Origin: an uncultured Spirochaetales bacterium
GTDB taxonomy: Bacteria > Spirochaetota > Spirochaetia > Sphaerochaetales > Sphaerochaetaceae
Assembly (NCBI GenBank): GCA_949297785.1
Contig: CASFTW010000007.1
Location: 1-64,000, forward strand
Direction of reading: 5' to 3'
Length of the DNA: 64,000 nucleotides
Shown in pieces: positions 1-64,000 of this stretch. How positions within the stretch are numbered: position 1 is the stretch's first letter; each line of letters opens with the position of its first letter. The translations under genes and the position numbers were made by a program. The notes below the pieces were generated by a model. It made no database searches and was not told where the DNA came from. It was given only the letters and a program-made list of their open reading frames with translations.

Positions 1-33
1 TAGATTGTCGCAGTAAACCCTTAAAATATAGAA

Positions 34-57
34 AACGGCCCGTTGAAAGGCCGTTCT
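34..57 (-). terminator. possible second terminator downstream of rplQ
   Basis: A 7-bp GC-rich stem (AACGGCC / GGCCGTT, 8-base loop) is followed on the minus strand by TTTTCTATATTTT. It lies beyond the main rplQ terminator and could be a backup, or could serve a gene outside the window. The rest of bases 1-133 shows no gene. Confidence 0.5.
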
Positions 58-133
58 AAGCGTATTTCCTATAGTCCTATGAATTCAGGTTCTTTTATTG
101 AACGTAAAAATAGTTTTTTGATTCTCAAAAAGG

Positions 134-163
134 TAAAAAAAGACCGCCACACACTGTGACGGC
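134..163 (-). terminator. rho-independent terminator of the ribosomal protein/rpoA/rplQ transcript
   Basis: On the minus strand an 8-bp stem (CCGTCACA / TGTGGCGG, one T.G pair, 3-base loop) is followed by TCTTTTTTT. It starts about 20 bases after the rplQ stop and ends the long S10-spc-alpha unit. Confidence 0.8.
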
Positions 164-182
164 TTGCAGGAAAAAACCTGTC

Positions 183-599
183 TTAAGCTTCCTTGCTGTC
201 CTTCTTGGAAGCTTTCTTCTCAGCTTTGGCCTCTTTCTTCTCTGTCTTTTCGACGAGCTCAAGAATAACCATTTCGGCTGCATCCCCTAATCTGTTGCCA
301 GTCTTGAGGATTCTTGTGTAACCGCCCTTGCGTTCTGTGAACATCGGTGCGATTTCCTTGAAGAGCTTTGCGACGACTGCTTCATCATAAATGTCAGAAG
401 CGATGACCCTGCGGTTGTGGACATTGTCAACCTTTGCTCTTGTGATCATCTTTTCAGCCATCTTTCTCACTTCAAGAGCTTTTGCTTTTGTGGTCTCAAT
501 TCTCTCATAGCGGAAGAGGGATGTGACCATGTTGCGCTTGAGCGCCTTGCGCTGACTGGATTTTCTAGAAAGCGCATTGAAACCAATCTTATGCTTCAT
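183..599 (-). CDS. rplQ: 50S ribosomal protein L17
   Basis: Large-subunit protein L17, 138 residues, placed near the exit tunnel in the ribosome. The N-terminus [20 protein letters not shown] is the family signature, followed by the conserved [20 protein letters not shown] helix. The last ~23 residues are a Lys/Glu/Ala-rich tail, likely unstructured and longer than in E. coli L17. Its start codon lies inside the end of rpoA (11-base overlap) and its ribosome-binding site (GGAAG) is within rpoA coding sequence, so translation is probably coupled. Last gene of the operon, as in most bacteria. Confidence 0.97.
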
Positions 600-1647
600 T
601 TTTTTCTTCCTTTGATTCTGGAACTTTTATAGCCTGTTTTAATACACTGTAGTCAGTCATGCCGAGACTAAGATTCCACTCCTTGAGCTTCTCCTTAATC
701 TCAGAAAGAGACTTCTTTCCGAAGTTTCTTGTCTTTGCAATCTCGTCCTCAGTTTTCTTTGTAAGATCCCCAATAGTCCTGATATTGGCATTCTTGAGGC
801 AGTTGGAAGAACGTACTGTGAGTTCAAGTTCCTCAACTGATGTATCGAGAATCTTTCTGATTCTGGCTTCTTCCTCGTCAACATCCTCACTGCTTGTGAT
901 CTGACTTTCGTCAAAATTGATGAAGATCGTGAAGTGCTCCTTGATGATCTTTGCAGCCTGTGCAAGAGCATTCTCCGGAGAGATTGTTCCGTCAGTTGTG
1001 ATCTCAAGAATAAGCTTGTCATAATCGTTTCTCTGACCAACTCTGGTGGGTTCAATTGAATACTTCACTCTCTTTACCGGAGAGAAGAAAGCATCAATGG
1101 CAATGACACCAGGTTCCTCAGAATACTTCTCATTCAGTTCAGAAGGGACATAACCACGACCGAGATTGATCTCTACGACCATCTCCAGATCACAATCATC
1201 CATCATTGTGAAAATTTCCAGATCAGGATTGAGAATTGTGACCGTATCTCTTTCGAGAGTCTTACCTGTAACAAGGCCAGGACCCTGGCAGGCAATTGTA
1301 AGAGTTGTGCCTTCGCTGTCTTCGGGCATTGCGATCTCAAGCTTCTTGAGGTTTGCGATGATATCCGCAATATCTTCACGCACACCTGGAATTGACTCGT
1401 ATTCGCTTGTCACGATATGAGGTTCCCTACCCTCCGTTGCAGCAAAAGTAGTGAACTGCACAGCTGTTACAGCATATCCCTGAATGGAAGAAAGAAGCAC
1501 ACGTCTTAGAGTGTTTCCGACTGTTGTTCCAAAGCCTCTCTCGAACGGATAGGCGATGAACTTGCCATACTTAGGATCTGATACACTGTGATCATATGTA
1601 ACGCCTGAAGGTCTTTTAAAACCTTTAAGAAGGTTCTTACGTGCCAT
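589..1647 (-). CDS. rpoA: DNA-directed RNA polymerase subunit alpha
   Basis: Alpha subunit of RNA polymerase, 352 residues. The N-terminal dimerisation domain (about 1-230) contains the conserved [19 protein letters not shown] helix that assembles beta and beta'. The C-terminal domain (about 265-335; [20 protein letters not shown], then [13 protein letters not shown]) binds UP elements and activators. Length is slightly above the usual 330 because of a charged C-terminal tail. It sits between rpsK and rplQ as usual, but rpsD, which normally precedes rpoA, is absent. A stem-loop lies in the 86-base gap upstream. Confidence 0.98.
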
Positions 1648-1704
1648 GATTACTCCTTATTTAACTAATACTGCGTTCAACGAACGATTTCTGAGAAAAG
1701 ACGC

Positions 1705-1723
1705 GGGACAGACTAGCTGTCCC
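1705..1723 (-). promoter_or_regulatory. stem-loop between rpsK and rpoA
   Basis: Perfect 7-bp stem GGGACAG / CTGTCCC with a 5-base loop in the 86-base gap upstream of rpoA, followed on the minus strand by GCGTCTTTTCTC. It lies where rpsD would sit in the standard alpha operon. It may be a partial terminator or an RNA-processing or translational-control element; function is inferred only from position. Confidence 0.5.
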
Positions 1724-1733
1724 TTTATTTTCA

Positions 1734-2111
1734 TCAGACACGGCGAGTCTTGCGAGGACGGCATCCGTTATGGGGGATAGGAGTGACATCACGGATAGTA
1801 CGCACCTTGAGTCCGAGAACACCAAGGGTTCTGATTGCACTCTCACGTCCTACACCAGGTCCCTTCACGAATACGTTAACGCTCTTAAGACCGAAATCCA
1901 TAGCCTTCTTGACTGCAGTCTCACAAGTTGTCTGTGCAGCATAAGGAGTAGACTTCTTAGCACCTCTGAAACCAAGTCCACCGGCAGAAGCCCAGGAAAG
2001 TGCGTTTCCTGTCAAGTCTGTTACGGTGATAATGGTATTGTTGAAGGTTGCCTGAATATAGACATTGCCTTCTACGACAGTCTTCTTAACTTTACGTTTT
2101 ACATTAGCCAT
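1734..2111 (-). CDS. rpsK: 30S ribosomal protein S11
   Basis: S11, 125 residues, part of the small-subunit platform where mRNA and 16S rRNA 3' region meet. Recognised by [20 protein letters not shown], the Gly-rich [16 protein letters not shown] segment and the strongly conserved C-terminus [10 protein letters not shown]. Full length; ATG start with GGAGCGGG upstream. It follows rpsM by 15 bases in the alpha operon, and is followed by rpoA rather than rpsD. Confidence 0.97.
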
Positions 2112-2126
2112 AATTACACCCGCTCC

Positions 2127-2492
2127 TTATTTCTTCTTTCCGGCAACGGTCTTCTTCTTACCCTTGCGGGTACGTGCATTTGTCTTGGTTCTCTGACCGC
2201 GTACAGGAAGACCCTTTCTGTGTCTGAGACCGCGATAACAACCGATGTCCATCAAACGCTTGATATTGAGAGCAACCTCTGTTCTGAGGTGACCTTCAAT
2301 ATTATACTCTTCCTCAATAACCTTTCTGAGGAGAGCAATGTCATCAGCACTGAGAGTGTTGATTCTCACGTTCGGATCAATATTTGTCTTGGCACAGATC
2401 TCCTCAGCGGAAGTTCTGCCAATACCATAGATATAAGTCAGGGCAATCTTAACTGCCTTATTAGGCAGGTCAACACCTGCAATACGTGCCAT
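2127..2492 (-). CDS. rpsM: 30S ribosomal protein S13
   Basis: S13, 121 residues, in the head of the small subunit where it contacts the P-site tRNA and forms bridges to the large subunit. Evidence: N-terminal [20 protein letters not shown], the helix-hairpin-helix motif around [27 protein letters not shown], and a basic tail ending [11 protein letters not shown]. Preceded by a good AGGAGG site. Lies directly downstream of rpmJ, as in the canonical order rpmJ-rpsM-rpsK. Confidence 0.97.
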
Positions 2493-2509
2493 ATATAAGG
2501 CCTCCTAGA

Positions 2510-2623
2510 TTATTTTTGTCTCTGCTTGTGCTTCGGATTCTCACAGACAATGCGTACAACTCCTGCACGTCTGATAACCTTGCACTTGTCACAAATTGGT
2601 TTAACACTTGCTCTTACTTTCAT
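2510..2623 (-). CDS. rpmJ: 50S ribosomal protein L36
   Basis: A 37-codon gene read from the DNA; the product starts [19 protein letters not shown] and ends NPKHKQRQK. Cys11, Cys14, Cys27 and His32 form the usual zinc site, so this is the zinc-binding (C+) form of L36. ATG with GGAGT just upstream. It lies between secY and rpsM with only short gaps; infA, map and adk, which often sit here, are missing. Confidence 0.95.
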
Positions 2624-2634
2624 AGTAAAAACTC

Positions 2635-3951
2635 CTAAATTTTCTTGATCTTACGACCGCTGGTCATAAAACCATCATGGTGATGCAACTTCATAAGAGA
2701 GTCAAGCTGACGGACTGTCTCAAGACATACACCGACCATAATAATGAGAGATGTACCGCCAAAGAGCATTGCAACATCAGCAGGGAAGTTGAAGAACTTC
2801 TGTATCAGGGTAGGAATCAAAGCGATGAATGCAAGGAAGAGAGAACCGGGGAGAACGATTCTGTTGAGAACCTTTCTGAGATACTTCTCCATATTGTCAT
2901 TGCTGACCTGTGGAATTGTACCGCCGTTGTCTCTTATGTTCTTTGCGATTTCTTCCGGATTAAGACTTACCTGAGTATAGAAGAAAGCAAAACCTATAAT
3001 CAACAGGGTGTAGATAATTAGATAGGGGGCACCCTGGGGATTGAGGAAGTTGGCTACAGACTGGAGCCAGCCGACATTAGGAGCCAGGCTTGTGGCAATC
3101 TGCAACGGGAAGCTAAGCAGTGCAGAAGCGAAGATGACAGGAATAACGCCTGACGGATTGATCTTGAACGGGATGTAGTTGGAACCGCCCTGATACATCT
3201 TGTTTCCGACAACACGCTTTGCATACTTCACAGGGATCTTTCTCATACCCTTCTCTTCGTATACGACCATGATCACGACAAAGACGTACATGACCACAAC
3301 AACGATTACTGCAAGCCAGTTAAGGCTGCCGCTTGCGATACTTGAGAAGAGAGTTGAGAATGCACTCGGCATTCTTGCGACAATACCTGCAAAAATAAGG
3401 AGTGAAATACCATTACCCACTCCATACTGTGTAATCTTGTCACCAAGCCACACAAGGAACATTGAACCTGCAGTTACGGTAACCATTGCAATCAGGGTAA
3501 ACGGCAGACGGCCCATGATAATAGCTTCAGGAATCGTTGTCGCATATACAGAAACTGCAAATGACTGGATGAGACAGACAATGATCGTGCCCCATCTTGT
3601 ATACTGCTGGATCTTCTTGCTTCCGTGAGGATCTTGAGCAAGCTTCTTGAGAGATGGAACAACCAGCATCAGCAGCTGTACTATGATCTGGGTGCTGATA
3701 TAAGGCATGACACCAAGCATAAACAAGCTGAAATTGCTGAATGCACCACCTGAAAAAAAGTTGAGATACTCAGTGAAACCTATTGTCGAAGACTGTGCAC
3801 TTGACAAGAAATAGGCTTCGAGAATGACAGGGTCAATGCCAGGAATTGGGATCACAGTACCGATACGGCTTACAATAAGCAAGCCGATCGTGATCAGGAC
3901 CTTCTTCCTGACATCATTCATTCTCATCATATCTACAAGAGTGTTTGACAT
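2635..3951 (-). CDS. secY: preprotein translocase subunit SecY
   Basis: Channel subunit of the Sec translocon in the inner membrane, 438 residues with ten predicted membrane segments. Recognisable regions are the plug-side start ([13 protein letters not shown]), [19 protein letters not shown], the cytosolic loop [20 protein letters not shown], and [19 protein letters not shown]. Length is typical. It follows rplO by 15 bases in the spc cluster; its partner SecE is encoded at 26.9-27.1 kb in this window. Confidence 0.97.
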
Positions 3952-3966
3952 GATAACCTTCTTTTG

Positions 3967-4398
3967 TTATTTAACAGAGCCTCCGGCCTTCTCTACTGCT
4001 TCTTTTGCAGACTGAGAAACCTTGATGCCTTCAATAGCGAGTTTCTTGGTGACTTCCCCGTTATTGAGAACCTTCACCTGAACATCCTTACCTTTTACAA
4101 GTCCTTTTTCCTTGAGTGTTTCAAGGCTTACTGTCTCACCGTCAGCATATGCTGCATCAAGAACAGAAAGAGAAATTGCTGTGTAGGTTACCTTGAAAGG
4201 ATAGTTGGAGAAACCACGACGAGCAATACGTCTGTAAAGAGGCATCTGACCGCCTTCGAATCCGAGGCGGACACCACCGCCGGAGCGGCTGTTCTGGCCA
4301 TCATGTCCGCGGCCGCATGCCCTGCCCTTGCTGGAAGCACCGCGACCTACAATGGTCTTTTTTGTATTAGCACCGAATGGTGCGTTGATCTGTCCCAT
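3967..4398 (-). CDS. rplO: 50S ribosomal protein L15
   Basis: L15, 143 residues, a late-assembly large-subunit protein. The Gly-rich basic N-terminal stretch (VGRGASSKGRACGRGHDGQN, then GFEGGQMPLYRR) is diagnostic. The ATG giving MGQINAPFGANTK is chosen over an in-frame start five codons earlier because GGAGA is well spaced before it. Precedes secY and follows rpmD with a stop-to-start distance of one base. Confidence 0.96.
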   Translation of the reverse strand: MGQINAPFGANTKKTIVGRGASSKGRACGRGHDGQNSRSGGGVRLGFEGGQMPLYRRIARRGFSNYPFKVTYTAISLSVLDAAYADGETVSLETLKEKGLVKGKDVQVKVLNNGEVTKKLAIEGIKVSQSAKEAVEKAGGSVK

Positions 4399-4399
4399 C

Positions 4400-4585
4400 T
4401 TAAATCTCCTCAACCTTTACCATGTGAGCTACTGTGCGAACCATGCCGAGTGTGGCAGGTGTTGCAGCATGTACAACAGAACTGTGCATCTTGCCAAGGC
4501 CGAGAGCTTTGATTGTAGCTCTCTGCCTGGGAAGTGAACCAGCTACTGAACGGACCAATGTGATTTTAATGTTCTTGTCTGCCAT
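4400..4585 (-). CDS. rpmD: 50S ribosomal protein L30
   Basis: L30, 61 residues from the ATG start MADKNIKITLVRSVAGSLPR; the alternative upstream GTG would add four residues and overlap rpsE. Conserved pieces are IKITLVRS, RQRATIKALGLGKM and the C-terminal VRTVAHMVKVEEI strand. It is in the usual order rpsE-rpmD-rplO, with the ATG two bases past the rpsE stop and GGGG as ribosome-binding site inside rpsE. Confidence 0.95.
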   Translation of the reverse strand: MADKNIKITLVRSVAGSLPRQRATIKALGLGKMHSSVVHAATPATLGMVRTVAHMVKVEEI

Positions 4586-4587
4586 AA

Positions 4588-5094
4588 TCAACCCCACATT
4601 TCCTTAAGAGATTTACCTCTGTTCTTCGCAATCTCCTTTGCATCAAAGAGATTCTCGAAAGCAGCAAAGGTAGCCTTGACTGTGTTGATGCTGTTCTTTG
4701 AACCGAGAGACTTGCTGAGCATGTCCTTGATTCCGGCAGCATCGGCGACAGCCTTGACTGCACCGCCGGCGATAACACCTGTACCGGGAACAGCCGGACG
4801 TACAAGTACGCTTGCGCTCTTGAACTGACCGAGCATCTCGTGCGGGATTGTCGTGCCCTTAAGAGGTACTGTAATAAGACTTGACTTGGCCTTCTCTGTT
4901 GCCTTGCGGATTGCATCGGTGACATCGTTAGCCTTTCCGAAACCGTAACCAACTCTTCCGTCACCGTAACCGACAACCACAAGTGCTGAGAATGACATAT
5001 TCTTACCACCCTTGACAACCTTGGTAACACGGTTGATCTTGATGAGTTTTTCTACGTATCCGTCCTTAACTTCTTTATCTTTTGATCTTTCCAT
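4588..5094 (-). CDS. rpsE: 30S ribosomal protein S5
   Basis: S5, 168 residues, at the mRNA entrance of the small subunit and involved in decoding accuracy and helicase activity. The N-terminal double-stranded RNA-binding domain contains [20 protein letters not shown] and the [15 protein letters not shown] turn; the C-terminal domain has [17 protein letters not shown]. Full length. AAGGGG lies just before the ATG. Standard spc-operon position between rplR and rpmD. Confidence 0.97.
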
Positions 5095-5104
5095 ACAAAA
5101 CCCC

Positions 5105-5464
5105 TTAGAACTTTACACCGGCTGAACGTGCACCGTCTGCAATAGCCTTTACGATACCATGGTAGATATAGCCGTTGCGGTCGAATACCACAGTGGTGAT
5201 ATTCTTCTCAAGCATTCTCTTGCCAACAGTCTCACCAAGCTTAGCAGCATCTGCCACACAGTTCTTAAGACCCTTGAGTTCAGCTTCAACTGTAGATGCG
5301 GAGACAAGTGTCTTTCCTACAGTATCATCAATAACCTGAACATACATGTGAAGGTTGCTTCTGAAAACTGTCATTCTCGGCCTTTCGCTTGTACCGGAAA
5401 CTCTTTTTCTGATATGAGCCTTACGTCTTGCGGCTTTGCGATTCTTTTCGACAATTCTATTCAT
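5105..5464 (-). CDS. rplR: 50S ribosomal protein L18
   Basis: L18, 119 residues, which binds 5S rRNA with L5 and L25/Ctc. Evidence: basic N-terminus ([20 protein letters not shown]), [19 protein letters not shown], and the C-terminal [20 protein letters not shown] GxxF region. Length and position (rplF-rplR-rpsE) are canonical, with a short spacer to rpsE. Confidence 0.97.
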
Positions 5465-5475
5465 CTCGCTACCCC

Positions 5476-6015
5476 TTATTTCTTACCACCGGACTTACCG
5501 ACCTTGCGGCGGATATTCTCGGTTTCGTACTTGATACCCTTACCCTTATACGGCTCAGGACCGCGGAGGGAACGGATTTCAGCACACACCTGACCAACTT
5601 TCTCCTTGCTGATGCCGGAAATGGTCACCTTGTTTCCGTCAACTGCTGCCTGAATTCCTTCCGGAATCATATAATCAATGATTGTGGAATAGCCAAGAGC
5701 AAGTGTGAGCGTATTCTTGTTCAGCTCAGCCTTGTATCCGACACCATTGATCAGCAGGCTCTTTGAGAAGCCCTGGCTTACACCGATGATCATATTGTTG
5801 ATCAGCTGGCGGTAAAGGCCATGATAGCTTCTGTTTGAGATCTCGTTGTTCTGGCGGGTAACTACAACTTCATTGCCGTTGACTGCAACTGAGATGTCGC
5901 CGCAGATACTCTGAGAGAGAGTACCCTTCGGACCTGTTACGGTTACGACATTGTCAGCAACAGATACATTTACACCTGCAGGGATGCTTACAGGAAGCTT
6001 ACCAATACGTGACAT
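5476..6015 (-). CDS. rplF: 50S ribosomal protein L6
   Basis: L6, 179 residues, near the base of the L7/L12 stalk and the sarcin-ricin loop. Two tandem repeats of the L6 fold are seen: [19 protein letters not shown] begins the first, and the second carries the signature [20 protein letters not shown] followed by a basic tail. Standard spc order between rpsH and rplR. Confidence 0.97.
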
Positions 6016-6031
6016 AACCTATAACCTCCCC

Positions 6032-6430
6032 TTACCAGATTGTGCAGATCAGCTCACCGCCGACCTTTGTCTCTGCTGCCTTTCTACCGGTAATGATACC
6101 TGTAGATGATGATACTACCACAACACCATAGCCGTTATAGACTCTTGGCATATCCTTGTAACCACTGTAAACACGGCGGCCAGGAGTGGAGATACGCTCA
6201 ATACCATGAATGACAGGAGCCTGAGACTCATCGTACTTGAGGTAAACGCGGATATAAGAAAGATTATCTTTTGTAATCTTCTTGAAATTCTTGATGAATC
6301 CTTCATTCTTCATGATCTTGACGATCTGAAGCTTCATCTTGCTTGTAGAAATATCTACTTTTTCATGCTTTGCCTGACTAGCATTTCTAATCTTAGTCAG
6401 CATATCTGCAATTGGATCACTTACTGCCAT
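6032..6430 (-). CDS. rpsH: 30S ribosomal protein S8
   Basis: S8, 132 residues, a primary 16S rRNA-binding protein and, in E. coli, the translational repressor of the spc operon. Recognised by [20 protein letters not shown] at the N-terminus and the C-terminal [20 protein letters not shown], which forms the rRNA-binding surface. Whether it autoregulates here cannot be seen from the sequence. Canonical position between rpsN and rplF. Confidence 0.97.
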
Positions 6431-6439
6431 ATCTCACTC

Positions 6440-6625
6440 CTACCAGCTTGACTTGGTAACGCCAGGGATCTGGCCTTCGCTTGCCAGTTTGCGGAAACAA
6501 ACCCTGCACATATCAAACTTACGCATATAGCCACGGGGACGACCACAAATTCTGCAGCGGTTATAGCTGCGAGTGGAGAATTTGGGTTCTCTCTTTGATT
6601 TAATAATTAAAGATTTCTTTGCCAT
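6440..6625 (-). CDS. rpsN: 30S ribosomal protein S14, zinc-binding type Z
   Basis: Short (61-residue) S14 of the type Z form, with the zinc site Cys24, Cys27, Cys40 and Cys43 ([20 protein letters not shown]). The C-terminus [11 protein letters not shown] is the family signature. It sits between rplE and rpsH. The longer zinc-free form is not seen in the window, so this is likely the only housekeeping copy. Confidence 0.97.
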
Positions 6626-6637
6626 ATTCTCAACTCC

Positions 6638-7192
6638 TTACTTTGCAAACGGCATTCCCATTTTCTTGAGAAGTGCGAATGCTTCCTCGTCAGTCTTGGC
6701 AGTTGTGACGATAGCAACGTTAAGACCGCTTACCCTTTCGATCTTGTCATAATCGATCTCCGGGAAAATGATCTGCTCTGTGATACCGAGAGAATAGTTT
6801 CCATGACCGTCAAATGCGTTCGGATTTACACCCTTGAAGTCCTTAACACGCGGAAGTGCGATTGAAATAAGTCTCTCAAGGAAATACCACATATTGTCGC
6901 CTCTGAGAGTGACCATGGCACCAATTTCCTGTCCTTCCCTAACCTTGAAGTTAGCGATTGACTTTCTTGCCTTTGTCTTGACGACGTGCTGTCCGGAAAT
7001 CTGTTCGAGTTCCTTTGCAGCTGCATCAAGAAGTTTCTTGTTGGTTGTAGCTTCGCCGACACCAACGGAAAGAACGATCTTTTCAATAGAAGGAACCTGC
7101 ATTACAGATGTATAGCCGAATTCCTTGAAAAGCTCAGGAGCAACAGTCTCTGTATACTTGACCTTGAAATTAGGAACAAACTTTTCTGCCAT
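6638..7192 (-). CDS. rplE: 50S ribosomal protein L5
   Basis: L5, 184 residues, which binds 5S rRNA and contacts P-site tRNA. The start [20 protein letters not shown] is chosen because it clears rplX, starting just after its stop, and follows GGAGAGG; an open frame extends 22 codons further into rplX and is not used. Conserved regions: [36 protein letters not shown] and the C-terminal [10 protein letters not shown]. Confidence 0.96.
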
Positions 7193-7193
7193 A

Positions 7194-7493
7194 CTAGAGC
7201 ACCTCTCCTGTCTTCTTTGCGTAGCGGACTTTCTTTCCGTTTTCCATTTTGTATCCAATTCTGCTTGTCTTGTCCTTGCTTACGATAGCAACATTTGAAA
7301 CGTGAATTGGAGCTTCCACAACCATGATACCGCCCTTATCCTGCTGAGTCTTTCTGCGGATGGTCTTGGATACCATGTTGGCACCCTGGACGATAACTCT
7401 CTGTGTCTCCGGGTTGATCTTCACAATCTTTCCAACCTTGCCTTTATCCTTTCCGGCAATGATTTTGACTGTGTCGTTTTTCTTAAGTCTCAT
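7194..7493 (-). CDS. rplX: 50S ribosomal protein L24
   Basis: L24, 99 residues, one of the two initiators of large-subunit assembly. A KOW motif occupies the N-terminus ([20 protein letters not shown]), followed by [12 protein letters not shown] and the [20 protein letters not shown] strand. Slightly shorter than the E. coli protein but complete. Position between rplN and rplE is canonical. Confidence 0.97.
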
Positions 7494-7504
7494 CCTGTCT
7501 TCTC

Positions 7505-7870
7505 CTACAACACTTCCGGTGCGAGTGAAACGATCTTCATGTAACCGTCACGAAGCTCACGAGCAACTGGCCCAAAGATACGCTTACCGCGTGGGTTATT
7601 GTTGGCATCAATGATAACGCATGCATTATCATCGAACCTGATATAGGTACCGTCAGGTCTGCGGTATTCCTTTTTAGTGCGAACAATAACAGCCTTCAGA
7701 ACATCACCCTTCTTGATGGTTCCGTTCGGAAGAGCGTCCTTGACTGCAACTACGATAATGTCACCAACTGAAGCAACATATCTATGGCTGCCGCCGAGAA
7801 CCTTGATGCACTGCACACGCTTTGCACCACTGTTATCTGCTACATTCAAATAAGTCTGCATCTGTACCAT
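7505..7870 (-). CDS. rplN: 50S ribosomal protein L14
   Basis: L14, 121 residues, at the intersubunit face where it binds ribosome silencing factor. Identified by [20 protein letters not shown], the [15 protein letters not shown] strand, and [20 protein letters not shown] near the C-terminus. Highly conserved family and standard length; follows rpsQ. Confidence 0.97.
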
Positions 7871-7882
7871 GACACTATCTCC

Positions 7883-8134
7883 TTATCTGGCCTTCTCAAC
7901 AATCTGAGTAAGTCTCCAGCACTTGTCCTTGCTGAGGTGGCGGCACTCGACAACGCGCACTGTATCACCTACATGAGCCTCATTCTTCTCGTCATGAGCC
8001 TTAATTCTCTTGGTACTGTTCACGTACTTCTTGTAGAGAGGGTGCAGGGTTCTATTGGTAACCTCGACAACGATGGTTTTATCCATCTTATCGCTCACTA
8101 CAATACCGTTAAAAGTTTTCTTTCTAGCTTCCAT
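7883..8134 (-). CDS. rpsQ: 30S ribosomal protein S17
   Basis: S17, 83 residues, a primary binder of the 16S rRNA 5' domain. The OB-fold core reads [20 protein letters not shown], with [19 protein letters not shown] and [20 protein letters not shown]. Complete; lies between rpmC and rplN as usual. Confidence 0.97.
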
Positions 8135-8145
8135 TTCCAGCCTCT

Positions 8146-8352
8146 CTACTTAGATGCCTTGGCAATGCCAATATCTTGTGCATGAATCAGAGTGTTGAGT
8201 CTTGCGATATCGCGCTTGACCGTTCTGAGAGCAAGCGGATTGTCAAGATGACTCATAACCTGCTCAACTCTGAGATTCAAAAGTTCTTTCCTGAGCTTGT
8301 CGCGCTCTGCAACGAGCTCATTGTAGGACATTTTCTTAATATTCTTCTTCAT
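8146..8352 (-). CDS. rpmC: 50S ribosomal protein L29
   Basis: L29, 68 residues from [20 protein letters not shown]; the open frame continues 31 codons upstream inside rplP but the ATG chosen has AGGAG seven bases before it. The product is two antiparallel helices, with the signature [21 protein letters not shown]29 lies at the exit tunnel and helps bind SRP and trigger factor. Its ribosome-binding site overlaps the end of rplP. Confidence 0.95.
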
Positions 8353-8356
8353 CACA

Positions 8357-8773
8357 TTACTCCTGAACAGCTCTTGAAACGAACTTTGTCTTAATTGGGA
8401 GCTTAGCAGCTGCAAGTGCGAGAGCTTCTCTTGCAAGAGTCTCATCTACACCGCCCATCTCGAACATGATGGCACCTGTCTTGACAACTGCCACCCATCC
8501 TTCCGGAGCACCCTTACCGTTACCCTGTCTTGTTTCAGCCGGCTTCTTTGTATACGGCATGTCAGGGAAAATACGGATCCAGACTTTTCCGCCTCTCTTA
8601 ATGTGACGAGTCATAGCAACACGGGCAGCCTCAATCTGGCGGTTTGTGATCCATCTCGGCTCTGTAGCCATAAGACCATATTCACCAAAGCTGAGAGTGT
8701 TACCACGATGTGCAACGCCGTCACGTGTACCGCGCTGCTTTTTTCTGAATTTAATTCTCTTAGGACTGAGCAT
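8357..8773 (-). CDS. rplP: 50S ribosomal protein L16
   Basis: L16, 138 residues, which organises the A-site region of the peptidyl transferase centre. Conserved: [19 protein letters not shown] at the N-terminus, [20 protein letters not shown], and [20 protein letters not shown]. Full length. Between rpsC and rpmC in the S10 cluster. Confidence 0.97.
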
Positions 8774-8777
8774 GGCA

Positions 8778-9488
8778 CTAACTCCTTGTTGAATCTGCCT
8801 GTGCAGGCTTCTTTCTTACGACACCGCCAGCACTTTCTTCTTCATGTGCTGCATGTGCATAGATCTCTCCGTTGAAAACCCATACCTTGACACCGATGGC
8901 ACCATAGGATGTGTTTGCTGTCTTGAAGCCGTAGTCGATATCTGAGCGGAGTGTGTGAAGAGGCACACGGCCTTCCTTCATCCATTCTGATCTTGCGATA
9001 TCTGCACCGCCGAGACGTCCGGAGACCTTGATCTTGATACCCTGAGCACCGCCTGCCATTGCACGTGAAATGCAATTCTTCATGATGCGGCGGAATGCAC
9101 CTCTGTTCTCAAGCTGTCTTGCGACATTCTGAGCAATGATCTGTGCATCGACTTCAGGCTTCTTGATCTCCTTGATCTTGATCTGAACCTTCTTGTCGGT
9201 AAGCTTCTGCATGTTTTCAGCAAGCTTCTCAACGTTAGCACCCTTTGCACCGATGATGATGCCCGGGCGTGCTGTTGCAATAACTAGAGTGACACGCTGC
9301 GGCTTGCGGATGATTTCCACATCGGAAATATCTGCACCCTGAACTTCAGGGCAAGCAAGCAGAGCCTTGCGGAGAACGAGGTCTTCGTGAAGGGTATCTG
9401 CGTAATCTCTAGGATCTACATACCACTTTGACTTCCAGGTCTTGTTAACCCCCAACCTGAGTCCAATAGGATTTACTTTCTGGCCCAT
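8778..9488 (-). CDS. rpsC: 30S ribosomal protein S3
   Basis: S3, 236 residues, at the mRNA entry tunnel. The N-terminal KH domain includes [20 protein letters not shown] with the GxxG loop, and the C-terminal domain includes [20 protein letters not shown] and [20 protein letters not shown]. The C-terminal ~20 residues are variable, as is normal. Its first base overlaps the last base of the rplV stop codon. Confidence 0.97.
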
Positions 9489-9844
9489 TATTCACCTACC
9501 TTCTCATCTACAACTACTGTGATGTGAGACATCCTCTTGAGAAGGATATCTCTCTTTCCGTGGGATCTTGCCCACACTCTCTTCAGACGGGGACCGTCAT
9601 CAATCTTGAGTGTAGCAACGTAGAGTGAATCTTCATCCAGCTTCCTGTTGCTGTACAAGGCATTGGCACCTGCGGACTTGAGAACTTTCAGAATAAGGCG
9701 TGCACCTTTCTGTGGCATTGCCTCCAGGATGGCTACTGCTTCCGGATAGCTCTTTCCTCTCACTAAGTTAGCAACAGGACGGACCTTGGAAGGAGATACC
9801 AGTAAGAACTTGGCAATTGCTTGATAACCTTTCTTAGTTTCCAT
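9488..9844 (-). CDS. rplV: 50S ribosomal protein L22
   Basis: L22, 118 residues, whose extended beta-hairpin lines the exit tunnel. Conserved: AKFLLVSPSKVRPVANLVRG, and the hairpin region IDDGPRLKRVWARSHGKRD followed by RMSHITVVVDE. Complete, with one-base overlap to rpsC and a 10-base gap after rpsS. Confidence 0.97.
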   Translation of the reverse strand: METKKGYQAIAKFLLVSPSKVRPVANLVRGKSYPEAVAILEAMPQKGARLILKVLKSAGANALYSNRKLDEDSLYVATLKIDDGPRLKRVWARSHGKRDILLKRMSHITVVVDEKVGE

Positions 9845-9854
9845 CTTTTATACC

Positions 9855-10127
9855 TTATTTACCTTTCTTATCTGATGCATGGCCACGGAAAACTCTTGTG
9901 GGAGCAAACTCACCGAGCTTGTGTCCAACGAGGTTTTCAGTAACATATACCGGAATCCAGGTTTTGCCATTGTAAACAGAAATAGTAAAACCAACCATGT
10001 CAGGAATGATTACAGAACTACGTGAGTAGGTCTTAATCATCGGCTTTTGACCAGACTTATTTGAATCTTCAACCCTTTTGAGAAGACTTTCGTCTACAAA
10101 AGGACCTTTCTTAATTGACCTTGACAT
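9855..10127 (-). CDS. rpsS: 30S ribosomal protein S19
   Basis: S19, 90 residues, in the head of the small subunit, forming a complex with S13. Signature segments: [40 protein letters not shown] and [20 protein letters not shown]. Canonical length and order between rplB and rplV. Confidence 0.97.
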
Positions 10128-10138
10128 TTGCCATTCTC

Positions 10139-10963
10139 CTACTTGCGCTTCTTAACAATAAAGCTGTTAGAAGGCTTTTTCTTAGAGCGAGTCTTTGCAC
10201 CCTTGGTCTGCTTGCCCCAAGGAGTAACAGGATGACGTCCTGCAGCAGTCTTGCCTTCACCACCACCATGCGGGTGATCGATCGGGTTCATGGCAACACC
10301 GCGAACCTTTGGTCTTCTGCCAAGGTGACGTGAAGCACCTGCCTTACCGAGAGAAACATTCATGTGATCCTCGTTTCCGAGTTCTCCGATTGTAGCAGCG
10401 CATTCAGCGAATACCATTCTCATTTCACCTGACGGGAGGCGGAGTGTAACATAGTCGCCTTCCTTTGCAATAACTGTTGCACCTACACCGGCAGAGCGTA
10501 CAAGCTGGCCGCCACGGCCGAGTGTCAGCTCAACGTTATGCACTGTGACACCAAGCGGAATGTTCTTCAGAGGAAGAGAATTGCCGACTGTCAGAGGTGC
10601 GTTCGGACCTGATACGACCTGAGTTCCGACTGTCAGCCCCTTAGGAGCGATAATGTAGCGCTTCTCGCCGTCCGCATAGAATACAAGTGCGATATTTGCG
10701 CTTCTGTTCGGATCATACTCAATTGTCTTGACAGTTCCGGGAACACCGTACTTGTCTCTCTTGAAGTCAATGATTCTGTAAGCTCTCTTGTGTCCACCGC
10801 CTCTGCGTCTGACAGAAATGCGGCCGAAAGTATCACGTCCAGCTGTCTTCTTGAGCTTGGTTGTGAGACTCTTCTCGGGCTTCTTAGCTGTGAGCTCTTC
10901 GTTTAAAAGAACTGTCTTCTGGCGAAGGCCCGGAGTATATGGTTTGTAACTTTTTAATGCCAT
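10139..10963 (-). CDS. rplB: 50S ribosomal protein L2
   Basis: L2, 274 residues, needed for subunit association and peptidyl transferase activity. The N-terminal OB-like domain has [20 protein letters not shown]; the SH3-like domain includes [20 protein letters not shown]; the C-terminal signature is [20 protein letters not shown], which holds the conserved His of the active-site region. Full length, between rplW and rpsS. Confidence 0.98.
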
Positions 10964-10977
10964 TTTCTCTATTCTCC

Positions 10978-11280
10978 TTATACGCCTTCAAAGACTGAGA
11001 TTTCCTGACCCTTGGCCAGTGTAACAACAGCCTTCTTCCAAGAAGCGGTTGTGCCCTTGATGTAGCCACCCTTTCCTCTTGAGAACTTTGGCTTACCCTT
11101 AAAATTCATTACATTGCAAGCTGTAGCATCAACACCCCAGATCTCCTTTACGGCAGCCATGATCTCAAACTTGTTTGCCTTCGGATCAACACAGAATGTG
11201 TACTTCTTGCACTCACCTTCTCTGGCCAGTGTGGATTTCTCACTGACAATAGGTCTAATAATTACCTGATCTGCTCTCAT
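10978..11280 (-). CDS. rplW: 50S ribosomal protein L23
   Basis: L23, 100 residues, the docking site for SRP and trigger factor at the exit tunnel. Evidence: [20 protein letters not shown], the [20 protein letters not shown] helix and VNTxNFKGK-like segment (here [12 protein letters not shown]). Complete; between rplD and rplB. Confidence 0.97.
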
Positions 11281-11291
11281 CTTTCTACCTC

Positions 11292-11921
11292 TTATCTCTC
11301 ACCGTAGAACTTTCCGAGATTCTCTGCTGCAGTCTCAAGAACAAGAATCTTGCGTCCGTAGAGAAGCTCCTTGGCGGAAAGCTTGTCGTAAGAAAGAACA
11401 TGAAGGTATGGAATGTTTCTTGCTGCTCTGCGGAGCATTGCATCATCATCCTTCATAACGATAACGGTGCGCTGATTTTCAGTTTCGAAAGCCTTCATGA
11501 TCTGAGCGAGATCCTTTGTCTTTCCTTCTTCACTGGTGAAATCTTCAACAATAACCAAGCGGTTTTCCTGAACACCCAGACTGAGGAGGCTCTTATAGGC
11601 AAGTCTCTTCATCTTCTTGGGGATTGTGTAGGAGTAATCACGCGGCTTCGGTCCGAAAATTGTACCGCCGCCTACCATGATCGGGGACTTCTTGTCACCA
11701 CGACGTGCATTACCAGTTCCCTTCTGCTTGTAAGGCTTAGTATTGCTGTAATTAACTTCAGCGCGGGTCTTAGTGCATGCTGTACCAACACGGCGGTTGG
11801 CAAGCTCATTGTTTACAGCATAGTAGATAGCACCATCACTGACTTCTCTTGCAAAAACTTCGTCATTGAGGTTGATAGTGCGCACTTCCTTAGCTGCTGT
11901 TGAATAAACTTTTGCTTCCAT
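11292..11921 (-). CDS. rplD: 50S ribosomal protein L4
   Basis: L4, 209 residues from the ATG giving [20 protein letters not shown]; a GTG four codons earlier would overlap the ribosome-binding site (GTGGGG) and rplC. L4 reaches into the exit tunnel through the basic loop seen here as [20 protein letters not shown], and in E. coli represses its own operon. C-terminal domain: [20 protein letters not shown]. Any autoregulation here is unproven. Confidence 0.96.
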
Positions 11922-11932
11922 TCTATGCCCCA

Positions 11933-12556
11933 CTACTTCTTAATCGCTTTTCTGACGATAACAGTGCTCATTGTCGGACCGGGGATAGCACCCTTGACCA
12001 TAAGGACCTGCATCTCACTGTTAACTTCAACCACCTTCAGGTTCTGAACTGTGGTTCTCTCATTTCCCATATGACCGGCCATTTTCTTGCCCTTGAATGT
12101 ATGGGAAGGTGTTGAGGACATAGCTGTACCACCAAGGTCTCTGTGGAACTTGGAACCATGAGTTGCACGACCGCCGCCGAAACCGTAGCGCTTCATACCG
12201 CCCTGATATCCCTTACCTTTTGAAACACCAGTGACATCAACAAAAGTAATGTCCTTAAACATATCTACACCGAGTACATCACCGACGTTGACCTCTTTCT
12301 CGAAGTCTCTCATTTCCATGACAGTTCTCTTTGCATCGCAGTTAGCATTCTTGAACTGTCCGGCATATGGCTTTGTAGCACGGCTTGTCTTCATGTCGCC
12401 TGAAGCAAGAACTGCAGCAGAATAGCCGTTGGCTTCCTCAGTCCTGTTTCCGACAACAACATTGTCCTCTATCTTAATTACTGTCACAGGAGTGAGAACG
12501 CCGTTAGCGTCAAATACCTGTGTCATTCCAATTTTTTTGCCGATAAGCCCTAACAT
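11933..12556 (-). CDS. rplC: 50S ribosomal protein L3
   Basis: L3, 207 residues, an assembly initiator next to the peptidyl transferase centre. N-terminus [20 protein letters not shown] is diagnostic; the loop [20 protein letters not shown] with [10 protein letters not shown] contains the Gln that is methylated in other bacteria. Full length. Between rpsJ and rplD. Confidence 0.98.
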
Positions 12557-12572
12557 CTCTTACCTCAACTTC

Positions 12573-12881
12573 TCACTGTTTAATTTCAACGTCCACACCA
12601 GCAGGGAGTTCAAGCTTCATAAGGGCTTCCACAACCTTAGGAGTTGGATCCAGAATGTCAATCAATCTCTTGTGTGTTCTCATCTCGAACTGTTCACGAG
12701 CTTTTTTGTTAACATGAGGTGATCTCAAGACAGTATACTTGTTGATACGAGTCGGAAGAGGCACTGGACCTGATACTTGTGCTCCTGCTTTAACAACTGT
12801 CTGAACAATTGACTTTGAGCTCTGTTCTACAAGTTCTACATCAAAGCCTCTGAGTCTGACACGAATTCTTTCATTTGCCAT
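12573..12881 (-). CDS. rpsJ: 30S ribosomal protein S10
   Basis: S10 (NusE), 102 residues, both a small-subunit protein and a partner of NusB/NusG in antitermination. The start [20 protein letters not shown] is preferred over one eight codons earlier because GGAGA lies before it. Conserved: [20 protein letters not shown] and [20 protein letters not shown]. It follows tuf after a 75-base gap holding a strong hairpin. Confidence 0.97.
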
Positions 12882-12911
12882 TTTAAAAAAATCTCCAAAA
12901 ATCATAATCCT

Positions 12912-12937
12912 GCCGGAGAAGCGTGAACTTCTCCAGC
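12912..12937 (-). promoter_or_regulatory. stem-loop between tuf and rpsJ
   Basis: A 10-bp stem (GCTGGAGAAG / CTTCTCCGGC, one T.G pair, 6-base loop) in the tuf-rpsJ gap. On the minus strand it is followed by AGGATTATGATTTTTGG, a weak T-run, so it could act as a partial terminator that sets tuf above S10-operon expression, or as a processing site. Function inferred. Confidence 0.55.
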
Positions 12938-12956
12938 CGGTAAATTCAAACTAAGT

Positions 12957-14147
12957 TCAGTCCTTGATCTCTGTTACCTGACCAGAAGCAACTGTTCTGC
13001 CGCCTTCACGGATAGCGAAGCGGAGACCCTTGTCCATAGCAACCTGGTGGATGAGTTCAACTTCGATCTCTGTGTGATCGCCGGGCATAACCATTTCCTT
13101 ACCTGCAGGAAGTGTTACTGTACCTGTGATGTCAGTGGTTCTGAAATAGAACTGCGGGCGGTAACCTGTGAAGAACGGGGAGTGTCTTCCGCCTTCGTCC
13201 TTGCTGAGTACGTAAATAGCACCAGTGAACTTTGCGTGCGGTGTGATTGATTTTGGCTTAGCGAGAACCTGACCGCGGACAACTTCCTTCTTATCAATAC
13301 CTCTGAGAAGAGCACCGATGTTATCACCGGCCTGACCTTCATCAAGAAGCTTGTTGAACATCTCAACACCAGTTACAACTGTATCCTTTGTTTCCTTGAT
13401 ACCAACGATTGAAACAGGGTCATTGACATGGACAACACCGGATTCAACACGACCTGTAACAACTGTACCACGACCGGAAATTGAGAAGATGTCTTCAATC
13501 GGCATAAGGAACGGCTTGTCAACAGCTCTCTCCGGAAGCGGGATGTAAGCATCCATTGCATCAAGAAGCTCGTCAATGCACTTTGTAGCTTCAGGATCGT
13601 CCGGGTTTGTCATTGCGAGGTATGCAGAACCTCTGACTACAGGGCAGTTAGCACCGTCGAAACCATACTCTGTGAGAAGGTCTCTCATCTCTTCCTCAAC
13701 GAGGTCGATGAGATCCGGATCGTCTACCTGATCACACTTGTTGATGAATACGATAATGCAAGGTACACCAACCTGACGTGCGAGAAGGATGTGCTCCTTT
13801 GTCTGAGCCATTGCACCATCAGTAGCAGCAACTACGATGATAGCACCGTCCATCTGAGCAGCACCAGTGATCATGTTCTTGATGTAGTCAGCGTGACCCG
13901 GGCAGTCAACGTGTGCATAGTGGCGGTTCTTTGACTGGTATTCAACGTGTCTTGTGTTGATGGTGATACCACGAGCCTTTTCTTCTGGTGCGTTGTCGAT
14001 TGCATCATAGTTAAGGGCCTTATCGCCAAAGAGTCTTGCACAGTGCATTGTGATTGCAGCTGTGAGAGTGGTCTTACCATGGTCAACGTGACCAATAGTA
14101 CCAACGTTTACGTGTGGCTTCGTTCTTTCAAACTTTTCCTTAGCCAT
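12957..14147 (-). CDS. tuf: elongation factor Tu
   Basis: EF-Tu, 396 residues, the GTPase that brings aminoacyl-tRNA to the ribosome. G motifs: GHVDHGKT at 19-26, DCPGHADY, and NKCD. Domains 2 and 3 follow ([38 protein letters not shown]). The start [19 protein letters not shown] is fixed by a strong AAGGAGG; an open frame runs nine codons further upstream. It heads the S10 transcript under its own promoter about 280 bases upstream, and fusA is not next to it. Confidence 0.98.
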
Positions 14148-14419
14148 CAGTTCCTCCTTGTGACTTACTGTCACAAATAAATAATATTGTCATAAAGGCC
14201 ATGGCCTTTACCAATTTGCGAGTTACAAACGGACTAAGCTTACGAGATTTTGAGTTTTAAGTAGAACCAGAGGTCGACAAAAGCTGTTTCATTAAGCCGA
14301 CATACGTATAAGCTATCAAAGAACTTACTGCATCTGGAACCACACAACCCACCCCATCGGCGAAGCCAGTTTGGCTCTCATTTTCTGCACACAAAAACAT
14401 TGTCTTATGGGCAGACACA
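14148..14419 (-). promoter_or_regulatory. long 5' leader of the tuf/S10 operon (possible structured RNA)
   Basis: About 270 bases separate the predicted start site from the tuf ATG, with no convincing gene on either strand. The leader holds a 16-base perfect palindrome (AAAGGCCATGGCCTTT, around 14192-14207) and a 7-bp hairpin (TTGTGAC / GTCACAA, 14158-14176) that abuts the tuf ribosome-binding site. I could not match it to tmRNA, 6S, SRP or RNase P RNA. A regulatory leader or an independent small RNA are both possible. Confidence 0.5.
14158..14176 (-). promoter_or_regulatory. hairpin touching the tuf ribosome-binding site
   Basis: TTGTGAC and GTCACAA form a perfect 7-bp stem with a 5-base loop; the 3' arm ends at the AAGGAGG of tuf. 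Such an arrangement can gate ribosome access. Seen directly; its role is inferred. Confidence 0.5.
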
Positions 14420-14425
14420 ATCAGC

Positions 14426-14454
14426 AATATACAGGTTCGCTTTTTTTTTGTCAA
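14426..14454 (-). promoter_or_regulatory. strong sigma70-type promoter for tuf and the S10 operon
   Basis: Minus-strand TTGACA (14449-14454) and TATATT (14426-14431) separated by exactly 17 bases, with an A-tract right after the -35. Transcription would start near 14419 and run into tuf, making tuf-S10-spc-alpha a unit separate from rpsL-rpsG. Confidence 0.8.
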
Positions 14455-14584
14455 TAGTAATTTTATATAACATTGAAATTTATGAATATGCATAATTATG
14501 AAGCGGAAGTGCATGTAATTCGCTTGCAATTGCTGTGGATTTAAACTATTTTTCTTCAAAAGACAATGTATAGAGGAGTATAAC

Positions 14585-14839
14585 ATGCATTATACGCATC
14601 AGAATACGGGAACCTGCTCAAAACAGGTTGAATTTGACATTGATGAAAACGGGAAAATCCATGACATAAGTTTTGTCGGAGGCTGCAACGGAAATCTGAA
14701 AGGGATTGCCGCCTTATGTGAAGGGCAGGATGCAAAAGACGTCGCTGACCGTATTGAAGGCATCCGCTGCGGATACAAGAACACCAGCTGTCCCGACCAG
14801 CTCTCAAGGGCCATCAGACAGGCACTTTCAGAAAACTGA
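14585..14839 (+). CDS. TSCPD domain protein (TIGR03905-like)
   Basis: Small protein of 84 residues, entirely a TSCPD domain: HYTHQNTGTCSKQVEFDID, SFVGGCNGNLKGIAALCEG, IRCGYKNTSCPDQLSRAI. The name motif TSCPD is present near the C-terminus, and four Cys (11, 34, 45, 62 approx. plus Cys69) suggest metal binding. The same domain occurs at the C-terminus of some class II ribonucleotide reductases, but the role of free-standing copies is unknown. GAGGAG precedes the ATG. It lies on the opposite strand between rpsG and tuf, so it splits the usual str operon, and has its own terminator. Confidence 0.85.
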   Translation: MHYTHQNTGTCSKQVEFDIDENGKIHDISFVGGCNGNLKGIAALCEGQDAKDVADRIEGIRCGYKNTSCPDQLSRAIRQALSEN

Positions 14840-14854
14840 TTTTCCCATTCTGTG

Positions 14855-14881
14855 GCAGAGGAGCTCATCCTCTGCTTTTTT
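14855..14881 (+). terminator. terminator of the TSCPD gene
   Basis: Perfect 8-bp stem GCAGAGGA / TCCTCTGC with a 5-base loop followed by TTTTTT. Confidence 0.9.
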
Positions 14882-14964
14882 AATATGAAAAATTTTAATA
14901 CTGCACGAAAGCAACACTCATGCACTCAAAGCAAGCAAACTGATTTCTAATCTCAAAAAACAGA

Positions 14965-15024
14965 ATCCGCTTCAGGTAATGAAAAAGCAGCCCCGAAGGA
15001 CTGCCTGAAATTGCTGAAGCGGAT
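14965..15024 (-). terminator. terminator of the rpsL-rpsG transcript
   Basis: Minus strand: an 11-bp outer stem (ATCCGCTTCAG / CTGAAGCGGAT) encloses a 7-bp inner hairpin GCAGTCC-TTCG-GGGCTGC followed by TTTTTC; a second T-run (TTTTTT) follows the outer stem. This nested arrangement ends the upstream unit and insulates it from tuf. Confidence 0.8.
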
Positions 15025-15028
15025 AAAA

Positions 15029-15499
15029 CTACCACCTGAAATGGCTGAAAGCCTTGTTTGCTTCTGCCATGCGGTGAGTGTCTTCCTTCTTCTTGAATGC
15101 TGCACCTGTTGAGTTGTAAGCATCGAGAAGTTCGGCAGCAAGCTTTTCAGCCATGCTCTTACCGCTTCTTGCTCTGGCAGCTGCAATGATCCAGCGCATT
15201 GCAAGAGCTTCTCTTCTGCCCTCTCTGATTTCTGTCGGCACCTGGTATGTGGCACCACCTACACGGCGGCTCTTAACCTCTACCATAGGCTTCACATTCT
15301 CAAGAGCCTTGTTGAACACATCAAGTGCATTCTCTCCGGACTTCTGAGCAATGGTTTCCATAGCTGTATATGTGATCTTTGTTGAAATACCTTTCTTGCC
15401 ATCGATCATCATACGGCGGATAAACTTCTCAATGACGGTGCTGTTGTATACTGCATCCGGTGTAAGTTCCCTGACGGGAGTTTTAGAACCTCTAGACAT
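15029..15499 (-). CDS. rpsG: 30S ribosomal protein S7
   Basis: S7, 156 residues, which nucleates assembly of the 16S 3' domain and lines the E site. Conserved: [59 protein letters not shown] and [20 protein letters not shown]. The C-terminus [15 protein letters not shown] is standard. In most bacteria fusA follows; here a terminator and a reversed TSCPD gene follow instead. Confidence 0.97.
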
Positions 15500-15514
15500 A
15501 TTAGCTCCTCCTTA

Positions 15515-15889
15515 TCAGGCCTTTGGCTTCTTTGCGCCGTACTTGGAACGGCTGCGCTTCCTGTCGGCAACACCGAGAGTATCCTTGCTACCACGGATGA
15601 TGTGATAACGGACACCAGGAAGGTCCTTGACTCTACCGCCTCTGATAAGAACAACTGAGTGCTCCTGGAGGTTATGACCAATACCGGGAATATAAGCAGT
15701 TACTTCAATTCCGTTAGACAAGCGTACACGGGCAACCTTTCTAAGAGCTGAGTTCGGCTTCTTAGGTGTAACGGTCATGACCCTTGTACAGGTTCCCCTC
15801 TTCTGAGGGCATCCTTCGAGAGCAGGTGACTTTGTCTTGTTCTTGACACTTGTTCTGCCCTTTCTGACAAGCTGATTAATTGTAGGCAT
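15515..15889 (-). CDS. rpsL: 30S ribosomal protein S12
   Basis: S12, 124 residues, in the decoding centre. Start [20 protein letters not shown] chosen as the family start; four in-frame codons lie upstream. The two loops that contact the codon-anticodon helix are [16 protein letters not shown] and [14 protein letters not shown]; the usual streptomycin-resistance lysines are wild type. 15 bases before rpsG. Confidence 0.97.
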
Positions 15890-15916
15890 CTTACGATACA
15901 CTCCATAATTTATTAT

Positions 15917-15967
15917 GAATCCGCACCCTCACATTTGTGCGGATTCTGAGTGCCGCACAGGCGGCAC
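15917..15967 (-). promoter_or_regulatory. two tandem stem-loops between rpoC and rpsL
   Basis: The first in transcription order is GTGCCGC / GCGGCAC (7 bp, 15950-15967), then GAATCCGCAC / GTGCGGATTC (10 bp, 15917-15946). Neither is followed by a good T-run, which favours RNA processing or stabilisation of the rpsL-rpsG mRNA over full termination. The remaining rpoC-rpsL gap shows no gene. Confidence 0.55.
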
Positions 15968-16033
15968 ATCTATAGATTTCCGTGGTCAGCATGAGAATCT
16001 CACAACCGACACAGGCAAGGAAAGCCGACAGGC

Positions 16034-19000
16034 TTATTCCTCATCTCCTGTATCGATATCCATCATTTCTGAATCGGTGATATCTCCCACAGATTTCATT
16101 CCCGCAAGATCTTCAACATCCATATCTTCGTCTTCATCCTTCACGGCTTCAGCTTTGCGCTCCGCCTTGATTCTGTCGACCTGACGCTGAATCTCCTCAA
16201 GCTGCTGTGCATCAAGCTTAATGTTTCTGTACTTCTTCATACCTGTACCGGCAGGAATCAGATGTCCGATGATAACATTTTCCTTGAGGCCTCTAAGCTC
16301 ATCTTTACTACCAGCAATCGCAGCATTTGTCAATACCTTTGTTGTCTCCTGGAAAGAAGCGGCAGAGATAAAGCTGTCAATTGACAGGCTGGCTCTTGTG
16401 ATACCCAGAAGCAGTGGACGAGCGACTGCAGGCTGACCGCCGGCTGCGATGACTCTTTCATTCTCAGCAAGGAACTTGAACTTATCGACCTGCTGTTTGT
16501 AAATGAAGTTCGTATCGCCGACCTGTACAATCTCAACCTTTCTGAGCATCTGACGGATGATGATACCAAGATGCTTGTCATTGATATCTACGCCCTGCAT
16601 GCGGTAAACCTGCTGGACTTCATCGACTAGGAAGCTCTGAAGTGCATTCTCACCCAGAATATTGAGGATGTCATGCGGATCCTTGGCACCGTCGCACAGA
16701 GGTTCAGCGGCACTTACCTGCTCATCATCCCTCACAAGGAGGTTTGATGACAGAGGTACAGAATGCTTATATCTCTTGCCGAAGGCATCTTCAATCTCGA
16801 TGATTCTCTTGCTCTTGACCACCGCACCGATATGGACGGTACCGGAAACCTGAGCGAGAACAGCCGGATCCTTCGGAGTACGTGCCTCGAAAAGCTCACC
16901 GACACGCGGAAGACCGCCGGTAATATCCTTGGTCTTCTGAGATGCCTTTGAAAGCTTGGCAAGGACAGTACCGATTCCGACAGTATCGAGCTCGGAAACC
17001 TGGATATATGCACCGCCCGGAAGCAGGTATGTATACTCCTGTCCGTCTTCAGCCTGAAGGACAATTCGGGGCTGGAGGTTCTCAAGATTGTGCTCGGTAA
17101 TCTTTCTTTCAATATTACCGGTTTCCTCGTTGACCTCGTTGATAAGTGTACTGCCTTCCTTGATATCGGCAAAGAGAACTTTACCGGAATGTTCTGCGAT
17201 GATAGGTTCGCTGAACGGGTCGAATTCGACAATTGCCTTATTTGCCTCGACGACCTGATAGCTGTTGATATTCAGCTCACTGCCCGGAGCGACACGGTGG
17301 TTCACAGCCTTTGCGACAATGAAACATCTGCCATCGAGCTCCGTAACGTATCCGTTGAAGGCGCTTGTGCAGACAACACCGTCCTTCTCATAGATATCGC
17401 TTCCCTTTGCAATCGGGATGAGAGAGAGCTTGCCGTCTTCAATCCTGTCACCCTGAGCAACAAGTCTGTCATACCTGCCGGTAAGCTCATCAAGCACACG
17501 GAAGATCTCGATTGTGCCTTTTCTCGGGAAGACAAGCCTGCCGTCGCTTTCCCTCCTGATGTAATTGTCAGAAACAGCACCGGCAATGACTGTATGATCA
17601 AAACTGAGCACATTTGCTTCGCTTGATGCAGTTGCAGTACCGCCGACATGGAAGGTTCTCATTGTGAGCTGGGTACCGGGCTGACCGATTGACTGTGCAG
17701 CGATGGTTCCAACGGCCTCACCGATTTCAACCGGGCGGTTATTGGCAAGATTTCTGCCATAACACTTCGCACAGACACCATACTGGGCCTCGCATGTGAG
17801 AACAGTCCTGAGGTAGACAGATTCAATACCGGCATCTTCAATGATCTTTGCGGTATCCTCATCGATTTCCTCATTTGCCTTTGCGAGGACAACCGGTTTT
17901 CCGTTCTCATCCTTGAGGAACGGATGTACGACATCATCAACAGGACAGCGTCCGACAATCCTGTCGGCAAGGTGCTCGACTATTTCATCACCGTCCTTGA
18001 TTGCAGAGCGCCATATACCGTTGATCGTATGACAGTCATCAATATTGACAACAACATCCTGCGAGATATCAACAAGACGGCGGGTAAGATAACCTGCCTC
18101 TGCAGTCTTGAGGGCGGTATCAGAAAGACCCTTACGTGCACCGTTTGTGGAGATGAAGAACTCAATGATGCTCAGACCTTCCTTGAAGTTCGACTTGATC
18201 GGGAACTCGATGATATCACCGCTCGGGCGTGCCATGAGACCGCGCATAGCGCCGAGCTGTCTGATCTGTGTCCTGCTTCCGCGGGCACCGGATACAGCCA
18301 TGAGATAGAGCGGATTGAAGCCGTTCTGACTCTTCTCCAGCTGGTTCATCAGATCATCAGTAAGCTGGTCGTTAGTGCTTGACCACAGACCGATGATTCT
18401 GTTGTAGCGTTCTTCCTGTGTGATCTGACCGGAACGGTACTGGGAAAGAATCTGACTCTGTTCCTCATTGGCCTTTGCAACAAGCTCTGTCTTCGTATCT
18501 GGAATGATCATATCCGACAGTCCGATCGTGGCACCGAAGAGAGTTGCATACTTATAGCCTACATCCTTGATGGAATCAAGAAGCTTGATGGCAACCGATG
18601 CCTTGTTGTCCTTGATTGTCTGTCCGATCACCTTCTTCAGCTGCTTGTCTCCAAGCACATAGTTCTGGAAAGGAACACCTTCAGGAAGAGATGCATTGAA
18701 GATTATTCTTCCCGGAGTAGTCTCAAACCAGCTTCTGCCGTCGGCCACCGTCTTGTTTCCATCTGCATCGACTATGACAAGACCCTCCTTGAAACGGAAG
18801 TGGATCATTGCATTGTAACTTACAGCACCTGCATCGATTGCAACTTCGATTTCATCAAGGGAATTGTAATAATGGCCTTCTCCGTGGGCATTCTCCATCT
18901 GCTTTGTAAGATAGAATATACCGAGAACCATATCCTGTGACGGATATACGATAGGCTTGCCGTTTGCCGGGTCAAGCAGGTTTGTGGCGGAAAGCATGAG

Positions 19001-20416
19001 TGTCCAGCACTCAAGCTGTGCAGCCTGAGTGAGAGGAACGTGAATAGCCATCTGGTCACCATCAAAGTCTGCATTGAATGCATGACATACGAGAGGATGA
19101 AGCTTGAGAGCCTTGCCGTCCACAAGCACCGGCTCGAAAGCCTGGATACCGAGACGGTGAAGAGTAGGAGCACGGTTGAGCATGACGGGGTGCTCTTTAA
19201 CAACCTCGTCAAGAATTGCCCATACCTCGGGTGTTTCCTGCTCTACAAGAGTCTTTGCCCTCTTCACATTGAGAGCAACATCCTTCTGGACAAGCTTTCT
19301 CATAATGAACGGCTTGAAAAGCTCAAGAGCCATCTTTGAAGGAACACCGCACTGATAAATCTTGAGTTCCGGACCGACAACGATTACAGAACGTCCTGAA
19401 TAGTCAACACGCTTACCGAGAAGGTTCTGTCTGAAACGGCCCTGCTTTCCCTTAAGCAGATCTGAAAGAGACTTGAGCGGGCGGTTTGATGCACCTTTTA
19501 CCACTCTCTTTCTCTTCGAATTATCGAACAGGGCATCGACAGCTTCCTGAAGCATTCTCTTCTCATTCCTGATGATGATATCAGGAGCATGAAGGGAAAT
19601 AAGACGCTGCAGACGGTTGTTTCTGTTGATAACCCTTCTGTAAAGGTCATTGAGGTCGCTTGTAGCGAACCGTCCGCCGTCAAGCTGCACCATAGGACGC
19701 AGATCTGGCGGAATGACAGGAATAACCGTAAGAATCATCCATTCAGGACGGTTGCCTGAATCACGGAAATCCTCACATACCTTGATTCTCTTGAGAAGAC
19801 GAGAATCCTTGGTATCCTTCTTCTCTCTCATCTGCTCCCTGAGCTCTGCGGAAAGCGCATCAAGATCAAGAGCGGCAAGAAGCACTCTGATTGCCTCCGC
19901 ACCCATTCCTGCCTTGAACGCATCTTCACCGTATTCATCAACAGCTTCCATATACTCTTCTTCCGTAAGAAGCTGCTTGAGCTTGAGATTCGTGTCACCC
20001 GGATCAGTTACAACATACTTCTCGTAATAGAGAATTGACTGGAGATTGTTGCGGCTGATGTCCAGAAGCAGGGACATGCGGGAAGGTACGCTCCTGTAAT
20101 ACCAGATGTGTGACACCGGAGAGGCGAGAGTGATATGCCCCATTCTCTCACGGCGGACTTTAGTACTTGTGACTTCAACACCGCAGCGGTCACAGACCAT
20201 GCCCTTATAACGGATGGACTTGAATTTGCCGCAGAAACATTCCCACTCCTTTGTGGTACCGAAAATTCTTTCACAGAACAGACCGTCCTTTTCCGGGCGC
20301 AGCGTACGATAGTTGATGGTCTCCGGCTTTTTCACTTCTCCGTATGACCATGCAAGAATCTGCTGAGGAGATGCCAATCTGATTTGAATACTGTCAAAAT
20401 CCTGAATTTCTTTCAT
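16034..20416 (-). CDS. rpoC: DNA-directed RNA polymerase subunit beta'
   Basis: Beta' subunit, 1,460 residues. The N-terminal zinc ribbon has [20 protein letters not shown]; the catalytic NADFDGD holding Mg2+ is at about 448-454; the second zinc site ([13 protein letters not shown]) and the trigger-loop region precede [21 protein letters not shown] short acidic tail ([12 protein letters not shown], then DIDTGDEE) ends the protein. Starts 15 bases after rpoB, co-transcribed. Confidence 0.99.
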
Positions 20417-20431
20417 TAGCGTCCGTTCTCC

Positions 20432-23400
20432 TTAATTATTGCCCTTTTCGGCCTTCTGAATGAGTTCCTCATCACGCTCGGTGAGAGCAACCTGCTTACC
20501 ATTTGCATCATATACACTCATATCGAGAGCCAATCCTCTGATTTCCTGGACGAGAACGTTGAATGCCTCAGGCATACCGGCGTTCTGGGCAGGCTCACCC
20601 TTGACGATTGACTCGTAAATCTTGACACGGCCGATCATGTCGTCAGACTTGATGGTCAACAGCTCCTGCAGTGTATTTGCAGCACCATATGCTTCAAGAG
20701 CCCAGACTTCCATCTCACCGAGACGCTGACCGCCGAACTGGGCCTTACCGCCCAGAGGCTGCTGCGTAACAAGTGAATAAGGACCTGTACTTCTTGCATG
20801 CATCTTGTCATCAACCAGGTGGTGCAGCTTGAGATAATAAATATAGCCGCAGAATACCGGATTCACGAACGGGACACCGGTCTTGCCGTCTCTCAGCATT
20901 GTCTTGCTGGTGACAGGAAGTCCTGCTTCCTTCATCTTCTCCTCTATCTGTTCCATTGACGCAGACTGGAAGACAGGAGATGAATACCATTCGTCAAGCT
21001 TGACCGCAGCCCATCCGAGCTGAGTCTCCATAAGCTGTCCTATATTCATACGGGACGGAACACCGAGCGGATTGAGACATACATCAAGCGGAGTACCGTC
21101 TTCCATATAAGGCATATCCTCTTCCGGAAGAATTCTGGAAACAACACCCTTGTTTCCGTGGCGGCCCGCCATCTTGTCACCCTGTGTAAGCTTACGCTTT
21201 GTGGCGATAAGGACTGTTACAGTCTCCTCCACTCCGGGAGGAAGCTCATCCTTTTCACTCTTCTTCATTCTCTGGATATCAATGACGGTGCCTTCAGTTC
21301 CATGTGGAACCTTGAGCGAAGAATCCCTTACTTCCTTTGCCTTCTCGCCGAAGATAGAGTTGAGCAGCTTGAACTCAGGTGTTGTGTCACTCTCTGATTT
21401 CGGAGTGACCTTACCGACAAGAATGCTGCCCGGATGCACATATGTACCGACGGTGACGATACCGTCACTGTCAAGGGATGCGACCATCCTCTCGCTTGTA
21501 TTCGGAATATCCCTGGTCAGCTTCTCGGGACCGAGCTTGGTTTCCCTGACGTCGATAGAGAACTCCTTGATGTGGATGGATGTATAAATATCCTCCCTCA
21601 CGACACGCTCTGAAATGAGAACAGCATCCTCATAGTTATATCCGTTCCATGGAACGAAACCGACAAGAATATTGCGTCCGAGTGCAAGCTCGCCGTTCTG
21701 TGTTGCAGGACCATCTGCAAGAACAGTCCCTTTCGCAACCTTCTGTCCCACCTCGACGATTGTCTTCTGGTTGAAACATGTATCCTGGTTGGTTCTCTGG
21801 AACTTCTGGACTTCATATGTGTCGATCTCACCGTCGATCTCAGCTTCGTCCTTGTTCACTCTGATCTTGATCTCTGTTGCGGATGCATAGATGACTTCCC
21901 CGCCTCTCTTGGCCTTGATGAGAACGCCGGAGTCATATGCAGCCTTGCCTTCCATACCTGTACCGACACGGGGAGCTTCAGGGAATACAAGAGGTACTGC
22001 CTGACGCTGCATGTTTGAACCCATGAGGGCACGGTTGGCATCGTCATGCTCAAGGAAAGGAATGAGTGAAGCGGCTACGGAAATAACCTGCTTCGGTGAC
22101 ACATCCATGAACTTGATGTCCTTCGGTTCACGTGTGGAATAATCACCCTGATGGCGGACTGGAACTTCCTTGTCGAGGAAATGACCATCCTTGTCGATCT
22201 TCGCAGATGCCTGAGCGATATAGTATCTTTCCTCATCATTTGCATCGAGTTCCACAACTTCTTTTGTTGCGATTCCGTCGACAACCCTTCTGTACGGAGT
22301 TACAAGGAAACCGTATTCATTGATCTTGGTATAGTTTGCAAGAGATACGATAAGACCGATGTTCGGACCTTCGGGAGTCTCGATAGGACACATCCTTCCG
22401 TAGTGCGTATAGTGAACATCACGGACTTCGAATCCTGCCCTGTCACGGGAAAGACCGCCGGGACCCAGAGCATTAAGTCTTCTCTTGTGAGTCAGCTCTG
22501 CAAGCGGGTTCACCTGATCCATGAACTGTGAAAGCTGGCTTGAGCCGAAGAACTCCTTGATCGCGGCAACAATCGGCTTGATTGAAACGATGTCCTGAGG
22601 ACGTACGTTTGAATCACTTTCAAGGTTCATTCTTTCCCTGGCAATTCTCTCCATGCGGGAGAATGCGGCATTGAGCTGTGTCTGGAGAAGCTCACCGACA
22701 CTTCTCACACGGCGGTTGCCGAGGTGGTCGATATCGTCGACATTGGCTTCTCTGTTGAACACTTTGATGAGGAAAGCCATTGTATTGACGATATCCTGCG
22801 GCTGAAGAACAGTCACGGATGTATCCATCTCGTCATCTTCATGGCCGAACTTCTTGTTGAACTTATAGCGGCCCACCTTGCCCAGATCATAACGGCGCTC
22901 TGAGAAGAACATGTCGGGAAGATCCTTCTCTGCTCTCTCCATCGCGATCATTTCACCCGGCATGAGGATATTATAAATGGCACCCAGATATTCTTCCTTT
23001 GTAGGCTCATCCTCGCCTTCCGCTGTGATTTTCTTCTCAGCTTCAAGCGTTGCAAGGATGATCTCGCTGTGAAGGGTATCCTCTCCCTTTGTATCTACAA
23101 CTTCAACTTCAGTCCATCCCTGTTCGATGAGGGCCTCGATTTCATGCGGATGGAGGATATCGCCGGCTCTCAGCAGCTTGACCTGCTCGCCGTCCTGCTC
23201 AATATAAATATCCTTGAAGCTGTAGCGGTTTGCTGCATTCTCCCTTTCTTCTCCACTGAGTGAAATGGTCTCGCTCTTGTAGAATGCGGCAATTATCTTT
23301 TCTCTGGAGTCCACACCGATGGCACGCAGGAAGAGTGTTCCAAGGATTCTCTTCTTCCTGTCAATCTTCGCATAGATGCAGTTTCTCTTATCATCAATTT

Positions 23401-23938
23401 CAAATTCAAGCCAGGAACCGCGATACGGAATGATGCGTGAGGAATAAACGCCCTTCTCCACCTGGAAAATAACACCGGGAGAACGATGGATCTGAGAGAC
23501 AACAACACGCTCGGCACCATTGATGATGAATGTGCCTCTGTCTGTCATGAGAGGGATATCTCCGAAGAAAATCTCCTTCTCGATGAATTCTCCATTCTTA
23601 AGTTCGAGGTTTATCTTAGCTTTAACAGGTACACAGTAGCTTCGACCCTTCTTCTTACACTCGGATTCAGAGAATTTGATGTTGTCGAAATCGAGAATAT
23701 AACCATCATAGTTGAGAGTCATCTCTCCATTTGGACTTACAATGGGAAATGTATTTCTGAATACGCTTTCCAGACCATATTCCGGATTGGGTTCAAGGCC
23801 TTTATTGATTCTCTCAAGCTGCAGGAATCTCTCATAGCTTTCAAGCTGAACACCAATGAGGTTAGGCAGTTCACAAACTTCCTGGAAATCTGAACCGATG
23901 TATTTTCTCTCAATGACTTTGCCTTTGGCAACCATCAT
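20432..23938 (-). CDS. rpoB: DNA-directed RNA polymerase subunit beta
   Basis: Beta subunit, 1,168 residues. Rifampicin cluster I reads [20 protein letters not shown] followed by [11 protein letters not shown]: the residue aligned with E. coli Ser531 is Asn (about residue 489), known in spirochaetes as the basis of natural rifampicin resistance. Other landmarks are [13 protein letters not shown] and [20 protein letters not shown]. Either of two adjacent ATGs could be the start. Preceded by a 130-base gap with an attenuator-like hairpin. Confidence 0.99.
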
Positions 23939-24012
23939 GTACCCTCCATAGAAATGGGTTTATTGTGGCCAATTACCACCTTGTAAAACTTTCTTTATAA
24001 AGACAGATTAAG

Positions 24013-24044
24013 CCACTGAGGGTATTTTTCACCCATCAGTGGCA
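24013..24044 (-). promoter_or_regulatory. stem-loop between rplL and rpoB
   Basis: GCCACTG...CAGTGGC with an inner GGGT/ACCC pairing makes an interrupted stem of about 11 bp in the rplL-rpoB gap. The same gap in E. coli holds an attenuator and an RNase III site that lower rpoBC relative to L7/L12; an equivalent role here is inference from position. Confidence 0.6.
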
Positions 24045-24068
24045 TTTCAGGCTTTCACCCAAGAGGTT

Positions 24069-24443
24069 TTATTTTACCTCAACAACACAGCCTGCAGCTT
24101 CAAGTTTCTCTTTGATAGAAGCAGCTTCTTCCTTGCTGACAGCTTCCTTGATAACGCCGCCGTTCTCGCAAAGATCCTTAGCTTCCTTGAGGCCGAGACC
24201 TGTTACAGCACGTACTTCCTTGATACATGCGATCTTCTTTGCTGCATCAACACTCTTGAGAGTTACGTTGAATTCTGTCTGCTCTTCTTCTGCAGGAGCA
24301 TCAGCAGCAGCACCGCCTGCAACTGCAACAGCTGCAGCAGCTGCAACAACACCGAACTTCTCTTCCATCATCTTGATGAGGTCAGCAACGTCCATAACAG
24401 ACATCTGTGCGATTGATTCCAAAATTTCTTCTTTAGTAGCCAT
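24069..24443 (-). CDS. rplL: 50S ribosomal protein L7/L12
   Basis: Stalk protein L7/L12, 124 residues, present in several copies per ribosome and recruiting translation GTPases. N-terminal dimerisation helix ([20 protein letters not shown]), an Ala-rich hinge ([20 protein letters not shown]), and the C-terminal factor-binding domain ([28 protein letters not shown]). The C-terminal domain has three Cys, more than usual. 75 bases separate it from rplJ. Confidence 0.98.
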
Positions 24444-24475
24444 ATTATCTTCTCCTTAAATAAGATATTTCCAAC

Positions 24476-24515
24476 GGTCTAGCAGGTTACACATAACGAA
24501 GACTAGGACCGTATG
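24476..24515 (-). promoter_or_regulatory. possible stem-loop between rplJ and rplL
   Basis: The 75-base rplJ-rplL gap contains ACGGTCTAG ... CTAGGACCGT, which can pair with one bulged base. Such a hairpin could mark mRNA processing that raises L7/L12 above L10. No clear T-run follows. Confidence 0.4.
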
Positions 24516-24518
24516 ATT

Positions 24519-25040
24519 TTAGTTTTCTGACGGAACTCCGCCCTTTGACTCGACATATGCAAGCAGTGTGGCAGCAAGCTTCTGGACAGGAGCCTTCATG
24601 GTTCCCATCAATGAAGCGATGAGCTCGAGCTTTGTCGGAAGCTTTGAAAGTGCCTCGATCTGGGCAGCATCCATAACCTCACCGCCGACAATAGCGCCCT
24701 TGACCTGCATAGGAACACCATTCTTGATTGCCTCAAAAAGAGCCTTGGCAACAACATTTGACTCATCACCCTTTGCGAGGGCAACAGCTGTCGGGCCTAC
24801 CATCTGGTCCTCAGCGCCTGTAGCACCGAGTTCCTTGAAAGCAAGCTTCGCATAGCGGTTCTTGATGACTCTGTACTGTGCTTCGTTCTTTCTGAGTGTA
24901 TTTCTGAGCTCTGTGAGCTGAGCAACAGTCATACCGCGGTAATCAGTGAAGATATAACCATTGTACTGGCTGAACTCGTCCTTAAGAGCCTTTACTGCAT
25001 CTTCCTTAGCAGGGGTAACACGTGTCTGATAATTGTCCAT
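24519..25040 (-). CDS. rplJ: 50S ribosomal protein L10
   Basis: L10, 173 residues, the stalk base that carries L7/L12 dimers. The start MDNYQTRVTPAKEDAVKALK is preferred: GGAGG is six bases before it, whereas the other ATG two codons upstream touches the GGAGG. Conserved: YIFTDYRGMTVAQLTELRNT, and a C-terminal helix for L7/L12 binding. Only a few bases separate it from rplA, so an E. coli-like L10 leader would have to lie inside rplA. Confidence 0.97.
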   Translation of the reverse strand: MDNYQTRVTPAKEDAVKALKDEFSQYNGYIFTDYRGMTVAQLTELRNTLRKNEAQYRVIKNRYAKLAFKELGATGAEDQMVGPTAVALAKGDESNVVAKALFEAIKNGVPMQVKGAIVGGEVMDAAQIEALSKLPTKLELIASLMGTMKAPVQKLAATLLAYVESKGGVPSEN

Positions 25041-25051
25041 ACACATCCTCC

Positions 25052-25732
25052 TTACTGGATTGACTTGAAGTCAACAGGAACACCAGGTCCCATTGTAGAT
25101 GAGAGAGCTACTGAGAGAACGAAATCGCCTTTTGCGTCAACCGGCTTCTTTCTTATGATCTCATCAATAGTTACCTTTGCGTTTTCAGCAATGGCTGCAG
25201 CATCCATGTCGACCTTACCGATAGCAAGGTGAACGACACCTGTCTTGTCAGCTCTGAATTCAACACGTCCCTTGTTCAGTTCGGCAAGAGCTTCCTTGAT
25301 GTCAAAAGTGACTGTGTGTGTCTTCGGGTTCGGCATGAGTCCGCGGCGGCCAAGGATCGGTCCGAGACGGCCTACATCCTTCATCATGTCAGGTGTTGCG
25401 ACCGCGACATCGAAATCCATCCAGCCTGAACGGACTTTTTCGATGAGATCTGTATCACCGACATAAGCTGCACCGGCATCAAGAGCTTCCTGAGCCTTGT
25501 CACCCTTTGCGAAAACGAGGATCTTCTTCTGAGCCTGGAACTGATTGGGAAGAACGACTGTATCTCTGACTGTCTGGCTCTTCTTGAGAGACAGGAATAC
25601 GGAGATTTCGACAGTTTCGTTGAACTTTGCATAAGCACAGTCCTTCACCAGCTGGGCAGCATCCTGAAGGCTGTAGAGCTTTGTCTTGTCAACTTTCTTT
25701 GCAGCTTCCTGATATTTCTTTCCTCTTTTCAT
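25052..25732 (-). CDS. rplA: 50S ribosomal protein L1
   Basis: L1, 226 residues, the mobile stalk near the E site and a translational repressor of its operon in E. coli. Conserved: [20 protein letters not shown], the [15 protein letters not shown] region, and the C-terminal [18 protein letters not shown]. One base separates it from rplK, so the two are coupled. Confidence 0.98.
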
Positions 25733-25733
25733 C

Positions 25734-26165
25734 TTACTTCTCCACTTCTACGCCCATTGAACGAGCAGTACCTGCGATAATCTTCTTGGCAGCTTCAATG
25801 TCATAAGCATTGAGGTCAGGAAGCTTAGTCTGTGCGATTTCAGTAAGCTGTGCTTGAGTAAGAGTACCGACCTTTGTCTTGTTCGGGGTACCGCTTGCTG
25901 TCTGAAGACCGAGAGCCTTCTTGATAAGAACAGCTGCTGGTGGAGTCTTGAGGATGAAAGTGAAACTCTTATCCTGATAGACTGTGATGATAACTGGGAG
26001 GATAAGTCCTGGTTCGTAACCCTTAGTCTTGTCGTTGAACTGCTGTACGAACTGAGGTGCACTTACACCATGAGGGCCGAGTGCCGGTCCGATAGGAGGT
26101 GCTGGTGTAGCCTTCTGGGCAGGACACTGCAATTTGATAACGGCAGTAACCTTTTTCTTTGCCAT
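25734..26165 (-). CDS. rplK: 50S ribosomal protein L11
   Basis: L11, 143 residues, at the GTPase-associated centre. N-terminal domain has [20 protein letters not shown], the Pro-rich helix that binds thiostrepton in other bacteria; the C-terminal rRNA-binding domain includes [20 protein letters not shown] and [18 protein letters not shown]. Preceded by a 188-base leader after nusG. Confidence 0.98.
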
Positions 26166-26353
26166 AATTCTTTCTCCTTCACATCAGCCTGGTCTGAGGT
26201 GACCGAAATGCGGGGCTGTGTGCTGGTTATAACGCCAGTCATTCGATCTGGCTCCCACCTGGCCGGTTTTTATCCCGGGCAGGGAGTGAACATTTTCAGC
26301 TTGACATGTCAAAAAACGGATCAAAGAACGCCGCCAAGTAAGCGTTCTTCAAT
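26166..26353 (-). promoter_or_regulatory. nusG-rplK intergenic leader with stem-loops
   Basis: In transcription order: a perfect 8-bp hairpin AAGAACGC / GCGTTCTT (26324-26349) with GTTTTTTG a few bases later, the palindrome TTGACATGTCAA, a GGTGGGAGCC element, and GCCAG / CTGGC pairing further down. The first hairpin may be a leaky nusG terminator. The rest looks like a structured leader that could control rplK-rplA translation. No convincing -10 follows the TTGACA. Confidence 0.45.
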
Positions 26354-26920
26354 TTAATACTCGACCTTCTCCGCCTGCAGGAATTCAACTTCCACAGGAG
26401 TTGAGCGTCCGAATATCTGAACGGAAACACGAAGCTTGCTCTTGACGTTGTCAATTTCATCAATGATACCGGAGAACGATTCAAACGGACCGTCAATGAT
26501 CTTGACCTCATCTCCAACCTGGAAATTCTGCTTCGGCCTGAATTCTTTTTCGGTCGGGACTTCGCCTGTCTTCTGCATGATGCTCTTCATCTCGGCAGCA
26601 GACATCGGCTGGGGCTTCTTTCCTTCCATCGCAGACACAAAACCGGTGACACCCTGAATTCTCTTGATCTTCGAATAGGTGTTCTTCCATGTAACATCTT
26701 CAGGAAAATCAATCTCAACGAGGATGTAACCGGGAAGAATCTTCTTTTTCACTTCCCTCTTCTTTCCGTCTCTGATCTCCGTGACGGTCTCCATAGGAAC
26801 CTTGACATCAGAAACAGTCAGAGCAAATTCACTGTCCATCTCCCTGAGCTTGAAAATAGTTCTCTGGATCTTCTGCTCGTAACCGGAATATGTATGTACG
26901 ATGTACCAACCTTTAGCCAT
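26354..26920 (-). CDS. nusG: transcription termination/antitermination factor NusG
   Basis: NusG, 188 residues, which binds the polymerase clamp and, through its C-terminal domain, Rho or S10. The NGN domain opens KGWYIVHTYSGYEQKIQRTI and contains the VTGFV-type strand; the KOW domain near the C-terminus reads FQVGDEVKIIDGPFESFSG. Follows secE by 9 bases, the normal pair. Confidence 0.98.
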   Translation of the reverse strand: MAKGWYIVHTYSGYEQKIQRTIFKLREMDSEFALTVSDVKVPMETVTEIRDGKKREVKKKILPGYILVEIDFPEDVTWKNTYSKIKRIQGVTGFVSAMEGKKPQPMSAAEMKSIMQKTGEVPTEKEFRPKQNFQVGDEVKIIDGPFESFSGIIDEIDNVKSKLRVSVQIFGRSTPVEVEFLQAEKVEY

Positions 26921-26929
26921 TTATTTATC

Positions 26930-27112
26930 CTAGAAAATAAGGTATAGACCTCTGAGTAAGATGAAGTCAACCAGACCGAGAATAAGTGCAAATGCGATTG
27001 TCGAGATAATTACAATTTTCGCAGACTGCAGCACTTCTGTTCTGCCGGGCCATGAGACCTTCTTCATCTCAGCGAAGCTTTCCTTAAAATATCTGCCGAT
27101 CTTCTTGAACAT
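26930..27112 (-). CDS. secE: preprotein translocase subunit SecE
   Basis: SecE, 60 residues, the clamp around SecY. Short single-span form: amphipathic RYFKESFAEMKKVSWPGRTE followed by one membrane helix (VIISTIAFALILGLVDFILL). The KVSWPGRTE motif is diagnostic. Lies between tRNA-Trp and nusG. Confidence 0.96.
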   Translation of the reverse strand: MFKKIGRYFKESFAEMKKVSWPGRTEVLQSAKIVIISTIAFALILGLVDFILLRGLYLIF

Positions 27113-27146
27113 TTTACTTCTCCCTTTTTTTCTGCCGAAGCACCAG

Positions 27147-27220
27147 CGGGTCCGGTACGATTCGAACGTACAACACCCGGTTTTGGAGACCAGTGCTCTA
27201 ACCGTTGGAGCTACGAACCC
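27147..27220 (-). tRNA. trnW: tRNA-Trp (anticodon CCA)
   Basis: A 74-base cloverleaf on the minus strand: acceptor GGGTTCG pairs with CGGACCC (one T.G), D arm GCTC/GAGC, anticodon stem CTGGT/ACCGG with loop CTCCAAA (anticodon CCA), T arm GTACG-TTCGAAT-CGTAC, discriminator G, as expected for Trp. The 3' CCA is not encoded. In the classic rpmG-tRNA-Trp-secE arrangement. Confidence 0.97.
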
Positions 27221-27244
27221 GCTCGTACCTCGGCAGAACCTATC

Positions 27245-27424
27245 TTACTTTATTTTTGTTTCTCTGTGGAGAGTATGCTTCCTTTCAAACGGACAATACT
27301 TCATAAGTTCAAGCTTGCCGGCGATGTTGCGGCGGTTTTTGCTTGTTGTGTAGTTCTTCTGCTTACACTCTGTGCACTGAAGTGCAATTTTCTCTACAGG
27401 ACTATTTTTCTTAGCGTTTGCCAT
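27245..27424 (-). CDS. rpmG: 50S ribosomal protein L33
   Basis: L33, 59 residues from [20 protein letters not shown]; the open frame extends upstream through tRNA-Thr and is not used. Core [20 protein letters not shown] then [17 protein letters not shown]. The zinc ribbon is partly lost: CTEC is intact but the second pair is CPFE, with only one Cys. Sits between tRNA-Thr and tRNA-Trp. Confidence 0.95.
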
Positions 27425-27442
27425 ATCGTTCTCCTTAGAATC

Positions 27443-27515
27443 AGCCCCCGAGCGGATTTGAACCGCTGACCCCCACCTTACCATGGTGGTGCTCTACCGG
27501 CTGAGCTACAAGGGC
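27443..27515 (-). tRNA. trnT: tRNA-Thr (anticodon GGT)
   Basis: A 73-base cloverleaf on the minus strand: acceptor GCCCTTG with CGGGGGC (two T.G pairs), D arm GCTC/GAGC, anticodon stem CCACC/GGTGG with loop ATGGTAA (anticodon GGT), T arm AGCGG-TTCAAAT-CCGCT. CCA not encoded. First gene of the tRNA-rpmG-secE-nusG-rpl-rpo unit. Confidence 0.97.
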
Positions 27516-27574
27516 AAATTTTCCTTGTGCCGTTGGACATACCTTGACTAGGGGTATGGCAACATGCAGATGCC

Positions 27575-27604
27575 AATATATCAAAAAGAATCAAATCATG
27601 TCAA
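27575..27604 (-). promoter_or_regulatory. promoter of the tRNA-Thr/rpmG/secE/nusG/rpl/rpo unit
   Basis: Minus-strand TTGACA (27599-27604) and TATATT (27575-27580) with an 18-base spacer, about 50 bases before tRNA-Thr. A CATACC / GGTATG hairpin lies between promoter and tRNA. The rest of the 337-base gap to glgP shows only the glgP promoter on the other strand. Confidence 0.75.
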
Positions 27605-27723
27605 CATTTTAAATTAACTATTTCGCCAAAACTCACGGACCGGCACAACTAGCGCTGCAGATCATACCTGCACGCTATATGAACTGTTCTCATAATAATT
27701 AACCTCTTTATATAGGAGAACGA

Positions 27724-27753
27724 TTGACACAAAAAGAACTTTTTCTAGATAAT
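27724..27753 (+). promoter_or_regulatory. promoter of glgP
   Basis: TTGACA (27724-27729) and GATAAT (27748-27753) with an 18-base spacer, giving an approximately 90-base 5' untranslated region before the AGGAGG of glgP. Confidence 0.6.
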
Positions 27754-27852
27754 CCTCAATGGCTGTTTTAACATTCTATGATCTACTTTCTTGAATGATA
27801 AGTCTTTAGTCATATGAAAACAACCATTTTCATCTAACTAACAGGAGGCATT

Positions 27853-30408
27853 ATGGCTAGTGAACCTCGCACAAGATACGGACACAGTGCAAAAGACATC
27901 GCTCAGGACTTCGCTGAACAGCTGAAGTACACATTTGACGCAGACGTCTATCATACAACAGAAGAAGCCCGCTATCAGGCAATCGCAATGGCAATCAGGG
28001 ACAGGGTCATTCACCAGTGGGATCTGTCAAGAAAGACACAGAGAGAGAAAAGCGCAAAAAGAGTCTATTATCTTTCCCTTGAGTTCCTCATGGGACGGGC
28101 AATGACCAACAACATCATCAACCTTGGTCTTGAGAAACAGGTGAAAGAAGCTCTTTCCTCACTCGGCTACCAGCTCGAAGACCTTATCGATCAGGAACCG
28201 GATGCCGGACTCGGAAACGGAGGACTTGGTCGTCTTGCCGCATGTTTCCTTGACAGTCTTGCAACTCTTGAAATCCCGGCATACGGATACGGCATCCGCT
28301 ACAATTACGGAATTTTCAAGCAGCAGATAAGGAACGGATGGCAGGTCGAACAGCCGGACAACTGGCTGAAGGAAGGCAACCCGTGGGAAGTCAAGAGGAG
28401 CGATCTTGTTTATCCTGTTTACTTCGGCGGCGAAGTAAAAGTTCTCAGAGAAAACGGAAAGGATATCTTTAAATGGATTCCTTCCGAACAGGTAAACGGC
28501 ATGGCTTACGATACTCCGATCATCGGCTACGGAGGAAAGACAATCAACACGCTCCGCCTCTGGTCGGCTCAGTCCCCGATGGAGTTCAGCTTCCAGGAGT
28601 TCAACTCAGGTGACTATACAGAAGCAGTGCGCCACAAGATCAATGCAGAGAACATCTCACAGGTACTCTACCCCAACGACACTCTTTATATGGGTAAGGA
28701 ACTGCGCCTCAAGCAGCAGTACTTCTTTGTCGCATGTTCTCTTGCCGACATCGTACGCCGTTTCAAGAGAAATGAAAAATATTCATGGAGCAAGTTCCCT
28801 GATGAAGCAGCTATCCAGCTCAATGACACACACCCGTCAATTGCAGTGCCTGAGCTTATGAGAATCCTCATCGATCAGGAAGGCCTTTCATGGGACGAAG
28901 CCTGGGATATCACGGTAAAGACACTGGGATACACGAACCACACTCTCATGCCGGAGGCACTTGAGAAATGGTCAATCCCGATGCTTGAGTCAATCCTCCC
29001 GCGCCACATGCAGATCATATATGAAATCAACCACCGTTTCCTGCAGAAAGCAGTTTCATTCTTCCCTCTGCAGAACGACAAGATTGCAAAGGTTTCCATC
29101 ATCGAGGAGTCAAACCCGAAAATGGTGAGAATGGCAAATCTTGCAATTATCGGAACACACAGCACAAACGGCGTTGCCCAGCTTCACTCCGACCTGCTCA
29201 AGGCATCTATGTTCCCTGAATTCAACATCATCTTCCCCGACCGTTTCAACAACAAGACAAACGGCATCACACAGCGCCGCTGGCTGCTTGACGCGAATCC
29301 GATGCTCGCTTCGAAAATCAGCGAGGCCATCGGAGACGGCTGGATCACAGACTTCAGCCAGATAAAGAAACTGCGCCCGTTTGCCGAGGACAAGGCATTC
29401 AGGGAAGACTTTGCGAAGATAAAGCTTGAATCAAAGCTCCGTGCTGCGGATTTCCTGAGAAAAGACTGCGGGATAATAATCAATCCGGACACGATCATTG
29501 ACGTGCAGGTAAAGAGAATCCATGAGTACAAGAGACAGCTGATGAATGCCCTCAACATACTCATGATCTATGACAGGCTGAAGAATGACAGTGCCTTTGC
29601 CGCATCATTCCCGCCGACAACATTCCTTTTCGGCGGAAAGGCTGCGCCGGGCTATGTAAACGCAAAGCTCATCATCAAGTTCATCAACAACATTGCACAT
29701 GTCATCAATCATGATCCGGCAGCAAAAGGCAAGCTTGCAGTATACTTCATGCCCAACTACAGGGTGACAATGGCAGAGCACATCATTCCAAGCGCAAACA
29801 TCTCCGAGCAGATTTCAACTGCAGGCCTTGAGGCTTCCGGCACAAGCAACATGAAGTTCATGATCAACGGTGCGCTCACAATGGGAACCCTCGACGGTGC
29901 GAACATCGAGATCGCGGAAGAGGCAGGAAATGAGAATGCTTTCATCTTCGGACACACGGAAGAAGAGATCAATGAGCTCAGGAAGGATTACAATCCGAAT
30001 GAATGGGTTGCAGCTGATGAGGGTATCAGAAGAGTCATCGAACTTTGTGATGCAAATCATTTCAATCTCAATGAACCCAATATCTTCGAGCCTATCAGGA
30101 AGTCCCTCTTTGAGTACGGCGACCGCTACTGCGTGATTGCGGATCTGAGAATGTATCATGAGAAACACAATGAAGCCACAGACCTCTACAGGGATGACTT
30201 CGACCTCTTCAACAAGAAGGCGATCATCAATATCGCGGCTTCCAGCAAGTTCTCATCCGACAGAACAATCAAGGAATATGCCGACGACATCTGGCACGTG
30301 AAGTCCTGTCCTGTCAGGAAGAGCACTACCGACACTGTTTTGGAAGATGCATTCAATCCGCTTTTCAAGAAGGCCTCTGTCACCAGAAAGAAAACAGTCA
30401 GGAAATAA
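27853..30408 (+). CDS. glgP: glycogen/starch/alpha-glucan phosphorylase
   Basis: GT35 phosphorylase, 851 residues, releasing glucose 1-phosphate from glycogen or maltodextrin. Family landmarks: YYLSLEFLMGRAMTNNI, DAGLGNGGLGRLAACFLDSL, and the pyridoxal-phosphate site EASGTSNMKFMINGALTMGT with Lys at residue 668. Length matches bacterial GlgP. AGGAGG precedes the ATG. It has its own promoter and terminator, so it is monocistronic. Glycogen versus maltodextrin preference cannot be told from sequence. Confidence 0.97.
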   Translation: MASEPRTRYGHSAKDIAQDFAEQLKYTFDADVYHTTEEARYQAIAMAIRDRVIHQWDLSRKTQREKSAKRVYYLSLEFLMGRAMTNNIINLGLEKQVKEALSSLGYQLEDLIDQEPDAGLGNGGLGRLAACFLDSLATLEIPAYGYGIRYNYGIFKQQIRNGWQVEQPDNWLKEGNPWEVKRSDLVYPVYFGGEVKVLRENGKDIFKWIPSEQVNGMAYDTPIIGYGGKTINTLRLWSAQSPMEFSFQEFNSGDYTEAVRHKINAENISQVLYPNDTLYMGKELRLKQQYFFVACSLADIVRRFKRNEKYSWSKFPDEAAIQLNDTHPSIAVPELMRILIDQEGLSWDEAWDITVKTLGYTNHTLMPEALEKWSIPMLESILPRHMQIIYEINHRFLQKAVSFFPLQNDKIAKVSIIEESNPKMVRMANLAIIGTHSTNGVAQLHSDLLKASMFPEFNIIFPDRFNNKTNGITQRRWLLDANPMLASKISEAIGDGWITDFSQIKKLRPFAEDKAFREDFAKIKLESKLRAADFLRKDCGIIINPDTIIDVQVKRIHEYKRQLMNALNILMIYDRLKNDSAFAASFPPTTFLFGGKAAPGYVNAKLIIKFINNIAHVINHDPAAKGKLAVYFMPNYRVTMAEHIIPSANISEQISTAGLEASGTSNMKFMINGALTMGTLDGANIEIAEEAGNENAFIFGHTEEEINELRKDYNPNEWVAADEGIRRVIELCDANHFNLNEPNIFEPIRKSLFEYGDRYCVIADLRMYHEKHNEATDLYRDDFDLFNKKAIINIAASSKFSSDRTIKEYADDIWHVKSCPVRKSTTDTVLEDAFNPLFKKASVTRKKTVRK

Positions 30409-30433
30409 TCATCAATACTGGATGACTGGAACA

Positions 30434-30464
30434 AATGCCGCTGCTGAATTATCAGGGCGGCATT
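30434..30464 (+). terminator. terminator between convergent glgP and DUF554 gene
   Basis: Perfect 8-bp stem AATGCCGC / GCGGCATT with a 15-base loop. Runs of T after the right arm and A before the left arm allow use from both sides, fitting the convergent genes. Confidence 0.7.
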
Positions 30465-30492
30465 TTCATCTATCTCATATCACATATAAATA

Positions 30493-31176
30493 TTATAGAG
30501 GCAGAAGCGAATAGAGATACTGCATGACGGGTGCAAGCACAAGCGCCGGAAGGAAATTGCCAGTCTGTATCTGTTTTATCCCAAGCAGTCCGAGAGCGAG
30601 AAAAATAAGCAAAAAACCGCCAGATGCACTCATTGCGGCAATCCCCGCCTCCCCGAGGACAGGTTCTATCCATCCGCCAAGCAATGTGAAGAATCCCTGA
30701 TAGACAATTATTGTGATAACAGATGCCCCCACTCCCTTTCCGTAAGAAGCCGCAAACACAATTGCCATAAATCCGTCCATTATGCTCTTGATGAGGATGA
30801 GCTCGTAATCCCCCGTGGTACCTGCTTCTATTGCCCCGACAATGCTCATCGATCCGGTACAGAACAGCAGTGATGCATTCAGGAATCCTTTGCCGAAATC
30901 AGAGCCGCCTTCGCTTCCCCCGATAATATTTCCCAGTGCCATTATCCTGTCCTCGATCTTCAGGGCAAAGCCGGTGAAGCCTCCTAAGAGAAGAGAGAAA
31001 AGAACGGCGATTGCCGATGGAACCTCAAAAGCCATCTGAAGTCCCAGAACCAGTGTGACAACACCTGATGAAAGCATCACGATATTCTTGAATGAAGATG
31101 AGATGTTTTTCTTCAGGATAAGCCCGATAATTGTACCGCACAGCACGGCAATTGCATTTATAATTGTAGCTGTCAT
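30493..31176 (-). CDS. DUF554 family membrane protein
   Basis: Integral membrane protein, 227 residues with about seven hydrophobic segments. It matches the DUF554 (YdfK/YqgA) family: GTIIGLILKKNI near the N-terminus, FCTGSMSIVGAIEAGTTGDY, IKSIMDGFMAIVFAASYGKG and ALGLLGIKQIQTGNFLPALV. Function unknown; transport of a small solute has been suggested for the family by fold only. Diverges from the nucleotidyltransferase gene with a 30-base gap. Confidence 0.88.
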   Translation of the reverse strand: MTATIINAIAVLCGTIIGLILKKNISSSFKNIVMLSSGVVTLVLGLQMAFEVPSAIAVLFSLLLGGFTGFALKIEDRIMALGNIIGGSEGGSDFGKGFLNASLLFCTGSMSIVGAIEAGTTGDYELILIKSIMDGFMAIVFAASYGKGVGASVITIIVYQGFFTLLGGWIEPVLGEAGIAAMSASGGFLLIFLALGLLGIKQIQTGNFLPALVLAPVMQYLYSLLPL

Positions 31177-31206
31177 GCCAATAAATTCTATTCAGGAGCT
31201 GATTGA

Positions 31207-31785
31207 ATGTCTATAAAAGTTGTCCTGCTTGCAGCAGGTCTGTCAAAAAGAATGGGCGGAATAAACAAACTTCTGACTCCGGTAAACGGAAAACCGCTTA
31301 TCTTATACAGTGTGGAAAATGCCCTGAGCTACAGCAGCAGTGTTTATGTTGTGACAGGGCATGAAAGGGAAAAAGTTGAAAGCATACTTTCATCTTATCC
31401 TGTGAACATAATTTATAATCAGGCTTATCATGAAGGACAGGAAACAAGCCTCAAGGCAGCATTGAATGCTGTCGACGGACCGCTCATTGTGTTGCCTTCC
31501 GACATGCCGTTCATAACAAAAACTGACTTCGAACGCTGTGAAAAGGAACTCAATGGCTATGAATGTGCAAGAGCATTCTACAACCGGGAAGCAGGTCATC
31601 CCGTTGCGCTCAGCAGAAGCTTTGTCGAGATTTACAGAAGTGATACGACTCACAGAGTAAGAACACTGAGCAAACTTGTATCCCATAATTTCTACATAGC
31701 AGGACCGGCATCCATCATGGATGTCGACACACAGGACGATCTGGAGAAAACCGAAACACTGCTGAAAAAGGAAAATATGAAATGA
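31207..31785 (+). CDS. MobA/MocA-like nucleotidyltransferase
   Basis: Nucleotidyltransferase of 192 residues. The N-terminal nucleotide loop is VVLLAAGLSKRMGGINKLL (LAAGxSxRMG), with IVLPSDMPFI as the metal-binding Asp motif and EAGHPVALSR near the middle, close to MocA molybdenum-cofactor cytidylyltransferases. Cofactor or sugar specificity is not fixed by sequence, and no molybdoenzyme gene lies nearby. Its stop overlaps the next start (ATGA), so it is coupled to the nitroreductase. Confidence 0.8.
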   Translation: MSIKVVLLAAGLSKRMGGINKLLTPVNGKPLILYSVENALSYSSSVYVVTGHEREKVESILSSYPVNIIYNQAYHEGQETSLKAALNAVDGPLIVLPSDMPFITKTDFERCEKELNGYECARAFYNREAGHPVALSRSFVEIYRSDTTHRVRTLSKLVSHNFYIAGPASIMDVDTQDDLEKTETLLKKENMK

Positions 31786-32354
31786 ATGTCGAAAAAGCTA
31801 TTGAAAAAAGATTCAGCTGCCGCCATTTCTCAGATGGGAAAATTCCGGATGAAGAAATCATGAACATAATGAATGCCGCAAGGCTTGCGCCATCTGCCCA
31901 CAACAGACAGAACTGGGCATTCATGATCCTGAAAGGAGATGAGAAGGAGCATCTCTCACGGATAATGCTTTCCCTTTTCGATGGGGATTATTCGCACTTT
32001 CCTTCATTCTGCAAGACTTCCAAAGTCAGTGCGAAAGTCATTGAAAACGCAAGTCATGCCATTCTCTGTCTCAGGAAGAAAGATGCCATGTGGAACACGG
32101 AAGACCTTCTGTCCATAGGTGCGGCGATTGAAAATATGCTGCTTGAGGCAACAGAAAAAGGATTTGCTGCATTGTGGATCAGAGACACTTTCTACACCGA
32201 AGATAAAATAAAGAAAGCTTTTCATATTGAAGAGTACGATCTTGTATCAGTGGTCGCACTGGGATACCCCGCAAGAGAAGAAAGGCAGAAACCCAAGAAA
32301 GGAATCAATGAGATACTTATCAATGAAGGCTTCAAGAAGAAGAATACTATGTAA
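31782..32354 (+). CDS. nitroreductase family protein
   Basis: FMN-dependent nitroreductase-fold protein, 190 residues. The phosphate-binding start KAIEKRFSCRHFSDGKIPDE and AARLAPSAHNRQNWAFMIL are typical, as is IGAAIENMLLEATEKGFAAL followed by VVALGYPAREERQKPKKG. Likely a cytoplasmic NAD(P)H oxidoreductase; substrate unknown. Overlaps the previous gene by four bases and ends 24 bases before the degenerate first CRISPR repeat. Confidence 0.88.
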   Translation: MNVEKAIEKRFSCRHFSDGKIPDEEIMNIMNAARLAPSAHNRQNWAFMILKGDEKEHLSRIMLSLFDGDYSHFPSFCKTSKVSAKVIENASHAILCLRKKDAMWNTEDLLSIGAAIENMLLEATEKGFAALWIRDTFYTEDKIKKAFHIEEYDLVSVVALGYPAREERQKPKKGINEILINEGFKKKNTM

Positions 32355-32378
32355 TAAGTCCGTATTTAGTTAATTAAA

Positions 32379-33206
32379 TCCGACAATAGCAGTCTAACTG
32401 AAATGTGTTACAATAACAGAATCATTCTCAGCAACGAAAATTGTGTTGAGGACGTCAGTCTAACTGAAATGTGTTACAATCATCTTTTCCTGCAGTTCCT
32501 TGCGGTCCGCGTTGAGGACGTCAGTCTAACTGAAATGTGTTACAATCTGAACCATCAACACTACTTGATGTCTGTAGTTGAGGACGTCAGTCTAACTGAA
32601 ATGTGTTACAATCCAGCCCTTGAACCCCTTCTTATAGTCTTCGTTGAGGACGTCAGTCTAACTGAAATGTGTTACAATTAAGGGAAAACGGTGCCAATCG
32701 AGAACCATGTTGAGGACGTCAGTCTAACTGAAATGTGTTACAATTAACACTCCTGTTGAAATGACTCCTGCTGGGTTGAGGACGTCAGTCTAACTGAAAT
32801 GTGTTACAATCGTAGCGCTCACCTCGTGCGTCGTGGGCCTGTTGAGGACGTCAGTCTAACTGAAATGTGTTACAATTGATCAGTATTATGGAGAAGGTAT
32901 GCAGAGGTTGAGGACGTCAGTCTAACTGAAATGTGTTACAATTTGTTAGTAACAATATCATTTATATTATATGTTGAGGACGTCAGTCTAACTGAAATGT
33001 GTTACAATGAACAGTGCCATGCCCGACAGGTTATCGGGGTTGAGGACGTCAGTCTAACTGAAATGTGTTACAATATCTTTGATTGCGTTTGCAACAAGGG
33101 CGACGTTGAGGACGTCAGTCTAACTGAAATGTGTTACAATTTAAATGTCCAACCTTTTGATTGTCTCTGTGTTGAGGACGTCAGTCTAACTGAAATGTGT
33201 TACAAT
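32379..33206 (+). CRISPR. type II-C CRISPR array, 13 repeats and 12 spacers
   Basis: Twelve identical 36-base repeats (starting GTTGAGGACGTCAGTC and ending TGTGTTACAAT) plus one degenerate repeat at the left end, of which only the last 25 bases (32390-32414) match. All spacers are exactly 30 bases, giving a 66-base period. Each repeat ends in an extended -10 box (TGTTACAAT), so each spacer can be transcribed from its own promoter, as known for Neisseria and Campylobacter II-C arrays. Transcription is on the plus strand, as judged by pairing with the tracrRNA. Two open frames inside it are artefacts of the period being divisible by three. Confidence 0.98.
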
Positions 33207-33239
33207 ATTGATTAGGCAAATAATTGTCTAATCAATATT
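33204..33239 (+). repeat. 12-bp inverted repeat at the array's cas-proximal edge
   Basis: AATATTGATTAG (33204-33215) and CTAATCAATATT (33228-33239) are perfect inverted repeats with a 12-base loop. The left arm shares its first three bases with the last CRISPR repeat. It could terminate array transcription or mark the leader-repeat junction. Confidence 0.75.
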
Positions 33240-33352
33240 TATATTCAAGCAAAATTAATAATTTTTCATTTCTTCCAGCAAAATATACCACGTAATCAGC
33301 AATTTATAAAAATTTTGATTGAATATTTTCTAACTAAATCTATAATATAAAT
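33207..33352 (+). promoter_or_regulatory. AT-rich leader region with tracrRNA promoter
   Basis: AT-rich, non-coding stretch between the last intact repeat and the tracrRNA. It ends with TATAAT (33341-33346), seven bases before the first anti-repeat base; an ATTGAA with a 17-base spacer (33318-33323) is a possible -35. Because the degenerate repeat is at the far end, this side is the likely leader where new spacers enter. Confidence 0.65.
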
Positions 33353-33430
33353 ACACATTTCAGTTAGGCTGATGTCTTCAATAAGACATTTGGTCGTAAG
33401 TTGCCTCCCATTTTGGAGGCTCATTTTTAT
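33353..33430 (+). ncRNA. tracrRNA
   Basis: The anti-repeat (33353-33382) pairs with the first 30 bases of the repeat over its whole length: 26 Watson-Crick pairs and 4 differences that are all G.U wobbles. Then follow a nexus hairpin GAC-ATTTG-GTC (33385-33395) and a terminator stem GCCTCC / GGAGGC (33403-33420) with TCATTTTTATT. The predicted RNA is only about 78 bases with a single hairpin after the nexus. Its terminator T-run overlaps the stop codon of the convergent cas2. Confidence 0.92.
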
Positions 33431-33759
33431 TCGAACAGAAGCCCCTGTTCAGGCACATCATTCGTTTTTGACTTTCCTCCGAAAAAAGTCCGGATCATAC
33501 CAAATTGCTTATCTGTTATGAAAAAGATTGAAACACAACCGTTTGGAGGAACAAGCCCCTCTATCCGGGATGCAACAGAATCAGCCTGTGTCTTTGATGT
33601 AAAATAATAAGAATAAAAAGAAAGCTGAAACATCTGAAAACCGAGATCAAGCAAAGAATTTCTGAATCTTGTTGCACGCCGTTTATCCTCTGTAGTCAGA
33701 GTCGGCAGATCAAATCCTACAAATAACCACACTGCTTCATACGCTCCTACTGCCATCAT
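33427..33759 (-). CDS. cas2: CRISPR-associated endoribonuclease-fold protein Cas2
   Basis: Cas2, 110 residues, the ferredoxin-fold partner of Cas1 in spacer integration. The first strand VWLFVGFDLPTLTTEDKRRA carries the conserved Asp; LGFQMFQLSFYSYYFTSKTQ and GCVSIFFITDKQF follow, typical of type II Cas2. It overlaps cas1 by four bases (ATGA), so the two are coupled. No csn2 or cas4 follows. Confidence 0.95.
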   Translation of the reverse strand: MMAVGAYEAVWLFVGFDLPTLTTEDKRRATRFRNSLLDLGFQMFQLSFYSYYFTSKTQADSVASRIEGLVPPNGCVSIFFITDKQFGMIRTFFGGKSKTNDVPEQGLLFE

Positions 33760-34652
33760 TCATCCTCAATAAATTGCGGGTAAGCAATCCCCTTTTCTTC
33801 TCCTGATATAAACCGGTAGTAACTTAATACATACTTCTCCACTGCATGAGAAAGCTCATATATCTGACCTCTGATCTTAACCTCATAAGTGAGCAAGGCA
33901 ATAAGATTCTTCTTAGAGGTGGATGAAAGTGATTCTGGATTATCTTCAAACATTATTTTCATTACCTTTTCATCCACAAACGGACGTATTGGCTCAACTA
34001 AATCATCCACCAGGGCAAACGGATTTATGCGGTTTGAATGGAAAACAGATAAAGAAGGACACAGCCCTGCCCCTACAACAGCTCGTGCTATAAGAGACCT
34101 TGCTATGGTGTACCCATAATTTAAATGCGCATTAAGGCTGTTCTCGTCATTACGCAGAAAATCAGCACCGAAAAGTTTCGGAAAATACAATCTCGCTGCC
34201 TGTGCTTCAATATTTGTACTGTCACCCGTCAGAATATGGGAAGACATTATCTGTAATACTTTTGCTTCATCGTGAAATCCGGTTCTGAAAAGCAATTCTG
34301 ATTGATTCAGTACTTTTGCTTTCACAATCTTCTGCCATGCCTGTTTTCTTTTGGGAAGCTTTGCAGACAACTGACCATAAAATCTGGAAGCAAAATCCGA
34401 ATGCTGGTACCACGGAAGGAGCATGCCTGACGGAAGATGTTTGTCATCACAGAGTATAAGAGGAATACAATGCTCCACACAGGCAGATAAGAACTCTTCT
34501 GAAAAACTATTGCAGGATCCATGTACAAGAATTGAGTTGATATCAGAAAAGGCAACTGAAGAAACCTTTTTCCCGTCTTTCTCAACAACGACATTCTTAT
34601 TCTTTACATGGATATAATATCCTTCACCTGATAAATCTATCAGTCTCCACAT
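33756..34652 (-). CDS. cas1: CRISPR-associated integrase Cas1 (type II)
   Basis: Cas1, 298 residues, which with Cas2 inserts new spacers. The N-terminal beta domain starts MWRLIDLSGEGYYIHVKNKN; the catalytic domain has Glu in TNIEAQAARLYFPKLFG, His in LSVFHSNRINPFALVDDLVE and an acidic residue in the same segment. This is the type II form of about 290-300 residues. Located 3 bases after cas9. Confidence 0.97.
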   Translation of the reverse strand: MWRLIDLSGEGYYIHVKNKNVVVEKDGKKVSSVAFSDINSILVHGSCNSFSEEFLSACVEHCIPLILCDDKHLPSGMLLPWYQHSDFASRFYGQLSAKLPKRKQAWQKIVKAKVLNQSELLFRTGFHDEAKVLQIMSSHILTGDSTNIEAQAARLYFPKLFGADFLRNDENSLNAHLNYGYTIARSLIARAVVGAGLCPSLSVFHSNRINPFALVDDLVEPIRPFVDEKVMKIMFEDNPESLSSTSKKNLIALLTYEVKIRGQIYELSHAVEKYVLSYYRFISGEEKGIAYPQFIEDE

Positions 34653-34655
34653 CCA

Positions 34656-37600
34656 TTAAGTTCCTCCAAGAAGCAGCTTGGAACGGTATACAACAAGACC
34701 CAAACTGCTCAATACAACTTTTCTGGCATTCATTTTGTTTATTCCACTAACATAAAAAGACGATTTTACATTTTCGCTTATTGTGTTTACTGGATAATAA
34801 TGAACTTGAACCGAATTATTTGTTTCAGTAAATGTATCTATGACAATAAATGTCCTGCCAGCAGGAGCGTTTGGTGTAACGAAACTCTGGGATAAAGCCT
34901 TTTTACCCGATCCAAAAGCAGGAACCAAATCAATTTCCAACACATCTTTCGGATAAAGTCTTTCATAAAGTGTATAGCCATCTTTCTCGTACTTGGGTTT
35001 AAAATCTTTATCAACGGAATTTATCTTTCTTATTACCTCACCATTTATCTTTCCTTTCTTATCGATAAACAAATCAAGAGAATAATTTTCATCAGTATCA
35101 AATGCAGAAGAAACACCTCTCACAAGCAATTTATTACGCTTCTTGTTTTCTATCTGATAATATATTCCACCAGCCAGACTGCAAGCACGGCTTAAGACAA
35201 CCCTTTCATCAATAAGCCGCGCTTTTAATCCGGCAGCTTCACGTTTAGAATTCTCATTTTCTAATTGTTCCCTGGCTGGTTCCATCAATCCTGAGATCGA
35301 ATCATATTTTTCAGAATTAGCTGTTAAAAGTTTATTTATCAACGATTTATCTTTATCATTTAAGAATGTAGGATAAACAAATTTCTTATTTAATATACCA
35401 CTTAGTGACTTGCTGTTTTCCCCTTTCAGCTTTTCAGCTTTTATATCCCTGACTGACTTTTGCGTACAAATGACCACATCATTCTCATCCAATGCAAGAA
35501 TCTTATATTGTGTATCTTTTACAAGAGAACCATTCTTGTTTATATTCTGCTTTATGGAAATATATGTACTGTTAAAAATGAAATTCTGAATTTCATTTCT
35601 GAAAGCAGTAACCTGTTCTTTCTTCAAAAGGCTCTTATCAAGTCTGTAGTATTTGGGTATCGGAAGCCGTTGAACAATCTCGCCCAATGAATGTCCTGCT
35701 GCATTTGCGGTCTCAATGATCGTCGAATATCCGGGAGTAAAATATGCCGCGACAATAGCATCAAGAGCATGGTGCCGGTGATCACTTCTGTCCTTTTTAT
35801 TTTCATATTCAGATTCAGACGAAATATTTTCAGCAAGAGCATTTGTTATGGAATTAAGTCCCCAGGCGTTTCTGAGAACTGCAGTCTCACTTCCTCTTAT
35901 CGTCCTCACTGCAGATAGTCGGTCTTCTTTCGCATACAAACAGCTCAGATACTTACATGCAATCCTCGCGATGTAAGCATTGTCAGGGGCAAAACGTGGT
36001 TTGAAGTCTTTTCTCTCAAGCATTTCATCATATTCTTCTGTGGTGGTCTGGAATCTGGCAGCCTTTGCAGCTGGCAAATTCTCTGTCACATACTGTTCCA
36101 TTTTACTCCACAGTACAGGATCAGAGCTAAATGCAGCATAAGGAATCCTCTTTGCTTTTTTTGATTCATTGCATGTTTTATGGGCAAGCACAAGATTGTT
36201 GTAAGAGGAATCACCTGTATCATCGATCGGATAGATATGATCAATATCCACATTGTGGTTCACAACATCATCCACACTGATGGTTTTAAGACAATATGGA
36301 CATTTACACTTCTGTTCACTGAGAAGTCTGAAATGCCTTATGAATTTCTTGCTCAGATTATGGGGTTTACAGAATTCATCAAATACTTTTTTATTGTCCG
36401 CTTCCTGTTTACTGTTATCCTTGCTGATTCTGTCACGTTTTTCTTTTCCGACCTTCAGTTCCCGTGCCAGCTCAATGCATATTGTTTCCGGTTTATATCC
36501 AATAACCTCAAGAAGTTCATTCATCAGCTTTCTAAGTTCATTGAGAGTCTGATGCACTACAGGATTGGCTATCCTGCCGTACTTTTCCTCATCATTGTTT
36601 GTAAATGGAGTTATGAAGCCTTTCTTTCCTTTTTTATCTGCAAAAGCACTGTGCCATGCCTTACCTGCAATAGCCTGTGTACTTGCAGGAATGACCTGCC
36701 CATAATAAGGAAGGAAATCATAGACAAGATCAGTGTCCTGGCTGTAAAGTCTGCCTTCCTCAACAGCTTTTGCTTCCGCCTCCTGATAGCTCAGCCTGTC
36801 TTTTATTATGTATTCAAGAATTATTTTCATGGCACTTATACCGACCGGCGCATAGCCTTCAACAAGCTGCAGCCGTAGAGCCTCATCTATATCGGTCGCA
36901 GTCAAATTGAATTTATCAGCCAAGATACCGCGAAGTTTCTTGTCGTCAGGACAGTTGATGTATTCCTTAATAAACTCAAGCTTCAGTTCTTCAGACATTG
37001 CGGAAAACCACGGCGAATCTTCCAGCTTCTTAAAGCGGAATCCAGTAATATTCTGAGTCTTTTTATCTGATCCCTGAAGAATAATTTGCTTACAGTATCT
37101 GTATTGAGGAAACAGTCTTTTGAAACCTGCCGCACTTACATCTTTCCCGCATCTCAGCAGATCATACAGCTGTTTCCTTTCCGTATCAGTTAATGGTTCT
37201 CTGACCGTCTTGAAACGGTCGCCATATTGAACCTCTTTTTCAATCCGGACATTGTTCACAGCTTCCCATATACGTCTTTCCTCATTTATGAAAGAAGCCC
37301 TTGGCAGTTTCTTTTCATCTGGGAAATAAGGGCAGTTTCCGGCTTCGGGAACAATTTTCTCATTCTCAAAAAGAATTGTGTCCTTTATTTTCCTGACATA
37401 ATCGCAATCAAGAATATCAGGATAGTATCCACATTGCTTGCTGAGCAGCATATCCAGTTCGCTTTCAATGATATCTCTTGTCGGAAGAGGAGTCCGGCCC
37501 TGAGCTTTCTTAGTATTACGGAATGAAGTCCCATTCTCCTGACGGGATTTATACAATACTTCAATAAAAGTGTTCAGATGCTCGTTTCTGCATATCTCCT

Positions 37601-38144
37601 CCGTTTTTCTGAGCATCTCACTTTCTTTTTCCTCTTTGACACTGCTGTCTATAAAAGTCCGTATTGATGAAGCACCTCTGTGCCCTGCAATATGATATAA
37701 AGCAACTCCGAGCTCAGGGAGAGTCAATTTCTCAGTCAATCCTTTCAGCCTCAGAGAATATGGATCTTTCCTTATTTCATCCTCACTGAAACGCAGTCTC
37801 GCAGGATCTTTTGTATCATCTTTCGAATAAGGCAGCATAAGATCTCTTTCTGCAAGAAGCTTCCATAGTTTTTCCATACGGTGCGCTTTGTGTCTTATCG
37901 CATTGCGCTGCCCTCTTTTCTCACGCCTTGCCTGAGCTCCAGCAGAAGAGGGGAATATACGGCTGCACGCAAATACAAGTTCCGTGGGATAGAGTACACC
38001 ATGCTCATCCGGCTCCAGGGCTACAACGGCAACACCAATTGATCCGACACCGAGATCAAAGCCAACAGAATACGCCCTGCCATTAAGCCTGACAACTATT
38101 GAATATGCCATCGCTTTATAAGTTCTTGACTTGCTTTTGTCCAT
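34656..38144 (-). CDS. cas9: CRISPR-associated endonuclease Cas9 (type II-C)
   Basis: RNA-guided nuclease, 1,162 residues from the ATG at MDKSKSRTYKAMAYS, chosen because GGAGGGG lies before it; the open frame begins nine codons earlier but lacks such a site. RuvC-I YSVGFDLGVGSIG (Asp30), Arg-rich bridge helix at about 61-90, RuvC-II ICIELARELK (Glu558), HNH VDIDHIYPIDD (His636) with a preceding CPYC, and RuvC-III DHRHHALDA (His792, Asp795) are all present, so it should cut both strands. The C-terminal ~365 residues should read the PAM. Longer than Nme or Cj Cas9. Followed by cas1 and cas2 only, which with the array layout indicates II-C. Confidence 0.97.
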   Translation of the reverse strand: MDKSKSRTYKAMAYSIVVRLNGRAYSVGFDLGVGSIGVAVVALEPDEHGVLYPTELVFACSRIFPSSAGAQARREKRGQRNAIRHKAHRMEKLWKLLAERDLMLPYSKDDTKDPARLRFSEDEIRKDPYSLRLKGLTEKLTLPELGVALYHIAGHRGASSIRTFIDSSVKEEKESEMLRKTEEICRNEHLNTFIEVLYKSRQENGTSFRNTKKAQGRTPLPTRDIIESELDMLLSKQCGYYPDILDCDYVRKIKDTILFENEKIVPEAGNCPYFPDEKKLPRASFINEERRIWEAVNNVRIEKEVQYGDRFKTVREPLTDTERKQLYDLLRCGKDVSAAGFKRLFPQYRYCKQIILQGSDKKTQNITGFRFKKLEDSPWFSAMSEELKLEFIKEYINCPDDKKLRGILADKFNLTATDIDEALRLQLVEGYAPVGISAMKIILEYIIKDRLSYQEAEAKAVEEGRLYSQDTDLVYDFLPYYGQVIPASTQAIAGKAWHSAFADKKGKKGFITPFTNNDEEKYGRIANPVVHQTLNELRKLMNELLEVIGYKPETICIELARELKVGKEKRDRISKDNSKQEADNKKVFDEFCKPHNLSKKFIRHFRLLSEQKCKCPYCLKTISVDDVVNHNVDIDHIYPIDDTGDSSYNNLVLAHKTCNESKKAKRIPYAAFSSDPVLWSKMEQYVTENLPAAKAARFQTTTEEYDEMLERKDFKPRFAPDNAYIARIACKYLSCLYAKEDRLSAVRTIRGSETAVLRNAWGLNSITNALAENISSESEYENKKDRSDHRHHALDAIVAAYFTPGYSTIIETANAAGHSLGEIVQRLPIPKYYRLDKSLLKKEQVTAFRNEIQNFIFNSTYISIKQNINKNGSLVKDTQYKILALDENDVVICTQKSVRDIKAEKLKGENSKSLSGILNKKFVYPTFLNDKDKSLINKLLTANSEKYDSISGLMEPAREQLENENSKREAAGLKARLIDERVVLSRACSLAGGIYYQIENKKRNKLLVRGVSSAFDTDENYSLDLFIDKKGKINGEVIRKINSVDKDFKPKYEKDGYTLYERLYPKDVLEIDLVPAFGSGKKALSQSFVTPNAPAGRTFIVIDTFTETNNSVQVHYYPVNTISENVKSSFYVSGINKMNARKVVLSSLGLVVYRSKLLLGGT

Positions 38145-38180
38145 ATGAAATCCCCTCCGTAAAAGAGTCATGCATCTAAT

Positions 38181-38209
38181 AGTTTAAAATGCGGATTACA
38201 AAAATTCAA
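38181..38209 (-). promoter_or_regulatory. probable promoter of cas9-cas1-cas2
   Basis: Minus-strand TTGAAT (38204-38209) and TAAACT (38181-38186) with a 17-base spacer, about 35 bases before the cas9 ATG. Confidence 0.5.
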
Positions 38210-38246
38210 AGGATAAGTTGAAAAGGAACAAAATAATTGCATTTAC

Positions 38247-38273
38247 ACAAAAGGCCGGCATCTCTGCCGGCCC
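38247..38273 (-). terminator. terminator of clpB
   Basis: Perfect 8-bp stem GGCCGGCA / TGCCGGCC with a GAGA loop, followed on the minus strand by TTTTG. It separates clpB from the cas operon that reads the same way. Confidence 0.85.
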
Positions 38274-38292
38274 GAACACATCTTATCCACCA

Positions 38293-40866
38293 TCATTTCT
38301 GGCTTACGACAACATTGTCACCGTCCATGCTTATGTGAACATCCTTTTCGGTTGTGAGAGTACCTGAAAGCATCGCCTTGGCAAGCGGGTTCTCGATCTC
38401 ATTCTGTATTGCCCTTCTGATAGGACGTGCACCGAATGTGGGATCGAAGCCCACACGGCCGATGAACGCAGCCACACTGTCATCCCAGGTAAGGTTATAA
38501 CCTCTCTTCTCAAGACGTTCTCTGAGCGTCTCGAGCTGAAGCGTGACAATCTTCTCGATCTGGGCCTTGCCGAGCGGATTGAATACAATGATCTCATCGA
38601 TTCTGTTGATGAACTCAGGCTTGAAGCTGGCTTCGATGATTGAAAGGATCTTCTCCTTGTCAACGTTTCCACCGCTTGCAAGTATCTCCTGAGAACCCAG
38701 GTTGCTAGTCATGATGATAATGGTATTCGTAAAATCCACAACACGCCCCTGCCCGTCTGTCAGACGGCCGTCATCAAGCACCTGGAGAAGAACATTGAAC
38801 ACATCGGGATGTGCCTTCTCAATCTCATCAAAGAGAATTACCGAATACGGTCTTCTCCTGACGACTTCGGTCAGCTGACCGCCCTGATCGTAGCCGACGT
38901 ATCCCGGGGGTGCACCGATAAGTCTCGATACAGAGTGCTTCTCCATGTACTCGGACATATCGATTCTGGTAAGAGCTTTCTCATCATCAAACAGGAAGGA
39001 GGCAAGCTTCTTTGCAAGCAGAGTCTTACCTACTCCCGTAGGACCTGCGAACAGGAAAGAACCGAGCGGTCTGTGCTCATCTGCAATACCGGTCTTGTTA
39101 CGTCTGATCGCATTTGAGACAGCATTGATTGCCGTATCCTGTCCGATGACTTCCTTTGAAAGTGTGTCCTCAAGATGCAGGTACTTGTCCATTTCGGAAG
39201 AAAGCATCTTTGCCACAGGCACTCCTGTCCAGGAAGAGACTATGCGCGCGATATCATCTTCCGTGACCTCTTCACGGAGCAGACGATGATCTTCCTTCTG
39301 AATCTCATTAAGGGCATCTTCCTTTGCCTTGATCTCTTTCTGCTTTGCAGGAATCAGGGCATACTTGATCTCGGCTGCCCTGTTGAGATTCCCTTCTCTT
39401 TCGCACAGCTGCTGTTCATTTGACAGCTTCTCTATCTCGCTTTTCAGCTCCTTCACGCCTGTGATGGCATTCTTCTCGTTGGTCCACTGCAGATGCATCG
39501 CATCGTGCTTGCTCTTGAGCTCCGCAAGCTCAGCCTCGATTTTCTCAAGCCTTTCCCTGCTGGCTTCATCAGTCTCACGGGAAAGAGCGCTCTTCTCAAC
39601 GGAAAGCTGCAGCATTTTCCTGTCAATCTTGTCAAGCTCCACCGGCTGGGATTCAATCTCCATCTTCAGCTGGCTTGCAGCCTCGTCCACAAGATCGATG
39701 GCCTTGTCAGGAAGGAAACGGTTCGTGATGTACCTGTCAGACAGCGTTGCGGCTGCAACAAGCGCCTCATCCTTGATCCTGACACCATGATGCACCTCAT
39801 ACCTCGGCTGAAGACCACGAAGGATCGCAATCGTATCCTCAACAGTAGGTTCCTTCGTATATACAGGCTGGAAACGGCGTTCAAGTGCCTTATCGCTTTC
39901 TATATACTTCCTGTATTCATCAAGGGTTGTCGCACCGATGGCATGAAGCTCACCGCGGGCAAGAGCCGGCTTGATCAGGTTGGACGCATCAGTGCTGCCT
40001 TCCGCCGCCCCTGCACCTACGATCGTATGAAGCTCATCAATGAAGAGAATGACTTCACCTTCACTCTTTGCGACTTCATTGATCACACCCTTGAGACGTT
40101 CCTCAAACTCGCCGCGGAACTTGGCACCGGCAACAAGAGAGCCCATATCGAGGCTGAGAAGGCGCTTTGTCTTCAGAGACTCAGGCACATCGCCTTTTGC
40201 GATACGCTGGGCAAGGCCTTCCACAATTGCAGTCTTGCCGACACCGGGTTCACCGATAAGAACAGGGTTGTTCTTCGTCTTTCTGCACAGGACCTGCATC
40301 ACACGTCTTATTTCCTCATCACGTCCGATGACAGGATCCATCTTTCCTTCCCTTGCAAGGGAGGTCAGATCCTTGCAGTACTTCTTGAGTGTCTGGAAGC
40401 TCTGCTCGGGATCCTGATTTGTGATCCTCTCGCTTCCGCGGACTTCCTTCAAAGCCTTCATAAGAGCTTCTTTGGAAATTCCGAGATGAATGAAAACCTC
40501 TCTTTCAGGACAGTCCACTTCCATCACGGCAAGAAGAAAATGCTCGGCCGAAGTATATTCATCCTTGAAATCCATGCGGATCTTGTCCGCTTTGTTGAAT
40601 GCATCATACGCATTCTGGGAAAGACTGCGCTGAACAGGACCATATGCCTTTGGAAGGGAATCCACAATCTTCCTCATTTCAGCTTCAAGCGAGGAAGAGG
40701 AAACACCTATCTTGTCGATAAGCGGCCTGACTATCCCCTCCTTCTGCGCAAGCAGTGCAACGAGGATATGAGCTATCTCAAGCTGACTGTGATTCTGTTC
40801 TCCTGCATACTGGTTGGCTGTTTCCACAGCTTCCTGCAGTTTAACCGTAAATTTATTGAAATCCAT
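38293..40866 (-). CDS. clpB: ATP-dependent chaperone ClpB
   Basis: Hexameric AAA+ disaggregase, 857 residues, working with DnaK on aggregated proteins. N domain with [20 protein letters not shown]; first AAA module with GEPGVGKT and [20 protein letters not shown]; a long coiled-coil middle domain; second AAA module with GPTGVGKT and [20 protein letters not shown]. The middle domain marks it as ClpB, not ClpA or ClpC. No CIRCE element is seen upstream. It lies between the tetR-like gene and the cas operon. Confidence 0.97.
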
Positions 40867-40965
40867 ATTATGCCCTCCATGACGGACAGGCTGCTCACAA
40901 GTCCTAAATTAACAAGCGGCAAAGAAAACGGCAAGGAGAAAATTACGTGAAAGGAAAGAAAAATT

Positions 40966-41568
40966 TTACGCTTTCACCCGGTATGCTCCAAGGTATGTGG
41001 CAACAAAGTCCTTTGACTCATCTGCAGAGAAATTGCCAAGAAAAGCTATCTGGAAGCAGAACGCCTCAAGCAGCGTGAAAATATGGTTTGATACCTTGTT
41101 TATGTCACACTGTATGATTTCCCCTGCCTTTATGCCTGCATTGAGCAGCCGTTTGAAAAGAATCGTGAGCTTGACTGTTCTTTTCATGATTATGGTCGAG
41201 AAGTCCACATGATCCCTCTTGCTCTGCAGCATGACATCCATAAGTGACTGGAGCGCCGCCTCATTGTTGAGTGCCACGTCGATAATATCATTGCAGATAG
41301 CCTCGATACGGTCGACACAACCGCCGAGCTTCTCATCCCAGGCCATCTGTCCGTAACGCAGGAACATACGCCCGGTGACCAGCTTTACAGCATAATAATA
41401 GATCTCGTCCTTGTCCTTGAAATACTGGTAAAGCGTGGGACGGGAAAGTCCACACTGCTCTGCAATCAGTGACAGATTGCTGTCCCTGTAGCCTTCCTTT
41501 GCAAAGACATCCAGAGCCGTTTTGAGTATTTTGACCTTTCGTTCTTCGTGATCTATTTTCTTAGGCAT
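40966..41568 (-). CDS. TetR family transcriptional regulator
   Basis: Regulator of 200 residues. The N-terminal helix-turn-helix is KILKTALDVFAKEGYRDSNLS followed by IAEQCGLSRPTLYQYFKDKD; the C-terminal domain, which binds an unknown effector, is not recognisable. MPKKIDHEERKVKILK is taken as start; an ATG five codons earlier is possible, and neither has a strong ribosome-binding site. A TGTCT-N4-AGACA palindrome upstream may be its operator. Target genes are not evident; clpB lies downstream after a 99-base gap. Confidence 0.9.
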   Translation of the reverse strand: MPKKIDHEERKVKILKTALDVFAKEGYRDSNLSLIAEQCGLSRPTLYQYFKDKDEIYYYAVKLVTGRMFLRYGQMAWDEKLGGCVDRIEAICNDIIDVALNNEAALQSLMDVMLQSKRDHVDFSTIIMKRTVKLTILFKRLLNAGIKAGEIIQCDINKVSNHIFTLLEAFCFQIAFLGNFSADESKDFVATYLGAYRVKA

Positions 41569-41589
41569 GCTGACATAATACACCCTGAG

Positions 41590-41603
41590 TGTCTAAAAAG
41601 ACA
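41590..41603. promoter_or_regulatory. candidate TetR operator
   Basis: Perfect inverted repeat TGTCT-AAAA-AGACA 22 bases upstream of the regulator start, in its promoter region. Autoregulation is typical of the family; the site itself is inferred. Confidence 0.45.
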
Positions 41604-41664
41604 AGAATTAATTTAGTGTTAACAAAAAAATATTCAAATTCATGTTTTCATTCAGAAGCAATCC

Positions 41665-42603
41665 TCAGAACAGAGGCAGCACACCGTCGTCATCCTTGAG
41701 GAAAGACTTCTGCACGCCCCGGATTATCTCATCGCCATCGCTCACGCACCCGATGAGCAGAGGAGAAGACGGATCATGTTTCCTGTAATTCTCCTCTGCC
41801 TTTCTGAAATCTGTGTTCGCATAGCAGTATCTGCATCCGTTCGGGCAGGAATCATATGCGCCTATGTCACGGGATTCAATACAGTGACAGCCTTTTCTCA
41901 TTCCCCTGTGCCTGAGATGGCGGAAGTCCGCATTGTTCGCTCTGCCCAGGATTTCAAGTGTCATGCAGCCGGACCTGTGGATCCCGTAGCGGGAATAATC
42001 GGCATCAGTGCCGCATGTCTGGATATGAATCCCGTTTTCAGCAGCGATTCTTCCAAGTCCGCAGGCAAGCATATCCATCTCAGCCAGAGAAAGAGGAATC
42101 AGGGATGGAAAATTGTATTCAAGCTTCCTGTACATCTCCACGAAACTGAAAATGCACCTGTCAATATGAGGAGCAAGCTTTCCGGCCATATAACTGAAAG
42201 TTTCAAGATGTCTTTCCACTGTGTATTCCCCACTCAGCAAAACCGGGTCATAGCGCCATGCGACCCTTTGTCTGCCAACTGCAAGAGACAATGCGGCAAG
42301 AGTTTGGATGCTTTCATCTACCAGCGGCACATTCTGTTCTATATCCCTCCCGTATGCAGTGATGGTATAGAAGAAATAAGTATTGAATCTGTCTGTGATC
42401 TCTCTAAGATGCGGCAGGATCGGACGGTAGTTCTTCGAACAGAAGACAACGCAATCCACGACAGATGGATCAAGTTCATACCTTATTATTTTAGACGGAA
42501 AGAGAGGGTTTCGAGTGTACACAAAGCCCTGCCTGAATCTCTCAAGCAGCCAGGGTGTGTAATACTGGACAGTATCAGTTCTTCCGCCTGTATTGATGAT
42601 CAT
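41665..42603 (-). CDS. DUF1848 family protein with C-terminal cysteine cluster
   Basis: Protein of 312 residues matching DUF1848: IINTGGRTDTVQYYTPWLLE at the N-terminus, VVFCSKNYRPILPHL and WRYDPVLL in the core. The C-terminal third is Cys-rich (GCHCIESRDIGAYDSCPNGC then RYCYAN), with a CX3CX2C at Cys253, Cys257 and Cys260 that has radical-SAM spacing but the wrong position for a normal radical SAM enzyme. An iron-sulfur site is likely. Function unknown. Divergent from the DUF4954 gene. Confidence 0.85.
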   Translation of the reverse strand: MIINTGGRTDTVQYYTPWLLERFRQGFVYTRNPLFPSKIIRYELDPSVVDCVVFCSKNYRPILPHLREITDRFNTYFFYTITAYGRDIEQNVPLVDESIQTLAALSLAVGRQRVAWRYDPVLLSGEYTVERHLETFSYMAGKLAPHIDRCIFSFVEMYRKLEYNFPSLIPLSLAEMDMLACGLGRIAAENGIHIQTCGTDADYSRYGIHRSGCMTLEILGRANNADFRHLRHRGMRKGCHCIESRDIGAYDSCPNGCRYCYANTDFRKAEENYRKHDPSSPLLIGCVSDGDEIIRGVQKSFLKDDDGVLPLF

Positions 42604-42705
42604 GGTGGGAATTATAAGACAAAATAGCTTTTCATTATACTGTTTTTATCATTCTCACCCTCCACTTCTCTTGAAACGCAAATCTTAAAGAAAGAAAATT
42701 TTTCC

Positions 42706-44859
42706 ATGAAAGACATAAACCGCGTAAGCATTGTTGATAAGAAAGGATTCGGTTCATCATTCGTAAGCACGGAATTCCTGCACAAGGAAGAAGATGAATT
42801 TCTTTTCCGTTTCCGCCAGGTCCCGATGGACGGGTACAGAAAACTCACAGAGGAAGAAACAGACAAACTGAAAGCTAACGGCAACGAAGCCTCATCCTGG
42901 GATGATATTCTTGTAAAAGACCCGTTTGATCCTTCCCTTGTAAAAAGGAACACGTTTTACGGACTGTGCCGTCTTGGACCGTTTGAAGACAGGATGCTGG
43001 CTTTCCACGATTTCTACATGCCGATCGGCATCACTGATTCCACAGTGATCAGCAGCGACATACTGTCAGACTGCGCTGTCCATCACTGCCACTATATAAG
43101 CCACTACATAATAGGAAAAGAATCAATAATATACAGAGTCGGAGAACTGCAGACAACGAATCACGCAAAGTTCGGCGTCGGTGTCATCAAGGAAGGAGAA
43201 AGTGAGGATCTCCGCATCAGCATCAGCGTGATGAATGAAGCCGGGGGACGCGAGATCCTCCCATTTGTCGGCATGAACACGGCAGATGCGTATATATGGG
43301 CAAAATACAGGGACAGGAAAACCCTCATGAAAAGGCTGACGGTCTTCACCGAAAACACTGTTCCATTCAGACGCGGTGTTTACGGTATCGTGGGACAGCA
43401 CTGTGTGATAAAAAGCTGTCACATTATAAAGGACGTCAACTTCGGGCCGGCTGCATATGTCAAAGGCTGCAACAAACTGAAGAACCTGACAGTCGACTCA
43501 AGCGAGGAAGAACCCGTCCAGCTCGGAGAGGGAATCGAGCTGGTAAACGGAATAATCGGAAGAGGATGCAGAGTATTCTACGGCTGCAAGGCCATACGCT
43601 TTGTCATGGCAAGCCACAGCAATCTGAAATATGGTGCACGTCTTATTCATTCCTATCTCGGCGACAACAGCACTGTAAGCTGCTGTGAAGTCCTGAACAA
43701 TCTCATCTTCCCATTTCATGAAGAACACCATAACAACTCGTTCCTGATCGCATCCCTTATCAAAGGGCAGAGCAACATGGCGGCAGGCGCGACTGTGGGC
43801 TCAAACCACAACTCAAGGGGCAACGACGGTGAGCTGTGTGCAGGCAGAGGCTTCTGGCCCGCTCTTTCCACAACGCTGAAACATGACAGCTGCTTTGCAT
43901 CATTCTGTCTCATCACAAAAGGCAATTACCCCGCCGAACTCTGCGTTCCCCTTCCTTTCTCCATGGTAACGGACAACTCACAGAAAGGGAGACGGGAAGT
44001 GATGCCGGCATACTGGTGGATGTACAACATGTATGCACTTGCGAGAAACAGCTGGAAATTCTCAAACAGGGACAGGAGAATTGAAAAACCTGTATCAATT
44101 GAAACAGATTTTCTCGCGCCGGACACTGTCAATGAGATCATAAATGCCGTTTCGCTCATGGAACTGTGGACAGGCAGAAGTGCACTGGAAGAAGAAAACA
44201 GCGACGAATACTGCCGGCAGTATGGCAGAAGCCTGCTCAGGAAAGGAGAAAAACTTCGTTTTGAAGTGCTTTCTGACACTATTGAGCACTCACCATTCCC
44301 TGTGCGTATTCTCAAGCCGGTCAAGGCTTATGCTGCCTACCATGATATGCTGCTCTTCTATGGGATGAAGACTCTTTCGAAATGGGCTGATGATCATGAT
44401 CTTACGGCACAGGATGTGCTTACGGATTTCCATAGCAGTGAAATTGAACCATTTGAGAATATCGGGGGACAGCTTGTAAGCTCAGCACGTCTTGAAAAGC
44501 TCCTTTCAGATATTGAGCGCGGGAGAATAAACTCATGGGATGAAGTGCATGCTGAATACAGACATCTGGCAGAAGTATATGAAGAAGACAGACTGCGTCA
44601 TGCAATAGCCGTTCTTGAGTATCTGGCAGAAAATGAAGAGAAGAGCATAAAAGACCTGCTGCCGATATGGGATGAAAAATGCACAGATCTGAATGCCTGG
44701 ATAAAAAAGGAAGCCATCCATACGAAACAGAAGGATTACGAGAATGAATTCCGCTGGGTCACATACCGCAACAGGGAAGAAAGGGAAGCCGTGCTTGGCG
44801 GCAAAATAACTTCAGTCAAATTCACGCTGCCGCACTATGACGGATTCAGGAAAAAATGA
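42706..44859 (+). CDS. DUF4954 family protein (left-handed beta-helix)
   Basis: Protein of 717 residues resembling DUF4954 proteins of spirochaetes and Bacteroidetes. The middle (about 90-430) has many short Val/Ile/Cys-spaced repeats such as TVISSDILSDCAVHHCHYIS and CHIIKDVNFGPAAYVKGCNK, typical of hexapeptide left-handed beta-helices seen in sugar-nucleotide acyl- and nucleotidyltransferases. NMAAGATVGSNHNSRGND is a conserved-looking core. The C-terminal part is helical and charged. Enzyme activity has not been assigned to the family. Confidence 0.8.
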   Translation: MKDINRVSIVDKKGFGSSFVSTEFLHKEEDEFLFRFRQVPMDGYRKLTEEETDKLKANGNEASSWDDILVKDPFDPSLVKRNTFYGLCRLGPFEDRMLAFHDFYMPIGITDSTVISSDILSDCAVHHCHYISHYIIGKESIIYRVGELQTTNHAKFGVGVIKEGESEDLRISISVMNEAGGREILPFVGMNTADAYIWAKYRDRKTLMKRLTVFTENTVPFRRGVYGIVGQHCVIKSCHIIKDVNFGPAAYVKGCNKLKNLTVDSSEEEPVQLGEGIELVNGIIGRGCRVFYGCKAIRFVMASHSNLKYGARLIHSYLGDNSTVSCCEVLNNLIFPFHEEHHNNSFLIASLIKGQSNMAAGATVGSNHNSRGNDGELCAGRGFWPALSTTLKHDSCFASFCLITKGNYPAELCVPLPFSMVTDNSQKGRREVMPAYWWMYNMYALARNSWKFSNRDRRIEKPVSIETDFLAPDTVNEIINAVSLMELWTGRSALEEENSDEYCRQYGRSLLRKGEKLRFEVLSDTIEHSPFPVRILKPVKAYAAYHDMLLFYGMKTLSKWADDHDLTAQDVLTDFHSSEIEPFENIGGQLVSSARLEKLLSDIERGRINSWDEVHAEYRHLAEVYEEDRLRHAIAVLEYLAENEEKSIKDLLPIWDEKCTDLNAWIKKEAIHTKQKDYENEFRWVTYRNREEREAVLGGKITSVKFTLPHYDGFRKK

Positions 44860-44896
44860 TCAGATCCGGCATGCCGTGATCGCATGCCGGAGACTT

Positions 44897-47119
44897 TCAG
44901 GCAACAGGACCAATAGTGCATTTCTTACCATGGACCAGAATCTCACAAGGTTTTCCGGATGTAAATGCTGCACCATTCTCATTTACACTCACAGTGATGA
45001 TGTTTCCACGGAAATTCACATTGAAACCATACGCCCTCCACTGCTCAGGCAGTATCGGGGCAAACGAAGGAAGGCCATCCTGTATGCAGAAACCGCCCAG
45101 CCCCTTGAATATTGTCAGGTAGCTTCCACCCATATTCGCCGTGTGTATTCCGTCTCTCGTATTGCCGTGACTGTCTTCAAGATCAATCTCGCTTGAGGAT
45201 CCGAAATAAGAAAGACCTTCATCGACAAGCCCGAGAGCAAAAGACTGAAGGGCGAATATGCACTTCGAGAGCGACGAATCATGAGTTGTGACACTCTCGT
45301 AATAACGTATTGAATTCAGCATCCTTTTCCTTGTCGTATATTGCGGATACAGGAGATGAGCAAGAACAGTATCGGCCTGCTTGCATACCTGCCGGCGGTA
45401 CAGGTAAAGAGGATGGTAATGCAGCAGCATCGGCCTCTTGTCATGCGGAACACCTGAAAGATCCAGCCTTTTCTTGTACAGAAAAGAATCATCCTGGGCA
45501 TCGACATCCTTCTCACCGTCATGAGGAAGATATATCTGTCCGGCTGCTTTTGCAAACTCATCCAGCATCTCATCACTGTAATTGAAGGACAGGTGTTTCC
45601 CCCTGCCAGTGAAGTCTTTCATCAAAGCTGCGGTTTTCTCGAAATCATATCTGGCACAGCAGTTTGTATAAAAGTTATTGTTCACTATGCAGGTGTATTC
45701 ATCAGGTCCCGTCACATCGTGGATCTCGAAACCCCGTGGTGTATACACTCCGGTATCGAGCCAGAGCAGGCAGATTTCATAAAGCATTTCAAGGCCCATG
45801 CTGATCATGAAGTCCTCATCACCGCTCATCTCATAGTATTCGATCACGGCATGTGCCACAGCCCCGTTGATATGATACTGGGCAGTACCGGATGGAAAGT
45901 AGCCGCTGCACTCTTCTCCGTTTATCGTACGCCAGGGATAAAGAGCTCCAGACTCATGTCCGAGAATACGCGCGTTCGCCCTTGCCTTGTCCAGCATTCG
46001 GTAGCGGTAAGTGAGCAGATTGCGCGAAAGAGATGGCATGATCAGAGAGAAGATCGGCTGGACATACATCTCGGTATCCCAGAAATAATGACCTTCATAG
46101 CCTTCTCCGGACAAGCCCTTTGCCGCAAGATGGCAGAAACCATCCCGGCCTGCAGACTGCAGCAGGGAAAAGAGATTGTAGTTGATGGCGCTCTCAAGCC
46201 GGTCATCACCCTCAAGGAAGAATCCGGTTCTGTGCCAGAAATCCGACATATAATTTTTCTGCTTTTCAGCAAGGCCGTCGTAAGTTAGACTGAGTGCACT
46301 CTGCAGCTCATCAAGTGCGGCCTGATCCGTATCGCGGCAGCGTACAGAATCGGCAAACGAGACCAGACGTGTGAAAGTAAAGCCTTTTTCATTTGATATG
46401 CTGAATTTTCTCTCTGCGACATCATCATTCACGAAAAGACTCATGGCAGCAGAAGATATATTGTCATGCACGGCACTTGAGACTTCAATGCCGGATGTGT
46501 TTGTCCTCACTTTCACAAGAGAAATGGAATCACCCTTTATAACTGTCTCCACGATGGAAAGGAAATCTCCGGCTTCAGAAGCAAGACGCGGGTCGGATGA
46601 ATCATGAAAATTGGAGACCTTGCTGTGATGTCCGGTCACGACTGTGAAATCATGACGGCTGCTGCCTGTGACCCGGCAGCGTAAGGCGAAAACACCGGGA
46701 AGGACAAATGAGCAGAATCTCTCATAGACAAGAGAGACAGAACTCCCGTCCTTGAGAAAAAAGGTGAAAGCTCTGGATACAGTGCCGCAATCAAGATCCG
46801 CACTCCGTTCATACGCACCGCGCACTGTCACAAGTTCTCCATCCGCCCATATCCTTATATCCTGCACCTCTGCAAGATTGACTATTGTCTGTTTTCTGTC
46901 GACAAGTCCGTAAAGCGGTTCCGCCTGACTCATTGAAGTTATGTCATACACTCCGTTTATGTAACAGCCCCTGACTGACCTCACATCACAGCAATATCCC
47001 TCCTCAAAAGCCCCTCTGATCCCTATATATCCGTTTGCAGTATGGAAAACAGACTCACCCTGTTCGAGATCGTGTCTGTCCACGTGATCATATTTTCTCA
47101 CTATTTTTCTGTTTCTCAT
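44897..47119 (-). CDS. glycoside hydrolase family 65 phosphorylase
   Basis: GH65 enzyme, 740 residues, which splits an alpha-linked glucose disaccharide with phosphate to beta-glucose 1-phosphate. N-terminal beta-sandwich with ESVFHTANGYIGIRGAFEEG; the (alpha/alpha)6 barrel contains GYEGHYFWDTEMYVQP and the catalytic Glu474 in IHDVTGPDEYTC. Known activities are maltose, trehalose, kojibiose and nigerose phosphorolysis; I cannot choose. It overlaps the upstream permease by four bases, so the imported sugar is probably its substrate. No beta-phosphoglucomutase gene is in the window. Confidence 0.93.
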   Translation of the reverse strand: MRNRKIVRKYDHVDRHDLEQGESVFHTANGYIGIRGAFEEGYCCDVRSVRGCYINGVYDITSMSQAEPLYGLVDRKQTIVNLAEVQDIRIWADGELVTVRGAYERSADLDCGTVSRAFTFFLKDGSSVSLVYERFCSFVLPGVFALRCRVTGSSRHDFTVVTGHHSKVSNFHDSSDPRLASEAGDFLSIVETVIKGDSISLVKVRTNTSGIEVSSAVHDNISSAAMSLFVNDDVAERKFSISNEKGFTFTRLVSFADSVRCRDTDQAALDELQSALSLTYDGLAEKQKNYMSDFWHRTGFFLEGDDRLESAINYNLFSLLQSAGRDGFCHLAAKGLSGEGYEGHYFWDTEMYVQPIFSLIMPSLSRNLLTYRYRMLDKARANARILGHESGALYPWRTINGEECSGYFPSGTAQYHINGAVAHAVIEYYEMSGDEDFMISMGLEMLYEICLLWLDTGVYTPRGFEIHDVTGPDEYTCIVNNNFYTNCCARYDFEKTAALMKDFTGRGKHLSFNYSDEMLDEFAKAAGQIYLPHDGEKDVDAQDDSFLYKKRLDLSGVPHDKRPMLLHYHPLYLYRRQVCKQADTVLAHLLYPQYTTRKRMLNSIRYYESVTTHDSSLSKCIFALQSFALGLVDEGLSYFGSSSEIDLEDSHGNTRDGIHTANMGGSYLTIFKGLGGFCIQDGLPSFAPILPEQWRAYGFNVNFRGNIITVSVNENGAAFTSGKPCEILVHGKKCTIGPVA

Positions 47120-47961
47120 TTCACTGCTCCGGCTACAACGCCCTTTATGATGTATTTCTGGGCACAGAAATAGAAAATGACAACGGGGATGATCGTCAGC
47201 GTGAGGCCGGCCATGGCCTCATTCCACTGTATTGTGAAAACCCCGAAGAAACTGCTTGTGGAAAGAGGAATCGTCCTCAGGTCCTTTCCGTTGAGCACAA
47301 GGGATGGAAGCAGATAATCATTCCATATCCAGATGATGTCAAGAATGATCACAGTCATTATCGTTGGTTTCATTATCGGAAATGAAATGCGGAAAAACAC
47401 GCCAAACCGGCTGCATCCGTCAAGCGTGGCCGCCTCCTCAAGTGAAACGGGAATGCTCTTCACAAAGCCGTGAAAAAGGAATACTGCAAGAGACATGCCG
47501 AAACCGATATACATGAAGACAATGCCGTAACGGGTATTGAGAACAGGAATGCCAAGGTATTCCCTTGACCACTTCATCATCTGTACAAGAGGCATCATGA
47601 GAGTGTGGAAAGGAATGAGCATTGTCGCCACGAAGGCAAAATAAAGGAACCGGCTTTTCCTGTCATCGGTGCGTGCAAGCATCCATGCACACATGGAAGA
47701 GAAAATTACGATGAAGAAAACGGAGACAACAGTGACAAGGAGCGAATTCATGAAGCTTGTCAGGAAGTTCATTCTCTCTATCGCCTCGGCATAGTTCTCT
47801 ATCCTCAGCACAGATGGGAATGCGACAGGACTCATATAAAGCTCCGCCCTGTTCTTGAAACTGTTGATGACCATGATGTAAAGGGGAATGAGGAAACACA
47901 GGCCAAGAAGCATCATCAGAGCGGACGCAGCTGTGGAAAGAACTTTTCTTCCGGCTTTCAT
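47116..47961 (-). CDS. carbohydrate ABC transporter permease (MalG/LacG type)
   Basis: Inner-membrane permease, 281 residues with six predicted spans. The EAA loop that docks the ATPase reads SLEEAATLDGCSRFGVFFRI; MVINSFKNRAELYMSP follows the first span as in CUT1 permeases. It overlaps both neighbours by four bases, giving a tightly coupled permease-permease-GH65 block. The operon has no ATPase gene, so a shared MsiK/UgpC-type ATPase encoded elsewhere is expected. Confidence 0.95.
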   Translation of the reverse strand: MKAGRKVLSTAASALMMLLGLCFLIPLYIMVINSFKNRAELYMSPVAFPSVLRIENYAEAIERMNFLTSFMNSLLVTVVSVFFIVIFSSMCAWMLARTDDRKSRFLYFAFVATMLIPFHTLMMPLVQMMKWSREYLGIPVLNTRYGIVFMYIGFGMSLAVFLFHGFVKSIPVSLEEAATLDGCSRFGVFFRISFPIMKPTIMTVIILDIIWIWNDYLLPSLVLNGKDLRTIPLSTSSFFGVFTIQWNEAMAGLTLTIIPVVIFYFCAQKYIIKGVVAGAVK

Positions 47962-48839
47962 AACTGCACCTCCTTTCTCTTCGTAATAGCAACCTGTGTG
48001 AGAGTGACAATGGCAACAAGGAAGAAGAATATGATTGCCTTTGCCTGTCCATAACCGTATCTGTTGTAACTGAAGATCTCATTGTAGATATTCATCGCGA
48101 AAAGCTCCGTCGCATTGGCAGGACCGCCTCCTGTCAGAGCCAGGTTTATATCGTAAATCTTGAAGCAGTTGGAAAGTGTGTAGAAAATGCAGACAGTAAC
48201 TGCAGGCATGATGAGAGGAAACGTTATCCTGAAAAAACGGGTGAAGGCACCGGCTCCGTCTATCTTCGCGGCTTCGATCAGATCATCAGGGACGCTCTGC
48301 AGCCCGGTTATGTAGATTATCATGACATAACCTGCCATCTGCCAGGTCATGACAACAACAAGGGAGAAAAGCGCAAAATGAGGATCAAGCAGCCAGTTGA
48401 AGAAGATTCCTGTCCATCCTGTAATCTCCCCGATTGAGCGGAAAGTATCGGAAAGGATGAACTTCCAGATGTAGCCGAGGATAAGACCTCCGATAAGATT
48501 CGGCATGAAGAACATCGTTCTTGCCACATTGCTTCCCTTAAGCTTTGCAGTGACCAGAAGCGCAAGCGCCAGACCGGTCACATTGATCGTGACAACCGCC
48601 ATGAGAGTAAAAGCGAGTGTATGCACTGCACTTGCAATGAATCTTTCATCAGTGAAGATGCGTTTGAAGTTGTCCAGACCGACAAATGTCATCGGATTGA
48701 GCGCGATGCCGTCCCAGTCCACGAAAGAATAGCCGATTCCTATCACGAAAGGCACGATGACCACCAGAAAGAATGCAAAGGTCGCAGGCAGAGTGAATAC
48801 AAGATAGATAAGTCTTTCATTCTTTCTGTTGGTTACCAT
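47958..48839 (-). CDS. carbohydrate ABC transporter permease (MalF/UgpA type)
   Basis: Inner-membrane permease, 293 residues from MVTNRKNERLIYLVFTLPAT, chosen for the strong AAGGAGGAG before it; the frame runs 19 codons further upstream. Six membrane spans, EAA loop VPDDLIEAAKIDGAGAFTRF, and the Gly-rich ALTGGGPANATELFAMNIY region before the last span, all CUT1 features. It forms the heterodimeric channel with the downstream permease. Confidence 0.95.
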   Translation of the reverse strand: MVTNRKNERLIYLVFTLPATFAFFLVVIVPFVIGIGYSFVDWDGIALNPMTFVGLDNFKRIFTDERFIASAVHTLAFTLMAVVTINVTGLALALLVTAKLKGSNVARTMFFMPNLIGGLILGYIWKFILSDTFRSIGEITGWTGIFFNWLLDPHFALFSLVVVMTWQMAGYVMIIYITGLQSVPDDLIEAAKIDGAGAFTRFFRITFPLIMPAVTVCIFYTLSNCFKIYDINLALTGGGPANATELFAMNIYNEIFSYNRYGYGQAKAIIFFFLVAIVTLTQVAITKRKEVQL

Positions 48840-48899
48840 ACTTCTCCTCCTTTTCAATGCAGGGCCTGCCGTGAGACAGACCCTGCAGGATATCATCTG

Positions 48900-50117
48900 T
48901 CAAAGACGTGCAAGATATGCATCCTCGATTCTCTCGACGAATTCGGCACCTGTCATATCAGTTGTGAAGAATTCCTGTGCAAGCGGAGCAAAGTCCGTGT
49001 CGACAATGTTCATCGGCCAGAGGTTTGTTGTCCATATGAGAGTCTCGCCGCTGCCTGCCGCCTCAGCCACATCAGCGCTGAGCGGATCAAGGCTGTCTGT
49101 CGCGATATTGGACACGGCAGGAACGAAGAGGAACTCATTGAGAATATAATCCATACCTGTCTGCGAGGTATGCAGCCAGTCAAGGAAACGGATGCTTGCC
49201 TGTCTGTCCGCTTCCGATACCTGTGAGTTGACAACCCAGTAGTAAGGAACGGAAACGGAAAGCCTGTCATTGCCGAGCAGAGGCACTCCCACAAGGGCCA
49301 TATCAACATCGCTGTCATAAGAAGAGAACATGCTGTAGCACCAGTTGCCCTGATGGATCATTGCGGTTTTTCCTGTTGCGAAATCTCCGCATTCCCTGTC
49401 GTAGTTGACTTCAAGCGGATTGACTGCCACTTCCTTGATCTTGTCCATGAGAAGTGCGAAAGCCTGGAACTCTTCCTGATCGGCAAGATGTACGTTACCG
49501 GCTTCAAAGTCCGCAAGGAATCCTTCAGGATCATCCATTATCGCAAACGGAGCATTGAGAAGATGTCCGATAAGGAAGTAAGACTCCTGGCTGAGTCCGA
49601 ATGGATTGACACCCTCTGAAGCAAGACGGTCAAGTGCTGCCAGGAAGGTCTCATCATTCTCAAGATCGGCTTCGCTGACCATGTCCGTATTTATGACAAG
49701 ACCGTAGCCTTCAACGCTATACGGGACACCGGAACTCTTTCCGTTAACCATGAGGGCGAGAGAAGAAGAAATATACTGATTAACTTCGCTGTCCTCTATA
49801 GGTGCGATATAAGGAGCGAACATCTCTGCTTCCGAACCTGCCGCAACGGTGAAGATTGTCGGAACCTCATCTCCTGCCAGACGGAGAGAAAGCTGTGCGC
49901 GGTAATCATCTCCTGTTGTTTCCCAGATCTCGACTTCAATGCCTGTCTCAGCTGTGAAATCCTCGGCAGCCCTCTCCAGAGCCTCCGTAATCTCCACTTT
50001 TGACTGGAAGATAATGACTTTCCCCTCAGCATCGGCAGCGCCGGACTCGGCAGCACCCTGTGCAAAGAGAGAGAAAGGAAGGATAAGACACATTAATAAA
50101 ACAACGAATTTCCTCAT
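48900..50117 (-). CDS. sugar ABC transporter substrate-binding protein
   Basis: Periplasmic binding protein, 405 residues, family 1 (MalE-like). The signal peptide (MRKFVVLLMCLILPFSLFAQ) is followed by GAAESGAADAEG; this FAQGAAES-type junction without a lipobox Cys is common in Sphaerochaeta-like proteins. The mature part has IFQSKVEITEALERAAEDFT, TGIEVEIWETTGDDYRAQLS and FATGKTAMIHQGNWCYSMFS. AAGGAGA precedes the ATG. First gene of the LacI-controlled import operon. Confidence 0.95.
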   Translation of the reverse strand: MRKFVVLLMCLILPFSLFAQGAAESGAADAEGKVIIFQSKVEITEALERAAEDFTAETGIEVEIWETTGDDYRAQLSLRLAGDEVPTIFTVAAGSEAEMFAPYIAPIEDSEVNQYISSSLALMVNGKSSGVPYSVEGYGLVINTDMVSEADLENDETFLAALDRLASEGVNPFGLSQESYFLIGHLLNAPFAIMDDPEGFLADFEAGNVHLADQEEFQAFALLMDKIKEVAVNPLEVNYDRECGDFATGKTAMIHQGNWCYSMFSSYDSDVDMALVGVPLLGNDRLSVSVPYYWVVNSQVSEADRQASIRFLDWLHTSQTGMDYILNEFLFVPAVSNIATDSLDPLSADVAEAAGSGETLIWTTNLWPMNIVDTDFAPLAQEFFTTDMTGAEFVERIEDAYLARL

Positions 50118-50137
50118 AGATTTGTCTCCTTTTTGTT

Positions 50138-50155
50138 TTATAAATCGTTTAACAA
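50138..50155. promoter_or_regulatory. candidate LacI-family operator
   Basis: Imperfect palindrome centred on CG (TTATAAATCGTTTAACAA; 12 of 18 positions symmetric), typical in style for LacI-family sites. It covers the predicted start of transcription of the binding-protein gene, where a bound repressor would block it. Confidence 0.5.
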
Positions 50156-50156
50156 A

Positions 50157-50186
50157 ACTCTAGAGGCTTAAAATTCCAGATGTCAA
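50157..50186 (-). promoter_or_regulatory. promoter of the sugar import/GH65 operon
   Basis: Minus-strand TTGACA (50181-50186) and TAGAGT (50157-50162) with an 18-base spacer; the start site would fall near 50150, inside the candidate operator. Confidence 0.6.
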
Positions 50187-50292
50187 GAAAAATCTGAAAT
50201 AATCATGGTTTACCTGAATTTCAAAGAAAATTTACTTTAATTTATATAAATTGTCTGAATATTTTTATGTAAATACAACATTATTTTATAAA

Positions 50293-51264
50293 TCAATCTG
50301 AAAATTTCGCACTCTGCCGTTCCATGATCTTCGCGCTGATACGGAATACGCTCGCATCCATTTCCCCTTCAATGTTTCCCACAAGAGCCTGTGCTGCAAG
50401 ATATCCTCTCTCATAGTCCGGAATATCAATGGTGGTGATGGAATTGTAGGAAGCCACATCATTGTTGTCAAAACCTGTGACCAGGATATCGCGTCCGATG
50501 ACAAGTCCGTTGTCACGGAAAACTTCAATCGCGCCCACCGCCATATTGTCGTTCGCACACACAAGAACCTCCGGGCAAGGATTCGTGAGCATCAGTATCT
50601 GGGCAGCGCGTTTGCCGCTTTCCTCATGCCAGTCCCCCGAAATATATCTGTCACGTGCGAAATTGATGCCGCTGTCCGCAAGAGCATCCTGAAAAGCCTG
50701 ATAACGTTCTTTGTTGTCAGCAGTGTTCTCTATTCCTCCGAGAAACGCAAAACGTCTGTAACCGCGGCCTGCAAGCTTTGAAGTGAGCTCATACATCGGC
50801 TTATAGTTGTTGACGAGGATGCTTTTTATATACGGATGGTCAAGAAGCCTGTCCAGCACTACAACGGGATAGTTCCTGCCGGCCCTGCGGATGAGCACAT
50901 CGCTTTCCAGTTTTCCATCCAGTGCGATGCATCCGCTCGTGATGTGCGGATCCATATATTTCTCACAGAACTTTCCGGTGCATATAAGCAGATCATAGTC
51001 GTGAGCATCCACGTAATCATGAATGCCGTGAATCACATCAAGGTAGAATTTCCTGTCAAAATCACTGAACGTGAAAAGCAATGTGCGGGGATTCTTTGTC
51101 TTGAGGTTTCTTGCATACACGTTCGGATTATATCCATTGTCACGGCATATGGAGAGCACCTTCTCCTTTGTCTCCTGCCCAACATTGGCTCTTCCGTTGA
51201 GAACATTCGATACCGTAGCGGGACTGACTCCCGCAAGATTTGCTATATCCTTGACTGTGATCAT
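50293..51264 (-). CDS. LacI family transcriptional regulator
   Basis: Repressor of 323 residues. The N-terminal helix-turn-helix plus hinge reads MITVKDIANLAGVSPATVSN then VLNGRANVGQETKEKVL; the rest is a sugar-binding core (SGCIALDGKLESDVLIRRAG, VCANDNMAVGAIEVFRDNG, ITTIDIPDYERGYLAAQALV). Start taken at the ATG matching family length; another lies three codons upstream. Adjacent to and probably controlling the sugar import/GH65 operon; the inducer is likely the imported sugar. Confidence 0.94.
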   Translation of the reverse strand: MITVKDIANLAGVSPATVSNVLNGRANVGQETKEKVLSICRDNGYNPNVYARNLKTKNPRTLLFTFSDFDRKFYLDVIHGIHDYVDAHDYDLLICTGKFCEKYMDPHITSGCIALDGKLESDVLIRRAGRNYPVVVLDRLLDHPYIKSILVNNYKPMYELTSKLAGRGYRRFAFLGGIENTADNKERYQAFQDALADSGINFARDRYISGDWHEESGKRAAQILMLTNPCPEVLVCANDNMAVGAIEVFRDNGLVIGRDILVTGFDNNDVASYNSITTIDIPDYERGYLAAQALVGNIEGEMDASVFRISAKIMERQSAKFSD

Positions 51265-51333
51265 ATATATCATTTTACCAGAAAAGGGAAAGATTTAAAG
51301 AAAAAGTGAGAAAAGCCGGGAAGATACAAAAAA

Positions 51334-51398
51334 GGTATCGGAGCGATATAGTAAAGAAGATTTGAACAGTTAGTTAATAAAAATGTTGCTCCGATACC
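51334..51398 (-). terminator. long-loop stem and T-run downstream of butyrate kinase
   Basis: Perfect 11-bp inverted repeat (GGTATCGGAGC / GCTCCGATACC) enclosing 43 bases, followed on the minus strand by TTTTTTG. It most likely terminates the butyrate kinase transcript before lacI. The loop is unusually long for an intrinsic terminator, so a small structured RNA or tiny mobile remnant is an alternative. Confidence 0.55.
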
Positions 51399-51472
51399 TG
51401 TACAGTATTATTACTGAAATTCTGAAAAACTTTCAAGGCATTTGTCAAAAACGCATGAACTTTGTCAAGCGG

Positions 51473-52567
51473 TCAGTCCCAGTCAAAACCGCTGAATACC
51501 GGCTTTCCGGTATACACTGATGCCTCAGCTTCTCCTCTCATCACCTTCAGCACCTCACCGCCGAGCTCTTCCTGTTCTACTTCCCCTTTATAAACAGAAA
51601 CAGGGGCAATCCAGGAACAGCGGCGCTGTATGCCTTCCACTATATCATCAAAGCGTACAAGCCCGCCTGTGAGAAGTATGGCATCAACCTTGCCTTCCAG
51701 AACACAGGCCATTGCACCTATTGCCTTGCATATCTGGTAGATCATCGTCTCCCACACAAGAGATGCATGCTCATCTCCTTCTTCCTTCATTCGGTGCACT
51801 GTATCCGAATTGGAAGTTCCGAAATGACTTACAAAACCGCCTGAACGTGAACACATCGCCTCAAGCTCGGCAGGCGTATGGCTTTCAAGATACTTTGCTG
51901 TTTCCATCACAGGAACTGAGCCGAGCCGTGTAGGAGTGAAAGGACCATCCCCTCCGGCGCCTTCCGTGCCGTCAATCATCCTTCCGTTCTTATGTGCCGC
52001 CACCGTGATGCCTCCGTCTATATGACAGACAATGAAAGAACACTCTTCATACTTTCTGCCCAGAGAAGATGCATGAAGTCTTGCAATTCCCTTCTGATTC
52101 AGCACATGGGACTGTGCACGTCTGTACACACCTTTAAGCCCTGTGATTCTTGCAAGGGGCGTGAACTCATCCACATTGGTCGGATTCAGAGTATATGCAG
52201 GTTTTGAATATTCCCTTGAGAATTCATAAGCCATCATCACACCGAGCTTGGCGGGATGATCAGAACCGCCTTTGTCATCACGTGTGTCTTCGAAAAGCCG
52301 CCTGTCTATCTTCATGACACCTTCTTTCTGCGAATATGCACACCCGCCGCGCCCGGCAAAAGCATCGATAGTGGAAATATCCACAGAATGCTTTTCAAGA
52401 AGATCCAGCACGACCTTCTTTCTGAAAGGAAGCTGATCGTTTGTCGTTTTATATTTCAGCAATTCAGGTGCATCATGGAAAACACTTTCCGTGAAAACTT
52501 CTTTATCATCATCAAACACACTGACTTTTGTTGAAGTCGATCCGGGGTTTATCACAAGAATTCTCAT
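51473..52567 (-). CDS. buk: butyrate kinase
   Basis: Acetate/butyrate kinase family, 364 residues, interconverting butyryl phosphate and butyrate with ATP. MRILVINPGSTSTKVSVFDD is the ASKHA phosphate loop; FAGRGGCAYSQKEGVMKIDR, DHPAKLGVMMAYEFS and CHIDGGITVAAHKNGRMIDG are butyrate-kinase-like, and shorter than acetate kinases (about 400). The usual partner ptb is not adjacent, so branched-chain or other acyl phosphates are possible substrates. Monocistronic by layout. Confidence 0.92.
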   Translation of the reverse strand: MRILVINPGSTSTKVSVFDDDKEVFTESVFHDAPELLKYKTTNDQLPFRKKVVLDLLEKHSVDISTIDAFAGRGGCAYSQKEGVMKIDRRLFEDTRDDKGGSDHPAKLGVMMAYEFSREYSKPAYTLNPTNVDEFTPLARITGLKGVYRRAQSHVLNQKGIARLHASSLGRKYEECSFIVCHIDGGITVAAHKNGRMIDGTEGAGGDGPFTPTRLGSVPVMETAKYLESHTPAELEAMCSRSGGFVSHFGTSNSDTVHRMKEEGDEHASLVWETMIYQICKAIGAMACVLEGKVDAILLTGGLVRFDDIVEGIQRRCSWIAPVSVYKGEVEQEELGGEVLKVMRGEAEASVYTGKPVFSGFDWD

Positions 52568-52685
52568 ATCCCAGATTCTACACTTTTCGCATGCAGAAAG
52601 TCATCAGAGCATTCCGGCACAAATCAGGGGGCAAATTCGTATATAGCTGTGAATGCATTAATTCACGGGAGACAGAAAACACTGA

Positions 52686-52811
52686 ATGGGATTTTCCTCA
52701 ATGTCTGCAATTGCCCGTATCGGAAAGGGAGAGAACTCGCCGTCCACCGCCACAGTCACGAAACTTCTCTCAGCCCTTGGCAAAAGACTGCACATCGGCG
52801 ATATGATATGA
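52686..52811 (+). pseudogene. remnant of an XRE-type (HigA-like) antitoxin
   Basis: A 41-codon plus-strand frame, MGFSSMSAIARIGKGENSPS followed by TATVTKLLSALGKRLHI, matches the second half of an XRE helix-turn-helix antitoxin (usual form SAIARIExGxxxPSxxTLxKIAxALGKxL). The first helices are missing, and the upstream bases (52590-52680) contain fragments in two frames (AFRHKSGGKF; NALIHGRQKT) that faintly recall the end of a HigB/DUF891-type toxin. Judged a decayed toxin-antitoxin pair; nothing else is seen in this 278-base gap. Confidence 0.6.
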
Positions 52812-52845
52812 ATGGAGGAATCCGGAAAAACAGCTTGTCAGATAA

Positions 52846-53943
52846 TCATCTGCCGCTTCTCTCATAATGCTTTGTGATATACGCCTTCTTCACACTGTCA
52901 ATCACGGAGAGACGGAGATTCTTCTCTTCTTCAGGCGAAAGGCTCAGAGATGCGATATGAGAAGAAAGCCGTCTGATGCTCTCAATGGCGACTTCCTCGG
53001 CCCTTTCTTCAAGCGTGTCTCTTTCCTGAGATCTTTCCTGCCAGCATATATATCCGGCATGTGCTTTCACAGCCTCGGTCTTTACAAGAGAAACCACACT
53101 CGCCTTCTCTTTCTCCTCAACACCCAGATCACTGATGCGGACGACATTCTGACAGGGCGGAAGATCATAAGGAAAAGCAAGATCGTACATCTTCTTCAGG
53201 GCAATCCTCTCACATTCAGCCTCAGTGAACGTATAGTAAAGACCGGATGATGCGGAAATGACGGCATCTGCCCATTCAGCTTCCTTCATCCTCTCATCAT
53301 ATGATACGGCTGACGTTCCGGGCAGGATGAGGAAAGTCTTGCTTTCATCACGCAGTGCGATATGTATGACATGTCCGTCTTCAAGAAGCCGCCCGGCAAC
53401 AATCCTGGCGCTTTCCCCGCTTCCGGTTATGAGAATATTCCTGTCATTGCTCACTCTGGCAGCAACAGCTTCCGCAATACTTTTGTCAAAGACTCTTATG
53501 CGGTATTTTGAATGCATCTCTTTTCCAAACGCCACGGCGGCATTGCAAAGCTTGTTCAATGACGGGCAGGAAGAGCCTGCAAGACGTGCGGCCTCTGCTG
53601 CAAGAGTGATCTGTCCCTGCACGGTATCTTCCCCGAAAAGCGGAGAAATGATTCCCGCTGCCAGATGGAAAAGATGAAGCTCCGCCTCTTCTCCTTCAAT
53701 ATGATAACGGCACTTTGTCACTGCCGCGGGGTTGAGCGACAAAGCTCTCTCAAGAGTTTCAGAGGGTGCTTTCTTAATCCCTATTATTTCAGCCCTGTCA
53801 CATGTGACAATGAGTACAAACGGAAAGCGCAGGACTTTCATCAGCTTCCTGGAGGCTGAATACAGCAGGTCCTCACCTCTGTTCTGGAGATGGGAAAACT
53901 GTGTTATGTCACGTGTGAAATCAAGTCCTGAAATATATATCAA
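52846..53943 (-). CDS. divergent glutamyl-tRNA reductase (HemA-like) protein
   Basis: Protein of 365 residues related to glutamyl-tRNA reductase, the first enzyme of tetrapyrrole synthesis from Glu-tRNA. Catalytic-Cys motif is present but altered (IVTCDRAEI for the usual TCNRTE); HLAAGIISPLFGEDTVQGQI matches the conserved LxxVxxGLDSxxxGExQIxGQ region; an NADPH-binding segment follows (NILITGSGESARIVAGRLLE). The TTG start MIYISGLDFTRDITQFS is chosen because AAGGA lies eight bases before it. No other heme, siroheme or cobalamin genes are nearby, so its true role is uncertain. Confidence 0.75.
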   Translation of the reverse strand: MIYISGLDFTRDITQFSHLQNRGEDLLYSASRKLMKVLRFPFVLIVTCDRAEIIGIKKAPSETLERALSLNPAAVTKCRYHIEGEEAELHLFHLAAGIISPLFGEDTVQGQITLAAEAARLAGSSCPSLNKLCNAAVAFGKEMHSKYRIRVFDKSIAEAVAARVSNDRNILITGSGESARIVAGRLLEDGHVIHIALRDESKTFLILPGTSAVSYDERMKEAEWADAVISASSGLYYTFTEAECERIALKKMYDLAFPYDLPPCQNVVRISDLGVEEKEKASVVSLVKTEAVKAHAGYICWQERSQERDTLEERAEEVAIESIRRLSSHIASLSLSPEEEKNLRLSVIDSVKKAYITKHYERSGR

Positions 53944-53985
53944 AACAGCATTCCTTATTTTTAAAAGCAAGAACCGGAGAATCTG

Positions 53986-54471
53986 CTATTCAAGAACCGA
54001 TGGGATTTCAACACCCAGTTCATCTGCAATAGCAGATGCAACAATCTGGTGATCCTCCTCTCCCTTCAATCCTGATACCGTGATGCTTCCTATGCAGAGT
54101 CCGCTTTCAAGCAGGATGGGAAATGAACCGCCCGAAAGACCGTATTCACTGCTGTTCATTCCACAAGACTCAAGCGTCTGTCCTTTTTTCTCAAGATTGC
54201 GTGCCGCATGCAGAGAGCTCATCCAGTAGCGTTCACATAAAGCGGCTTTCCTCTTTGCCCACTCTTCATTGTTGCAGCTTGCACCTTCAAGGCATTGTGC
54301 AAACACGACAGTCTTATTTACAACCGCACGGATATAACATGGAGCCTTCATGCTCTTCAGCCTTTCAACCGCTCTGCAGCACACACGTGAGATTGTATCA
54401 AGATCGATACTCCTGAATCTCAAAACTCTCTCCTGCTCCTCAATGACTGCATCCAGTTTTTCACCACTCAT
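53986..54471 (-). CDS. UPF0303/heme-degrading-domain-like protein
   Basis: Protein of 161 residues in the UPF0303 family (GlcG/HbpS-like fold). RFRSIDLDTISRVCCRAVER at the start, ARNLEKKGQTLESCGMNSSE, and the signature YGLSGGSFPILLESGLCIGS followed by ITVSGLKGEEDHQIV. The ATG with GGAGG nine bases upstream is chosen over an earlier GTG. Biochemical function is not established. It directly precedes the HemA-like gene (about 40 bases), hinting at a shared tetrapyrrole theme. Confidence 0.8.
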   Translation of the reverse strand: MSGEKLDAVIEEQERVLRFRSIDLDTISRVCCRAVERLKSMKAPCYIRAVVNKTVVFAQCLEGASCNNEEWAKRKAALCERYWMSSLHAARNLEKKGQTLESCGMNSSEYGLSGGSFPILLESGLCIGSITVSGLKGEEDHQIVASAIADELGVEIPSVLE

Positions 54472-54667
54472 ATTCACGAGCCTCCTTCAAGTCAGGACTG
54501 CTGGTTATTCTAACACAATATGCACAGATGATGAAAAGGGAGTGCAGGGGAGAAGAATTTTGGAAAAAACAGAATACAGGACACCCCTGCCTCTGAATCT
54601 TGGCACCGATGTCGGCAAACTCATCAAGATCATGCAAAGCAAATGTCCGGTAAGGGAGAGATGAACA

Positions 54668-56611
54668 TCATTGTTTTTCCGCAGCAAAGCTATACCCAGA
54701 AGCTTCAATAAAGTCATCATACACCCGCTGGGTGGAAGCCAGCTTCTGCTTTATATGTTCGGCAAGAGCTTTATCCGTGCAGTAGATATAACAACCTTTC
54801 ATTGCCCGGGAAAGAAGTGTCTTATATGTATCCCGTATTATCTTATCTTTCTTTTTCTCCGCCTCACGGCCTTTTTCCTTCATCCCCTTCACAGATGCAT
54901 CGGTTCCAGCTCTTTTCGAAGGATCTGTTATCACATGACCGTTTTCATAACGCAGGTCATTTCCGATAATGACTCCAACATATGAGAATTCGAGTCCCTG
55001 CGACGTATGAATGCAGCCAATCTGATCGACTGTATCATCATCGATTGCCCAGGTAGATGTATCATTGAAATTCCAGTATGCACGGAAATTCTGATCTTCT
55101 ACTACTATATCAGGGCCTGAATTATGGTCTTTCCGGGATATCCAGTTCCAGCAGTACCCCGCAAGCATTCTTGCCTTATTGTCAACAAGATTCTTTCTTT
55201 TGATATCCGCAAACATTCTGTTCAAATCATCATAAACCACCACATCATAGTCTGTCTTTTTGAAAACATAAGATCTCTCTTGCGATATTTCGAGGATATC
55301 ATCAAGGAAGTCGAGATATCCATCAGATCCATTACACCGGAACTGGGATTCAAGCTGACTGATATATATTTTCGCTCCTGCAGACCGGGCAAAGTGTTTT
55401 ATTCCATCTATGGTCCCGATATCTTTTGCCGTGACTATCTGGTTTTCATCAATGAAGAATACGGAAATCCTTGCTGCATTGATAATCTCCTTTATCTGAT
55501 TTTCACCTTTTGCAAACATCCCGGACTTCTCATTAAGTCTGTGCGCTTCATCCACTATAAGGACATCAAACGCATTAGCGGAAGTGGTAACAAAGCTTCC
55601 AGAACTCATAAAAAGGCTGTTGATATAGGCTTTTTTGAAATTCTCCCGGGCTAATTTTGCCTTATACACATTTCTCGGTGCGCTGTTCTTTGTCACATAT
55701 GCTCCTGTCTTTGAATCTTTTATGACAGAAGCAAGCAGATTGACGGCAAGCACACTTTTACCGGTGCCGGGTCCTCCTTTTATGATAAAAACCTTCTTGC
55801 TCCCATCTTCATTCCGAAGATGCCTGACTTCAGACATTATGAACTCGAAAACACTCTTCTGGGAATCAATGAGTACAAATTCATTGTGTTCATTTTCTTT
55901 ATCAAGCATTCTGCCAAGCACATCCTGAAGAGATTTTGAAGGCCGCAGCCTGCCATAATCAATGCGATATACGATATCCTTATCATCAGCATCACATACT
56001 TTTGAAAGAATGAATTTTCTCAGTTCCAGCGTCTCATGGGAAGTGAATACAGGTGCTTTGTCTATTTCCTTGTACACCATATTATCAACAACGGGATCAT
56101 CACGCCAGGGAACATAATTATGCATGAATGAGCATGGATAAAGAAGAATTCCATCTTTCTGCACACATTCATTGTATTCCTGCAACGTTACAGCATATGA
56201 CCATGCCTGGTATGACGGGTGAGGTACATTTCTCTCCCCGCCATTTATAACTGTACGCACAAAATCTTTGTCAGGAAGCGGCACTACGGAAGACCACTGT
56301 TTAAGCTCAACAATCACAACATTCTCCTGTCCGCTTTTATCTTTACCTGCAATCAGGAAATCTATTCTGCAACTTTGGAATGGAAGCCGGTACTCGATGC
56401 AGACACTGGCATCATCCGCGATCTCATCTGTATCCACAACAAAAGCCATATGTCTCAGAGAATTCTGCCATGCATGATATTCTGCAGGATTCACCTTCCC
56501 TATCCTTTTCTCAAATTCCGTCTTCACCAGATCAGCTATATTACAACCACATCCATATGGAGACATCGCACTTTCAATGAATGCTTTCTTTGTGGATTTA
56601 TAAATAATCAT
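54668..56611 (-). CDS. PD-(D/E)XK nuclease fused to DUF2075 helicase
   Basis: Protein of 647 residues with two parts. The N-terminal ~200 residues have a nuclease-like core: RIDFLIAG (Asp84) and VVIVELKQW (Glu102, Lys104), the D...ExK pattern. From about 250 on is a DUF2075 superfamily 1-type helicase: Walker A GGPGTGKS at 279-286, Walker B VLIVDEAH (Asp354), IDENQIV, SQFRCNGSDGYLDFL, IHTSQGLEFSYVGVIIG. This combination is typical of bacterial defence or repair proteins. It diverges from the HNH gene with a 115-base gap. Confidence 0.87.
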   Translation of the reverse strand: MIIYKSTKKAFIESAMSPYGCGCNIADLVKTEFEKRIGKVNPAEYHAWQNSLRHMAFVVDTDEIADDASVCIEYRLPFQSCRIDFLIAGKDKSGQENVVIVELKQWSSVVPLPDKDFVRTVINGGERNVPHPSYQAWSYAVTLQEYNECVQKDGILLYPCSFMHNYVPWRDDPVVDNMVYKEIDKAPVFTSHETLELRKFILSKVCDADDKDIVYRIDYGRLRPSKSLQDVLGRMLDKENEHNEFVLIDSQKSVFEFIMSEVRHLRNEDGSKKVFIIKGGPGTGKSVLAVNLLASVIKDSKTGAYVTKNSAPRNVYKAKLARENFKKAYINSLFMSSGSFVTTSANAFDVLIVDEAHRLNEKSGMFAKGENQIKEIINAARISVFFIDENQIVTAKDIGTIDGIKHFARSAGAKIYISQLESQFRCNGSDGYLDFLDDILEISQERSYVFKKTDYDVVVYDDLNRMFADIKRKNLVDNKARMLAGYCWNWISRKDHNSGPDIVVEDQNFRAYWNFNDTSTWAIDDDTVDQIGCIHTSQGLEFSYVGVIIGNDLRYENGHVITDPSKRAGTDASVKGMKEKGREAEKKKDKIIRDTYKTLLSRAMKGCYIYCTDKALAEHIKQKLASTQRVYDDFIEASGYSFAAEKQ

Positions 56612-56726
56612 CTCATTCCCCTTTTGTTAAAATATTAGCACAGCCAGGTGTCTTTTCACAGTAAAGTAACGGATATGGCAATTATAATTCCTGGACCTCA
56701 GGATAAGATGATGCTATCCTGGATCC

Positions 56727-57677
56727 ATGAACGGAATGGCAGAAAAACAGAACGGTGATTCATTCAAACTGAAAAACACTCTTAAAACAGGCAGGCAATA
56801 CAGTACTGACGATATCGCCAGAATACTTCAGAAGCATCCGAATGCGCTCTCCCAGACAGGAGTGTTCCACGGAGCCGGTTCTGACTGTTTCGTCATTTTT
56901 GTCACACTTAATAAGGAAAAAGACAAAACCCCTTATCAGGACCATTTCTTTGAACCATCATCTCTGCTATTCTGGGAAGGTCAGACAAAAATGAGAATAG
57001 CGGAAGATTCTTTCGATAAAGGATATGACTGCCATGCTTTCGTAAGAGAATTTTCCAGAATGCCATACACCTATTACGGAAGAGCCGTTCCCATACGGCA
57101 GCACAGAAACAATCCGGGCACCCCGTCCCAGTTTGTTCTATATCTTCCGGACTATGATGATTACAAGCGTGTTTCGCTGGGTGTCAGTGTAAGTACAACT
57201 GAAGAATACTTTGCGATGACAACCGAAAAACAGACAATCCGGACAGTGAGGACAAAACAGGCCGATTACAGGAAAAATGTAATTGCACTCTGGCATGGAC
57301 AGTGTGCGGTGACCGGAGTTGATGAGACATCCTGGCTGATTGCAAGTCACATAAAACCATGGAGGGAATCCACCAGCCAGGAAAGGACAGACCCGAAGAA
57401 CTCTCTGCTTCTCTCACCGAATTATGACAAATTATTCGACAGAGGCGTAATATCATTTAATCCGTCAAACGGAAAGATAATCCTTCCAGAAAGCATGAGC
57501 CATACATTCTGGAGGAACCTCGACCGCCTTGGCATTGATGATGAGAAAACACTTGCATTCATACCTGACGGCACAGAGAAATATCTTGAATATCATAAAG
57601 AATTGGTGTTCGGATTCACGCCATCAGCAGATTTCGATGCTGACGAGCTGGTGGCAAAAATGCTGCAGAGTGTTTAA
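56727..57677 (+). CDS. HNH endonuclease (HNH_2 type) with DUF3427-like N-terminus
   Basis: Protein of 316 residues. The C-terminal HNH_2 domain has CAVTGVDETSWLIASHIKPW (His208), DPKNSLLLSPNYDKLFDRGV (Asn225) and ISFNPSNGKI. The N-terminal part (RQYSTDDIARIL, FFEPSSLLFWEGQTKM, YYGRAVPIRQHRNNPGTPSQ, FVLYLPD) resembles the DUF3427 region found with helicases. Likely a restriction-type nuclease. The ribosome-binding site is weak and an ATG three codons later is also possible. Divergent from the nuclease-helicase gene. Confidence 0.87.
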   Translation: MNGMAEKQNGDSFKLKNTLKTGRQYSTDDIARILQKHPNALSQTGVFHGAGSDCFVIFVTLNKEKDKTPYQDHFFEPSSLLFWEGQTKMRIAEDSFDKGYDCHAFVREFSRMPYTYYGRAVPIRQHRNNPGTPSQFVLYLPDYDDYKRVSLGVSVSTTEEYFAMTTEKQTIRTVRTKQADYRKNVIALWHGQCAVTGVDETSWLIASHIKPWRESTSQERTDPKNSLLLSPNYDKLFDRGVISFNPSNGKIILPESMSHTFWRNLDRLGIDDEKTLAFIPDGTEKYLEYHKELVFGFTPSADFDADELVAKMLQSV

Positions 57678-57800
57678 CTGCAGTCCTCCCTGCACTCTCC
57701 ATTACAGCAGCCTGGACCCAATAGCGTAACAGCAAGTGGGCTACACCGGGGCTTCCCATCTGCTCACACAGTCCCACAATTTTCATGCTATCATCACAAT

Positions 57801-58539
57801 ATGGAATACACGACTTTCATATTCGACAACTACCCCGTCATGCATCTGTGCATCTCGGACAGGTTTCCTCTTCCCTATTCGGTTGGAAAGGAGTATGTGG
57901 TGCTGACACATTTTTCATCCGGAAAATGTATGCCCCTTTGAAGAAAGGACAGGTCCTGTAGACTTCACATTCTTCAGTCTGAGAGACAGTGTTGTAACAT
58001 TTGAAAGGGAGCCTGACAACCCTGTCGACCCTGATGCTGTCAAAATCCTTGTAGACGGTAAATGGGTCGGTTACTTTTACCGGACAAGCTATGTGCGCTC
58101 GCAGCTGCTCAGATGCTTCCGTAACCCCGGTCGGTTCTATATCATGGGAAAGCTTGAGAACATAGAGCCCGTGGAGGGAAAGCTGAGAATCAATGTCGGC
58201 GTCTATGAAAAACTGTGTCCGGATGAATATCAAAGCATCGGTGTGTTTCCGCTTAAAGACAGCAGAAACACAGCATGGGAATCATCTGAATTCATTTCCC
58301 ATTTCGTCAGAGCCGAGAAGGTATACATAAATGGGAAAGTTCTCATAAAGCTTTTCAACCGTGCAGAGGTTTACATAGGAAGGATGTCTTTCAAGAAAGC
58401 TGCAATATGGGACAAGATTCATCTTTTCAAGGATATGAGATTTTACATCAAGGACAGCTGGCTTACAAAAAAAGGAAAAAAGTATTCTGTGGAAGTGTTT
58501 GTGAAGAAGCCGGCCAATATTGCGTTTCAGGAAATCTGA
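57801..58539 (+). pseudogene. HIRAN-like domain protein, frameshifted
   Basis: The reading starts MEYTTFIFDNYPVMHLCISD, runs to a stop after 46 codons, and resumes in the +1 frame as EERTGPVDFTFFSLRDSVVT, then FEREPDNPVDPDAVKILVDG and KWVGYFYR, to an end at PANIAFQEI. REPDNPVDPDAVKI...GKWVGYFYR is the HIRAN-like core seen in nucleic-acid repair proteins. Removing one C from the CCCC run at 57933-57936 restores one frame of about 245 codons. Recent frameshift, slippage-based switching or a base-call error are all possible. Confidence 0.75.
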
Positions 58540-58702
58540 TCAGGATCAGCTTTTGAATATGATGAGATGATGTTCATCAGTGATATCCAGACAAAAAAGA
58601 AGAATCAGAGGAAGATCGCATGATCAATGCATTCACGATTCTGGATGAAATAAGCAAGAAACTCTCAACGATTGTGTTCAGTGAGATGGAATAAGACAAA
58701 AA

Positions 58703-60436
58703 TCAAACGCAGAATCCCCTCCTCCTCAGCTCATCTTTCAATGCCGGATGCCGTGGATAGCGTTTCATTACATCTTCAAGTATCTTTTCCGCAGCTGTCT
58801 GGCCTTTTTCATAGGCCCGCAGGTACGCAAGATCTTCAGCAAAATGTGAATAAGCAGAACGATTGCTCATACCAGCTGAAGATCTTTCAGCCCTGGCTGC
58901 CGCAAGAGAGACAACACGATCAGGATAGTATTCATACAAAAGTCTCTCATATAACAGAGGTCTATATGCCGCATTCTTCTCCACCCATTCCATCAGAGCC
59001 TCATAATCCTTTTCGCCAAGCAGAAGAAGCGGCATGTCAGAACCGGCTGTACCAGCATTCTTCAGCTTCTCATAAACCTCTTTCCACTTCCGGCTGCCAG
59101 CAAGCTTCTTGTATTCACGGATCCTGTCAAGATTGTCCTGATGAATGTGCAATATGTTGTATTCAAGCTCGGCTTTGTAATCAGCATCCATGTTGTTTTT
59201 CCTGAAAACATCCAGAAGGCGTGAAGAGGCTACTGAATGCAGGTTGATCATGCGGGAAGAGGAAACAGGATTGGCTTCTTTGACCTTGCTGAGAAATTCA
59301 ATGAGAGACTGGGTATCACTTTGCTTCTCATACTCATCAATTCCGGCATCGACAGCCGTCTCGACATCAAGATGGGATGAAATACAGTTCCACATGCCAT
59401 TCTCATAGCCGAGCGTTTTAAACGCGAGAATGCATAAACCTACAGACCACCTGTCATCCTCACTGCCATATTTCTCTATTACCTTTTCTGCAAGAGCTTC
59501 ATCCTCAATAACTGCAAGCATCATTTTCACAAAGGAATAATAATGTCCTGTATAGCTGTCCACTCTCTCAAGAGCGGCGGAAAGACGGTTTTTCATCTGC
59601 AGATGCACTTGTGTGTCTGCACCGGTATATGCAGATTCCAATACGGACAATATTTCATCCTCGATATCTGCACTGCCGCCCATTGTCCGCTCTTCAATAA
59701 TGGGGAAAGGAATGTTGTTCCATGCGTAAAGCGCTACATCAAAAGCCTCTGCGAACTGCCCTTTATCAAGCAGGATGGGAAGGTCCTCACCAAGTATCTT
59801 ATCAAGTTTGATTACAGCATCTTCCATATCCTCATTGAAATCGGAGTACCAGTCACCATCATCAGCATTGCGGAGATCAAATGAAGCACTGTATATTTCA
59901 TTCTCAAGTTTCTGAACGTATGAGTGCGGCATTTTATCTGCATAGGTGAGAAGAATATTATCTGATATATCACTGTGGGAAGAGGCAAGTTCAAGGACGA
60001 GAGACTCAAGTTCTTCCTTTTTCATTTTCCTAACTATTTCCCTGATTTTCGACTCAGATGTCTCATGAGTTTCTTCAGAAGCTGCAGGCTTGATATCTGT
60101 ATCGTCTTTGACAGAAATATCACCAAGACCTCCATCACCGTCCAGTTCAAGCGCATACAGCACGGCTGCCTCATGCTTGCAGTAATTCCCCTCCTGAGAA
60201 TAAGGACAGTCACAGTCGGCATCGATGAAGTCATCATTCTCATCCACATCAATCGTCACGGTGTATTTCCATGATCCCTCCACCGTGGCAGTATAACCGC
60301 CTTCAGTTTTCTCTATATCAAGTACGTTGCCGTTTTCATAATATTCATATCCCCTGTTGAGGATTCTTGATGAAAAACAGTCTTTCCACTCTCCGTTCAT
60401 GATTTCACCCAAATTCCGTACTCTTTGTTCTGACAT
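58703..60436 (-). CDS. SWIM zinc-finger domain protein
   Basis: Protein of 577 residues. The N-terminal SWIM finger is CDCPYSQEGNYCKH (Cys75, Cys77, Cys86, His88; CxCx8CxH), preceded by the usual WKDCFSSRILNRGYEYYENG module. The remainder is helical with repeat-like segments (SLVLELASSHSDISD; AEAFDVALYAWNNIPFP; YKKLAGSRKWKEVYEKLKNA), resembling the long helical C-terminal region of bacterial SWIM proteins. DNA or protein binding is likely; the role is unknown. No SNF2 helicase partner is nearby. Confidence 0.85.
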   Translation of the reverse strand: MSEQRVRNLGEIMNGEWKDCFSSRILNRGYEYYENGNVLDIEKTEGGYTATVEGSWKYTVTIDVDENDDFIDADCDCPYSQEGNYCKHEAAVLYALELDGDGGLGDISVKDDTDIKPAASEETHETSESKIREIVRKMKKEELESLVLELASSHSDISDNILLTYADKMPHSYVQKLENEIYSASFDLRNADDGDWYSDFNEDMEDAVIKLDKILGEDLPILLDKGQFAEAFDVALYAWNNIPFPIIEERTMGGSADIEDEILSVLESAYTGADTQVHLQMKNRLSAALERVDSYTGHYYSFVKMMLAVIEDEALAEKVIEKYGSEDDRWSVGLCILAFKTLGYENGMWNCISSHLDVETAVDAGIDEYEKQSDTQSLIEFLSKVKEANPVSSSRMINLHSVASSRLLDVFRKNNMDADYKAELEYNILHIHQDNLDRIREYKKLAGSRKWKEVYEKLKNAGTAGSDMPLLLLGEKDYEALMEWVEKNAAYRPLLYERLLYEYYPDRVVSLAAARAERSSAGMSNRSAYSHFAEDLAYLRAYEKGQTAAEKILEDVMKRYPRHPALKDELRRRGFCV

Positions 60437-60640
60437 TTAGATTGTGGAAGATTCAGAAGCTCCAGCTTTTTTCCTCAGCATGCCTGTCAGAAAACGTTTT
60501 GCCTTGTGATTTAAGACCAGAGCATCAACGTTCCTTTTAAAATCGTCTGAGAGATCATGCCACGATGAAAACCAGTTTATAATGAAAACATGATCAGCAT
60601 GTTGCTCAAATCTGTCCATATGCAAGATTCTATCATCCAT
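60437..60640 (-). CDS. small hypothetical protein upstream of the SWIM gene
   Basis: A 67-codon frame ending in TAAATG, so its stop touches the start codon of the SWIM gene. The product (FIINWFSSWHDLSDDFKRNV, then DALVLNHKAKRFLTGMLRKK) is helical and basic; I do not recognise it. No good ribosome-binding site is seen, and it could be a fragment of a larger lost gene. Confidence 0.35.
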   Translation of the reverse strand: MDDRILHMDRFEQHADHVFIINWFSSWHDLSDDFKRNVDALVLNHKAKRFLTGMLRKKAGASESSTI

Positions 60641-60718
60641 TATGGCTTAAATAAATACCCGGACAGAAGAAAAATGTTTTCCGCTTCCGGTTTCCATTAA
60701 AGAATTAATTTCGTTTTT

Positions 60719-60724
60719 TATAAT
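60719..60724 (+). promoter_or_regulatory. -10 box of the hipBA promoter
   Basis: TATAAT 41 bases before the hipB start; no convincing -35 is seen at the right distance. Bases 60641-60718 are otherwise without a recognisable feature. Confidence 0.45.
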
Positions 60725-60741
60725 TTACATATTACAGTTTT

Positions 60742-60761
60742 ATGTTTATTATTATAAACAT
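60742..60761. promoter_or_regulatory. perfect palindromic operator over the hipB start
   Basis: ATGTTTAT-TATT-ATAAACAT: two perfect 8-base arms around a 4-base centre; the right arm contains the first two bases of the hipB ATG at 60760. HipB-type antitoxins repress their own operon by binding such palindromes; the sequence differs from the E. coli TATCC-N8-GGATA site. Confidence 0.65.
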
Positions 60762-61053
60762 GAAGAAAGAGGTTGTACTATACCCGAGAGAAAAGAGAAT
60801 GCTTCTTCAGGTCGGACGTCAGATCAGGCTTGCAAGACTGAGAAGGAAAGCATCATGTGAGCTTACCGCAGAAAGGGCGAAGATCTCACGTGCAACACTG
60901 TGGAAAATCGAAAAAGGAGACCCTACAGTTTCAATGGGAGCTTACCTTTCCGTACTTTTCGCACTGCGTCTGGAAAAGGATATCCTTTCACTTGCAAGAG
61001 AAGATGAGGAAGGCCATGAACTGCAGGATGAAAGACTGCTGATGAAGGTATGA
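60760..61053 (+). CDS. hipB: HipB-like antitoxin (XRE helix-turn-helix)
   Basis: Antitoxin and autorepressor of 97 residues from MKKEVVLYPREKRMLLQVGR; an ATG six codons earlier lies in the operator palindrome and is less likely. The helix-turn-helix reads LTAERAKISRATLWKIEKGD with PTVSMGAYLSVLFALRLEKD after it. No clear ribosome-binding site, which suits a leaderless-like or weakly translated regulator. Three bases separate it from hipA. Confidence 0.88.
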   Translation: MKKEVVLYPREKRMLLQVGRQIRLARLRRKASCELTAERAKISRATLWKIEKGDPTVSMGAYLSVLFALRLEKDILSLAREDEEGHELQDERLLMKV

Positions 61054-61056
61054 TTT

Positions 61057-62265
61057 ATGAAAAATGTCATAACAATAAAAGCTGATTTTGATTTTCTCCC
61101 TGATGAGCAGACAATCGGGCGTCTGGAAGTTGATACCATTTCCGGCCGTGGCGACAGATTCATGCTCACATTTGATAAAGGCTGGATATCAGCACACCCT
61201 GATATTGTGCTTGATCCATCACTTTCCTCTTCATCTGCCTATTTTTCAAGCAGCATTAATATCCCATTTCTCTCAGACCTGATGCCGGACAGATGGGGTC
61301 GCATTCTTATTTCACGCCATGAAGCAAGACTTGCTGAAAAAGAAGGAAGAAAACCGCGGGCCTGCAGTGATCTTGATTACCTTCTGAAAAGTGATGATAT
61401 GACAAGAAAAGGAGGTATAAGACTGCAAAGAGAAGACGGAACATACTTTTCGTCTGAAGGTGTCTCAATTCCTCCTGTCTCAAAACTGGGCGACTATATT
61501 GATATGGTTGCCGATTATGAGAAAAATGGAACCGGGTGCGCATGGCTTGAAGATTTCTTCTCATCATCCTCTTCTCTTGGGGGTGCCCGTCCAAAAATCA
61601 ATGTAATTGACACAGAAGGCAACCTGTGGATTGCAAAAGTACCTTCTCTAAACGATCAGTATGACATAGGAGCATGGGAAAAAGTGGCAATGGATATTGC
61701 CCGTAAAGCCGGTATTAAAACACCTCAGACGATGCTGATTGCCCACAGAAACGGTTATCACACATTCCTCTCAAAACGATTTGACAGGAAATACGGGAAA
61801 CGCATTCACATGGCATCGGCACTCTGTCTGCTCAATTTGAAAAACAGTAATGATGCCTCTTTTCTTGATATTGCGGAAATTATCTCACAGTACTCAAAGC
61901 AGCCGAAAACGGACTTGAAAGAACTGTACAGGCGTCTGGTTTTCAGTGCCATGATAAACAACACAGACAACCATTTGCGCAACCATTCATTCCTTTTAAC
62001 ACCTGATGGCTGGATACTTTCCCCGGCATATGATCTTAATCCTTCAATACATGGCAGAGAATCTGTACTGGCTGTTGATGAAGGTATCCACAGCTTCTCT
62101 ATGGCTGCGATTAAGGAAACAGCTTTGTTTTATAATCTCGAAAAGGCAGAAGCCATGAAAATAATCAATGAAGTAAGTGACGCTATATCACAATGGGAAA
62201 GCATGGCACGCAGTTTCGGCCTGACAAAAGAAGTTCCGCTTATGAGAAGTGCATTCGGCTTATAG
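61057..62265 (+). CDS. hipA: HipA-like serine/threonine kinase toxin
   Basis: Toxin kinase of 402 residues. In E. coli HipA phosphorylates glutamyl-tRNA synthetase and causes persistence. Here: DLMPDRWGRILISRHEARLA (HipA N-terminal domain), Gly-rich loop SLGGARPKIN, FLSKRFDR, catalytic NNTDNHLRNHSFLL (Asp304) and metal-binding SPAYDLNPS. All kinase motifs are intact, so it is probably active. Immediately downstream of its antitoxin, with GAAGGT before the ATG. The target is unknown. Confidence 0.93.
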   Translation: MKNVITIKADFDFLPDEQTIGRLEVDTISGRGDRFMLTFDKGWISAHPDIVLDPSLSSSSAYFSSSINIPFLSDLMPDRWGRILISRHEARLAEKEGRKPRACSDLDYLLKSDDMTRKGGIRLQREDGTYFSSEGVSIPPVSKLGDYIDMVADYEKNGTGCAWLEDFFSSSSSLGGARPKINVIDTEGNLWIAKVPSLNDQYDIGAWEKVAMDIARKAGIKTPQTMLIAHRNGYHTFLSKRFDRKYGKRIHMASALCLLNLKNSNDASFLDIAEIISQYSKQPKTDLKELYRRLVFSAMINNTDNHLRNHSFLLTPDGWILSPAYDLNPSIHGRESVLAVDEGIHSFSMAAIKETALFYNLEKAEAMKIINEVSDAISQWESMARSFGLTKEVPLMRSAFGL

Positions 62266-62349
62266 TAAAAGTTCCTGCTTATGTATTGTCCCTGCCCCTG
62301 CATCCGGCTAGAATTCCTCATTGTTGTCATTTGAAGGAGAAGATGAGGA

Positions 62350-63204
62350 ATGTTATATCTCATTGCGGGGTTCATCTGTAGCGCACTGGTATCGATCGTA
62401 CTGAAGATAAGCGACAGGAGGGAATACGACAGATACGGCATGCTGGCCGTGAATTACCTTACGTGTCTGATTCCATTTCTCATATCACAGAGGAATAAGT
62501 CATTTCCTCCTTTTGACAGTGATTTCGTTTTCTGCATGCTGCTGGCACTCGGGAACGGAGCGATGTACCTCACAGGGATGGCAATAAACCAGATGAACGT
62601 TAAGAGAAACGGTGCTGTCCTGCAGGCATCTTTCGCCCGGCTTGGAGTCATGGTCCCGACCTGTCTTGCAATAGTGCTGTTCGGAGAAAGGCCGACTTTG
62701 TTGCAGGCTGCAGGAATAATCATCGTTCTTGCGGCATTCTGCATCATGAACATCAGGGAAAAGAATGAAGATGAAAAAAGTGCAAGGACAAAGCCTGCTT
62801 TCTTCCTTCTGCTCATGGGACTGCTCTTCGGCGGGCTTGCCGACAGCATGCTGAAAGTCTTTGAGGAGTTAGGCTCAGCCAGTCTTGATGAATGGTTCAT
62901 GGGACTCACTTTCATCTCGGCTGCCATTATGTGCATCATCATGACAATCGCAGGAAAAGGGAAAATCTGGAAAACAGAAATCATCACGGGAATGTGTCTG
63001 GGCATTCCCAATTACCTCTCTTCTCTCTTTCTGCTAAAATCATTGTCAAGCGTGAGTGCGTATATTGCCTACCCGACATACAGTGTCGGAGCGATCCTTG
63101 CGGTCATCGCGGCAAGTTCCCTCTTCTTCCACGAGAGACTTTCGAAATACAGCCGCATCGGCATACTCTTGATCATAAGCGCAATAATAATGCTGAATGT
63201 CTGA
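62350..63204 (+). CDS. EamA/DMT family transporter
   Basis: Membrane protein of 284 residues with about ten hydrophobic helices in two halves, as in the drug/metabolite transporter superfamily. The C-terminal segments (LSSVSAYIAYPTYSVGAIL, AASSLFFHERLSKYSRIGIL) show the typical ExxxxxxxxG-type end of EamA repeats, and SFARLGVMVPTCLAIVLFGE ends the first repeat. Substrate unknown. GAAGGAG precedes the ATG. Confidence 0.85.
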   Translation: MLYLIAGFICSALVSIVLKISDRREYDRYGMLAVNYLTCLIPFLISQRNKSFPPFDSDFVFCMLLALGNGAMYLTGMAINQMNVKRNGAVLQASFARLGVMVPTCLAIVLFGERPTLLQAAGIIIVLAAFCIMNIREKNEDEKSARTKPAFFLLLMGLLFGGLADSMLKVFEELGSASLDEWFMGLTFISAAIMCIIMTIAGKGKIWKTEIITGMCLGIPNYLSSLFLLKSLSSVSAYIAYPTYSVGAILAVIAASSLFFHERLSKYSRIGILLIISAIIMLNV

Positions 63205-63262
63205 AATTCTTCTTTCATTGAAGCTGATGCATCAACAGGATAAATAGGCTATCATTCATCAC

Positions 63263-64000
63263 ATGCAGTCATTAAAGAGAAGACTTGTGATGGGGTTTAC
63301 GGTATTTGCGATGTTCTTCGGTGCCGGCAACCTTATATTCCCCTCTTTCCTTGCCTATCAGGCAGGAAGTGATGTGATACCTGCCTTTACGGGTTTTGCA
63401 CTGTCGGCAACACTTCTGCCGACTATTGCGATCATCGCAGTGACACGCATGGGCAGCCTTGAAAAGCTTGCAGACCGTGTGCATCCCGTTTTCAGCAGAA
63501 TCCTCACGATCATTGTCTACCTTGCAATAGGACCGCTCCTTGCGATTCCCAGAACAGCCAGCACAAGCTATGAAATGGTAGCTATTGCAACCAATACGGA
63601 TTCAGGTATTGCAGCCTTTGTTTACAGTGCACTTTTCTTTACACTTGCCGCTCTTGTGGCATTGAAGCCGGAAAAGCTTTCAAAACGGCTGGGAAAGATT
63701 ACATCTCCCCTTCTCATTCTCCTCATAATCATTCTCTTTGCAGGAACGCTCCTCAACACTGATGCCGTAAGGGGAAATGGTACAGGAGCGTATTCATCCT
63801 CTCCTCTTTCCAGAGGGTTCACGGAGGGCTACCAGACAATGGATGCAGTGGCTGGCCTTGTATTCGGTTCAATCATCGCAATGAACGTGAGAAAAGCCGG
63901 TGTGGAAGAAGAGAAAGTGAATAGGGAATGCATCATCGCAGCTTTTACCGGAGGATTCCTTCTCCTGGCTGTTTACTGTGCACTCGCTGTCACAGGAACA
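63263..64000 (+). CDS. brnQ: branched-chain amino acid transport carrier BrnQ-like (partial)
   Basis: First 246 codons of a membrane carrier that continues past the window end. MQSLKRRLVMGFTVFAMFFG then AGNLIFPSFLAYQAGSD is the BrnQ start (FAMFFGAGNLIFP), and AIGPLLAIPRTASTSYEMV is the second family signature. It imports Leu/Ile/Val with Na+ or H+ in other bacteria. Starts about 60 bases after the EamA gene; no strong ribosome-binding site seen. Confidence 0.92.
   Translation, partial: MQSLKRRLVMGFTVFAMFFGAGNLIFPSFLAYQAGSDVIPAFTGFALSATLLPTIAIIAVTRMGSLEKLADRVHPVFSRILTIIVYLAIGPLLAIPRTASTSYEMVAIATNTDSGIAAFVYSALFFTLAALVALKPEKLSKRLGKITSPLLILLIIILFAGTLLNTDAVRGNGTGAYSSSPLSRGFTEGYQTMDAVAGLVFGSIIAMNVRKAGVEEEKVNRECIIAAFTGGFLLLAVYCALAVTGT

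Follow-up and report, generated by a model that had tools for sequence, protein, structure and literature searches.

A predicted SRA-HNH modification-dependent endonuclease recurrently paired with a Schlafen-type nuclease-helicase, probably for phage defence, in an uncultured Spirochaetales bacterium and its relatives

The window analysed here is a stretch of 64,000 nt from an uncultured Spirochaetales bacterium (assembly GCA_949297785.1, contig CASFTW010000007.1, positions 1 to 64,000), in which two genes for predicted DNA-acting enzymes, P0001 and P0002, lie head to head. Their features are as follows.

54668-56611, minus strand: P0001, a nuclease-helicase of 647 aa
55937-56611, minus strand: N-terminal PD-(D/E)XK-like domain of P0001 (residues ~1-225), from the alignment of 31 homologues and the predicted fold order
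54773-55798, minus strand: SF1 helicase domain of P0001 (residues 272-613), from the PF09848 match and conserved motifs
56612-56726: intergenic region of 115 bp between the divergent starts
56727-57677, plus strand: P0002, a predicted SRA-HNH modification-dependent endonuclease of 316 aa
56745-57188, plus strand: predicted SRA (DUF3427-type) modified-base reader of P0002 (residues 7-154), from structural match and conservation
57219-57620, plus strand: HNH (beta-beta-alpha-Me) nuclease domain of P0002 (residues 165-298), from the match to VcaM4I (6yex)

An earlier note on this DNA had described the two genes as a divergent pair, and both open reading frames are indeed present, with their start codons 115 bp apart. 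For the short shared promoter region that it also proposed, no sigma-70-like match was found in the intergenic region. Since the genes are divergent, they have no operon arrangement in the window, which weighs against a joint function.

The description of P0002 as a DUF3427-like/HNH_2 protein was borne out by Pfam (HNH_2, E 3e-14; positions 119-245 of DUF3427, E 1e-10), and among the aligned members of the family the HNH_2 match is found in 23 of 23 and the DUF3427 match in 18 of 23. In the AlphaFold2 model of P0002 (pLDDT 81), residues 7-154 form an SRA domain that aligns with the target-recognition domain of SauUSI (7clg; Z 10.1, 117 residues, 3.4 A, 23% identity), with the SRA domain of SUVH5 (Z 10.1) and with TagI (Z 9.6); Foldseek also retrieved SUVH5 with a probability of 1.00. 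The homologue alignment shows Y70, D72, W83, Y116, G118 and R119 of this domain to be invariant. A sequence search did not reach SauUSI 7clg; judged by residue spacing, D72 and W83 may be the equivalents of SauUSI Asp-858 and Trp-868. The C-terminal part, residues 165-298, aligns in structure with the HNH domain of VcaM4I (6yex; Z 14.2, 36% identity), and H208, N225, D234 and D238, all invariant in 23 homologues, align in sequence with the catalytic residues H224, N241, D250 and D254 of that enzyme (PMC7897488). Because of this architecture, the conserved catalytic residues and the role of DUF3427 as the 5mC/5hmC reader of SauUSI (PMC3874153, PMC7913695), the label of HNH nuclease, although correct, can be made more specific: P0002 is a new predicted SRA-HNH modification-dependent (type IV-like) endonuclease, whose SRA domain, to go by its modelled fold, would bind modified bases.

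Among the known enzymes, TagI and ScoA3IV have the same layout as P0002, with an SRA reader and then an HNH nuclease in a single chain of ~300 aa, but the HNH domain of P0002 is closer to VcaM4I, its SRA domain is closer to SauUSI (DUF3427), and a nuclease-helicase gene adjoins it. VcaM4I, for its part, has an EVE reader where P0002 has SRA, despite the likeness of the two HNH domains and their four active-site residues.

P0002 could also be read as the cutting partner of a methyltransferase in a type II restriction-modification system, with the methyltransferase giving protection. PADLOC type II HNH models do match the P0002 HNH domain, and in three relatives (loci L108, L122 and L130) a C5-methyltransferase lies within ~5 kb. 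Those three loci carry SRA-HNH genes without an adjoining helicase. In L108 and L130, however, the C5-methyltransferase stands beside a type II restriction enzyme of its own. Pfam identified no methyltransferase among the scanned genes that flank P0002 in the window, nor was a PF00145 match found in the genome of the window. We therefore consider the type II reading very unlikely.

The distribution of methyltransferases also bears on the base that P0002 would recognise. If the enzyme cut self-methylated DNA, C5-methyltransferases should be depleted in the genomes that carry it; enrichment was observed instead (19 of 28 SRA-HNH genomes versus 37 of 111 others, p 0.001, with shared ancestry ignored), which makes cleavage of any 5mC unlikely, and which could be explained by larger accessory genomes. 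A likelier target than 5mC in general is therefore 5hmC, or 5mC within a limited sequence context.

P0001 agrees with its earlier description as a nuclease-DUF2075 helicase. The PF09848 family (SLFN-g3_helicase, formerly DUF2075) matches it with E 3e-100 and 336 bits, against a curated cut-off of 24, and the helicase domain has Walker A (GGPGTGKS) and Walker B (VDEAH) motifs among its conserved helicase motifs. The alignment of 31 homologues, archaeal and plasmid members among them, shows no variation in the helicase motifs GGPGTGK and DEAH or, in the N-terminal part, at E44, E73, D84, E102-x-K104 and Q135. The order of helices and strands in the AlphaFold2 model (pLDDT 84) is compatible there with a PD-(D/E)XK core, while the NERD match to this part, at 14.8 bits, is below the Pfam cut-off, and a structure search with the whole model returned matches taken up by helicases. 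These motifs and the predicted secondary structure fit an intact PD-(D/E)XK nuclease, and suggest that the N-terminus may be an active one.

In structure comparison, the predicted helicase matches UvrD with Z 19 and human SLFN11 with Z 18. SLFN11 and SLFN14 belong to the same PF09848 family, but a Schlafen RNase core was not detected in P0001, which has the PD-(D/E)XK-like domain in its place. PADLOC models for AbiO/Nhi match the SF1 helicase region at ~1e-16, although only over residues 242-428 (approximately positions 174-332 of the 470 in the model), so that the match is not full-length and leaves the N-terminus unmatched; moreover, Nhi is a single-gene system (PMC12904381). The PADLOC candidate PDC-S41 also matches P0001, at 2e-10.

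A helicase fold of the UvrD/RecD kind would also suit housekeeping DNA repair, in which the helicase-nuclease and the HNH protein would process damaged bases in host DNA. The patchy distribution of the genes, the defence genes that adjoin them and a degenerate helicase allele next to well conserved flanks in genome G014 all argue against repair, which we regard as extremely unlikely. In G014, a near relative (L084, contig C51:159-2104), the SRA-HNH protein is 96% identical and the helicase just 49-74%; the helicase gene carries stops and a frame break, which points to allele replacement or decay.

In the window, metabolic genes flank the pair on one side, and HIRAN-like, SWIM and HipBA genes on the other. 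The HIRAN-like gene (57803-58539) scores 20.4 bits, below the HIRAN cut-off of 24.7; a frameshift divides it over two frames, and it is either a pseudogene or a sequence error. Of the HIRAN-like, SWIM and HipBA neighbours, to which the earlier note had drawn attention, SWIM also adjoins the pair in the sister genome, G013, where neither HIRAN nor HipA is present. This absence and the broken HIRAN frame led us to reject HIRAN, SWIM and HipBA as members of the system. The SWIM-domain protein (58703-60436) matches the PADLOC candidate PDC-S62 weakly; within the genus, 5 of 16 genomes have it. Defence genes are found beside the pair in close relatives: it comes behind Wadjet JetC and JetD in G034 and behind an Avs2 gene in G037 (PADLOC E 2e-199), while in G013 a single gene separates it from that of an AbiL-like ATPase.

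The co-occurrence of the two genes was surveyed in 139 genomes of the order, counting P0002-type genes at an E value of about 1e-45 or better and treating the genes as linked when they lie on the same contig no more than 3 kb apart. The P0002-type gene is present in 28 genomes and the P0001 homologue in 46. The genomes with both, SRA-HNH only, helicase only and neither number 22, 6, 24 and 87, respectively (odds ratio 13; Fisher p 4e-8, with shared ancestry ignored), and the genes are linked in 16 of the 22 genomes that have both and unlinked in 6. The linked arrangements vary: the genes are divergent and 115 bp apart in G000 and G013; SRA-HNH precedes the helicase on the same strand with a spacing of 59 bp in G034 and G037; the helicase precedes SRA-HNH in G068, which has an additional SRA-HNH copy 16.8 kb away; the two are co-directional with a MazG gene in between in G090; and in ten genomes SRA-HNH is divergent from a MazG-helicase unit. 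Mapped onto the tree of SRA-HNH proteins, linkage requires 5 changes, 4 of them forced by well supported branches, and there is a partner swap, in which the G068 helicase clusters with the window's own (support 100/98) and the G068 SRA-HNH with the one in G090. Because of the swap and these changes, at least four in number, the pairing must have formed or re-formed more than once.

The homologues of the two genes thus co-occur in other genomes. Even so, they may be independent defence genes that share one island, an SRA-HNH enzyme and an AbiO/Nhi-like nuclease-helicase that each stand alone and are functionally uncoupled, and we give this explanation somewhat less than an even chance. Each gene occurs alone (the helicase is missing from 6 of the 28 SRA-HNH genomes, and SRA-HNH from 24 of the 46 helicase genomes), TagI acts as an NTP-independent single-chain enzyme and Nhi needs one gene, and the neighbours change from Wadjet to Avs2 to AbiL-like. 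The repeated re-pairing of the helicase with different SRA-HNH subclades and the co-directional 59-bp spacing in two genomes speak for a functional link instead. Since defence genes cluster anyway, adjacency by itself is no proof of cooperation, and because either gene occurs without the other, cooperation is something that we infer. The two-nuclease defence module put forward in the earlier note therefore holds in part: the non-random pairing, the repeated joining and the defence neighbours in close relatives sustain it, whereas the single occurrences of each gene do not.

The commonest partner of the helicase elsewhere is a MazG-like gene, which adjoins the P0001 homologue in 29 of 56 loci (L110-L121, L140, L143-L145, L147, L148, L151, L154, L156, L159-L162, L166 and L168-L170), several of them with 4-bp overlaps. 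These loci span Spirochaetota, Halobacteria, Bacillota, Bacteroidota, one gammaproteobacterium and one phage record, with Halalkalicoccus, Priestia, Marivirga and Halomonas among the bearers, and in some spirochaetes the MazG-like protein has an N-terminal helix-turn-helix. The phage record (PP438423.1, L170), labelled as a Microcystis phage, encodes a helicase 44% identical together with a MazG gene, so that a presumed mobile element carries this core. No name for the MazG-helicase core was found in the literature and database search.

It is possible, and we propose it tentatively, that P0001 derives from such a MazG-helicase defence core and that SRA-HNH is its remaining partner in the window. 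The overlapping MazG and helicase genes of several phyla favour this origin, and MazG, helicase and SRA-HNH are present all together in 11 loci; since a MazG-like (PF12643) match was not found in the window's genome, the window would hold a reduced or derived version. On the other hand, the helicase clade of the window lacks MazG entirely in the loci examined, and P0001 may therefore act differently there.

Other genes also accompany the MazG-helicase unit. In six loci a second HNH protein is encoded directly 3' of the helicase, with a 4-bp overlap in 5 of the 5 measured; the overlapping genes include L110:5596-6504, L119:4706-5623, L143:9245-10162 and L144:6785-7693. No Pfam model matches the N-terminus of this second family, which looks EVE/PUA-like by eye. 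In four genomes a DUF488 protein and its partner, which match the PADLOC candidate PDC-M19A/B (as at L115:8368-10120), lie between SRA-HNH and the MazG-helicase unit. A broader interpretation, which we find rather doubtful, is an unnamed multi-gene system, in which a PD-(D/E)XK-Schlafen-type helicase, often associated with MazG, would use interchangeable HNH nucleases that read modified bases for target recognition (SRA-HNH in the window, the second HNH family at other loci). Such a system would be a counterpart of SauUSI divided over two proteins and driven by another kind of motor.

The reading that we favour, with fair though limited confidence, is that both products of the locus are phage-defence enzymes that act on DNA, P0002 as a type IV-like cutter and P0001 as a helicase-nuclease. 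The SRA domain of P0002 would flip out and read a modified base, with modified cytosines as the likeliest targets (5hmC, for example, or 5mC within a limited sequence context), after which the HNH domain would cut the DNA nearby. P0001, driven by ATP, would start from the ends or single strands that the cut leaves behind, or else, independently, from phage replication intermediates, and would unwind and degrade the DNA; a review describes action on phage DNA intermediates for Nhi (PMC12904381). Base reading and cutting by P0002 follow, as predictions, from homology, while degradation by P0001 and its coupling to P0002 are steps that we infer. The two proteins are probably a phage-defence pair that may act together, and each probably also functions without the other.

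Such a pair would resemble SauUSI in the kind of modified-cytosine reader and in combining reading, an ATP-driven motor and a nuclease. SauUSI, however, joins PLDc, an SF2 ATPase and DUF3427/SRA in a single chain, of which P0002 has just the SRA part, and the locus distributes the functions between separate proteins, a reader with HNH and an SF1 helicase (PF09848) with PD-(D/E)XK. Scans with PADLOC, NCBIfam and PHROGs named no system for the pair, and neither the matching PADLOC models nor the searchable literature holds a named system with exactly these two genes. In the literature searched, with subscription journals outside the scope, we found no pairing of DUF2075 with DUF3427, no anti-phage pairing of DUF2075 with HNH and no combination of MazG, Schlafen and helicase, and matches for DUF2075 alone were unrelated.

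Taken singly, P0001 and P0002 are known kinds of proteins; what appears to be new is their recurrent pairing. If the two cooperate, type IV restriction would here be divided between two proteins, with a small modified-base reader and cutter feeding DNA breaks to a separate Schlafen-type helicase-nuclease. Cooperation, if true, would also hint at a function for the DUF2075/Schlafen-group-3 helicases, which are widespread beside MazG in bacteria and archaea, yet nearly absent from the searchable literature.
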